A stretch of 44,042 nucleotides of DNA from Candidatus Nanohalarchaeota archaeon (GTDB lineage: Archaea > EX4484-52 > B79-G9), in the NCBI GenBank assembly GCA_030634545.1, contig DAOWAN010000004.1, positions 1-44,042 of the forward strand. The letters are read 5' to 3'. The position numbers were made by a program, and so were the translations under genes. The notes under the pieces were generated by a model. It ran no database searches. It had not been told where the DNA came from and saw only the letters and a list, made by a program, of their open reading frames with translations. Of this stretch, positions 1 through 44,042 are shown in pieces (the stretch's first letter is position 1; every line of letters starts with the position of its first letter).

Positions 1-120
1 GATGACGAAATTTTAGAAGTTGCTGAAGGTGAAGTAAAGCCCATCGGCAATGGCGGAATGATATTGTCATCAAAGAAATATGTCGGAAAAAAAGTGTATG
101 TTCTGATTAGGAAGGAATAG
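1..120 (+). CDS. C-terminal fragment of DUF2080-like transposase-associated small protein (truncated by window start)
   Basis: Frame 1 reads DDEILEVAEGEVKPIGNGGMILSSKKYVGKKVYVLIRKE*; the VKPIGNGG.I.LSKKYVGKKVYV pattern resembles DUF2080 proteins. Confidence 0.6.
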   Translation, partial: DDEILEVAEGEVKPIGNGGMILSSKKYVGKKVYVLIRKE

Positions 121-228
121 AGTGATTTATGCGACACAGCACCTTATGCTCATATGTTGTACATGCAGGTGAATAGATGAGCTCTGCCTGATTTAGGTAA
201 AATCAAGACATTAGAAATTGTAATCGCT

Positions 229-270
229 GATATGCAGATAGGGCAGATAAACTGCCCCAGAATGCATATC
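229..270. repeat. Two-tier imperfect hairpin: GATATGCA(229-236)/TGCATATC(263-270) outside GGGCAG(241-246)/CTGCCC(252-257)
   Basis: Direct inspection: 8-bp and 6-bp perfect arms, ATAAA loop. Confidence 0.8.
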
Positions 271-463
271 ATTCTCTTTGGGAAGAGAGGAGGGGTTGTA
301 AACATTCAAAAGTAATACATATTACCTTTTCATGGTAACAGAGGTATATACTGTCCAAAAACTTTATATATGTTTCGGTCTTTGATAATCGTTCCCGTAA
401 AGTTAATAATGATTCCTGTTCAATTTGCGGTGTAATATAAATAAGTCTGAGTGGTGATTGATT

Positions 464-1573
464 ATGGTTGAATGTGATGAATGGGGACCTGAAAAGATTG
501 TGAAGGTCTATGATGCAAAGACGGGTATGATGGGGTTTAGTGTGATTGATAATACTGCTCTTGGACCGGCAAAGGGCGGAATCAGGCTTGAGTCTGATGT
601 CACGATTGAAGAAGTTGCGCGCCTTGCACGTGCGATGACATGGAAATGCGCGCTTGCAGATCTTCCTTTCGGAGGAGGGAAGTCTGGCATTATTGCTGAT
701 CCTAAGGCGGTGAATAAGCATAAAGTTGTTGCTGCATTTTCAAGGGCGCTTAAGCAGGAGATTCCTGAGCAGTATATTGCTGCGCCTGATATGAACATGG
801 GTGAAGATGAGATGAAAATATTTGCAGAGGCAAATGGTTCTATGGATGCATGTACAGGCAAACCTATTGATATGGGTGGGCTTCCTCATGAACTTGGCTC
901 TACAGGGTTTGGTGTTTTTCATTCGATTCTTGTTGCTCTTCGTTATCTGAATATAAATGCCGTTGGTGTGACTGTCGCAATCGAGGGTTTCGGAAATGTC
1001 GGGCAGTTCACAGCAAAGTTTCTTTCAGAGAAGGGTGTAAAGATTGTCGCTGTGTCTGATTCTAAGGGCGGGATATATAATCCTTCCGGACTTGACGTGC
1101 CTAAACTGATCAATATCAAAAACGAGGTTGGTAGAGTAGGTAATTATGAAGATGCACAGAAAATAGAGCAGTCTGAGTTGTTTGAGCTTGATGTTGATGT
1201 GCTTGTGCCTGGTGCGAGACCGGATGTCATAACTGATAAGAATGTGAATAAGATTAAAGCTAAAATCGTTGCTGAGGCTGCAAATATTCCTATGACGAAG
1301 GATACTGAGAAAGTGCTTCATGATAGAGGTGTTATTGTCATTCCTGATTTTGTGTGCAATGCAGGTGGTGTTATATCATCTTATGTTGAGCATATCGGCG
1401 GCACTAATGAAGAGGCGTTTAAGATGATTGAGAAAAAAATCACTGCAAATGCTAAAATCATGTTTGATACTGCCAAAAAGAAAGGAATCATGCCTCGTGA
1501 TGCAGGTCTTGATATTGCGCATGAAAGGGTAAGGAAAGCGAGGGATGTACGATATGAGGAGATTAAGGACTAG
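464..1573 (+). CDS. gdhA: Glu/Leu/Phe/Val dehydrogenase (glutamate dehydrogenase)
   Basis: GPAKGGIR, LPFGGGKSG, APDMNMGEDEM and IEGFGNVGQ motifs; ATG at 464 after GGTGA. Confidence 0.93.
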   Translation: MVECDEWGPEKIVKVYDAKTGMMGFSVIDNTALGPAKGGIRLESDVTIEEVARLARAMTWKCALADLPFGGGKSGIIADPKAVNKHKVVAAFSRALKQEIPEQYIAAPDMNMGEDEMKIFAEANGSMDACTGKPIDMGGLPHELGSTGFGVFHSILVALRYLNINAVGVTVAIEGFGNVGQFTAKFLSEKGVKIVAVSDSKGGIYNPSGLDVPKLINIKNEVGRVGNYEDAQKIEQSELFELDVDVLVPGARPDVITDKNVNKIKAKIVAEAANIPMTKDTEKVLHDRGVIVIPDFVCNAGGVISSYVEHIGGTNEEAFKMIEKKITANAKIMFDTAKKKGIMPRDAGLDIAHERVRKARDVRYEEIKD

Positions 1574-2388
1574 CTTATCTTTTTGGTCCATGCTTTGAGA
1601 TTGCCTGCTTTGGATCCTAGTTTGATGATCTGGTTGTCTCTTGCTGCAACTGTCCTGACTCCTGTAGAGTCCTGTATGTCTTCTGCGACTTTCCATGGAC
1701 CGTGTTTTATTATGCCCATGCCGAAGTGCTGGATGATGGCAAGTTCGGGGTTGATGTCTTTTATGAATTTTTTTGCATCTTCTACATCCATGTGTTTTTG
1801 TGGATAGCTGTCTGCTTTTGAGTTGTCCCATTTCAGGTAGAGGCAGTTTAGGATTATTATGTCTGATGATGTGTGCTTTTTTGCTATTTTTTTTGAATAG
1901 TTGGTGTCTGACAGGTAGGAGATGGTGTTTTCTGCGTGGAATATGAATCCTATCCCTGTCTTATCTGTGTGCTCTGTAGGGGTGGTTGTGACTTTTAGTT
2001 TGCCTATGTTGAACTGCTCATCTGGTTTGAGGACTATTCTTTTGTCTATGGAGTTCTGATGATAGGTGCTGACTGGCTTGTCCGGGCTGTCCAGTGCTGA
2101 TACTGAGCCGGCAAGTATGCCTCTTTTCTCTCTCAGACCGGATGTCATTGCTTCTATCAGTGCGCCGGCGTCGTTTGAGTGGTCTATGTGGCAGTGGGAG
2201 ATGAGTATTGCGTCCAGTTTATTTATGGGTATTTTTCGTGCGTTGGATTTTACTAGTGCGCCGGGACCAGGATCCAGGTATATTTTTGAGCCCATTAGTT
2301 CTGCATAGATTCCTGCTGTTGCACGAAGCTGTGTAATCATATTGATTCTTCCGCCGCCTGTACCTAGAAAATGGATTTTTGAGGTCAC
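1570..2388 (-). CDS. MBL-fold metallo-hydrolase
   Basis: HFLGTGGGR, LDPGPGALV, ISHCHIDHSND metal-binding motif; GTG start. Confidence 0.85.
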   Translation of the reverse strand: MTSKIHFLGTGGGRINMITQLRATAGIYAELMGSKIYLDPGPGALVKSNARKIPINKLDAILISHCHIDHSNDAGALIEAMTSGLREKRGILAGSVSALDSPDKPVSTYHQNSIDKRIVLKPDEQFNIGKLKVTTTPTEHTDKTGIGFIFHAENTISYLSDTNYSKKIAKKHTSSDIIILNCLYLKWDNSKADSYPQKHMDVEDAKKFIKDINPELAIIQHFGMGIIKHGPWKVAEDIQDSTGVRTVAARDNQIIKLGSKAGNLKAWTKKIS

Positions 2389-2440
2389 ATTTATAATGGG
2401 TGGGTGGATATTTATATGTTTTTTAGGTTAATATTGTGTT

Positions 2441-2674
2441 ATGGATGATGCTGAAGTTATTGAGGCGGGCGATGAGGCTATTGCTTGCGAGATTAAGAAG
2501 AGGATGAAAATGATAGATGTGAAGCTAAAGGAGATTCGGGAGATACGATCGGAGATTAGGGAGCTCAATAAGAAGAAAGTTCGCAAAAGACCTATAACTA
2601 TTCGCGTGCCTGCGGATAAAAGAGATGAAATTAAGAAGAGGATTGAAGAGATTATTGGGGAGTATGAAGGATAG
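2441..2674 (+). CDS. Small charged coiled-coil protein, function unknown
   Basis: 77-aa ORF rich in K/E/R heptads, ATG start. Confidence 0.6.
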   Translation: MDDAEVIEAGDEAIACEIKKRMKMIDVKLKEIREIRSEIRELNKKKVRKRPITIRVPADKRDEIKKRIEEIIGEYEG

Positions 2675-2697
2675 GGGTCTTGTAGTTTGCCTATCCT
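2668..2697. terminator. Hairpin AGGATAGG/CCTATCCT between convergent genes
   Basis: Perfect 8-bp arms 2668-2675 and 2690-2697, between stop codons at 2674 and 2711. Confidence 0.5.
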
Positions 2698-2710
2698 CCA
2701 AGTATTGTAA

Positions 2711-4069
2711 TCAGTTCTGCGTTCCACTGCTGGAATGTCTGTTATTGTTCCTGCTATTTCTGGTGGGTTTACTGAAACGTCTGGAACTACTTGAGTTTCT
2801 GGAACTACCTGAACGTCCTGAGTCCCTGGAGTTTTCAGAAGTCCTGGTACCTCTATTTCCGCCGGAACCTCTAAAATTTCTTGGACCTCTGGAGCCACTG
2901 GAATGTCCTGAGCTGCGACCCCCTCTACCTGGAGAATCCATACGCACAATCTTCACTTTCTCAACACGAGGCATTTCTTCTTTGTCAACTTTCAGTGAAC
3001 GGTCACGCATAACTTTGGTAAAGTTATCATAATCTCTTTCAGAAAGAATGCTTATTGCCTTGCCTTCCTCACCTGCTCTTGCAGTTCTTCCAATCCTGTG
3101 GATGTAGGTCTTGCTTTCCCGGGGGATATCATAATTATATACATGTGAAACACCCTTGATATCAAGTCCTCTTGCAGCGACGTCTGTACATACTAAAACA
3201 TATACTCGTTTCTGCGCATTAAACTGCTTCATGACGCGTGTCCTTTTATCCTGTGAAAATCCGCCATGTATGGCAAGAGAATCAATCCCGTTGTTCTTAA
3301 GATTGCCTGCAACAAAATCTGTATTCCTCTGCGAATTGCAAAAAACCATAACCATCGCGGCACTTTCCTCTTTCAGCAGATGCACAAGCAAAGAGAATTT
3401 CAGGCTGTCTGGAACATCATAATATACCTGCTCAAGCTTGCTGGAATCAATGTAAGACTCCACAGATACTTCTACTGGATCAATCATATATTTATGAGTG
3501 ATACGAGATATATCACCGGATATTGTAGCTGAAAATAAAAGTGTCTGCCTCTTTTGCGGGCACTCTTTTGTTATTTTCTCAACATCTCTTACAAATCCCA
3601 TATCAAGCATCCTGTCAGCTTCATCAAATACAAGAATATTTACACGCGTCAGGTTGATACTTCCTCTTGAGATGTGGTCAAGAATTCTTCCGGGAGTGCC
3701 TACCACAACATCTGCGGTTTTTAGTTCCCTGAACTGGGGACCTATTGCCACACCACCATAAACCGGGACAACTTTCAGGGGCTTATATCTTGAAAAACCT
3801 CTTAAAGATTCTGCAACCTGCTCTGCAAGTTCGCGTGTCGGTGTCAGCACCAATGCCTGGATACCTCTGCCCTTTACTGAATTCTGAATTATACCGGAGC
3901 CGAACACTAAAGTCTTTCCGGATCCTGTTGCAGAGCCGGCAACAACATCTCTTCCTTCAAGAACCAGGGGAATTGCATTCTCCTGTATCTCACTTGGTTC
4001 AGTGAACCTCTGCTCATCAATTGATTTTAATATAGGTTCAATAAGACCTAACTTTTTAAAATTTTCCAT
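2711..4069 (-). CDS. DEAD-box RNA helicase with RGG/Ser-rich C-terminal tail
   Basis: ATGSGKT, PTRELAEQ, DEADRM, SAT, HRIGRTARAG motifs. Confidence 0.95.
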   Translation of the reverse strand: MENFKKLGLIEPILKSIDEQRFTEPSEIQENAIPLVLEGRDVVAGSATGSGKTLVFGSGIIQNSVKGRGIQALVLTPTRELAEQVAESLRGFSRYKPLKVVPVYGGVAIGPQFRELKTADVVVGTPGRILDHISRGSINLTRVNILVFDEADRMLDMGFVRDVEKITKECPQKRQTLLFSATISGDISRITHKYMIDPVEVSVESYIDSSKLEQVYYDVPDSLKFSLLVHLLKEESAAMVMVFCNSQRNTDFVAGNLKNNGIDSLAIHGGFSQDKRTRVMKQFNAQKRVYVLVCTDVAARGLDIKGVSHVYNYDIPRESKTYIHRIGRTARAGEEGKAISILSERDYDNFTKVMRDRSLKVDKEEMPRVEKVKIVRMDSPGRGGRSSGHSSGSRGPRNFRGSGGNRGTRTSENSRDSGRSGSSRNSSSSRRFSKPTRNSRNNNRHSSSGTQN

Positions 4070-4396
4070 AATCTATCACGATTCCATATGTTTAAGTAGA
4101 AACAGTCTGACACATTGTGAACCGCATAGCACCGAGCCATACAGTTGCAATCAAAATATGATTTTATTAGTTTTATAATGATACTTATAAACAATTTAGT
4201 AAATTTTACTCAACGATTCATTTTTGGATGATCGAGAACAAATACCTAAACAACTGTTTCCCTTTATTTCAGATATATTATGGAACAATAACTTTATAAA
4301 TAGAATACAAACAGATTATGAGCGAAATTTCTGTGAAAAGTGCCTTTTGTTGCTGAAAATGGGGGTTTTATGTGCTATGACTATGAAGTTGATGCC

Positions 4397-5030
4397 TTAA
4401 ATATGAATAAATCTGTGAATGTCGTTCAAAAAATAATTGAATTTATAATGAGGTACAATCAGGCACTCTGACTCAAAACAGATATCATCATCAAGCAATG
4501 TTACAAGTACGGGCACGCATGCCTTGCCTATAATCTTCTCAAACTCTATGCATCTCAAGACATGCTTTGCTGCCTCTTTTTTGAGTGAAGAAACACGATA
4601 CCTCCCACTTCGATATAACTTGCAGTCAATACACAAACAGAAACAGTTCCAATAGCCGACGACATCTATCTCGAATTTTCTCTTATCATTAAAGAAAACT
4701 TTCCTGAAGTCAGCATCAACACCAAAAGACAGGACTATTTTGAGGATATGATCCTCAAAGTCCTGCCATCTGTTATTGAATTTCAAATCAACATCCCTGC
4801 CTCTGGAAAAATTCGCGATTAAACCTTTCCTGTCTATGTGCACCAAATGCATGCGGGAACATGTCAGAAAGCTCTCGCACTCTCTTTCTTGCTTTCTCCC
4901 TTGCATGATGCCACTTCTTTTCCTCATCAAAGCTTTTTTTCCTAAACTCTTCAACAAAAATTCCCTTTGTAGATAATCCTTCTTTTCTCAAATTCTGCCT
5001 TAAAAGACACATCTCTGATTCCATATCCAT
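4397..5030 (-). pseudogene. Frameshifted PD-(D/E)XK nuclease-like gene (ORFs 4788..5030 and 4397..4957 in different frames)
   Basis: Overlapping minus-strand ORFs; downstream part has KFEIDVVGYWNCFCLCIDCK, a D...(D)xK nuclease-like core; upstream part has the only RBS-proximal start. Confidence 0.5.
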
Positions 5031-5060
5031 CTAAATCACCCCTATTTTATACCCTGATCA

Positions 5061-5201
5061 TCATGCAAAAACAAAGCTTGAAAGAAGCATCTGTCCGCTA
5101 TATCCTGATTTCTTCTGTCCTGCATAAGGATATTTCCTTGACAGCTGTGCAATCCTTAACATCATTTTCTGCCTCATCATATATCTTCTGTTTGGTATCA
5201 T
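5061..5201 (-). CDS. Possible 46-aa basic protein MIPNRRYMMRQKMMLRIAQLSRKYPYAGQKKSGYSGQMLLSSFVFA
   Basis: Translated by hand; ATG preceded by GGTGATTAC. Confidence 0.35.
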   Translation of the reverse strand: MIPNRRYMMRQKMMLRIAQLSRKYPYAGQKKSGYSGQMLLSSFVFA

Positions 5202-5355
5202 GTAATCACCTATCATGATTCTTAATACACATCAATTCCTCTGGCGGATATATATACCCTTCCAGTAGGTACTTTGCCGATAGAAATACCAATATCAAAA
5301 AAACATAGACAGTAACCGCACAGAGATATTAAGGTAAATACCGAAAGAAACAGCA

Positions 5356-5461
5356 ACTATAGTAAAAGTCATAACTATTTGGACGATATGACTTTTCCAT
5401 ATAGTTAAGGTCTATTGGTTTTTGGTTCAATTTGTCCATATAGTAACGACCTGAACTATAT
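5356..5461. promoter_or_regulatory. Cluster of inverted/direct repeats (AAAAGTCATA-N13-TATGACTTTT flanked by ACTATA/TATAGT; repeated CCATATAGT(T)AA..)
   Basis: Read directly from sequence upstream of the wHTH gene. Confidence 0.6.
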
Positions 5462-5604
5462 TTTTAAAGTTAAAAGTGAAAATATCATCATGCCCATGAG
5501 ATTCGTCACATGTTTTACACCGGTGATAATTTTTATTTTTGAAATGCATAACATTCCGCTAATCTATTAATCGGCGGTTGTTGACATCTTTCCAAGCTGA
5601 TACA

Positions 5605-6171
5605 ATGGATGAAAAAATTACACTTGACAGGAAGACATTCAAAGCACTTGCACAGGACACACGAATTGCAATACTAAAAGAGCTTGGAAAAAGGAGAAAA
5701 ACACAGACAGAACTTGCAAAACAGCTAAACCTGTCAAATTCTACTATAAAAGAACATCTGGACAATCTTGAGGATGTATTTCTTGTCAAACAAATAGATG
5801 AAGGCTACAAATGGAAATATTACGAACTGACAAAAAAAGGTAAGAATATAATATGCCCTCATGAGACTAAAATATGGATCTCGCTCATAATGGCTATACT
5901 GGCACTTACCATAGCTACGAATAACCTTATCTCCAAACTGACTCCTTCTGTTATGGAGATGCCTCAGATGGAATCAACAACAAAGAATGTAGGAAGAAAT
6001 ATAATTGAGGATGCAGAAGAGACTTTTGCAGGTGCGCCGCCGCTATCAGAAACACTAACTTCTGCTACACATTCTGCTGTCCCTTACACTGAACTTGCAA
6101 TAATCATTGTTCTTGCTGTGGTTCTTGGCATACTTATCGGATGGCTCATAAAGTCAAGAAAATCCTCCTGA
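5605..6171 (+). CDS. ArsR-like winged-HTH protein with two predicted TM segments
   Basis: LAQDTRIAILKELGKRRKTQTELAKQLNLSNSTIKEHLDNLE wHTH; hydrophobic segments near residues 95-115 and at the C-terminus. Confidence 0.85.
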   Translation: MDEKITLDRKTFKALAQDTRIAILKELGKRRKTQTELAKQLNLSNSTIKEHLDNLEDVFLVKQIDEGYKWKYYELTKKGKNIICPHETKIWISLIMAILALTIATNNLISKLTPSVMEMPQMESTTKNVGRNIIEDAEETFAGAPPLSETLTSATHSAVPYTELAIIIVLAVVLGILIGWLIKSRKSS

Positions 6172-6254
6172 AAATAATCTGCGCAAAACATATAAATAAT
6201 CAACTTCAATAAAAGTAAGTCTCAACTTCTCAAAACAAATCAGGTGGTAATATC

Positions 6255-7241
6255 ATAGACAAACAGATAAAAGAACTAAATGAAAAAGCACAGATTTACT
6301 CAAAAGATCTTGAAAGTATACTAGCAGAGGTCCAAAAAGTAGTAGTAGGACAAAAATATCCACTGGAACGCCTGCTAATCTCATTAATCGCAGATGGTCA
6401 TATACTTCTTGAGGGTCTTCCAGGTCTTGCAAAAACACTTATGATAAAGACCCTTTCTGACTGTGTAGACTCTGATTTCAAACGCATCCAGTTCACACCT
6501 GACCTGCTACCGGCGGATATTACAGGTACAAAAATATATAACCAGAACACAGCTAAATTCACAACAAAAAGAGGACCTATATTCGCAAACTTTATACTTG
6601 CAGATGAGATCAACCGTGCGCCTCCAAAGGTCCAGTCTGCTCTCTTAGAGGCGATGCAGGAGCGTCAGGTCACAATTTCAGGCGAGACTTATGCGCTCCC
6701 GAAGCCATTTCTTGTCATGGCAACGCAAAACCCACTTGAAACAGAAGGCACATATACGCTTCCCGAAGCTCAGATTGATCGTTTCATGATTAAAGTCAAT
6801 GTACAATACCCTACGAAGAGTGAAGAAAAAAATATAATCAAACGCATGACTACATCAGAAATGCCTACAGTGAACAAGATAATTGACCCTATGAAAATAA
6901 TGGAAATCCAGAAGTTCAGCCGCACTATATACATAGACGATAAAATTGAAGATTACATAACAGATATAGTTCATGCAACCCGCACACCAAATGAGTTTGG
7001 TCTCGACATAGAGCAATATATAGAATACGGCGCGTCACCACGTGCATCTATCTGGCTCGCACTTGCAGGCAAAGCCCATGCTCTTATAAACCGCCGTGGA
7101 TATGTGACTCCTGAAGATATTAAAGCTATTGCACCGGATGTCCTTGGGCACAGAGTAATAATGACCTATGAAGCACTTGCAGAAGACATAAAAACAGATA
7201 CAATAATTGATCAAATCCTGAAAACCGTAAAAATCCCTTAA
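6255..7241 (+). CDS. MoxR-family AAA ATPase (non-canonical start, ATA 6255 or ATC 6252)
   Basis: Frame is open from 6219; reads IDKQIKELNEKAQIYSKDLESILAEVQKVVVGQKYPLERLLISLIADGHILLEGLPGLAKTLM before the ORF-track Met at 6441; GLPGLAKT Walker A, DEINRAPPKVQSALLEAMQE Walker B region. Confidence 0.9.
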   Translation: MDKQIKELNEKAQIYSKDLESILAEVQKVVVGQKYPLERLLISLIADGHILLEGLPGLAKTLMIKTLSDCVDSDFKRIQFTPDLLPADITGTKIYNQNTAKFTTKRGPIFANFILADEINRAPPKVQSALLEAMQERQVTISGETYALPKPFLVMATQNPLETEGTYTLPEAQIDRFMIKVNVQYPTKSEEKNIIKRMTTSEMPTVNKIIDPMKIMEIQKFSRTIYIDDKIEDYITDIVHATRTPNEFGLDIEQYIEYGASPRASIWLALAGKAHALINRRGYVTPEDIKAIAPDVLGHRVIMTYEALAEDIKTDTIIDQILKTVKIP

Positions 7242-7290
7242 GATGCGCAACAGTAAATTTTAAAAGGCTTATGGTTCTATATACCTGTAT

Positions 7291-8121
7291 ATGAACGACA
7301 CAATAATCTCTTTCAAAGAAAAAAGAGATGAACTCAACTCGCAGGTAAAACAGCTTCTATTGGAAGTAAAATCTCAAAGAGACAAGCTTAATTCCATTGA
7401 TGTAAAAATAAACGACCTGAGAAAAAAGAGAGATGCAAAAAATAATTTGGTTAAAGGTCTGACAAAGAAAAGAAAGACTATCGTAGAAAAAATAAAAGAA
7501 CATAGAGCCACACTAAAACAAAATAATCGCGAGACTGCAAAGTATGAATCGAATCAGAAAGATCCTGAAAAACTTAAAGTGGAGATAAAGAAACTTGAAT
7601 GGGACATCCAGACAAGACATCATTCGATAAAGCAGGATGAGCAGATGCAAACGCGCCTTGAGATTATGGAAGGATCACTTGCACTTGTAAAATCACACGA
7701 AAAGTCAAGCAAGAAAATAAACAAATCCCGCGCAAAAATAAGTGATCTTGAAGAAGAACTCGAACTCATAGAGATGCTTATAGTAGACAATAACCACGCA
7801 GGCAAAGTAGAACATGAAAAACTCATAGTTCTATATAATCAGATTAAAGAGCTAAAATCAGAGTCTGCTCCGAAATTCAGGCAAATAAAAGAACTTAAAA
7901 AACAGGCAGATGATGCTCATAGTGAATATATTAATACTCTTAATCTGCAGAAAAAACAAAAAGAATCAAAAATGAAGGCAGAGATAAAACATAAAGAACT
8001 TGAAAAAAACCAGAGAGAAAAAGAGCTAAAAGAGAAAGCAGAGCTGCTATTTAAAGAATTCACAAAAGGAAAGAAACTCACCACAGATGAACTGATAATT
8101 ATTCAGGAATATGGGCAGTGA
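7291..8121 (+). CDS. Archaeal coiled-coil protein (COG1340-like)
   Basis: 276-aa highly charged coiled coil ending KGKKLTTDELIIIQEYGQ. Confidence 0.65.
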   Translation: MNDTIISFKEKRDELNSQVKQLLLEVKSQRDKLNSIDVKINDLRKKRDAKNNLVKGLTKKRKTIVEKIKEHRATLKQNNRETAKYESNQKDPEKLKVEIKKLEWDIQTRHHSIKQDEQMQTRLEIMEGSLALVKSHEKSSKKINKSRAKISDLEEELELIEMLIVDNNHAGKVEHEKLIVLYNQIKELKSESAPKFRQIKELKKQADDAHSEYINTLNLQKKQKESKMKAEIKHKELEKNQREKELKEKAELLFKEFTKGKKLTTDELIIIQEYGQ

Positions 8122-8190
8122 AGTTGAAAACTTGACGATTATGCGCCCAGCTGATTCTCGTAATATCTGAATAATAATAAATCAAAAAGA

Positions 8191-8220
8191 AAAAAGCTGT
8201 CCAAAGCATACGCCTTGGAC
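8191..8220 (-). terminator. Hairpin + T-tract downstream of pilin copy 1
   Basis: Minus strand: GTCCAAGGC-GTAT-GCTTTGGAC (one G-U) followed by AGCTTTTTTCTTTTTG. Confidence 0.7.
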
Positions 8221-8250
8221 TGGTTGTTTTTTATTGAGTGATAAGCAATC

Positions 8251-8760
8251 TTAACACGAGGTATGGTGGCTACCACTTGTTGGCACGGAACACGAATAAG
8301 TATCTCCCATACCGATAGGTGCGACAACTTTTATTGCAACTGCACCTAAATCACCAGCATTAGTAGGGAATGCAGTTGTTGAAGTAACGGTGCATGTTGT
8401 CCCCTGGGTCGTTAAGCCTGCACAACCAGATATTACCTCACTTCCAACCAGTATCTGAATATTAGTCACATCAGCCGCAGTATATACATAAGTACCGGCA
8501 TTTTTAACAATCAGGGATACATTTCCTGTGTTATTCCATACAGCGGAAATTGATAATCTTGCATTTTTCTGCTGATTAAGATTAGCTAAATCACGTTCTG
8601 TGTCTGCACCGATGTCTTCCTGGATGCTCATAATCCATACATAAGCCATACCCGCAGCAGCAACTGTCATCATCAGAAGCAACACAATCGCAATCACTGG
8701 TGTAATACCTTTTCTCTTTGATCTGGTTTTCAAACCAAACATTTTTTTTACAATATTCAT
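8251..8760 (-). CDS. Type IV pilin-like protein with class III signal peptide, copy 1
   Basis: RKGITPVIAIVLLLMMTVAAAGMAYVW N-terminal segment; ATG 8760 after GGTGAG. Confidence 0.88.
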   Translation of the reverse strand: MNIVKKMFGLKTRSKRKGITPVIAIVLLLMMTVAAAGMAYVWIMSIQEDIGADTERDLANLNQQKNARLSISAVWNNTGNVSLIVKNAGTYVYTAADVTNIQILVGSEVISGCAGLTTQGTTCTVTSTTAFPTNAGDLGAVAIKVVAPIGMGDTYSCSVPTSGSHHTSC

Positions 8761-8775
8761 TATCTCACCTTCCAA

Positions 8776-8964
8776 TTATAATGCAAAAATTATAGACCTT
8801 AAAACAAAAAACAAGAGCAACATTATCACAGCCGCAGAAACTACGCCAAGCACAAGTCCGAACCCATATTCTATTCCGTTCTCCAGACCAGTATTATGTT
8901 TATCTGAATAACTGCTCGTCTTGACCATATTGTTTATCTTTCCAAGACTTTTTTGTTTACTCAT
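8776..8964 (-). CDS. Small membrane protein, copy 1
   Basis: 62 aa, one C-terminal TM; near-identical to 9682..9870. Confidence 0.75.
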   Translation of the reverse strand: MSKQKSLGKINNMVKTSSYSDKHNTGLENGIEYGFGLVLGVVSAAVIMLLLFFVLRSIIFAL

Positions 8965-9091
8965 AATATTCCCTCCTTTTAAGGTACCAATTAGATAATT
9001 TTAGAGTCAGGGACTATATATAGGTTGTTATACTACTTTGAGAGAATTACGGAAATCCTGTCAGAAAAATATAAATTATTTGCGAAATAAT

Positions 9092-9124
9092 AAAAAAAGT
9101 TATCCAAGGCATCCGACCTTGGAT
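9092..9124 (-). terminator. Hairpin + T-tract downstream of pilin copy 2
   Basis: Minus strand ATCCAAGG-N7-CCTTGGAT followed by AACTTTTTTTATTATT. Confidence 0.7.
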
Positions 9125-9150
9125 GTCTATCAATCATCACTCAATAAAAA

Positions 9151-9666
9151 CTAACATGAGGTGTGGTGACCACCCATTGTCGGCACAGAACAGGTATAAG
9201 TATCCCCCATACCGATAGGAGCAACAATCCTCATTGTAACTGCACCCAATTCACCTGCTGTAGTAGGAAATGCTGTTGATGAATCAACTGTACATGTAGT
9301 TCCCTGAGTACTTAAACTACCACAAGTTGTCGGCGTTATTACTTCACTTCCAACCAGTATCTGAATGTTACCCACATCATCCGCAGTGTAGACATAAGTT
9401 CCTGCATTTTTAATAATCATACTTATATCTCCAGAATCATTCCATACAGCGGAAATAGACAGGCGTGCATTTTTCTGCTTATTGAAATTAGCTAAATCAC
9501 GTTCTGTGTCTGCTGCGATGTCTTCCTGGATACTCATAATCCAGACGTAAGCCATGCCCGCAGCAGCAACAGTCATCATCAAAAGCAATACAATTGCAAT
9601 CACAGGAGTAATACCTTTCCTCTTTGACCTGGTTTTCAAACCAAACATATTATTAATGATTTTCAT
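9151..9666 (-). CDS. Type IV pilin-like protein with class III signal peptide, copy 2
   Basis: Same N-terminus as copy 1; conserved APIGMGDTYxCSVPTxGxHHTSC C-terminus. Confidence 0.88.
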   Translation of the reverse strand: MKIINNMFGLKTRSKRKGITPVIAIVLLLMMTVAAAGMAYVWIMSIQEDIAADTERDLANFNKQKNARLSISAVWNDSGDISMIIKNAGTYVYTADDVGNIQILVGSEVITPTTCGSLSTQGTTCTVDSSTAFPTTAGELGAVTMRIVAPIGMGDTYTCSVPTMGGHHTSC

Positions 9667-9681
9667 TATCTCACCTTCCAA

Positions 9682-9870
9682 TTATAACGCGAATATTACA
9701 GATCTTAAAATAAAAAACAAAAGCAACATCACCACAACCGCAGAAGTTGCGCCAAGCATAACTCCGAATCCATCTTCAATTCCGTTCTCTAAATCAGTGT
9801 TATGTTTATCTGAATAACTGCCGCCTGTGACATTATGGAGTATCTTCCTAAAACCCTTTAAATCGCTCAT
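9682..9870 (-). CDS. Small membrane protein, copy 2
   Basis: 62 aa, SYSDKHNTDLENGIEDGFG..LLLFFILRSVIFAL. Confidence 0.75.
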   Translation of the reverse strand: MSDLKGFRKILHNVTGGSYSDKHNTDLENGIEDGFGVMLGATSAVVVMLLLFFILRSVIFAL

Positions 9871-10100
9871 AATCTTACCCCCTCTTAAATTACAAATAGG
9901 TCTTATACGATGATATGGGTGTTAATATGTGAAGTTTGTACACGATTCCCAATATTTGCTTTAAATCTTTTAAAAATTCTCATCGAACTTTACAGATTAA
10001 GCGTGAGATTACACTACACACAAATTGCGCAACAACATCCAATCTAATTTAGAATAAGGGCATATATATGTGTTGTTGTACTGCCGACAGATAGCAACTG

Positions 10101-10265
10101 CTATCTGACTACAGTAATAGGTATAATATCCTTTCCAAACTCAAGTTTAGCAAGGTTAATAGGACTTGTCTCCTTGCTCTTGATCAGCGGAGGCGCCCCC
10201 ATTGATATCTGGAGCGCTCTTGCGCCAATAATCCTTGATTTTTCATATCTCGTATATTCTTCCAA
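10101..10265 (-). CDS. rpoK: DNA-directed RNA polymerase subunit K
   Basis: Hand translation from [57 protein letters not shown]; RpoK/Rpb6 signature. Not in the ORF track. Confidence 0.92.
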
Positions 10266-10270
10266 AAAAA

Positions 10271-11056
10271 TCACCCGATGTATCCTAATGAATCATCATG
10301 CTCCTTTGAATGTGTTGCAAGCTTTGTCTGAAGATTCTCTATTTTTTCAATCATTTTCTCAATTTCCTTGACTTTTTTCTCAATCTTAGTCATATCAAGG
10401 GTAATATTTAAATATTTTACCAGTACCTCAAGAACCACCTCAGTAGACTTTGGATCTGAAAGCAAAAGCCCGGATGTCTCACCCATAAGGCATACGCCAC
10501 TGATACCTCTCTGCTGTCCGAGACTGATAAGAAGCCCTGAAGCGCCAATAATCTGCCCTATACTTGTATCTTTAAACTGGACACCCAGCTTCTCAAAGGT
10601 CTTGACCTTATCTGCTGAAACAGCAGCGCCAAACACTTTGGAGGACTCCTCGTTTAACTCTCCGGTACCGAAGCCACCTATTGTTATCATCTCTTTCACA
10701 CCTAAAGTCTCAAGAGTATCAAGAATAACGTCTGCAATCACATAATGACCCTGAGGATCCATACTCTGTGAATCACCTATCAATATCACCATATCCCTTT
10801 CTGCCTTTGACTTGGCTTTGTAATAATAAAATTCATTCTTAAGACCGACAATCATCCCGTTCTTTGCAGGATCCATCAGTACAACCGGCGGGAAGTGCGG
10901 CGAAAAAAGTTCAGCAAACTTCACAGCACCAAGCTCGTCTACAAGATATCCTGCGGCATTGCGCCCGATATACCCGATACCCGGCAATCCTTCAATAAAA
11001 ACTGGATTGTTCAGTTTCGGCTTACTCAAAAATCTAACCTTAGTCTCTCGAACCAT
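10271..11056 (-). CDS. Proteasome assembly chaperone (PAC2) family protein
   Basis: [21 protein letters not shown] and [12 protein letters not shown] 11056 after GGAGGAG. Confidence 0.88.
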
Positions 11057-11228
11057 TTTTAACTCCTCCACATTCCTTTTCATAATGAATTTCCATTTTT
11101 GCCATCCGCCTGTATTTACCATACCTGTCCTCTGGCGAAAATTTCGCTGGTTTAGGATCATGTGTCACAGACATGCATCCCGGACAGTTCTCTTTTAATG
11201 TATATTGTTTGCATTTCTGACAAAACAT
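11040..11228 (-). CDS. nop10: H/ACA ribonucleoprotein Nop10
   Basis: KCKQYTLKENCPGC...PAKFSPEDRYGKYRR. Confidence 0.95.
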   Translation of the reverse strand: MFCQKCKQYTLKENCPGCMSVTHDPKPAKFSPEDRYGKYRRMAKMEIHYEKECGGVKNGSRD

Positions 11229-11255
11229 AATATGCGCTACGATAATCTCACCCGT

Positions 11256-12029
11256 TCACTTCTGTCTATGAAGAGATGCTTCGCCGCCGTTCTTTGTAAT
11301 ATAATCAATCACTTTATCTGAACTCTCTTTCAATATCTTCTCACATTCCAGATAATCTCCTGAACTGACTTTAAATGAATACTTTGGCGCATTAATATAG
11401 GCAACTTCCACCTTGTCATTATCAACTAAGGCAAATCCCTTCTTGATTATCTCAATTCCATTTGACTTATAGCACATGACTTCAAGTATCCCGTTGATCC
11501 TGACTTCCTTTGGTTTGATATTCTTTTTGGCAACATCCTCAATCTTTTTTGCCCATTCTTCTGAAACACCATCTTTGACCAGCGCCTGCGCACCTTCACT
11601 TGCAGCTACCTCAAACATAGCATACATAAGACCATATGTCTCCTGTAGTTCGAAACCGGTCTTCTTATATGCATCCTCAACACTTAAACCCATCTCTTTT
11701 GCAACCATTGAAAATAGATTATCTGCTTTTTTCTCATTCTTCCATTCGGTCTTCTTATCCCTTTCGGTTGTCGGCTTGACTCTTTTCAGCGAGAGATTGA
11801 TATATCCTTTTGACTTGTCAATAGAAATAACTTTTGCAACCTTTTTATTGCCCACAGAGAGATACTTTCTGATATCCCTTATCCATGTGCTTGCGACTTC
11901 TGAGATATGTATCATTCCAGACTTGTTTTTATATTCATCAAGTCTTGCAAAAGCACTGTTTGGATTGATATTACTGATAGTAACAATAACATACTCATCA
12001 ACTTCCGGAAAATCCTTATAATTATACAT
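11256..12029 (-). CDS. Translation initiation factor aIF2 subunit alpha
   Basis: FPEVDEYVIVTISNINPNSAFARLDEYKNKSGMIHISEVASTWIRDIRKYL S1 domain; ATG 12029 after GGTGG. Confidence 0.95.
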   Translation of the reverse strand: MYNYKDFPEVDEYVIVTISNINPNSAFARLDEYKNKSGMIHISEVASTWIRDIRKYLSVGNKKVAKVISIDKSKGYINLSLKRVKPTTERDKKTEWKNEKKADNLFSMVAKEMGLSVEDAYKKTGFELQETYGLMYAMFEVAASEGAQALVKDGVSEEWAKKIEDVAKKNIKPKEVRINGILEVMCYKSNGIEIIKKGFALVDNDKVEVAYINAPKYSFKVSSGDYLECEKILKESSDKVIDYITKNGGEASLHRQK

Positions 12030-12112
12030 ATGCTCCACCAGTAAAACAACACTATGCAATAAGAGAGCAAATATTATAAAGATATCCGCCAACATCTACT
12101 TACAGCACAGAC

Positions 12113-12289
12113 CTAATTCAGAACGCGCAATACAGTTGTCATTATCTCAGAAGCGCCGCCAGTATTCCTGACAAGAATCTCCTGACATACAAGGCACTTT
12201 ACGTCCCCTGCAGCTTTATTATAAACATTCTGCTCATTATTACACTTTTTACACTTGACTTTCAGAAACTTTCCTGTAATATCACTCAC
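12113..12289 (-). CDS. rps27e: 30S ribosomal protein S27e
   Basis: Hand translation from GTG: MSDITGKFLKVKCKKCNNEQNVYNKAAGDVKCLVCQEILVRNTGGASEIMTTVLRVLN*. Not in the ORF track. Confidence 0.92.
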   Translation of the reverse strand: MSDITGKFLKVKCKKCNNEQNVYNKAAGDVKCLVCQEILVRNTGGASEIMTTVLRVLN

Positions 12290-12346
12290 CTGCGTATGAT
12301 TTTTTTATTGCAACATAACTATCAAAAAGAGATTAAGAATCGCGTC

Positions 12347-12667
12347 TTATGACTTCAGAATCTCAAACTTCTTTGCCCGAAGAGCTACCCGTGCCTGATT
12401 CTTCTTACCGCATTCCTTACACTTATAGCGAAGCATAATCTTATGCGAGGTCTTTGCCCCGAACTTCGAGCCGTGCTCAATCTTAGGATAAGGAGAGCCT
12501 CCATATCCTTTATGAAGATAACCTGTCTTTCTTCTTGTGCCTGCCTTAAGCGCACTACCGGATCTTCGCCCCGCAGTCTTCACCTGCTCTGTAGTCTGTG
12601 CTGTATGCTTCCTGCATGTCGGACAATGCCTTGTAACATCTTTTGGTACCTTAATCTTAACCACCAT
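12347..12667 (-). CDS. rpl44e: 50S ribosomal protein L44e
   Basis: CPTCRKHTAQTTEQVKTAGRR, YLHKGYGGSPYPKIEH, CKECGKK. Confidence 0.95.
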   Translation of the reverse strand: MVVKIKVPKDVTRHCPTCRKHTAQTTEQVKTAGRRSGSALKAGTRRKTGYLHKGYGGSPYPKIEHGSKFGAKTSHKIMLRYKCKECGKKNQARVALRAKKFEILKS

Positions 12668-12744
12668 CAATAATTAGAAATTGATAATCCCAATAATATC
12701 AACCTATCTAAAATACAATATATGTAGCGCTTACCTTTATAAAG

Positions 12745-13320
12745 TTAATGCCCGCCAACTTCCCGGACTTTTCCGGCATTCACAAACATCATACAAAAAT
12801 TCTTCGGGCAAAGAACAGTATCTCCTGGTTTCCAGGGTCCATAAGTTTTCAGGTCCTCCCCCACAAATTCAGGTATCTCCTCAATAATCCTTATCTTTGA
12901 AAAACCATCTGAAACAATCTCTGTTGCGTTTTCTTTTGCAATGCCACTATTTTTGGGAGATATCACAGACTCTAATACCTTGCGCTCATCAGCAATCTTC
13001 TTTTTTACATCCTCAAATAATCTCCTCTCTGAAGGCAAAACATTTGCCATATCCATACCGGTCCTTGCAGATTTCACAGCACCGTTGACAAGCTTGGTCT
13101 CCCGTGTATCATAAATTGATTTCACAACAGGTCCGATATTTTCAATCTCTTTCTTTTCCCTGAAACTAAAATCTTTCCCTCGCGCCATAACCTTTTTTTT
13201 GCGCAGAATATATTCCTGTACGACCTGATAGAAATTAGCATCCAGCTTGCAAAGCCCGGAGGACGATCGCTCATTTTTCTGGATTTCGCGCAGATACTTG
13301 AAGGTTATCATGTCGGACAT
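12745..13320 (-). CDS. GINS complex subunit
   Basis: LPSERRLFEDVKKKI helical domain and TYGPWKPGDTVLCPKNFCMMFVNAGKV B-domain. Confidence 0.85.
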   Translation of the reverse strand: MSDMITFKYLREIQKNERSSSGLCKLDANFYQVVQEYILRKKKVMARGKDFSFREKKEIENIGPVVKSIYDTRETKLVNGAVKSARTGMDMANVLPSERRLFEDVKKKIADERKVLESVISPKNSGIAKENATEIVSDGFSKIRIIEEIPEFVGEDLKTYGPWKPGDTVLCPKNFCMMFVNAGKVREVGGH

Positions 13321-13360
13321 ATCTCACTAATTAGCGCTAAATTAATAAAAATCCATCCAC

Positions 13361-16300
13361 TCACGCAATCTCAACACTATAACTCTCTGATTCGTCTGCA
13401 TTTTCGACATCATACATCGCATAGGCTTTTGCAGGCGCAGCAAATACAATGCCCTCGTTGACTGCCTTCAAATTATAGCTAAATGTTTCACTTCCGAGCG
13501 ATCCGATATAGAAATAAACATTGTTTCCTGACAACTCATACTCTACAATATTTTCGCTTCTGCTGATTGCCCTTTCAAGAGATTTTTCATCAACCACAAA
13601 TCCCGGGGGCACAACATCCTCTACAACAACATAATAGACCTTATCTCCACTGCATGAAATACTGATTGTTACTGGCAGTGTATCACCGACACCTACTTTT
13701 GTGCGCGAAAGCTTCTTTGTGATACCAAGTGTCTTTTCATTGATGTCCTCCTGCAGTCGGACCTGCTTTACATTCAAAGTATAATATACTGTACCAGTAC
13801 CATCTTTGGAAAACTTCAAAATATTTTTCCCTACTTTATAATCAAGTCCAATATCATATACTACAGCCCTGTCATTTTCTGAAACATCGTAATTGCCAAC
13901 ATGCGCATTGTTTAGAGATACACTTATCTTTCCATCGACAGAATCACGACTTAGCTGCGCATATTCTGTAATTGTCTTTAGAACTGCTGCGGTGTCACTT
14001 GTCTGCCCCCAGCCATAGCTGCCGCGCCTGGATAGAAGCCATTCCACACTTCCCTGTACACTATCATGATACTGCGCATCTCCTGAATTAATCAGTGCGA
14101 GAGTTGCTGTAGCTGTAGTTGTTACAGCACCGCCAAGACTGTAAGAGTAATAGCTTGTACTTTTATCATCACTCCAGTACACGTTATTCCCGTCAGCCTT
14201 TTTCATACTATCAAGTTTCGATAGTACTCCTGGAAGATCTGATGTGTCACCTGCTTTTTCAAGACAGAGTGCATAAAGCGCAATGACATAAGGGCTCTTC
14301 ATATCCCCTGCTTTGTATTTCCCTGAAAGATAGTCCATCGCTCTTTTGACTGTAGATGATTTTTCATCCATGCCTGAGTTGAGCAATGCATGCGCAACTG
14401 AGGCAGTCATAGTCATATCCTCTTTTGAAAGATGTCCTGATCCTCTAAATGAGCCATCGGATTTCTGCACTGATGAGAGGTAGTTCTGTGCTCCGCTGAT
14501 ATAGACATCATCTATAAAGAATCCTGCATTTCTTGCCTCTGCAAGCCCGTAGAGAACGTACGCGCACATGAACACTTTGGTCTGGTCATTTTTATACCAT
14601 CCCCATCCCCCGTTGCTATGACGATAACCGTAAATCTTCTGCAAGCCGGAGATTATCATCTTATCCAGTTCACTTTCGAACCCAGGTGCCAACTGTCCGG
14701 ACTTTGCAAGATACTGCTTCACAATAATATCAGGGTAAAGTCCGCTCATCACCTGCTCTGCACAGCCATGTGGGTAATGCGCAAGCTGCTCTATGCTGTC
14801 AAGTGAAACTGCTTCCAAAGACGGCTGTATCACAAGACCCGCACTTGTAAATTCCGGGATGGCGCCATCAAATATCTCGAACTCTACTTCATTATTCTCA
14901 ACAACGCCGGAATAAACAGCACTCTTAATCTCTTCCTTTGGCTTAACCAGAGCCATCTTTGTCAGCCCGTCAGAGACACTACCATCAACTGAATAAGCAA
15001 GAAAACTCATATTTGCATAGCCGTAGCCTGTAAACTTTACCCGCCACCTTGCGCTCTTTGAACTGTGCGCCGGCACTACAACGGTTTTGACTGGCTCGCC
15101 GGATATGATCCTGAATTTGGATGAGGATACACCGCACCTTTTGGTAGATGAACTTACACATAATCTGCTCTCAACTGCTTTATCCAGATTATTGAATACA
15201 ACCATACTTACTGTAATCTCATCTCCGACGGTAACCTCTGTGGGCGGTGCCGCTTTCACAAAATAATCCATCTTAGATATGACGCTGTCCTTTGCACTGC
15301 CGACTTCGGCGTTCATGGTTGCTGCAAGCGCCTCAATCCTCCATGAAGTGACTGTATCGGGCAGCATTACTGGCACCTTTACCTTCCCTGCGCTGTCGGT
15401 GCGAAGTGACGGTATCCATAACGCAGTATCCGGAAAGCTGGTCCTTATCTTTATATCAACTGGAACAATTCCCTCATCTTTCCACATTGAGTCTTCTGCC
15501 AATACTTCCTCATAGCGTCCTCCCATAGCTGTCGGCGCGTTTATTGAGCGCATCATGCCTGAATCATCATAACTATCACCGGTCTCAACTGAAGCCAGTT
15601 TAGACATGGAACCGGTGGTCATATAAAACATTAAAAAAATACCTACAACAAAAACAGTGAGAAATGCAAACACCACGATAGATGATATAACAGTCACGAT
15701 TCTCGATTGGCTGCCATACTTTATGCCCTCACCAAGATATGAGATAAGCAACATAATCATCCCAATCACAAAAGACAGCAGAATCTCCACTTCGGGCTCA
15801 TATAATCTAAGAACCGCAAGAAGTAAAGGTAGAGCGGACATCATCCCCCCGGCGAAGCCAAGAGATGCAAGCCACTTGCAGCCCCGTCCTTTTATTAAAG
15901 CGCCATAAACTCTTTCAACCACAGAAATCAGTACCATAACACTTCCTACACCAAATAATAAGAATCCGATATCTTCATCCTCCACAATGTCCATCATAGC
16001 AAGCAAAATTGTCCCGATTATAACAAATATTCCGCTGACACCAAGAGCAAGGAACCTCTTATCAGCACCCTGATAATTGTGTATTTTCTTTCCTTTTTTC
16101 ATATACTTAAGATACAAAGCATATCCTGAAACAAGAATCAAGACAAGCATTCCAAGACTGAAAAAGAGATAGCCATTACCATAATTTCTCGGATTTCTGG
16201 TCGCAATACTGTTCTGTGTGCCTGCCTCACCGAAAGAATAGAGAGCTGCAAACGGGGTGAATTCATAATTCTTAAGAAGCATGATAGATTCATCAACAAC

Positions 16301-18208
16301 GCCGAGTGTGACCTGGGTGTTTGGTTTTCCAGTGTCAATTTTGAGGTCTACTATATCTCCTGGCTTATAATCGCTGTGCAGGAAATCAAGTTTCACATCA
16401 ATCTCCTTATCAGCGCATGCACTTACCTGCAATGGCTCTGATTCAATAAATCTGTTATTATATACAAATCCCTGTATGGCAGCAAAAGGGGCAATGTCCT
16501 CGTATGCGAGTAGAAGTTCGCCTCTTGCATTATCATCAAGATTCAATGCTGCGAGAGTGTTCCCAAATGGAGTGCTTACAGTAACCACAACAGGCTTATT
16601 CGCATAATGGCTCCTTGCATATACACTTATAACTGCTCTTTCGCCGGGCTTATATTCTGCCTTGTCTGACTCAAGAACTATGTCTTTCCTATATTTGTCA
16701 GGCATGCCTGAAAAATCACATCTACCACTGCAATCCCAGTAATTATCTGGTCGGAAGTTAATATAGGCTTTTGCAGATGCAGAATATGCACCACTTGTAC
16801 CTGTAACCATGATATGCAGGTAATCGGCGTCACTTGGGTAATTAAATACATAATTATACTGACTGGAAAAGAGTTTATCTTCTGAAAATATTACAGAAGA
16901 CTGTCCACGGTAATACTTAGTTACAGTTATCTTTGAATCAACATCTGATGCAGGTACACCATCTGGGTGCTGCGCTGTAATCTTCACATCCACAAGATCC
17001 CCTGTATCATAAGCATTTAAAACAGTCGAAACCTCAAGCAAAAGACCGCTGTCTACAACCAGTACACTCTTTTCCTCTGTCTGCACCTCGCCGCTTGCAG
17101 CGTCTGTAATAGTCCCCTCTATAATAAGATGGTCTCTTGGGGTCTGATAGTACAACTGATCCATATCGAATGTATACTTATATTGTCCGTCATGCAGCTT
17201 TACGGTTTCTGTAATCTTCTGATATGGTCTGCTTTCAGTGTAAATACCCAAATTAAGGTATGCTTCACTAACGGGTTCACCAAAAAGATAGGTTGCAAGA
17301 AAATCTATATCAAGCATCTCGCTTGCGACAATCCAGCTCTTTGTACTTATATCAAGATTTACTGTCGGCTTCTCATATTTCTCTACATCAACATCATAAT
17401 TTTCTGTTATGCTTCCTGCCTGCACCTCGAATGAATATGTCCCTTCATCAAGAGTTACAGAAAGCGGGAAATCAAGTGTGATCTGTCCATAATCATCGGT
17501 TTTTATCTCTTTTTTGTAAATCACAAGTCCTTCTTCATTTTTGACAGAAATATTGGCACTTTCAAAAGAGTGCGGCGTAAAAGAATCATCTGACCTTTTC
17601 CATATATATCCTGCAAAATGTACGGTGTGCCCTGGTTTGTATATCTTCCTGTCTGAATACAGATACATCCTCAAAGGTGATGAGCGAACTTCAACCTGAG
17701 TAGCATAGGATCTTTTCTTTCTGTGATTCTCTGCATGGATCTTAAGAGTATAGGTACCTGAAAGAGTTTCGGGTATTTTTTCATCAAGTACGACAAGACC
17801 ATTGGCATTTGTTGTCCCTGTAATTCTTGCTGTTGCATCGTAATTCATACGCGGCTGAAAATGAAGTTCTACTGCGCTTTTAGGCATAAACATGCCTTTG
17901 TCATCAACAACAAGCAAAAACCCGTCAAAATCTGATCCAGCATACTGGACATTAGATATGCTGCCATGTATATTCAGCACTTCACTTAGGGTCCAGTAAT
18001 TGATAAGAGGATTATAAAATAGACCGAACCCAAAAAGAAATATTGCAATAAGAACTCCTGCTTTCAGTATGGTCACTTTGCCTTGCGATAGTTCCTTACT
18101 TTTGAAAAGACATATCCTCAGTGCCACAAACACACCAAAAAGCACAGCTAGAGCCACAGCAAGCCCTATGAGCCAAAATATTGAAAAAGCAAACATATAT
18201 CTGTTCAC
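13361..18208 (-). CDS. Alpha-2-macroglobulin-like thioester protein with internal multi-TM insertion
   Basis: MG2-like YSDRKIYKPGHTVHFAGYIW; A2M-like LPDTVTSWRIEALA; thioester-like HYPHGCAEQVMSGLYP; TED-like repeats; two N-terminal TMs and about six central TM segments. Confidence 0.88.
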   Translation of the reverse strand: MNRYMFAFSIFWLIGLAVALAVLFGVFVALRICLFKSKELSQGKVTILKAGVLIAIFLFGFGLFYNPLINYWTLSEVLNIHGSISNVQYAGSDFDGFLLVVDDKGMFMPKSAVELHFQPRMNYDATARITGTTNANGLVVLDEKIPETLSGTYTLKIHAENHRKKRSYATQVEVRSSPLRMYLYSDRKIYKPGHTVHFAGYIWKRSDDSFTPHSFESANISVKNEEGLVIYKKEIKTDDYGQITLDFPLSVTLDEGTYSFEVQAGSITENYDVDVEKYEKPTVNLDISTKSWIVASEMLDIDFLATYLFGEPVSEAYLNLGIYTESRPYQKITETVKLHDGQYKYTFDMDQLYYQTPRDHLIIEGTITDAASGEVQTEEKSVLVVDSGLLLEVSTVLNAYDTGDLVDVKITAQHPDGVPASDVDSKITVTKYYRGQSSVIFSEDKLFSSQYNYVFNYPSDADYLHIMVTGTSGAYSASAKAYINFRPDNYWDCSGRCDFSGMPDKYRKDIVLESDKAEYKPGERAVISVYARSHYANKPVVVTVSTPFGNTLAALNLDDNARGELLLAYEDIAPFAAIQGFVYNNRFIESEPLQVSACADKEIDVKLDFLHSDYKPGDIVDLKIDTGKPNTQVTLGVVDESIMLLKNYEFTPFAALYSFGEAGTQNSIATRNPRNYGNGYLFFSLGMLVLILVSGYALYLKYMKKGKKIHNYQGADKRFLALGVSGIFVIIGTILLAMMDIVEDEDIGFLLFGVGSVMVLISVVERVYGALIKGRGCKWLASLGFAGGMMSALPLLLAVLRLYEPEVEILLSFVIGMIMLLISYLGEGIKYGSQSRIVTVISSIVVFAFLTVFVVGIFLMFYMTTGSMSKLASVETGDSYDDSGMMRSINAPTAMGGRYEEVLAEDSMWKDEGIVPVDIKIRTSFPDTALWIPSLRTDSAGKVKVPVMLPDTVTSWRIEALAATMNAEVGSAKDSVISKMDYFVKAAPPTEVTVGDEITVSMVVFNNLDKAVESRLCVSSSTKRCGVSSSKFRIISGEPVKTVVVPAHSSKSARWRVKFTGYGYANMSFLAYSVDGSVSDGLTKMALVKPKEEIKSAVYSGVVENNEVEFEIFDGAIPEFTSAGLVIQPSLEAVSLDSIEQLAHYPHGCAEQVMSGLYPDIIVKQYLAKSGQLAPGFESELDKMIISGLQKIYGYRHSNGGWGWYKNDQTKVFMCAYVLYGLAEARNAGFFIDDVYISGAQNYLSSVQKSDGSFRGSGHLSKEDMTMTASVAHALLNSGMDEKSSTVKRAMDYLSGKYKAGDMKSPYVIALYALCLEKAGDTSDLPGVLSKLDSMKKADGNNVYWSDDKSTSYYSYSLGGAVTTTATATLALINSGDAQYHDSVQGSVEWLLSRRGSYGWGQTSDTAAVLKTITEYAQLSRDSVDGKISVSLNNAHVGNYDVSENDRAVVYDIGLDYKVGKNILKFSKDGTGTVYYTLNVKQVRLQEDINEKTLGITKKLSRTKVGVGDTLPVTISISCSGDKVYYVVVEDVVPPGFVVDEKSLERAISRSENIVEYELSGNNVYFYIGSLGSETFSYNLKAVNEGIVFAAPAKAYAMYDVENADESESYSVEIA

Positions 18209-20031
18209 CAGACTAGTTTCTTAATCTTTTTCCTCTTTTTGAAAACCACCATAAGAACAATAAATCCGAACAGAGCATATAGAAGATACATCCCTTTTTC
18301 TTCAAATCCATATATGCTGATTCTCACAGCTTCTTCTGGCATGATGATTGACTCACCGCCGCCTGTGACCAGAAGATACTTCTTCATCTCAGGGATCTGG
18401 ATGGTTACAGGTGCGCCATGCATACTTAACTGTATATTCTGTACCGGTGCTTCCATAGACATCTGCTCGACATTTAATGCCATACTCTTCTGCGCACTAC
18501 CGACTGCATCAAAATCAATCATGTTATTATAATACTCTTTCCTTGGTGTATATGTAATCACTTCTGCATCCATTTCAGGAACGACATCTGATTTCCAGTA
18601 GATAAATGATTCCGGAAGTCCAATCTTGATATTCATATTCGTTACCGGTGCCTTATGTGTCGGCAAAACAAGATTATACGCTGAATAAATATCATCTGAG
18701 AATACGTCGCTTGTCACAACATACAATATTGTTACGCGTATAGCCTGATAGCTGCCCCCATATTTTGAAGATACTGGCAGTGGAACCTGTACGATGTTTC
18801 CTTCACCATAAGCTTTCTCTGACTCTGAATTGACAATAGCGCCCCAGAATACAGAATTATCCGGTAGTTCAATATCAAGATACTTGCCGGTCTCTGTGTT
18901 CACTATCTGATAATTTGCTTTTACAATCGCAAACCCTCTCTTGGTCGGGAAGATATCATAATTTACACTATTGATGTTTGTCGCAAGATGCTTTTTCTCT
19001 TTCAGCTTCTCTTTATCAAAACTCAAAGATCCTCTCCCTGTATATAGGCTGTCAAGATTATACCCTGAGGGTACAAATCCGGCAATGCTGTTCAGGAATG
19101 TTGCCTCATACTTAGTGATTCTTGTAAGTTCTGATTCAACACTATCAAGCTTATAGCTGTCTGAAGAATATAGAGCGACACCATAATTAATATCCCCGGC
19201 ATTTTCGAAGACAGGCATTGAAGCAAAACTGTCTGAAGAGAGCACAAACTCCAGACCAGATATCTGAAACTGATTTGCAGGCACTTTCTTTTTAATGATA
19301 AACGGTGTGGTGGACATAATCTCAAATCCACTGTCATCAAATGAACTGAACTCAAGTCCTGAAGGCAGACTAATTTCTACTTTATCTATCAGTTCATCTG
19401 CACTGACATCACAAAATAATTTCATGGTATTCAAAGAACCTGCAAGCACAAGTGCATTACATGCAACACGGATATCAGCATCATTGTTTACTGTGCCGAA
19501 GGATACGCTTACGGTCTTTGCATACCTGTCAGTAAAAAGCCAGTCAACACTTTTCTCTTCTTTATGCATGGGAACAGGGCTTGTTGCACTCATGACAATA
19601 TCATCAAACCTGAAATTGACTTTCACAGACACACGGTCAACACCGGAAGGGATAGATGTGCTAAAAGAATTCAATGCTCCTACACCTTCAGCCGTTACCT
19701 GTATCTGGTAATTCTTGTCTTTTAAGACAGGATGCTTAAGGACATTACCTGTAATGTAATTGCTCTCGCCAATGGTCACCCAGGTCTTTCCTGAATCTGC
19801 GGACACTTTCACACTTTTCACAACAAAAGTCGAGCCTAATTGGACACTGGCAGTACCATCATTCATGCCGAGAATCTCAATTGTCTCAAATATCTTATAG
19901 CTGCCGTCACTGTAGATATCCACTTCCCGGTCATAGGTTTTATAATGGAACCAACTGTCGCTATAGGCTGCCTGCGCAAAAAGACTAAGCACAAGTAAAA
20001 CCGAGAGCGCACCAATAATTCTTCGAGTCAT
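18205..20031 (-). CDS. Signal-peptide-bearing, C-terminally membrane-anchored protein of unknown function (A2M operon)
   Basis: N-terminal hydrophobic signal, C-terminal TM + KKRKKIKK; overlaps the A2M start by GTGA; ATG 20031 after AGGTGA. Confidence 0.8.
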   Translation of the reverse strand: MTRRIIGALSVLLVLSLFAQAAYSDSWFHYKTYDREVDIYSDGSYKIFETIEILGMNDGTASVQLGSTFVVKSVKVSADSGKTWVTIGESNYITGNVLKHPVLKDKNYQIQVTAEGVGALNSFSTSIPSGVDRVSVKVNFRFDDIVMSATSPVPMHKEEKSVDWLFTDRYAKTVSVSFGTVNNDADIRVACNALVLAGSLNTMKLFCDVSADELIDKVEISLPSGLEFSSFDDSGFEIMSTTPFIIKKKVPANQFQISGLEFVLSSDSFASMPVFENAGDINYGVALYSSDSYKLDSVESELTRITKYEATFLNSIAGFVPSGYNLDSLYTGRGSLSFDKEKLKEKKHLATNINSVNYDIFPTKRGFAIVKANYQIVNTETGKYLDIELPDNSVFWGAIVNSESEKAYGEGNIVQVPLPVSSKYGGSYQAIRVTILYVVTSDVFSDDIYSAYNLVLPTHKAPVTNMNIKIGLPESFIYWKSDVVPEMDAEVITYTPRKEYYNNMIDFDAVGSAQKSMALNVEQMSMEAPVQNIQLSMHGAPVTIQIPEMKKYLLVTGGGESIIMPEEAVRISIYGFEEKGMYLLYALFGFIVLMVVFKKRKKIKKLVW

Positions 20032-20040
20032 AAAAATCAC

Positions 20041-20676
20041 CTATCTGACGATACTTGCTTTCTGAGCAGTATTCATCATCATATCCTCCATCATGAACCC
20101 AGATTGGCTTGTGGCACCACTTATATTGAAAAACAGATCCACAAACTGAGTCATCACAAAAAGGATGATTATAGCAGATATCAGCATGACTACAATCGCA
20201 GTTCCTTCTTCAGCAGAGCCAAGAATCCTGAATGTCTTTGCAAGGTATATCAGCCCCGCGATTATTGAAATAAAGAGCGTGAACGAATGGATGACAGCAG
20301 GAGAGTGACCTGTGTATGTATATAGTACATTCAAAGGCAGGATTGCAATAGCCACAATCATGGCAACTGCAAATGTGATTGAAAGCGATGCCATAAGATC
20401 CCCTGGACTCATCTTGACTCCAAATACCTTAATTATAATGTATAGTGTGATGTAGGGTACAAGCCCGGTCAAAAAAAGTGCTGCCGGAAACTTGACCATA
20501 TGCCATGCAGCAGTTGATATATCTCCTGCTATAAAACCATAGACAAAGCCGTATATGGCTGAAAAAAATATCATTGCACCTAAAAATATCTTTGTGCCAC
20601 CCGGATTATTCTTAAGACCTTTAATTGTATCATTAGGAGACTCAAATAAACCAATAACTGATTTCACAAAACCCAT
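20041..20676 (-). CDS. Multi-pass membrane protein (Yip1-like)
   Basis: About five hydrophobic segments with N-terminal FESPNDTIKGLKNNP pattern. Confidence 0.65.
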   Translation of the reverse strand: MGFVKSVIGLFESPNDTIKGLKNNPGGTKIFLGAMIFFSAIYGFVYGFIAGDISTAAWHMVKFPAALFLTGLVPYITLYIIIKVFGVKMSPGDLMASLSITFAVAMIVAIAILPLNVLYTYTGHSPAVIHSFTLFISIIAGLIYLAKTFRILGSAEEGTAIVVMLISAIIILFVMTQFVDLFFNISGATSQSGFMMEDMMMNTAQKASIVR

Positions 20677-20702
20677 AACATATCACCTGTTTTTTTATAT
20701 TG

Positions 20703-20766
20703 CCAGAGCGCATTGGCTCTGTTTTTTATCATAAGGTTAACTATGACCTTAACCTCTATATAAAGG
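20703..20766 (-). promoter_or_regulatory. Putative A2M-operon promoter: TATA box, inverted repeat AGGTTAA-N8-TTAACCT, leader hairpin CAGAGC/GCTCTG
   Basis: CCTTTATATAG on minus strand (20756-20766) with inverted repeat 20734-20755 placed where the TSS should lie. Confidence 0.5.
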
Positions 20767-20894
20767 TTTAATGTCTTTCGAAATGTTTAGGTATCTGCCG
20801 AAACAAAATTTCACCTCACAATTATGACTAACGCCCAAATTCGATGTGTAACCAAAAAGAAATCTATTTAAACACTCTCGATATTATCATATTC

Positions 20895-21221
20895 ATGTCA
20901 GAAGAAAAGCTTCCTGAAAAAACCATGATTAGTTACTGTGGTATCTGTTGTTCTTTATGTCCTGCTTATAAAAAAACAAAAACATGTCCTGGATGCCCAC
21001 AACTTAAAGATTGTAAAATAGTTCAATGTGCAGAATCAAAAAAAATAAGTTGTTGTTTTCTATGTGTCGAATTTCCTTGCATGCTTTTTGAAGAAGGGTT
21101 TGATTGGAATCTTGATAAGTTACCAAGTCTCAAAGAATTTAAACTTGGAACAGTTAAATGGAAACCTTATAGTAAAGAGTATATTAAGCTCTTCAAGCTT
21201 GACAAAAAACATAAAAAATAG
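20895..21221 (+). CDS. DUF3795-like cysteine-rich protein
   Basis: ISYCGICCSLCPAYKKTKTCPGCPQLKDC..C.VEFPC. Confidence 0.75.
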   Translation: MSEEKLPEKTMISYCGICCSLCPAYKKTKTCPGCPQLKDCKIVQCAESKKISCCFLCVEFPCMLFEEGFDWNLDKLPSLKEFKLGTVKWKPYSKEYIKLFKLDKKHKK

Positions 21222-21290
21222 TCGAACTATAGTGAAGGTATGAAATAATTTTGTGGGACTAAGAAATAATACCATGGAAGGGTTTCATTT

Positions 21291-22148
21291 TTAGATGTTC
21301 TTTGTTATCCATTGCAAAACATTTTTTGCTAACACGCGCTCATGAGAGGTAAACCAATGATCTGAATTGTTCATCAAAAATGTACTGCATCCTATTGTGT
21401 TTTTTAAGAATTCAAGTTTTTCTGCAGGTTCAATCTGGTAATTATCTTTTGATCCAAATATTGCTAAAACAGGTGTCTCTATATTTTTCAATTCAATCAA
21501 TTCTCCTGAATAATCGAATATTTTTCCTGAGGTACTGGCTGGATCACTTACCTGAATGAACATATTGGCACTCAATAATGGATAGAATTGCATCCATCCC
21601 GGAACTGCATCCTGACCTTTTCCATTTTGAATCATCTCTTTTGCAATCTTTATTGATTTTTTATATTTGCTTTTGCCTAATATCTTTTTTGATACGAATT
21701 CAACATCGTTTACTGGAGATAGTAATATCAATCCTTTGATTCGTCTGTCTTTTTTGCTGTTTTGGCGGTATATTATTTTCTGGCAGCCTAAACTGTGACC
21801 TTGTAATATTATTTCTTTGTAGCCTTTTTTCTGCATGAAATTTACTGCTTCTTCAATGTCAAAAATTGATTCTTCGAATATCTCTAAAGAACTGCCAATA
21901 TTTTCTCTTTTATCATTTCTTATGAATTCTGTGACTATACCTGCGCCTCTATTATTGAATGTAAAAAAAGCAATGTTTTTTTGCAGGGCAGAGTTTGCTA
22001 TAGAATCAATAAATGTATTCTCGTAAAAATTACCTATCCATCCATGGACATGGATAATTGCCTTGTTGGTTTCTTGTTTTGGTTCATATAATAGTCCCTG
22101 TAATTTGAGATTGTCTTTTGTCTTGAATCTTATAAGTTCACTTTGCAT
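21291..22148 (-). CDS. Alpha/beta hydrolase
   Basis: IIHVHGWIGN, LQGHSLGCQK nucleophile elbow, FGSKDNYQ, HWF. Confidence 0.85.
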   Translation of the reverse strand: MQSELIRFKTKDNLKLQGLLYEPKQETNKAIIHVHGWIGNFYENTFIDSIANSALQKNIAFFTFNNRGAGIVTEFIRNDKRENIGSSLEIFEESIFDIEEAVNFMQKKGYKEIILQGHSLGCQKIIYRQNSKKDRRIKGLILLSPVNDVEFVSKKILGKSKYKKSIKIAKEMIQNGKGQDAVPGWMQFYPLLSANMFIQVSDPASTSGKIFDYSGELIELKNIETPVLAIFGSKDNYQIEPAEKLEFLKNTIGCSTFLMNNSDHWFTSHERVLAKNVLQWITKNI

Positions 22149-22199
22149 AATGCTATAATATCAGCAAACTATTTATATATTCTTTATCAATGGATAATC

Positions 22200-23054
22200 A
22201 TGAGTGAAAAATTTGAAAAAACAGCAGCACCATGGAAAGACATTGCAGATATGTGGAATACTTATTTTACACAACCCAGTCGTGTTTCCAAAGATGAATC
22301 AAATAAGTATAAAGAATGGCTATCAAATTGTACTGATTCTTCAAAAGAGATACTTTTGCTTGGTGTCACTCCTGAGATCAGGGAATCATTGGCAGAATTA
22401 AAGTGTAATGTCACTTGTATTGACATCAATAAAGAGATGATTTCTGCAATGGATTCTGTGCTAAAAATCAAAAATCCTAATGAAAAAATACTTAATGAAA
22501 ACTGGATCAATAATTCTTTGTCAGATAATTCTTTTGATGTTGTTATTGGAGATGCAGTGCTGCCGAATGTTTCCTGGGAAGATAGAGAAAAGCTGCTCTT
22601 TGAAGTGAAGCGGGTATTAAAACCAAATGGATTATTCATCACGAGAATATTCTGTGTTCCGAGAGAAAAGCCATTTAAGAATGTTGATGAATTACTGAAG
22701 AAATTTTCTACAAGAGAGCCGAACTATCAAAGTGCATTAGAGTTTGTACTAGAACTACAGATTCTTGCTTATGATCCTAAAGATCATCTGGGTACATTTT
22801 CTAAACCAAAAAAGATGCTTGAAGAGATTAGAGGGGAAAATGGATTTGATTTTGATAGTGATAATCTCAATAAGATACTTGAGATGGTCTGGGATTTCTG
22901 GTGTGTAAAATTTGTTGAAAAAGTCTATACTTATGCGTATCGAGATGAAGAAGAGACAGAATATGAAAACTATTTTGAGATTGATGAAATCTATGAAGCT
23001 ATAGACAATGACTATTCGAGTATTACTCCTATGTATATTCTTAGAATGAAATGA
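22200..23054 (+). CDS. Class I SAM-dependent methyltransferase
   Basis: EILLLGVTPEI motif I, CIDINKEMI, DVVIGDAVLPN, VKRVLKPNGLFITR. Confidence 0.85.
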   Translation: MSEKFEKTAAPWKDIADMWNTYFTQPSRVSKDESNKYKEWLSNCTDSSKEILLLGVTPEIRESLAELKCNVTCIDINKEMISAMDSVLKIKNPNEKILNENWINNSLSDNSFDVVIGDAVLPNVSWEDREKLLFEVKRVLKPNGLFITRIFCVPREKPFKNVDELLKKFSTREPNYQSALEFVLELQILAYDPKDHLGTFSKPKKMLEEIRGENGFDFDSDNLNKILEMVWDFWCVKFVEKVYTYAYRDEEETEYENYFEIDEIYEAIDNDYSSITPMYILRMK

Positions 23055-23165
23055 TTTTTGCAGAAAAAAATTATGGAAAACAGCCCATTACATCTTGCTT
23101 ATAAAAACTTTAAATACTGGGAGATTCAATATAGACATATTAGATTAATATGCGGAGGGGTAAAA

Positions 23166-23918
23166 ATGATTAAAAAAACGTTAATTTTAGTAATAGGATT
23201 TTTAATGCTATCTTCTCTTGTTTTTGCGCAAGGACAAGAAGGTATACACGAACCAGGAACTGGAAATGACACACCAGAAATAAAAGAAGCAGAACAGGGA
23301 ACGGGTCAGGGATTGGATGCGAATTCTACAGGTCAGGGTTCAGGTGAAGGTCAAAAAGTAGATACCTCCCAGCAAACAAACAATCAAGGAGAAGTTCAAC
23401 AGGCACAAGAGCAGGTAAGGACACAGATAAATGATATCAAACAGGAAATGGAACAGAAGAGACAACAAATGGAAAATGAAGCAAAAGGCTCCACAGATAA
23501 AAAACAACAGATATTGCAGAACCAAAATCAGGTAAGGGTTGCTGCCCAGACACTTTCCCAAATGGCTAATATGATTGGAGGGGCAGGAAAACAAGTCTCG
23601 GATATTGCCCAGAATTTCGAAAATTCTGTTCAGGCAACAATAAAATCCGAAGAGAAGATTCAGACAAGAAGCAGTATTACCCGATTCTTTGCAGGAGGAG
23701 ACGCTAAAGCGGCAGAAGAACTTGAAACGGAAGTGTCCCAAAACCAGCAACGTATCCAAGAACTTAAACAGCTAAAAGACCAATGCGAATGTGATGAAGA
23801 AGTCAAAGCAATGATGCAGGAACAAATTCAGCAAATGGAACAGGAACAGACAAGATTACAGGCGCTTGCAGAAGCAGAGAAGAAAAGTAAGGGTTTGCTT
23901 GGCTGGATATGGAAATAA
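23166..23918 (+). CDS. Secreted Gln/Glu-rich coiled-coil protein
   Basis: MIKKTLILVIGFLMLSSLVFAQG signal peptide; long Q/E-rich helices; GGAGGGG RBS. Confidence 0.7.
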   Translation: MIKKTLILVIGFLMLSSLVFAQGQEGIHEPGTGNDTPEIKEAEQGTGQGLDANSTGQGSGEGQKVDTSQQTNNQGEVQQAQEQVRTQINDIKQEMEQKRQQMENEAKGSTDKKQQILQNQNQVRVAAQTLSQMANMIGGAGKQVSDIAQNFENSVQATIKSEEKIQTRSSITRFFAGGDAKAAEELETEVSQNQQRIQELKQLKDQCECDEEVKAMMQEQIQQMEQEQTRLQALAEAEKKSKGLLGWIWK

Positions 23919-24018
23919 TAAATCATAGGTTATACGTCAAGGCACATGGGGTTTATTTGTGCCTTGACCATATATTTTTTAGTTATAGTCAACGCGCTAG
24001 CATATAGTGCCTTGCCAC

Positions 24019-24939
24019 TCACACTTCATCAACATCATTGGCAACTATCTCAAGATCTCCTGTGAACTTGCTTAACTTGACTCTGCCGTCAATCTTGAAC
24101 CTTTTTGAGACAATTCCGGAGGTGACGTCTGAGGGATCTTTTTCTGTAAGTTCTTCGGCAATCTTTTTTACATTCTTACCTAAAAGCCTTTCAGCAACCT
24201 CTCTGAAAAAAACAGTACTAATAGACCGCTTCCCATCATCCACAAGACACGATATAATCAGCATCCTGTCTGGCGCAACTTTACCATGCCTCTCACATTC
24301 TCCTGAAGAAAGCCGCGCCCGGCACTCAGGACAGAAATCATAGATGAGCGCACGATCATGTACTTCTACTACAGTCCCGGTAAAAGAGATTGCATCGCCA
24401 TCCTTGATGTCTTCAAGACCATCTTTCCTGCTTAGGGCGTCAACTGTGATATCTTTTTCTGCTTTCTTTAAACTCCCGCCCCTGCCAAGTCTTGCCTCAG
24501 GTCTTCCCTGGTTATCACTGACAATCCACGGGTTCTCAACAAGTATTACATCCCCTTCTTTTATATCCGCTGCTTTCGAAATCTCTTCATTCCAAAATGA
24601 CATCCTGATTCTACTGCTCTCATCACCGAGAAGGATATTCTGGACTTTCCCCTCTCCTTTCTCTGTCTTAAATTCATTTACAGGATAAACAGAAAGGACC
24701 TTTCCAAAAAAGGACACGTTACTCATCTGGGGCTCAAGTTCATTTATCTTAAGCTCTCTTGCAGCAGCTTTCATCTCCATATCAACATTATGCTCACGCG
24801 CGACGACAAGTGCGGCACCTGTCTTTGAGACTACGCCTCCAAGCTCCTCTACTTTCTTATCAATCTGCGCATTGACTTCTTTCTCATCAAGTGAAGAACC
24901 CTTGATAATCTTTTCAATAATCTCATTCAATGATAACAT
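24019..24939 (-). CDS. Replication protein A-like OB-fold ssDNA-binding protein
   Basis: OB-fold VSFFGKVLSVYPVNEF..GKVQNILLGDES and zinc motif CPECRARLSSGECERH. Confidence 0.8.
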   Translation of the reverse strand: MLSLNEIIEKIIKGSSLDEKEVNAQIDKKVEELGGVVSKTGAALVVAREHNVDMEMKAAARELKINELEPQMSNVSFFGKVLSVYPVNEFKTEKGEGKVQNILLGDESSRIRMSFWNEEISKAADIKEGDVILVENPWIVSDNQGRPEARLGRGGSLKKAEKDITVDALSRKDGLEDIKDGDAISFTGTVVEVHDRALIYDFCPECRARLSSGECERHGKVAPDRMLIISCLVDDGKRSISTVFFREVAERLLGKNVKKIAEELTEKDPSDVTSGIVSKRFKIDGRVKLSKFTGDLEIVANDVDEV

Positions 24940-24963
24940 GGACTCTTATTCAATAGAAACATT

Positions 24964-25623
24964 TTAATTCTTATCCCTTTCAAGTAACTTTCCTACGCCT
25001 TTGACGTGTCCTGCACCCATGACTGCTACAACATCTTCAAACTCTTTCCCAAGATTCTTTAGTTCGGCTGCCATTACATGGTTTCTCTCAACAACAAGAA
25101 CATCATAAACTACAGGAAAATGCTTTTGGAGTTCTATCATAGCATATTCTATAAACTCATCGGTTGGCACCTTGTTAAGATCCAGTTCTTTTGGCATCAT
25201 AAGTCCCTTTACAGGAATACCTATGATTCCAATGATCATGTATAAAAGAAGTTTCAACTGCCCAAAGAAACCCAGTTTTTTCATAAGCCTGCTAAGAGTC
25301 ACATTTATGTCCTGATCTATAAAAGCCACTTTTGCATCTACTTCAGCTGCGCATTCGCATGCTGTCAGCATCTCTTCTCCTGGCAGTATATTTGTCTCTT
25401 TGGATAACTGCTCCTGAAGGTAGCGAAGAATCATAAATATCGCCTTTTGTAAGAGCGGCATCCTGATCTTTCCTTTTCCTTTATCTCTTGTTTTCAGCGC
25501 CATATATCGGTTATAATCAAGTTCAACTGCAACACAGCCTGGCTTCTTTTCAGCTATGGTCTTCTTCACTTTGGAAACACTCTCTTCTGCAATATGAGAT
25601 GTTCCCACAATGTAAATTGTCAT
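24964..25623 (-). CDS. TraB/PrgY-family protein
   Basis: IYIVGTSHIAEESV, VAVELDYNRY, VVERNHVMA, VMGAGHVKGV. Confidence 0.85.
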   Translation of the reverse strand: MTIYIVGTSHIAEESVSKVKKTIAEKKPGCVAVELDYNRYMALKTRDKGKGKIRMPLLQKAIFMILRYLQEQLSKETNILPGEEMLTACECAAEVDAKVAFIDQDINVTLSRLMKKLGFFGQLKLLLYMIIGIIGIPVKGLMMPKELDLNKVPTDEFIEYAMIELQKHFPVVYDVLVVERNHVMAAELKNLGKEFEDVVAVMGAGHVKGVGKLLERDKN

Positions 25624-25680
25624 AATAAATAATCTATTAGGATATTGGAGAATCCGGTGCTTTTCTGAAAATGGCAGAGG

Positions 25681-25700
25681 AATCAACTATGGAGTTGATT
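25681..25700. repeat. Perfect inverted repeat AATCAACT-ATGG-AGTTGATT
   Basis: Direct inspection. Confidence 0.8.
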
Positions 25701-25749
25701 TATATGCTCAAACCGGAAAACAAAAGGGTTAAATCTGCACGATAGAGAA

Positions 25750-27057
25750 TCATGGTTTCTTTTTTTGGGACTTTGGAGGGTTTAGTGTGGGATGGTTGCC
25801 TGTATCCTGATCTTTTGGAGGGGTTATTTCGCCTTTGTCTTTCAGGTCTTTTAGTTTTTTCCCGAGCTGAATCACGAATGATTTTGTCTGTTCTCTTAGC
25901 TGATAGATATCGCGCTCAGGTATTGCTTTTGCTTTGCCGTTTTTTATCAGTGTGAGGTTTTTTGTGAGTGTGGTGAAGAGTTCTGTATACTGATCTTTTA
26001 GTTCAGGGAATTTGTTCTGCATGATCAGAGGAAGGTCGTTTAGGGATTCTGGTGGCTTGACACCAATATATTTTAGGGCGCCGACATTGGCTTTGAGGAA
26101 GGTCTTGTAGGTTTTCATCAGCACGTTTGATTTACGTCTCTGCTCCAGTTCCTTAATCAGGTCATGCATTCTTTTTACGAACTGGTTTGTCATTTTCAGA
26201 TGCTTGTCTACTTCTGATCCTATTCCTTCAAGGTCTTTTCCTTTCTTGTGCTCGATATCCTTTGCGAATTTGCGGATGTTTTCTGCGTCCTGCACATAGC
26301 GATCTTCTAATAGTTTTTCTTTTACAAATGATTCATCCAGAGCGCCAGGGACATCTTCTTTGTTTTGCGGCATGCGACCGATGTACATCAAGGCGGCGTT
26401 GCCTGCTGTTGCCATTGCCTGTTCAAGATAGTGACCTGCGGATTTCACTCTTGATTCTGCATAGTCTACGAATTGCGGGGCTGCGGATATTTTTTTCTGG
26501 ACTGCTTCCTGTGTTGTCGGGATTTTGCCGCGCTGGAGCATTCTTTTTGCTGGCATGAAGATGCCGACGTCAAATACAGGGACTCCTGAGCGAAGGATTG
26601 CAATGAGGACAGGTTCTGCTGTCCTCAGGTTTTCCCAGAATTCTGTTATGAACATGAATGCCTGAAGGGTTATGTTTTTGTCTGTGTCCTTTGCGATCTT
26701 GAGCATCTCGTTCCAGATACGGTCTTTGACTTCCTGAGGGATTTCCTGCTCTATCTTGGTGTCGTCCATGATTACGAAAATGTCGATGTCCGATGTTTTC
26801 TTTTGCTTGCCTGTGGCTGTTGAGCCGTAGACTATTACTGCTTTTACACTGCGCTTGAATTTTTCGATTAGCTTTTTTGTGAATTTGTGGGCGATCTTGA
26901 ATCTTTTTTCCTGCTCTTTTTTCTGCTCTGGTGAGAGTTGGGGTGCTGCGCCTTTCTTTTGTTCGGTTGCTTGCGGCTTAGAGTTTGATTTTTTTGTAGG
27001 CTTCGGTATTTTTTTGATGCTTTCTGCACCAGAGGTGTCTTTTATTTTGTCTGTCAT
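25750..27057 (-). CDS. Nucleotidyltransferase-domain protein with long helical C-terminus
   Basis: VYGSTATGKQKKTSDIDIFVI Pol-beta-type GS...DxD motif. Confidence 0.8.
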   Translation of the reverse strand: MTDKIKDTSGAESIKKIPKPTKKSNSKPQATEQKKGAAPQLSPEQKKEQEKRFKIAHKFTKKLIEKFKRSVKAVIVYGSTATGKQKKTSDIDIFVIMDDTKIEQEIPQEVKDRIWNEMLKIAKDTDKNITLQAFMFITEFWENLRTAEPVLIAILRSGVPVFDVGIFMPAKRMLQRGKIPTTQEAVQKKISAAPQFVDYAESRVKSAGHYLEQAMATAGNAALMYIGRMPQNKEDVPGALDESFVKEKLLEDRYVQDAENIRKFAKDIEHKKGKDLEGIGSEVDKHLKMTNQFVKRMHDLIKELEQRRKSNVLMKTYKTFLKANVGALKYIGVKPPESLNDLPLIMQNKFPELKDQYTELFTTLTKNLTLIKNGKAKAIPERDIYQLREQTKSFVIQLGKKLKDLKDKGEITPPKDQDTGNHPTLNPPKSQKKKP

Positions 27058-27113
27058 ATATTATCGCCTTTTTAGAATTATATTAGTTATTTGGATTGAT
27101 GTACTATATATAG

Positions 27114-27659
27114 TTAATTGTCCTGTTTTGTGATTTGCGCCTGAAATTTTGGGTGTATACTTAGTTTGATTATGTTTCTCTGGAGGATCTGTGTAAGGAG
27201 TTTGTTTTTTAGGTCTTTTTCTATTTGTTCTTTGTATTTTTCTGCTGCGGCAGGACTGAATTCTTTGTGGTTCTTTAGGTAGTGACCTGTGTGTTCTTCG
27301 CTGATGAAGTGGATGAGCATGTCTTTTTTAGTGTTTGTCAGGAAGTTGAGTGTTATTTGGCCGTATGTTTTTTTTATTTTGTTATATTTTTTGTTTTTCG
27401 GACAGGGTGTTATTTTGCATGCTGTTGGCTTTATATTGTGGATGGAGCAGAGGTTGTCTTTTAGGAATGGGCATGGGATTTGGTTGATTATGTATGTTTT
27501 TTCGCCATCATGGTCTGTCAGTTTCAGGTATTTTTGAACAAAACTTTCGGGGGCGGTGTTTAGGTGTGCGCTTATTTTGAAGATGTCTGTGAGGTTTATA
27601 GGGATTTTTTGGGTGATGCAACATTGAGCGCATTTCCGACATGTGTTTTTGAGTTCCAT
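27114..27659 (-). CDS. YkgJ-family cysteine cluster protein
   Basis: CRKCAQCC ... CPFLKDNLCSIHNIKPTACKITPCP. Confidence 0.85.
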   Translation of the reverse strand: MELKNTCRKCAQCCITQKIPINLTDIFKISAHLNTAPESFVQKYLKLTDHDGEKTYIINQIPCPFLKDNLCSIHNIKPTACKITPCPKNKKYNKIKKTYGQITLNFLTNTKKDMLIHFISEEHTGHYLKNHKEFSPAAAEKYKEQIEKDLKNKLLTQILQRNIIKLSIHPKFQAQITKQDN

Positions 27660-28018
27660 GTTGTTTTTTTGGTTTTTTATTGTTATATAGGTGGTTAGGA
27701 ATTATCTGCGATATAATGAGGCAGAAGAGCTTTGGAACATTATTGATAATCTAATATAGTAATAATATCACCGAAAAGCATTTAAATGACAGAGTACTAT
27801 TAAGTAGTGAATTGAAATTTGTGGTGAATTTATTAAAGTTATGTGTTCAATAATGAAGGTGGTAGTTAAGTGATGTAAGTTAGATTCAGTAAATGTTTGA
27901 TATTTCTGGGGTATCTTTTCGACTTTGTGATTATGCAGGTTGGTTGTGCTTTATTTGATGTCGTTTATAATTTATGTTTATGGAATAATCTGATTTTATG
28001 TTTATGAGGTGAATTGAA

Positions 28019-28144
28019 ATGGATAACAAACAGGCAATGATTAGACACTGGAAGGATAACAGACATGATGCTATGAAGCGCGGAATGCTGAAAGAGGTTG
28101 ACAGAATTAATAAGATTCTTTGCTTTTATGGTAATTATGAATAG
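28019..28144 (+). CDS. Microprotein (41 aa), KEVDRINK family, copy 1
   Basis: MDNKQAMIRHWKDNRHDAMKRGMLKEVDRINKILCFYGNYE*; GAGGTGA RBS; paralogous to 32716..32835. Confidence 0.7.
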   Translation: MDNKQAMIRHWKDNRHDAMKRGMLKEVDRINKILCFYGNYE

Positions 28145-28220
28145 ATTGGGAATTAACATCTTCATATGAGGAAGTTATTATGTTTCCAGTCTTTAGGTTG
28201 TTTGGGGGAAGTGTTGTAGC

Positions 28221-29432
28221 CTATATGCTATATTTTGCGTCCCGGATTTTTGATCTGATGGTGTCTTTTCGCTTTTTGGATTTTTTTATGCAGATTTTTT
28301 CTGCTTCATCCATTAGTGTGGATAATGTCTCGATTGGGTCCCAGCCATGATTTTTTGCAAATACTGATCCTGTGTTGGTGTTGAATTTGCATCTGAATGT
28401 GTATGTTGTTTTGTTTCCTTCCTGATGGTATGCTTTTGCGTGTATTGTGAAGTTGCGCGGTTCGGACAGGTTTGATATTTTCTTTATCATCCTTTCTGTG
28501 ATACGATATATCTCTGTTTTTTCGTATTCGTTGATTGTTTTTATGGATTCAAGACCAGATATCTGAATGTCTTTTGTCTGCTCTTCTTTTAGTGCTGCAA
28601 GGTATTGGATTATGTCTTTTGGAGCAATTATGCCTGTTGGGCAGTTGTCTTCATCTATGACTGCTATTGTAGATGTGTCCATATTGATGTTTTCTTTTAT
28701 TTTATCTACCAGTAAGTCGTCGGGTTTTGCAGTGACTGGTGTTTCTGACATAAGTGATTTTACTGAAATCTTGTGTTCTGCTATTATGTCGGATACGTAT
28801 GCACCGGGTTTGATGTATGAAGATGATGCGGATGCTCCTGAGTCGCTTCCATAATGTTCTTTTGTGCTTATCTCTCTTATCATGTCGAGGGATTCAAGGA
28901 TGCCTGTGAGTTTTTTGTTTTTATCGATTATTGGTATGCGGCTTACGTTGTGTTTGCGAAATAGCGAGTATGCTTTGCCTAGTGATTCCTCTTCATGAAG
29001 GATAAATGGAGCGGGGGTCATGAAGTCTTTTACTTTTTTGCCTGCAAGGATGCCGGAGTTGAGTATGATGTTGAGTATGTCGCGCTCTGTTATGAGACCT
29101 ATGACCTGCGAATGATTTCCGATAGGTATTGTCTTGTAGTTCAAACGATACATTTGCTCGACGATGTCCAGGATTGCTGTGTCTTCTGCGATGAGAGGAG
29201 GTTTTACTATATAGTTTGCGATTTTTGTGGTCTGCTCTGGTCTCCTGTGTAGTTTTGCAAGCTGCTTGTAACCGAAGATGCCTGCGTATTTGTTGTTGTC
29301 AAGGACTATGAGGTTGTGGATGCGGTCGTTTAAGAGGGCAGATACTGCTTTGTTTAGGGTGTCGTTTTTGTCTATGGATTTTATGGTTCCTGTCATGATG
29401 TCTTTTGCTTTGATTTCCTTTATTTCGTTCAT
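28221..29432 (-). CDS. Multi-CBS-domain protein with HPF/RaiA-like C-terminal domain
   Basis: Repeated CBS signatures (DIMTGTIKSIDKNDTLNKAVSALL, GLITERDIL, VKDFMTPAPF); C-term RITERMIKKIS..FTIHAKAYHQEGNKTTYTFRCKFNTNTG..A....WDPIETLSTLMDEAEK. Confidence 0.75.
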   Translation of the reverse strand: MNEIKEIKAKDIMTGTIKSIDKNDTLNKAVSALLNDRIHNLIVLDNNKYAGIFGYKQLAKLHRRPEQTTKIANYIVKPPLIAEDTAILDIVEQMYRLNYKTIPIGNHSQVIGLITERDILNIILNSGILAGKKVKDFMTPAPFILHEEESLGKAYSLFRKHNVSRIPIIDKNKKLTGILESLDMIREISTKEHYGSDSGASASSSYIKPGAYVSDIIAEHKISVKSLMSETPVTAKPDDLLVDKIKENINMDTSTIAVIDEDNCPTGIIAPKDIIQYLAALKEEQTKDIQISGLESIKTINEYEKTEIYRITERMIKKISNLSEPRNFTIHAKAYHQEGNKTTYTFRCKFNTNTGSVFAKNHGWDPIETLSTLMDEAEKICIKKSKKRKDTIRSKIRDAKYSI

Positions 29433-29663
29433 ACGGATATTTGGAGGGTAATCATTAAATATGTTTTCGGTATCTGAAGGACATTACTGTGTAGGGGTAT
29501 CAATCATCACGGCTGCGATGATGAGGTGTTGCTGCCATGAGTGACATATTCCGGTAAGTGTGACATGATTCCAGTAAAATGTATATTTTGCCTTGTCCGC
29601 GGTATTTTTATTTTATAAGGCAGGATTTGGGAATGGATAGAAAGGAGTTTTTGTGTGTTTGTA

Positions 29664-30800
29664 CTAGGTTACTATGTCGCGAAGTTTGTTTTGTTCCAGG
29701 GCGGTTTTTATCTCCAGAATTGTCAGGTCTATGGGGGATTCAATTTTTTGGCTATGGATGAGTGAGAGGCGGCGCATTTCAGGGGATGTCGGACCTACGC
29801 AGGGGCAGCCGGGGATGCGCGGTGATACGTCGAATACTACGAATTCGAGACCGTTTTTGCCTTCGGGTATTGCGCCCTGTAGTGAGAATAGACCGATTAT
29901 GCCGGGAGGGTATTCTTTTTTGCAGGTTTCGACGAATTTTTCTGCTGCATCATAGACTAGTATTTTTTTTGATTCGCGCATTGTCATTCCATGATGACCG
30001 ATTTCCTCGTTTTTTATTGGGATGTCTATTTTTAGCTGGTCTTTTGCGGGCAGGTTGAGGAGACCCATGAGGTTTGTCTGTATCCTGTCTTCGAAGCCGG
30101 CGAAGTCTATTGTGCCGAGTGTGTCTATTGAGTAGCTTTGGAAGTTGGCGTTGAAGCGGGGAGCTATTATGAATTCTTCAATTCTTGCGTGTTTCAGTTC
30201 GTTTTCGTCTATTATGTCTTGTTTTATTAGTTTGTCGCTCTGTATCTTGTAGTCTTCGTGGTCTTTTGCGTAGAAGAATGCGCGTTCAAGTGGGTTGTGT
30301 TTTTGCTGGATCTTGATTATTGCCAGATTGTCTATGTCTTCGGGTCTCTTGTAGTGTTTGGGGGTTCTTATGCCTGCTTTTTTCAGGAGGTCGTACTGGT
30401 TGTTTTGGGCTGTGCGCTCTTCTGCGCGCAGGATGAATCTGTTGCCGTACATTGGTACGCGGAATTTGTTTTCTATGTTTTCATAGCCTGTGTAGACTGA
30501 GAATGAGCGGTTGGGGATGAATATTGTGTTCATTGAGTTTAGTTTGTTTTGGGTTTCGGGGTTTATTATGTCTTTGAAGGAGTCAAGGATGATTGTGTGG
30601 TCGTATAGGGGCTTGCTGTATTTTGTGTAGAGTCTGTCGCGGTTTTTTTCGCATATGAGGACTGTCTTGAAGCCGAAGGATTTTGCGGAGATGCCGAGTT
30701 CTTCTGCGGAGTGGGAGCCGAAGATACCGATTGTTATGTCTTTTTTCTCTTTGGCGTTCCAGTTTTCTACAATCTGCTGGATTTCCTGTCTTTTTAGCAT
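29664..30800 (-). CDS. purP: PurP-family formate-dependent AICAR ligase
   Basis: TIGIFGSHSAEELG, EEFIIAPRFNANFQSYS, VFDVSPRIPGCPCVGPTSPE. Confidence 0.85.
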   Translation of the reverse strand: MLKRQEIQQIVENWNAKEKKDITIGIFGSHSAEELGISAKSFGFKTVLICEKNRDRLYTKYSKPLYDHTIILDSFKDIINPETQNKLNSMNTIFIPNRSFSVYTGYENIENKFRVPMYGNRFILRAEERTAQNNQYDLLKKAGIRTPKHYKRPEDIDNLAIIKIQQKHNPLERAFFYAKDHEDYKIQSDKLIKQDIIDENELKHARIEEFIIAPRFNANFQSYSIDTLGTIDFAGFEDRIQTNLMGLLNLPAKDQLKIDIPIKNEEIGHHGMTMRESKKILVYDAAEKFVETCKKEYPPGIIGLFSLQGAIPEGKNGLEFVVFDVSPRIPGCPCVGPTSPEMRRLSLIHSQKIESPIDLTILEIKTALEQNKLRDIVT

Positions 30801-30856
30801 AAGGTGTTTTTGGGGTTTTAGTTTTATATTTGTTGGGGGAGGGAATTTTGAACAGA

Positions 30857-31402
30857 TCATGTAGTTTTAAGTGAAGATATTTCTTTCAATCTTTCGGATA
30901 TTTTATCTATATCGCTTACTTCTGTGTATCTGAAATATTCTAAACCTAGTTCATCCAGAGGTTTTAGGAGAAAATCGCTGCATCCGATAGTCCATATGAG
31001 TAATTGTATTTCTTTATCAGCCAGTTCATGAGATATGTAGTCCAGAAACTCCGTATATGTTTCTATACCTTCTTCATCGGTGATGGTTTTACATCCATCT
31101 TGACCGCAGATGTCTTTAAGTGCTCCGTATTTCCATGCCAGATAATATGGTTCGAAAATAACGATATCCGGGATTTTCACATTCTCAGAGTCTTTATTAT
31201 AACCGAGAATATCCGCCAGACTATTAACTCCGCTCTTTTTTACTTCTATTGTATGCGCTTTTTTTAATATCTCTTCCTTAGTGTCTTCTGGACGGTATAT
31301 TGATTCTGAAAAGATTATGCCTTTATCTTCTAGTCCCGGATATGAGTCAAGATGAGATTTTTTGAATCCTTTGAGGTCTAATACGTTTACATGATATGCC
31401 AT
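30857..31402 (-). CDS. Hypothetical protein
   Basis: 182-aa ORF, ATG with upstream GGTGAAC; no motif recognised. Confidence 0.6.
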   Translation of the reverse strand: MAYHVNVLDLKGFKKSHLDSYPGLEDKGIIFSESIYRPEDTKEEILKKAHTIEVKKSGVNSLADILGYNKDSENVKIPDIVIFEPYYLAWKYGALKDICGQDGCKTITDEEGIETYTEFLDYISHELADKEIQLLIWTIGCSDFLLKPLDELGLEYFRYTEVSDIDKISERLKEISSLKTT

Positions 31403-31534
31403 GTTCACCACTATATGACCGTATCTTTATATTATTTATTATTGTGTAGGGGTTATTTGTGATGGTCGTGGGTTTTATTTGATTTTTCTGTTTCAATGTG
31501 ATGCGGTTTATTATTGAATAGGGGTCTGTGTTTT

Positions 31535-32617
31535 TTATACTATTTTGTTTAGAAACTCGTGGGCGTCGGTTGCGCGGATGCCTGCTTCCAGTGCGCTTTT
31601 GTTTTTGTAGTGGTCTATGTATGTCTTGTGGAAGTTTATTTCTTTGAATGTTACTCTTGCGTTTTTGTCTGCGTCTATGAGTGTATAGGGGTAGCCGGGA
31701 AATGTCATGTCTTTTGAGTTGTGGGCTAGTTGTTCGATTGTCTTTTGCGCGCTTTTGTTTTGTTTATCGTAGATTTCGAAGCGGAATGTGTAGTCTGAGT
31801 TTTTGTTTAAGTGTATGTAGTAGATGCATGCTTTGTGATCTGGCGGGGTGGATGTTGTCAGTGGGTGGTATAGCCATGTGTTGTTTTTGTTTTCTGTGTC
31901 TGCGGCTTCTGTGATTGCTGATGCGAGGGTTTTTGCGTTTGTTGCCAAGAGGGTTGAGGTTTTTGAGAGGGCGCAGTAGGTTATGTTTTTTGTTTCTGCG
32001 CAGGCGTATGCTTTGTCTGCATAGGTTGTTTCGTTTGTTATGGCTGTCTGTAGGGCGCCGTCGCGGAGAAGGATGTCGCCTTCTTCAAGCTCATTGTCTA
32101 TTATGTATCTTGAGATGTTCCATTCTGCGAATTTTCTTGATATCTCGCCTATTTTTGAGATAGGGGTGCGGAATATGCCGGTTGTGATGGTGGGGTCGTA
32201 TGAGTCGAAGATGAGGTCTTTTTCGTCGGGGAGGTATTTTTTGTGAGGCTCGTCTCATGGGATGAGTTTTGTTTTGTAGTAGATGTCTGTGTCTTTTTGG
32301 AAGGATTGTGCTAGGGCGTAGAAGTCTATTCTTTGCGGGATTGTTTTTGGGGTTTGTCTTATGTTGTTTTTGAAGATGTTGAAGTAGAGGCGTACAAGGT
32401 GGAGGGATGTGTCGGGGGATTTGATTATCTCTATGTTGCCGCCGTCTATTGCAGATATTTTTAGGTTGTGGTCGCGTGGGGTGAATTGCTGGATGTTTTT
32501 TTTTGTGATCTGGCAGGGGGTGTATCTTTTGTCTTTGAATGCAGGGTAGAGCTTTGCGTTTTTTTCCTGTCTGTTTTCTGTTATTGAGTTTATTAGTTCT
32601 TTTATGGCGTTTTGCAT
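31535..32617 (-). pseudogene. NurA-like nuclease interrupted by in-frame TGA at 32255-32257
   Basis: ORFs 32255..32617 and 31535..31948 share one frame and everything between is open: ..KTKLIP*DEPHKKYLPDEKDLIFDSYDPTITTGIFRTPISKIGEISRKFAEWNISRYIIDNELEEGDILLRDGALQ..; SAIDGGN and LRDGALQ motifs. Confidence 0.75.
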
Positions 32618-32715
32618 CTGGGTTATTGGGGTTTTAAGTTCTTAAATATTTAGTTTATGACCTATGAGTAACATTTATAAAATTCACCAGATATTTCTTT
32701 TTAGGTGGTGATGTT

Positions 32716-32835
32716 ATGGAAGAAGTTACTATTGGCAAGCTTAAGAGAATGAAGGGACAGATGGCTGAAAGGGGTAACTGGAAAGAGGTTGATAGAATCA
32801 ATAAGATGATACGCTTCCAGGAGGATAAGGTGTAA
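32716..32835 (+). CDS. Microprotein (39 aa), KEVDRINK family, copy 2
   Basis: MEEVTIGKLKRMKGQMAERGNWKEVDRINKMIRFQEDKV*; GGTGGTGATGTT RBS. Confidence 0.7.
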   Translation: MEEVTIGKLKRMKGQMAERGNWKEVDRINKMIRFQEDKV

Positions 32836-32836
32836 T

Positions 32837-34141
32837 CTATAGGTTGAGTTCTTTTTCGGTTTGTTTTAGTTGTTTTTCCGGGTTGTTTTTGTTTTCTGCT
32901 ACTATGCGTATTGCGTTTTCTGTGCCTGATGCACGGATGAGGATTGTTGAGTTGTTGTCTTTGTATTTTATGCCGTCTATTGTTGAGGTTATGGTGTAGT
33001 TGGCTTTTATGTGGTCTGTGATTTGGCGCATTTTTGATGCTGTGTTTTCGAGTGTGTATTTTTTTGTTGCTGTGCAGTATTTTGGGAGTGTGTTTAAGTA
33101 TTTTGGGATTTCTTTTGCGTATGCAGCAATTAGAGTTGCGAAGAGTGTGCCTGAGTTGTAGGGGATGAATTCGCGCAGGGCGTAGTGACCGTTTGGTTCG
33201 CCGGCTAGTGTTGCTTTTGAGTCCTCCATTGCTTTCAGGACGAAGGGGTCGCCTACTCTTGTGTAGATTATTTTTGATTGGGTTGTGTTTTCTAGGAGTT
33301 CGGATGTGTCTATTGATGCTATTATTGTGCCGCTTGATATTAGGTGTGCGAATATCGCGAAGAGGTGGTTTCCTGAGAGCCAATTTCCGTCTTTGTCGAA
33401 GACTGCGAGGCGGTCGCCGTCAAGGTCGTGAGCGATTGCGAGGTCGGCATGGTGTTTTTTTATCTCGTCTTTGAGGTACGCAATCTGTTTTTCTTCTGAG
33501 CAGTCGGAGTGTCTTCTGAAGCCGCCGTTAAGATCTGAGTTTATTTTTATTGTTTCTGCGCCGAGGTCTTTTAGGAGGGCTGGGGTTGTTATGGAGCATG
33601 CACCGTCGCCGGTGTCGATTATTATTTTTGCGTCTATTTTTTGGAAGTATTTTTTGAATATTGATTTTGCGTGGTTCAGGTATTTTGGGAGTATTGTTTT
33701 GTCGTGTGTCAGGTGACCACATGAGCTAATAGTATGGGTTTTTTTTAGGTATATGTCTTTTATTTTTGCGAGGTCTTCGTTTGTGAAGCTGTTGCCTTGT
33801 TTGTACATGAATTTGAAGCCGTTGTATTCGGTGCCCAGATGGGATGCGGTTACCATGATGCTGCATGATGAGTCTAGTATTTTTCCTGCGTATGCTATCA
33901 TGTCTGTAGGTCCGATACCTATGTCGGTTACGTCTGTACCTGTTGAAAGTATTCCCTGTATTAGTGCTGTTTTTATTTCTTTAGAGGAGGTGTTGTTGTC
34001 CTGACCTACTACTATTGGGCTGTCCATTGAGTTTAAAAGGGTGGCGATTGATGCGCCGATGTCTTTTGCGAATTGCTCGTTTATGTCTTTTGGGTATTTT
34101 CCTCTTATGTCGTAGGATTTGAAGGCTTCGGGGGTTTTCAT
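32837..34141 (-). CDS. Phosphomannomutase/phosphoglucomutase family
   Basis: FKSYDIRGKYP, TASHLGTEYNGFKF, AHDLDGDRLAVFD, RASGTENAIRI. Confidence 0.9.
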   Translation of the reverse strand: MKTPEAFKSYDIRGKYPKDINEQFAKDIGASIATLLNSMDSPIVVGQDNNTSSKEIKTALIQGILSTGTDVTDIGIGPTDMIAYAGKILDSSCSIMVTASHLGTEYNGFKFMYKQGNSFTNEDLAKIKDIYLKKTHTISSCGHLTHDKTILPKYLNHAKSIFKKYFQKIDAKIIIDTGDGACSITTPALLKDLGAETIKINSDLNGGFRRHSDCSEEKQIAYLKDEIKKHHADLAIAHDLDGDRLAVFDKDGNWLSGNHLFAIFAHLISSGTIIASIDTSELLENTTQSKIIYTRVGDPFVLKAMEDSKATLAGEPNGHYALREFIPYNSGTLFATLIAAYAKEIPKYLNTLPKYCTATKKYTLENTASKMRQITDHIKANYTITSTIDGIKYKDNNSTILIRASGTENAIRIVAENKNNPEKQLKQTEKELNL

Positions 34142-34319
34142 TGTGATCACTTTGTTTTTTTACTTATTGTTCTGTGTTTTTATTGATGCTAACTCTCACA
34201 TTTTAGGGTGTTTTTTTGAATTAAGTGTGTTTTGGAGTTTATATGAGACAGATTGATAAATGCCATTATTGTTACATACCCTGTGCTTTTTGTTAAACAA
34301 ATACGTTTATTCTTATAAA

Positions 34320-35045
34320 TTATATTTTCAAGATCAGATTATTTGTTCTCAACCATTCTTTTCTTTGTTCGTATTCAGGCAATATTCTTTTTACCTCATT
34401 CCAAAACAGATCAGAATGATTTTTTTGGACCATATGGCATAATTCATGAACAATAACATAATCAATTATTGAGGTATTTGCAAGAATAATTCTCCAGTTA
34501 TATCTGATTTGATTCTTCTTGGAACAACTACCCCATTTATCTTTTAATCCAGTTATGATTACCGTTTTTGGTTCCACATTAAAATATTTTAGGTATTTCT
34601 TAACTCTCTCATTAATTAATTTTTCAGCTCTATTTTTGTAGAATTCAATGAATAAAGGTCTGATTATTGAATTATATTGACTTTCATTAAATTTAGATGG
34701 AATAATTGCTTTGAATTGTGATTTATTAAATTCAATAGATGGAAGTTGTTTTTTAGATTTTGTTATTTTAAGAGCGTACCTCCTACCTCTTAATAAGAAT
34801 TTTTCACCACTCACGAACTCTTTTACTGAATCATATTTGAGAATTTCCGTCATTCTGTCAATGTTATTAATAATCCATTTATCTTTTCTATGTAACTGTT
34901 TAATAATATCTTCTTTTTTCATTACTTTGGGAGCTTTAACTGTGAATCCTTTATTAAAGTCTATGACTAATTCAATTGTTTTTTGTCTATTGGTGTTTAC
35001 AAGTTCGTATTCTACTTTAGTATTTCCTATTTGTAGATAATCCAT
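34320..35045 (-). CDS. YgjP/SprT-like zinc metallopeptidase (DUF45)
   Basis: RYNWRIILANTSIIDYVIVHELCHMVQKNHSDLFWNEVKRILPEY. Confidence 0.9.
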   Translation of the reverse strand: MDYLQIGNTKVEYELVNTNRQKTIELVIDFNKGFTVKAPKVMKKEDIIKQLHRKDKWIINNIDRMTEILKYDSVKEFVSGEKFLLRGRRYALKITKSKKQLPSIEFNKSQFKAIIPSKFNESQYNSIIRPLFIEFYKNRAEKLINERVKKYLKYFNVEPKTVIITGLKDKWGSCSKKNQIRYNWRIILANTSIIDYVIVHELCHMVQKNHSDLFWNEVKRILPEYEQRKEWLRTNNLILKI

Positions 35046-38000
35046 CACTTCACCCCGATGTTAAACATCAGGTTAAATATTGTTTTGGCAATATTTTCCG
35101 CTGATTTTACGTCCATATTTAGTTTAATCCATAATGGTTTTTTTATTGCTCCAAGCATTCGTTGTTGTTCCGTAGGTTTATTTCTCCAATCAATACCTTC
35201 AAACTCTTCTTTGAGATTAGTGAATAGTTCTTTCGATACTTGCTCTAAAAGTTTGATTTCTTCATTAGACAAAGAAATCTCTTTATCGCCTTTAGAGGTG
35301 TCGGACTGAATTTTTGAATTTCTTAAAATAGAATAAACTGCATATTCTTCAGTTGATAATTCATGCTTCTTTGCCACTTCAGTTGGGTCTAAATCATCCT
35401 TTAAATGATTTAATTTTTCAAGAAGTTCTTTGTCATTGGTAAGTTTTCCCTCGTGATCGATAATTATTTTCTCTAACTTTTCTCTTAATGAGGTATAGTA
35501 AATAGGATTTGTAGGCATAAGATTACATATTGTAGTTCTTACCTTGCTTTCAATAATGCTCGCTTTAGCTCTATCAGATTGATTCTTATTTAGAAGTTCT
35601 GTAAATTCAGAAGAATATATAGATATTTGTCCACTGATAACACTAATCCCTTTAGATTCTAAATATTCATTAATTAGTGCTTTTACCTTTTCACAGGCAT
35701 CCGTTACGTTTGGTTTGTCTGCTAAATCATATGTTTGTCTCATAATGTGGTAAAGTTTACCATAAAACAGAAGACTTTTCTTGAATTGGTTTGCTTCTTT
35801 ATTAGGCATCAGATTATTTACATAGATAATGAACTCTTTGTAAGCTTTTTCAAAACGTATTCTTGTGTCTTTAGCATTTAGAACATCAAGAATACATTTG
35901 TCGATATATTCCTCTTCGTTGTATGATATTTGAATTTTTTCAAAGAATCTTTTGAGTTTGTTTAGAGCTGCTTCTGCTTTAGATGCATCTGCTACTAATG
36001 GCTGCATATAATCACCTATGTCACCATCATTAAACACATTCAGGGCTTCCTTGAGTCTATTGCTAATACCACAATAATCTATAAGTAGACCGTAATGTTT
36101 GTTTTTAGTGTAAACTCTATTCACTCTTGCAACTGCCTGCATCAGGTTATGTTCTTTAAGTGGTTTATCAAGATACATAACTTGCTCGATTGGAGCATCA
36201 AATCCCGTTAGAAGCATATCACAAACGATAATAAAGGACAAGTCATCTTTTCCACAAAATGGTTTTCGAAATTTCTTAATAATTGCTTTTTGTTGAGCTT
36301 TTGTCTTAAAAGAGTTTTTAATAATTTCTCCATAGACGGGTTCCTTTTTTATATCATTCGCTAATTTATCTCTTAGTGGGTTTTTATGGTCATCTCCAGA
36401 GATGATTATTTCAGATTGTAAATTGGTTGTTTCATCTAAGAATTTCTTATATTTAATCGCAGAGATTTTAGAAGGTGTTACAATTTGCGCTTTAAATCCT
36501 TCTGGTTTTATTGCCCCTTCATAGTGTTTGACAATATCTTCACAAATCTCTTTAATTCTTTTGCTTGATTCGGATATTGCCAAATAATTTCCGTATTTCT
36601 TCTTGATTTCTTCCTTTTCTTCGTCAGCGTATTCTGCAAATTCTTCATCGAATCGTAAATCTAATTCACTGCTTTTGATATGAACTTTCTCTAAACGTGC
36701 CTGATATTTTATTTCAACTGTAGCGCCATCAGCAACTGCTTGTTTAGGCAGATATTTGTCAATATAGTTCCCAAAAACTTTCCTTGTAGACTTATCTTTC
36801 TTATCAATTGGGGTTCCAGTAAATGCAATAAAAATTGCATTAGGAATTGCAGTTCTTAAGTTCAGAGCCAATTCCCCGTAGTTTGTTCTATGCGCTTCAT
36901 CTGTGAATACAATTATGTTTTTGTTGTTTGACAATAGTGGATGGATTTCTCCCTTTTTTGTCTGGAACTTTTGAATAGTTGTAAATATTGTTTTTCCTCG
37001 TGGTTGTGAGAGTTCTTCTCTTAAAGTTGCTATTGAATCTATTCTTTGAGGGTTTGGAAAATTACAGTTTTTGAATGTTGTTGATATTTGGTCATCAAGG
37101 TCTACCCTGTCTGTCACTATCAATAAAGTTGGATTTTCCAAGATGTTATTGTGCCTTACGTTTATTGAGGTAAATGTCATTGCCAGTGATTTACCTGAAC
37201 CCTGTGTGTGCCATATGACGCCACCTTTGTGTTTTTTAAGGTTCTTGATTATTTTATCACTTGCAATATATTGATTATATTTTGCTAGTTTTTTTAGTAA
37301 CTTATTATCTTCTACTTCAAAAACAATATAGTTTCTGATTATGTTTAATATCGCTTTCTTTTCAAAAATAGATATCAATAGAATGTCTTGAGATGTGAGT
37401 TCATCTCTGTTTAATAATTCTTTAAGTTCGTCTCTAGTTTTTGGATAAGGAATTTTCCATTCCTGAAAGAATCTTGAAGGCGCATAAGTTGCGGTATATT
37501 TTGCCTGATATCTTGATGTTGCCACCAATAGCTGGTTTGGAATAAATAAGTTAGGATACTCTCTTTTGTAATGTGTCAATTGCTGAATTGCCTGATCAAT
37601 TGGCTCTTCAATCTGGGGCGCTTTACATTCAATGACTGCTATTGGGATTCCGTTGATGAAAATTATGATATCCGGGATGATAGCAGAGTTATTTCCTGAC
37701 TTAACATAGAATTGATTGACTGCGGTAAATTCATTGTTATTGGGTTTGTCCCAATCAATAACTTTGACTGTTTGGGATTTTTTCCCCTGACCCAAATCTT
37801 TCTTGATTGATAAGTGATTTATGAGTTTGTAGTATAATTTCTGATTAGCTTCAATATTAGAGGTTGATTGGATAAGGGTTATTTCCCTTACGATTTTGGT
37901 TATATCGGTTTCATCCATCCAAGGATTTAGTTTTTTTATTTGTTTTGTTAAAATGTCTTTAAGGAATACTTCGTTGCTTTCTTTCTGAATGGTTCTACCG

Positions 38001-38119
38001 TCAATATAAGTGTATTTCAACTTTTTTTGTAACAAATCAAGCGCAGGCTTCTCAACAAGTTCGTATTCCTTGATTTGGATGTCTTCAATGTCTTTTAATT
38101 CTTTGTTTGTGATTGTCAT
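35045..38119 (-). CDS. hsdR: Type I restriction enzyme R subunit
   Basis: PIAVIECKAP nuclease motif, HTQGSGKSLAM Walker A, VFTDEAHRT, FIAFTGTPI, QAVARVNR. Confidence 0.95.
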   Translation of the reverse strand: MTITNKELKDIEDIQIKEYELVEKPALDLLQKKLKYTYIDGRTIQKESNEVFLKDILTKQIKKLNPWMDETDITKIVREITLIQSTSNIEANQKLYYKLINHLSIKKDLGQGKKSQTVKVIDWDKPNNNEFTAVNQFYVKSGNNSAIIPDIIIFINGIPIAVIECKAPQIEEPIDQAIQQLTHYKREYPNLFIPNQLLVATSRYQAKYTATYAPSRFFQEWKIPYPKTRDELKELLNRDELTSQDILLISIFEKKAILNIIRNYIVFEVEDNKLLKKLAKYNQYIASDKIIKNLKKHKGGVIWHTQGSGKSLAMTFTSINVRHNNILENPTLLIVTDRVDLDDQISTTFKNCNFPNPQRIDSIATLREELSQPRGKTIFTTIQKFQTKKGEIHPLLSNNKNIIVFTDEAHRTNYGELALNLRTAIPNAIFIAFTGTPIDKKDKSTRKVFGNYIDKYLPKQAVADGATVEIKYQARLEKVHIKSSELDLRFDEEFAEYADEEKEEIKKKYGNYLAISESSKRIKEICEDIVKHYEGAIKPEGFKAQIVTPSKISAIKYKKFLDETTNLQSEIIISGDDHKNPLRDKLANDIKKEPVYGEIIKNSFKTKAQQKAIIKKFRKPFCGKDDLSFIIVCDMLLTGFDAPIEQVMYLDKPLKEHNLMQAVARVNRVYTKNKHYGLLIDYCGISNRLKEALNVFNDGDIGDYMQPLVADASKAEAALNKLKRFFEKIQISYNEEEYIDKCILDVLNAKDTRIRFEKAYKEFIIYVNNLMPNKEANQFKKSLLFYGKLYHIMRQTYDLADKPNVTDACEKVKALINEYLESKGISVISGQISIYSSEFTELLNKNQSDRAKASIIESKVRTTICNLMPTNPIYYTSLREKLEKIIIDHEGKLTNDKELLEKLNHLKDDLDPTEVAKKHELSTEEYAVYSILRNSKIQSDTSKGDKEISLSNEEIKLLEQVSKELFTNLKEEFEGIDWRNKPTEQQRMLGAIKKPLWIKLNMDVKSAENIAKTIFNLMFNIGVK

Positions 38120-39381
38120 CCTTCTGCACCTTCTTTGGCTTGTTTGATTAAAGCATTAATCTTCTTAGCCATTGTCAAATGTTTCTTGACATTTTGTTTT
38201 CGTTTAACATAATAATAGAATAATTTAATCTCTTCAACATCATAATTATAAAGAGTATTATTGTATATGTTAATTATCATTTGAGCAAAGGACTTCATAC
38301 CATTTCTATCATTTTGATTTATATCTGCAACACCTTCGTGAACAAAATCATTTCTTAATTGATAGAACCGATCTAATTTATACTTGGTTCTGTTTTTTAG
38401 TTCTATAACTCATGATTTTAGAATTTCTACTATTTCTTTATGTTTTTGCGATGGTTCTTTCAATATACCAATCTCGATTATTCTCCAAAAGCATAAGAAA
38501 GAATAATCAACATATTTTTCTATTGAACCTTTAAAGTATGAAGTGAATAATTTAAACATTATCTCTTGCTGTTTTGACTTAGTTGCTCTTTTAATAGTTG
38601 AGTTTATTGCTTTTATTTGGTCTTCTTTTAATTCTAATAGTTTTGTTTTTTCTTCTTTTTCTTGATAATAGAGATATGAAGCATATTTATTATTTTCAAA
38701 AACAAATATGTAATATTGGTTAAGTTTAGACAATGGTTTTGGAATACCTATTAACGTTCGTGGATTGCTCCAATATGTTTCATAGAATGAAATTACTCCA
38801 AGCACAAATTCAAAAACCTCTTCAGCCTTTTTAGTTGCATATATCCTATTTCTTCCTCTTAAGGACATTTTACAAAATATTGTTTTTGATACATTGAAAT
38901 TTTTATTAAGGGATATTTCTTGTTTTGCTCGGTCATTTTTTAGAATTTTTTCAATGATTTTTTTGTCTGTAACAAAATCAACTTCAATATCTCTGTGTTT
39001 GAACTTTGCAATTTTCTTTTCTGTTTTAATGTTTATAGGGAAATATAAATCATATGCTTTTATTTTTGTCTTTTTTTGAGTATTCAAATCTTCAATTAAC
39101 AATTCTTTAAATCGCTCATAAGTTTCATTCTTTTCTGTTTTCAACTTGCCATAAATGTTGTGGAATACTAACGGGAAAAAATCTTTATCCAGAGAATAAT
39201 AAAATCTTATTTCATTTTGTAACTTTTTAAAATCAAATTGTTTATCATTATCAAGTTCTGTAAGTATAATATTCTCTTCAGCAGACAAAAGCCCATCTTT
39301 CATACCTTCTATTCTTACACCGCCTTTTGTGGCAATTATTTGAGAACAGATTTCTTTGATAGCACCATCCGCAGAAGACAT
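38116..39381 (-). pseudogene. HEPN (Apea-like) protein interrupted by in-frame TGA at 38410-38412
   Basis: ORFs 38410..39381 and 38116..38298 share a frame; the join reads ..KEIVEILKS*VIELKNRTKYKLDRFYQLRNDFVHEGVADINQ..MKSFAQ.. with HEPN RNDFVH motif. Confidence 0.75.
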
Positions 39382-40619
39382 TACGCAACAACTCCTTTTT
39401 TCATTAGGTTGGTAACTCTAACCTTTCCAGTAAGTAAATCTTGCATAAGACCTTTTTTGAGTTCATTTAATTTTTTTAGTTCGAATTTATTATATTCTAT
39501 TTCTTTATTTGTGGCAGATAAAATTGAAGCAATCTTTTTTTGTTCGTTTAATGGTGGAACAATTACATAAAACTTCCTTTGAGTTGTAATTGGAACTTGA
39601 TTTCGAGTAGCTTGTTTCATAATTTTATGTAATTGTTTCTGAAAAAAAGAAGATTGAAAGAAATATAGTAAATAAAAATTATTTAATGTCTTCAAGTTAC
39701 ATCTATAATATGTTACAGTTGTGCTCAATATAACAAAATCATCTTTTGTTTTTAAAATTGCAGCAGGACCCACTGTCGCATTGTGAGCAAGTAAAACATC
39801 ACCATCAATAGAAATACCTTTAGTAAATTGTTTTGCTCTTTCAAGAGATAAAAATTTTACCAAACTCAAATCTGCAAAATAACCATTTAATAAAGAATTT
39901 GCACTCAAATACTTTACTCCTTCTTTTTTAAATTCGTTACTTTTTGGATATTTTGCACCGTGGTTTCCATCTAAATGAGAAACAATACTTTTTTCATCTA
40001 ATAATGATTGAATTGATAATACTTCCCAATCTGCATGAATGTTTCCAAAAGGACTATTTTTAACTTTAGTATGCCCTATTCCTTTTGTCAGAAGTTGTTG
40101 CATTAACCCTTTTTTTAGTTCTTCTGTTTTTGCAATAATTTCTTCTGTTAGTTGTATTTGTTCGTCTGTTTTTGAAAGAATTAAAGCAATCTTTTCTTGT
40201 TCTGGTAGAGGCGGTAAAAGAACAGAGATTTTTCTTAATGCTTCTTGATTTAGTTTGCCTCTTGTTGTTCCATTAATATACATTCTTAAGTCGTTCATAT
40301 TAAGAAAATCTCTAAGAAAAATAGAGTTTATATTTCTACAACGCAATACATGTGCGTGATTATTCACCCAAGATTTGCCTTCAATAATAAATGCAGTATT
40401 TGCATAACCTGACCAATCAGCACCATCTTCACCAACCAATACTAACTCTTCATCAAAAATATGATTTTTAACATAATCTAAACATCCTGTGGCTCCATAA
40501 TAAGGGACTGTTCCCGCTTCTCTTTTTAATTTAGTTATTGGAACTCTTTGACTATCTAAAATATCACAACAATCTTGCACAGTTGTTTTTCCCCATCCCT
40601 CTGGAATCGATTCAATCAT
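39381..40619 (-). CDS. hsdS: Type I restriction enzyme S subunit
   Basis: Two target-recognition halves, each ending in LPPLPEQEKIA / VPPLNEQKKIASIL + helical spacer. Confidence 0.93.
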   Translation of the reverse strand: MIESIPEGWGKTTVQDCCDILDSQRVPITKLKREAGTVPYYGATGCLDYVKNHIFDEELVLVGEDGADWSGYANTAFIIEGKSWVNNHAHVLRCRNINSIFLRDFLNMNDLRMYINGTTRGKLNQEALRKISVLLPPLPEQEKIALILSKTDEQIQLTEEIIAKTEELKKGLMQQLLTKGIGHTKVKNSPFGNIHADWEVLSIQSLLDEKSIVSHLDGNHGAKYPKSNEFKKEGVKYLSANSLLNGYFADLSLVKFLSLERAKQFTKGISIDGDVLLAHNATVGPAAILKTKDDFVILSTTVTYYRCNLKTLNNFYLLYFFQSSFFQKQLHKIMKQATRNQVPITTQRKFYVIVPPLNEQKKIASILSATNKEIEYNKFELKKLNELKKGLMQDLLTGKVRVTNLMKKGVVA

Positions 40620-42814
40620 AGTTGATTCCTCCTTTGAGGCGTATGAATTATTTCCCTAATAGATTGGGCGATTCCATCAAGAATTATATCTTCTTGTGTT
40701 GTTAATCTTGTAGAATCATTCATCGTATTTGAGGCAATTACGATGGTCTTAAAACTTTCAAATATTTGCTGTAATATTTCTGGATTTGATTTAACTTTAG
40801 ACATTTTTAGAAACTCAAAAATTCTAAGAAAATATTCTATTGTGATGAAACCAAATTTATAATCTACATTGAATTTTGGACTACTTTGCCATGTTGTTCT
40901 TGCAGACGGATTTAATGAGTTACCTATTTTACCTCTACAAATAACGAACACCCCAGAATTACTTTTTGCTAATCCTTCTGCTAATGTGTATGTGAATATG
41001 TATCGAACGACTTTGTCAAATTCTCCTTGAGATATTGATTGATGCTGTTTAGAATCGAACAAATAATTCTCTCCCAATACGGTTAAATAACCATCTGGCG
41101 CACTTTTTCCACCAATTAAAAGATAGTTTCGATAAATAAACTTTAGAAGAATGTTTAAATGTTTTTCAACTATAACTCCTGCTTTTTGTGCAGTCATTTC
41201 AGAATCTATTACTTCCCATTTTTCACAATACTTCTCCAAAAATGTATAAGAGTTATTTGCTTCTTTTTCTAAAACTAAATTATATTTGTTTTTCAAATAC
41301 AGTGCCACACTTCTACATATAGTTTTAAGTGCTGATTCTTTTTTATCATCCAATATTTCTCCAATAATTTGTGAATAGTTAATATAAGGAATGACTATAG
41401 AGGTCGTTTTATCAATGTCCCGGACATCGGGATAAAATATGACATTGTATGTTCCGATATCGTTATTCCGATTATCGATAATTCTAATTCGCATAGATTG
41501 TCTGTCTTTATGGTCTATGAATACTTTTTCTATTTTATAATCGAATTTGTCAATAGTTGTTTGTTGATTTTCTAACTCAATCAAAACTTCATTTTTGAAA
41601 TTTTGCATTTCTGATTCATTTAATGTGATTTCATCCTCTGTTCCCAGAATTTCTTTTTCAATCAGTTTCGCAATCACCCTATTTTCTGGGTCTATTTGCA
41701 TAAGTTTCGAGTAAGAGGTATTCAACGAACCAATATTGTAGAAAATGTTGTTAATATAATATTCTGAAGGTAGCTCATATGCTTGATTATTGAAATGAAG
41801 TCCTTGTGCTTCGAAAAATCCTTTTATTTCGGTTTTAATATCAGGAGTCAACCTGCTATTTGAGTTAAATGAAATCATAAACTTTACAGACTTATTGTCT
41901 CCTACTGTCTTTAAGTTTGTTTCTACAGTGAAAATGAAATCATAGCTTTTGTTACCTATGAGCTTTGAATAAATGAATTGTATTTTTTTGAACGATATCA
42001 AGTCCATTTTTGAACTCATAAAGAAATCAGAATCTATAAGTTCATCAAAATCTATGAGTTCTCTAAGTCCAATATTAAAATAGATTGATGAATTTGAAAA
42101 TATTGCCTTTTTTATAAAAACTCCTTTGCGTTTTAAGTTTTCAAAATAAGACTTTATGTCTATTTTGAGGTTGTTCAGATGATCTTGAACAAATTCTTCT
42201 ATAATTACTTGGTCTTCATTTTCTCCAACTGATTTTTTGATATTATTAAAAAAGGCATTACGTCTAACTTTAGATGAGATATTTACCGAAATTTTATCTC
42301 CTTTGATACACACTAAATTGCTCGGATATTCTTTTAATTCTTTAGGCTCATAATAGGATGCATTTACAGAATAAGTGTTCGTAGCGGGTATTACTAATCG
42401 ATAACTATTATCCGCCGATAAATTAACAACCTCTTCTCTTTCTTCAAACGTAGTCCGCAGATAATCGTTTAATAAATCTCTATTGGTAATCTTCATAGAA
42501 TCATCTTCTACAAAAATATAATCAAATTTTATTTGTTGCATTTCAATAATCATGTTTTTAAATGATTCATCAGAGGTCATGTTTACTTCAATAGATGATT
42601 TAAAGCAAGAATTGAAGAATTCAACAAAAAAAATCCAGAAAGATTCATCTTTATAGTTATCTCCAAGTGCATTAAAACGTCGAATAATTTCTGTTTTGGT
42701 CAATCTTTGATTTTCTATAACTCGCCTAACATTTTCAAGAATTTTCTTTCCATCTTTATCATGTAATAAAGAAGGGATTACTTTTTTTTCAAGGGTTATT
42801 TTGTTAATTTCCAT
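40616..42814 (-). CDS. Large protein with FokI-like PD-(D/E)XK C-terminal domain
   Basis: C-term GGKSAPDGYLTVLGENYLFDSKQHQSISQGEFDKVVRYI; PD..DSK arrangement as in FokI (PDGAIYTV..VIVDTKAYSGGYNLPIGQADEMQRYV, from memory). Confidence 0.65.
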   Translation of the reverse strand: MEINKITLEKKVIPSLLHDKDGKKILENVRRVIENQRLTKTEIIRRFNALGDNYKDESFWIFFVEFFNSCFKSSIEVNMTSDESFKNMIIEMQQIKFDYIFVEDDSMKITNRDLLNDYLRTTFEEREEVVNLSADNSYRLVIPATNTYSVNASYYEPKELKEYPSNLVCIKGDKISVNISSKVRRNAFFNNIKKSVGENEDQVIIEEFVQDHLNNLKIDIKSYFENLKRKGVFIKKAIFSNSSIYFNIGLRELIDFDELIDSDFFMSSKMDLISFKKIQFIYSKLIGNKSYDFIFTVETNLKTVGDNKSVKFMISFNSNSRLTPDIKTEIKGFFEAQGLHFNNQAYELPSEYYINNIFYNIGSLNTSYSKLMQIDPENRVIAKLIEKEILGTEDEITLNESEMQNFKNEVLIELENQQTTIDKFDYKIEKVFIDHKDRQSMRIRIIDNRNNDIGTYNVIFYPDVRDIDKTTSIVIPYINYSQIIGEILDDKKESALKTICRSVALYLKNKYNLVLEKEANNSYTFLEKYCEKWEVIDSEMTAQKAGVIVEKHLNILLKFIYRNYLLIGGKSAPDGYLTVLGENYLFDSKQHQSISQGEFDKVVRYIFTYTLAEGLAKSNSGVFVICRGKIGNSLNPSARTTWQSSPKFNVDYKFGFITIEYFLRIFEFLKMSKVKSNPEILQQIFESFKTIVIASNTMNDSTRLTTQEDIILDGIAQSIREIIHTPQRRNQL

Positions 42815-42880
42815 AATTTAACATCCTCATAACAGTTTGCATTTTTTTGTAAGATTCTTTTCTTTTAATTGTTTCAGTCA

Positions 42881-44042
42881 TCATTCTAAGACCACCCAAT
42901 GACCGCCTTTGGCAAAGCCCACTCTTTTAATAATTCCTTTTTCTTTTAATTTGAAAATATTATTTTCTATTGCTGTTTCACTAATTCCTATATCTTTGGA
43001 TAAATTGACTATAGATATTTCTTTGTTGTTTTTCATTAAGATTATTATTTTTAAAGAGTTTTCACCCAACTTTTCACCCAACTTTTCACCCAACTTACTA
43101 CCAACCATACTTAATAATTCATTTCTTGTAATTGTTGATTTTTCTCTTATTTTTGTAACTGTTTTTTCTTTGTATTTGAGTTCTACCTCCTTTTCTATCC
43201 CTATCTCTTTTCGTTTAAATGTTACTAAGAAAAAATCACTTATCTCTTCAAATTTTGTTTTTGGTTCCAGTCTTCTAATCTTTTCAATGCCGGTCCCCCA
43301 TTTTTCAATAAACTCAACATTGTGAAAAATATCGGCAATTAATGGATTTCTTCTCTCGGAAATAGATTTACTTAAAATATCTTTAATGCTTAATCCAGCA
43401 TATAATCTCCCTGGATTTAAAATTTCTACTTTATTTTCAAAAATTGCAATTTGTACTTCTTGAGGAATTAAATAATCCCTGTGGCAAAATGCATTAATTA
43501 TTGCTTCTCTAAACGCTTCTTTGTTTATTTCTGGAACATCAACTCTTCTTAATCCATCTAATCTCATTCCAACATTAATATGTTGTAATATATACTGCTC
43601 TGCCTGATTTATTAATTCAAAGAGGTCTCCGTTAAAATCAGTCATATCTAACGGCGTACTTGCTTTGTTTTCTCCTAAGAATGTTGCGCATCTAAGATTT
43701 AATAAACGGAAATACTTAGATGGAACTTTGCCAAATAAAACTATTGATGCGTTTGTTAATTTATTATCTCTGATTAATTCCAACTTTTCAAGAGCCTCTT
43801 TTTTTGAGGTATATTTTAAATGAGCATCTTTTACATAGGATTTTAATTTACTTTCAGAAATATCTGTCAAAGTAAACTTATTATCTGTTTTAGAATCCCA
43901 TAAGAGCTTATCTTTATTGTTTTCAAGTATCAGTTTTTCTAATTCTGATTTAGATAAAGGTCTATCTTCATCAGCTATTCGTTTATATGTTCTTCCATAC
44001 GCAAAGTATGGAACATTTTCTCCTTCAAATTCAATAACTACA
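42881..44042 (-). CDS. AlbA-type (Schlafen AlbA_2) putative transcriptional regulator / ATP-binding protein, N-terminus beyond window
   Basis: Frame open to window edge (VVIEFEGENVPYFAYGRTYKRIADEDRPLSKSELEKLI..); EAFREAIINAFCHRDY, NPGRL, NPLIADIFH, EKWGTGIEKI; C-terminal wHTH. Confidence 0.85.
   Translation of the reverse strand, partial: VVIEFEGENVPYFAYGRTYKRIADEDRPLSKSELEKLILENNKDKLLWDSKTDNKFTLTDISESKLKSYVKDAHLKYTSKKEALEKLELIRDNKLTNASIVLFGKVPSKYFRLLNLRCATFLGENKASTPLDMTDFNGDLFELINQAEQYILQHINVGMRLDGLRRVDVPEINKEAFREAIINAFCHRDYLIPQEVQIAIFENKVEILNPGRLYAGLSIKDILSKSISERRNPLIADIFHNVEFIEKWGTGIEKIRRLEPKTKFEEISDFFLVTFKRKEIGIEKEVELKYKEKTVTKIREKSTITRNELLSMVGSKLGEKLGEKLGENSLKIIILMKNNKEISIVNLSKDIGISETAIENNIFKLKEKGIIKRVGFAKGGHWVVLE
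43067..43104 (-). repeat. 12-bp tandem repeat encoding (KLGE)n linker
   Basis: Repeated CACCCAACTTTT on plus strand; protein SKLGEKLGEKLGENS. Confidence 0.85.

Follow-up and report, generated by a model that had tools for sequence, protein, structure and literature searches.

A predicted membrane-woven alpha-2-macroglobulin-like thioester protein of a Candidatus Nanohalarchaeota archaeon, with transmembrane helices at the bait-region position

Alpha-2-macroglobulins (A2Ms) and complement proteins are textbook extracellular proteins, and the locus described here raises the question of what a polytopic membrane block is doing in the middle of such a chain. The window, i.e., the whole stretch of 44,042 nucleotides analyzed (contig DAOWAN010000004.1, GenBank assembly GCA_030634545.1), contains an A2M-like gene encoding 1,615 amino acids at positions 13361 to 18208 of the minus strand, on which all features of this protein and its operon lie. 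The gene is a single open frame with a GTG start that overlaps the stop codon of the upstream gene (GTGA). Pfam identifies MG2 (amino acids [aa] 180 to 266, positions 17411 to 17671; E value, 3e-21), MG3, A2M_BRD (aa 512 to 645, positions 16274 to 16675; 1e-12), which ends in the MG6a strand GVVDESIMLL, the A2M domain corresponding to the second half of MG6 (aa 921 to 1015, positions 15164 to 15448; match at aa 928 to 1015, 5.5e-18), the thioester domain (TED) (aa 1124 to 1416, positions 13961 to 14839; 1.2e-42), and the C-terminal MG domain (bMG10/A2M_recep; aa 1499 to 1600, positions 13409 to 13714; 7.5e-10), all in the canonical A2M order. MG2, A2M_BRD, A2M, and TED (4 of 4) pass the curated cutoffs. 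In a phmmer search, the top PDB match was human A2M (1e-46). An AlphaFold2 model of aa 495 to 1615, built from 48 sequences (mean pLDDT, 72), contains the MG6a strands and, beyond a linker, confident beta domains and an alpha-alpha toroid TED with pLDDT values mostly above 90, and its Foldseek matches are A2ML1 (E value, 2.5e-48), CD109, A2M, C5, and TEP1. By domain order and modeled fold, the protein is a member of the A2M/thioester-protein superfamily, as the initial annotation had recognized. The HGCAEQ motif and thioester-domain-like helices on which that annotation relied lie at aa 1147 to 1152 (positions 14753 to 14770) and in a confidently modeled thioester-domain fold, respectively, and the thioester bond itself is predicted. 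HGCAEQ is retained in the ortholog of genome G003 and in a paralog on contig C29 of the source metagenome-assembled genome (MAG), and a relative from another archaeal phylum, G318, has YGCVEQ.

Two regions of the protein are predicted to cross the membrane. Hydropathy places two N-terminal transmembrane (TM) helices at aa 10 to 28 and 45 to 63, forming an N-out/C-out hairpin with a short basic inside loop (aa 8 to 64, positions 18017 to 18187), and six more at aa 680 to 698, 719 to 737, 746 to 764, 782 to 800, 807 to 825, and 837 to 855, forming a block at aa 680 to 864 (positions 15617 to 16171). No segment beyond these eight exceeded the hydropathy threshold. The AlphaFold2 model agrees with the roughly six hydrophobic segments read earlier from the sequence in giving six long helices at aa 685 to 864, at medium confidence (pLDDT of about 50 to 64), followed by a disordered segment at aa 860 to 913 (pLDDT below 50). 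A profile built from the window protein, the G003 ortholog, and the C29 paralog was aligned to human A2M; the alignment ends at VDQSVLLMK, picks up again at VRKYFPETW, and thus breaks exactly across the bait-region domain, which bears out the earlier placement of the block roughly at the bait region. Between these points, human A2M has the bait-region domain and the window protein has the TM block followed by a linker of 57 residues (aa 861 to 917, positions 15458 to 15628, between TM6 and MG6b), so the bait-region-domain position inside MG6 is occupied by different content. The linker is the least conserved stretch, with 49% identity to G003, compared with 68% for the TM block, 81% for TED, and 85% for MG6b. 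This low conservation is as expected for a bait, and cleavage of the linker is itself a prediction.

An assembly chimera or a chance hydrophobic stretch would explain such a layout trivially, and the source MAG is fragmented and 7.4% contaminated. However, the same gene, block included, recurs at 70 to 76% identity in a further two MAGs from this genus, which excludes the chimera that the initial annotation had named as a refutation, and the parity and charge pattern of the block described below also argue against this reading, leaving it a negligible chance. The closest named record is that of a Candidatus Nanohalarchaeota MAG from the Guaymas Basin. The G318 relative is 36% identical overall, with its A2M split across two overlapping contig ends. 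A second A2M in the same MAG as the window, the C29 paralog (L011:12583-17847, genome G000), is 24 to 25% identical and has an 8-TM block, and its nearest neighbor in a quick-method tree is an Omnitrophota protein, L052. Since the source MAG is oversized (2.18 Mb versus 1.2 to 1.3 Mb for its genus) as well as contaminated, C29 may come from another organism. Another family of the same order has a different TED protein (HGCPEQ) without TMs (G033, L012:3-3068), with repeated FNDVVYLAKHYY segments at its C terminus.

The same architecture, which the initial annotation had proposed to look for in other archaea, was found in several archaeal groups and also in bacteria. A scan of named genomes and TED scans of archaeal phyla, covering mainly proteins with the CxEQ motif, yielded 29 A2Ms in which TMs occupy the bait locus, along with about 60 others that lack a block. 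The archaeal members are those of the window, G003, G002, C29, and G318 and seven from one further archaeal phylum; the remaining 17 of the 29 are from Chloroflexi, Verrucomicrobiota, Planctomycetota, Omnitrophota, and Deltaproteobacteria. In the phylum to which G038 belongs, a TED scan returned weak partial matches alone. Counted by a simple hydropathy rule, the locus contains six TMs in 16 proteins, two in 9, eight in 3, and ten in 1, i.e., an even number in 29 of 29. When the N-terminal side is taken as outside, the share of lysine and arginine is 21.8% in the loops then required to lie inside, compared with 9.0% in the outside loops, so the block A2Ms follow the positive-inside rule at the level of sequence. 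Both results uphold the earlier suggestion that an even TM number would keep the two halves of the protein outside the cell. The parity is strong but not independent evidence, because a single simple rule was used to count the TMs and the 29 proteins are relatives of one another. Lone hydrophobic matches in the block-free A2Ms were rejected as TMs; they correspond to the VDE[AS] strand of MG6 or, in one case, to a signal peptide. The block begins 43 residues after the MG6 VDES strand in the window protein, about 95 to 129 residues after it in bacteria, and 139 residues after it in the 2-TM protein L083. Its sequence is not conserved between lineages, and the outside variable linker after the last TM is retained in every class of block A2M. 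Blastp found no match between the window block and the bacterial blocks, and common descent of all blocks is therefore not claimed. The window clade forms a very long branch in the quick-method tree, which does not settle its place among the bacterial A2Ms.

The even parity follows from growth of the block by hairpins. The G003 protein (L009:909-6146) has ten TMs at the bait locus because its 4-TM unit (TM2 to TM5) is duplicated in tandem, over 134 residues and four TMs with an alignment score of 453. In the window protein, this inner unit occupies aa 712 to 836 (positions 15701 to 16075), and TM2-TM3 and TM4-TM5 look like an internal hairpin repeat, since they align without gaps with a score of 56, compared with 31 ± 6.6 for shuffled sequences (7 of 2,000). 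In G318, the inner 4-TM unit is absent, and a single hairpin is present whose first TM aligns with TM1 of the window block. Growth by hairpins speaks against a conserved function of the inner TMs in transport or catalysis, and we propose that the block is a hairpin-built anchor, able to grow by duplication without a change of topology.

The A2M gene is the last of three. It is preceded by a gene (positions 18205 to 20040) encoding a 611-aa protein of no known family with a signal peptide, an ectodomain of about 550 aa, and a C-terminal TM, and this is preceded by a gene (positions 20041 to 20676) encoding a 211-aa Yip1-like protein with five TMs, co-encoded with the A2M. G318 has the same three-gene order, with a 588-aa partner (E value, 1e-63; 28% identical) and a Yip1-like protein (1e-33) that passes the Pfam Yip1 cutoff. 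The three genes are likely to form one system. A PDB profile search with four partner sequences yielded no match for the 611-aa protein, and its AlphaFold2 model, built from 2 sequences, has a pLDDT of 31. No regulator gene adjoins the window A2M. A comparison with the PADLOC models of known antiphage defense systems gave no match. The window also encodes a type I restriction enzyme R subunit (HSDR_N and SWI2_SNF2 domains) at positions 35045 to 38119.

From sequence, structural models, and analogy to known A2Ms, we consider it slightly better than an even chance that the protein serves the archaeal cell surface as an A2M thioester trap woven through the membrane. The two N-terminal TMs, together with TM1 of the block, would hold the N-terminal half, from MG1 to MG6a; the chain would cross the membrane six times, reemerge, and continue as a flexible outside linker in place of the bait, which would lead straight into MG6b-CUB-TED-CTMG. 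A protease at the membrane surface would cut this linker outside TM6, and since the strand is held by TM6, such a cut would set it free. As in ECAM, the C-terminal domain would then release TED, exposing the Cys-Gln thioester, which would bind the protease, or a nearby nucleophile, covalently. With the N-terminal half still anchored in the membrane, the complex would remain on the cell. The trap would probably act with the co-encoded ectoprotein and the Yip1-like protein, possibly in a complex. Protease trapping, like thioester formation and bait cleavage as its trigger, is inferred here from knowledge of the family.

Against such a trap, a TM block within MG6 could impede the extensive domain rearrangements that A2Ms are known to undergo, and genes beside some relatives favor signaling over trapping. 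The main rival is accordingly a transmembrane sensor of proteases or damage, in which the TMs would relay bait cleavage or thioester capture on the outside to an output in the cytoplasm, with covalent capture in a secondary role. It is a serious one, because an anti-sigma domain and sigma factor genes accompany the layout in some bacteria. An ECF sigma factor gene lies directly upstream of the TM-block A2M in four loci (L052:330-6079, L045:819-6659, L074:5508-11366, and L095:236-6381). The A2M of Omnitrophota L052, whose gene overlaps the sigma factor gene, starts with a zf-HC2 anti-sigma domain (5.6e-7), and in those of Verrucomicrobiota L045, L074, and L095, the first TM is preceded by a cytoplasmic segment, about 115 to 140 aa long. 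In addition, mutually homologous proteins with a winged helix and 9 to 11 TMs are encoded just after the A2M in three of the seven 2-TM archaeal cases (L160:7614-8948, L163:6440-8008, and L167:2967-4586). The window protein, however, has no cytoplasmic domain, its inside loops being short (about 10 to 18 aa); it shares its operon with a Yip1-like protein and an ectoprotein rather than a regulator, and its closest relative from another phylum lacks the inner four TMs. We regard a sensor as unlikely here.

Two further readings concern what the thioester or the block would act on. The thioesters of C3b and TEP1 bind surfaces, host attachment is frequent in small archaea of this kind, and the Foldseek search places TEP1 and complement among the nearest folds, all of which would suit a complement-like covalent adhesin whose activated thioester, instead of binding proteases, would fix the small archaeon to a surface or to the cell of a host. 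Yet no adhesion domain was found in the window protein, a surface binder would not need a bait-like variable linker, and the A2Ms of the episymbiont Vampirococcus have been interpreted as a shield against host proteases (PMC8080830); an adhesin is improbable. The position of the block at the bait locus would also fit intramembrane proteolysis, with the TM block itself as the bait and a rhomboid or site-2 protease as the cutter, but the retention, across all classes, of a linker past the final TM and the variability of the block between lineages make this very improbable.

The trap proposed here shares parts with several known systems. Human A2M, A2ML1, and CD109, the best PDB matches, have the same MG domains, split MG6, TED with CxEQ, and CTMG but are soluble or GPI anchored, with an extracellular bait-region domain free of TMs. 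Bacterial type I A2Ms (ECAM YfhM and Salmonella SaA2M) are likewise membrane tethered, with a thioester and a bait-region domain in the corresponding MG domain, and in ECAM, a strand released by cutting of the bait drives TED off CTMG (PMC4498604). They have ten MG domains and differ in having only an N-terminal anchor, at a lipobox, two extra N-terminal MG domains, and no TM block; in the window protein, a pair of N-terminal TMs takes the place of the lipobox, bMG10 was the only bMG domain found, and the locus lacks the PBP1C partner. The type II A2M of Pseudomonas, MagD, is also co-encoded with membrane partners, of which MagB (589 aa, one TM) keeps it at the membrane (PMC5764988). MagD has neither CxEQ nor a TM of its own, both of which the window protein possesses; the TM of the window partner is C-terminal, with no recognized homology to MagB, and the three-gene operon has no recognized mag homologs, in contrast to the six-gene mag operon. 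The archaeal A2M homologs of Makarova et al. (2021) likewise have TED and CxEQ, and the text of that study describes signal peptides and varied domain organizations and does not mention a TM block at the bait locus (PMC8416519).

A separate observation concerns the thioester itself. In a set of 17 bacterial A2M genes, all 17 have TGA at the thioester Cys codon of GCxEQ (G-TGA-FEQ or MEQ), with the frame open on both sides (L021:10688-10690, L026:2212, L028:10775, L029:10449, L030:2159, L032:5782, L037:10299, L040:5446, L042:3897 and 10579, L048:1268, L070:3549, L071:13337, L078:3800, L079:3772, L082:4744, and L091:13403). This TGA probably encodes selenocysteine, which would make these proteins putative selenoester A2Ms. 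SelB scores above the cutoff in 13 of 15 tested TGA-type genomes versus 11 of 20 Cys-type genomes. In several Chloroflexi, the TGA is followed by a hairpin, but no structure common to the TGA-type genes was found. Nine of the 17 also carry a TM block.

Known A2Ms are soluble, lipid anchored, GPI anchored, or held by a partner, as MagD is by MagB (PMC5764988), and no report of membrane-block, anti-sigma-fused, or selenocysteine A2Ms was found in the open-access literature searched. Complement C3, C4, and C5 carry the anaphylatoxin domain as an extra cargo inserted in the MG6 region. That cargo is a soluble domain, whereas the cargo of the window protein spans the membrane. A membrane-threaded bait region with even parity in two domains of life would add membrane hairpins to the bait and the anaphylatoxin as a third type of cargo of MG6, and the duplication of hairpins shows clearly how a membrane domain can grow while its topology is preserved. 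Tentatively, membrane-woven A2Ms may be a widespread and unrecognized archaeal and bacterial class, wired to regulation in several lineages, in which a cut bait would report protease attack. The layout offers a direct way to test trapping versus sensing of protease attack at the prokaryotic surface.
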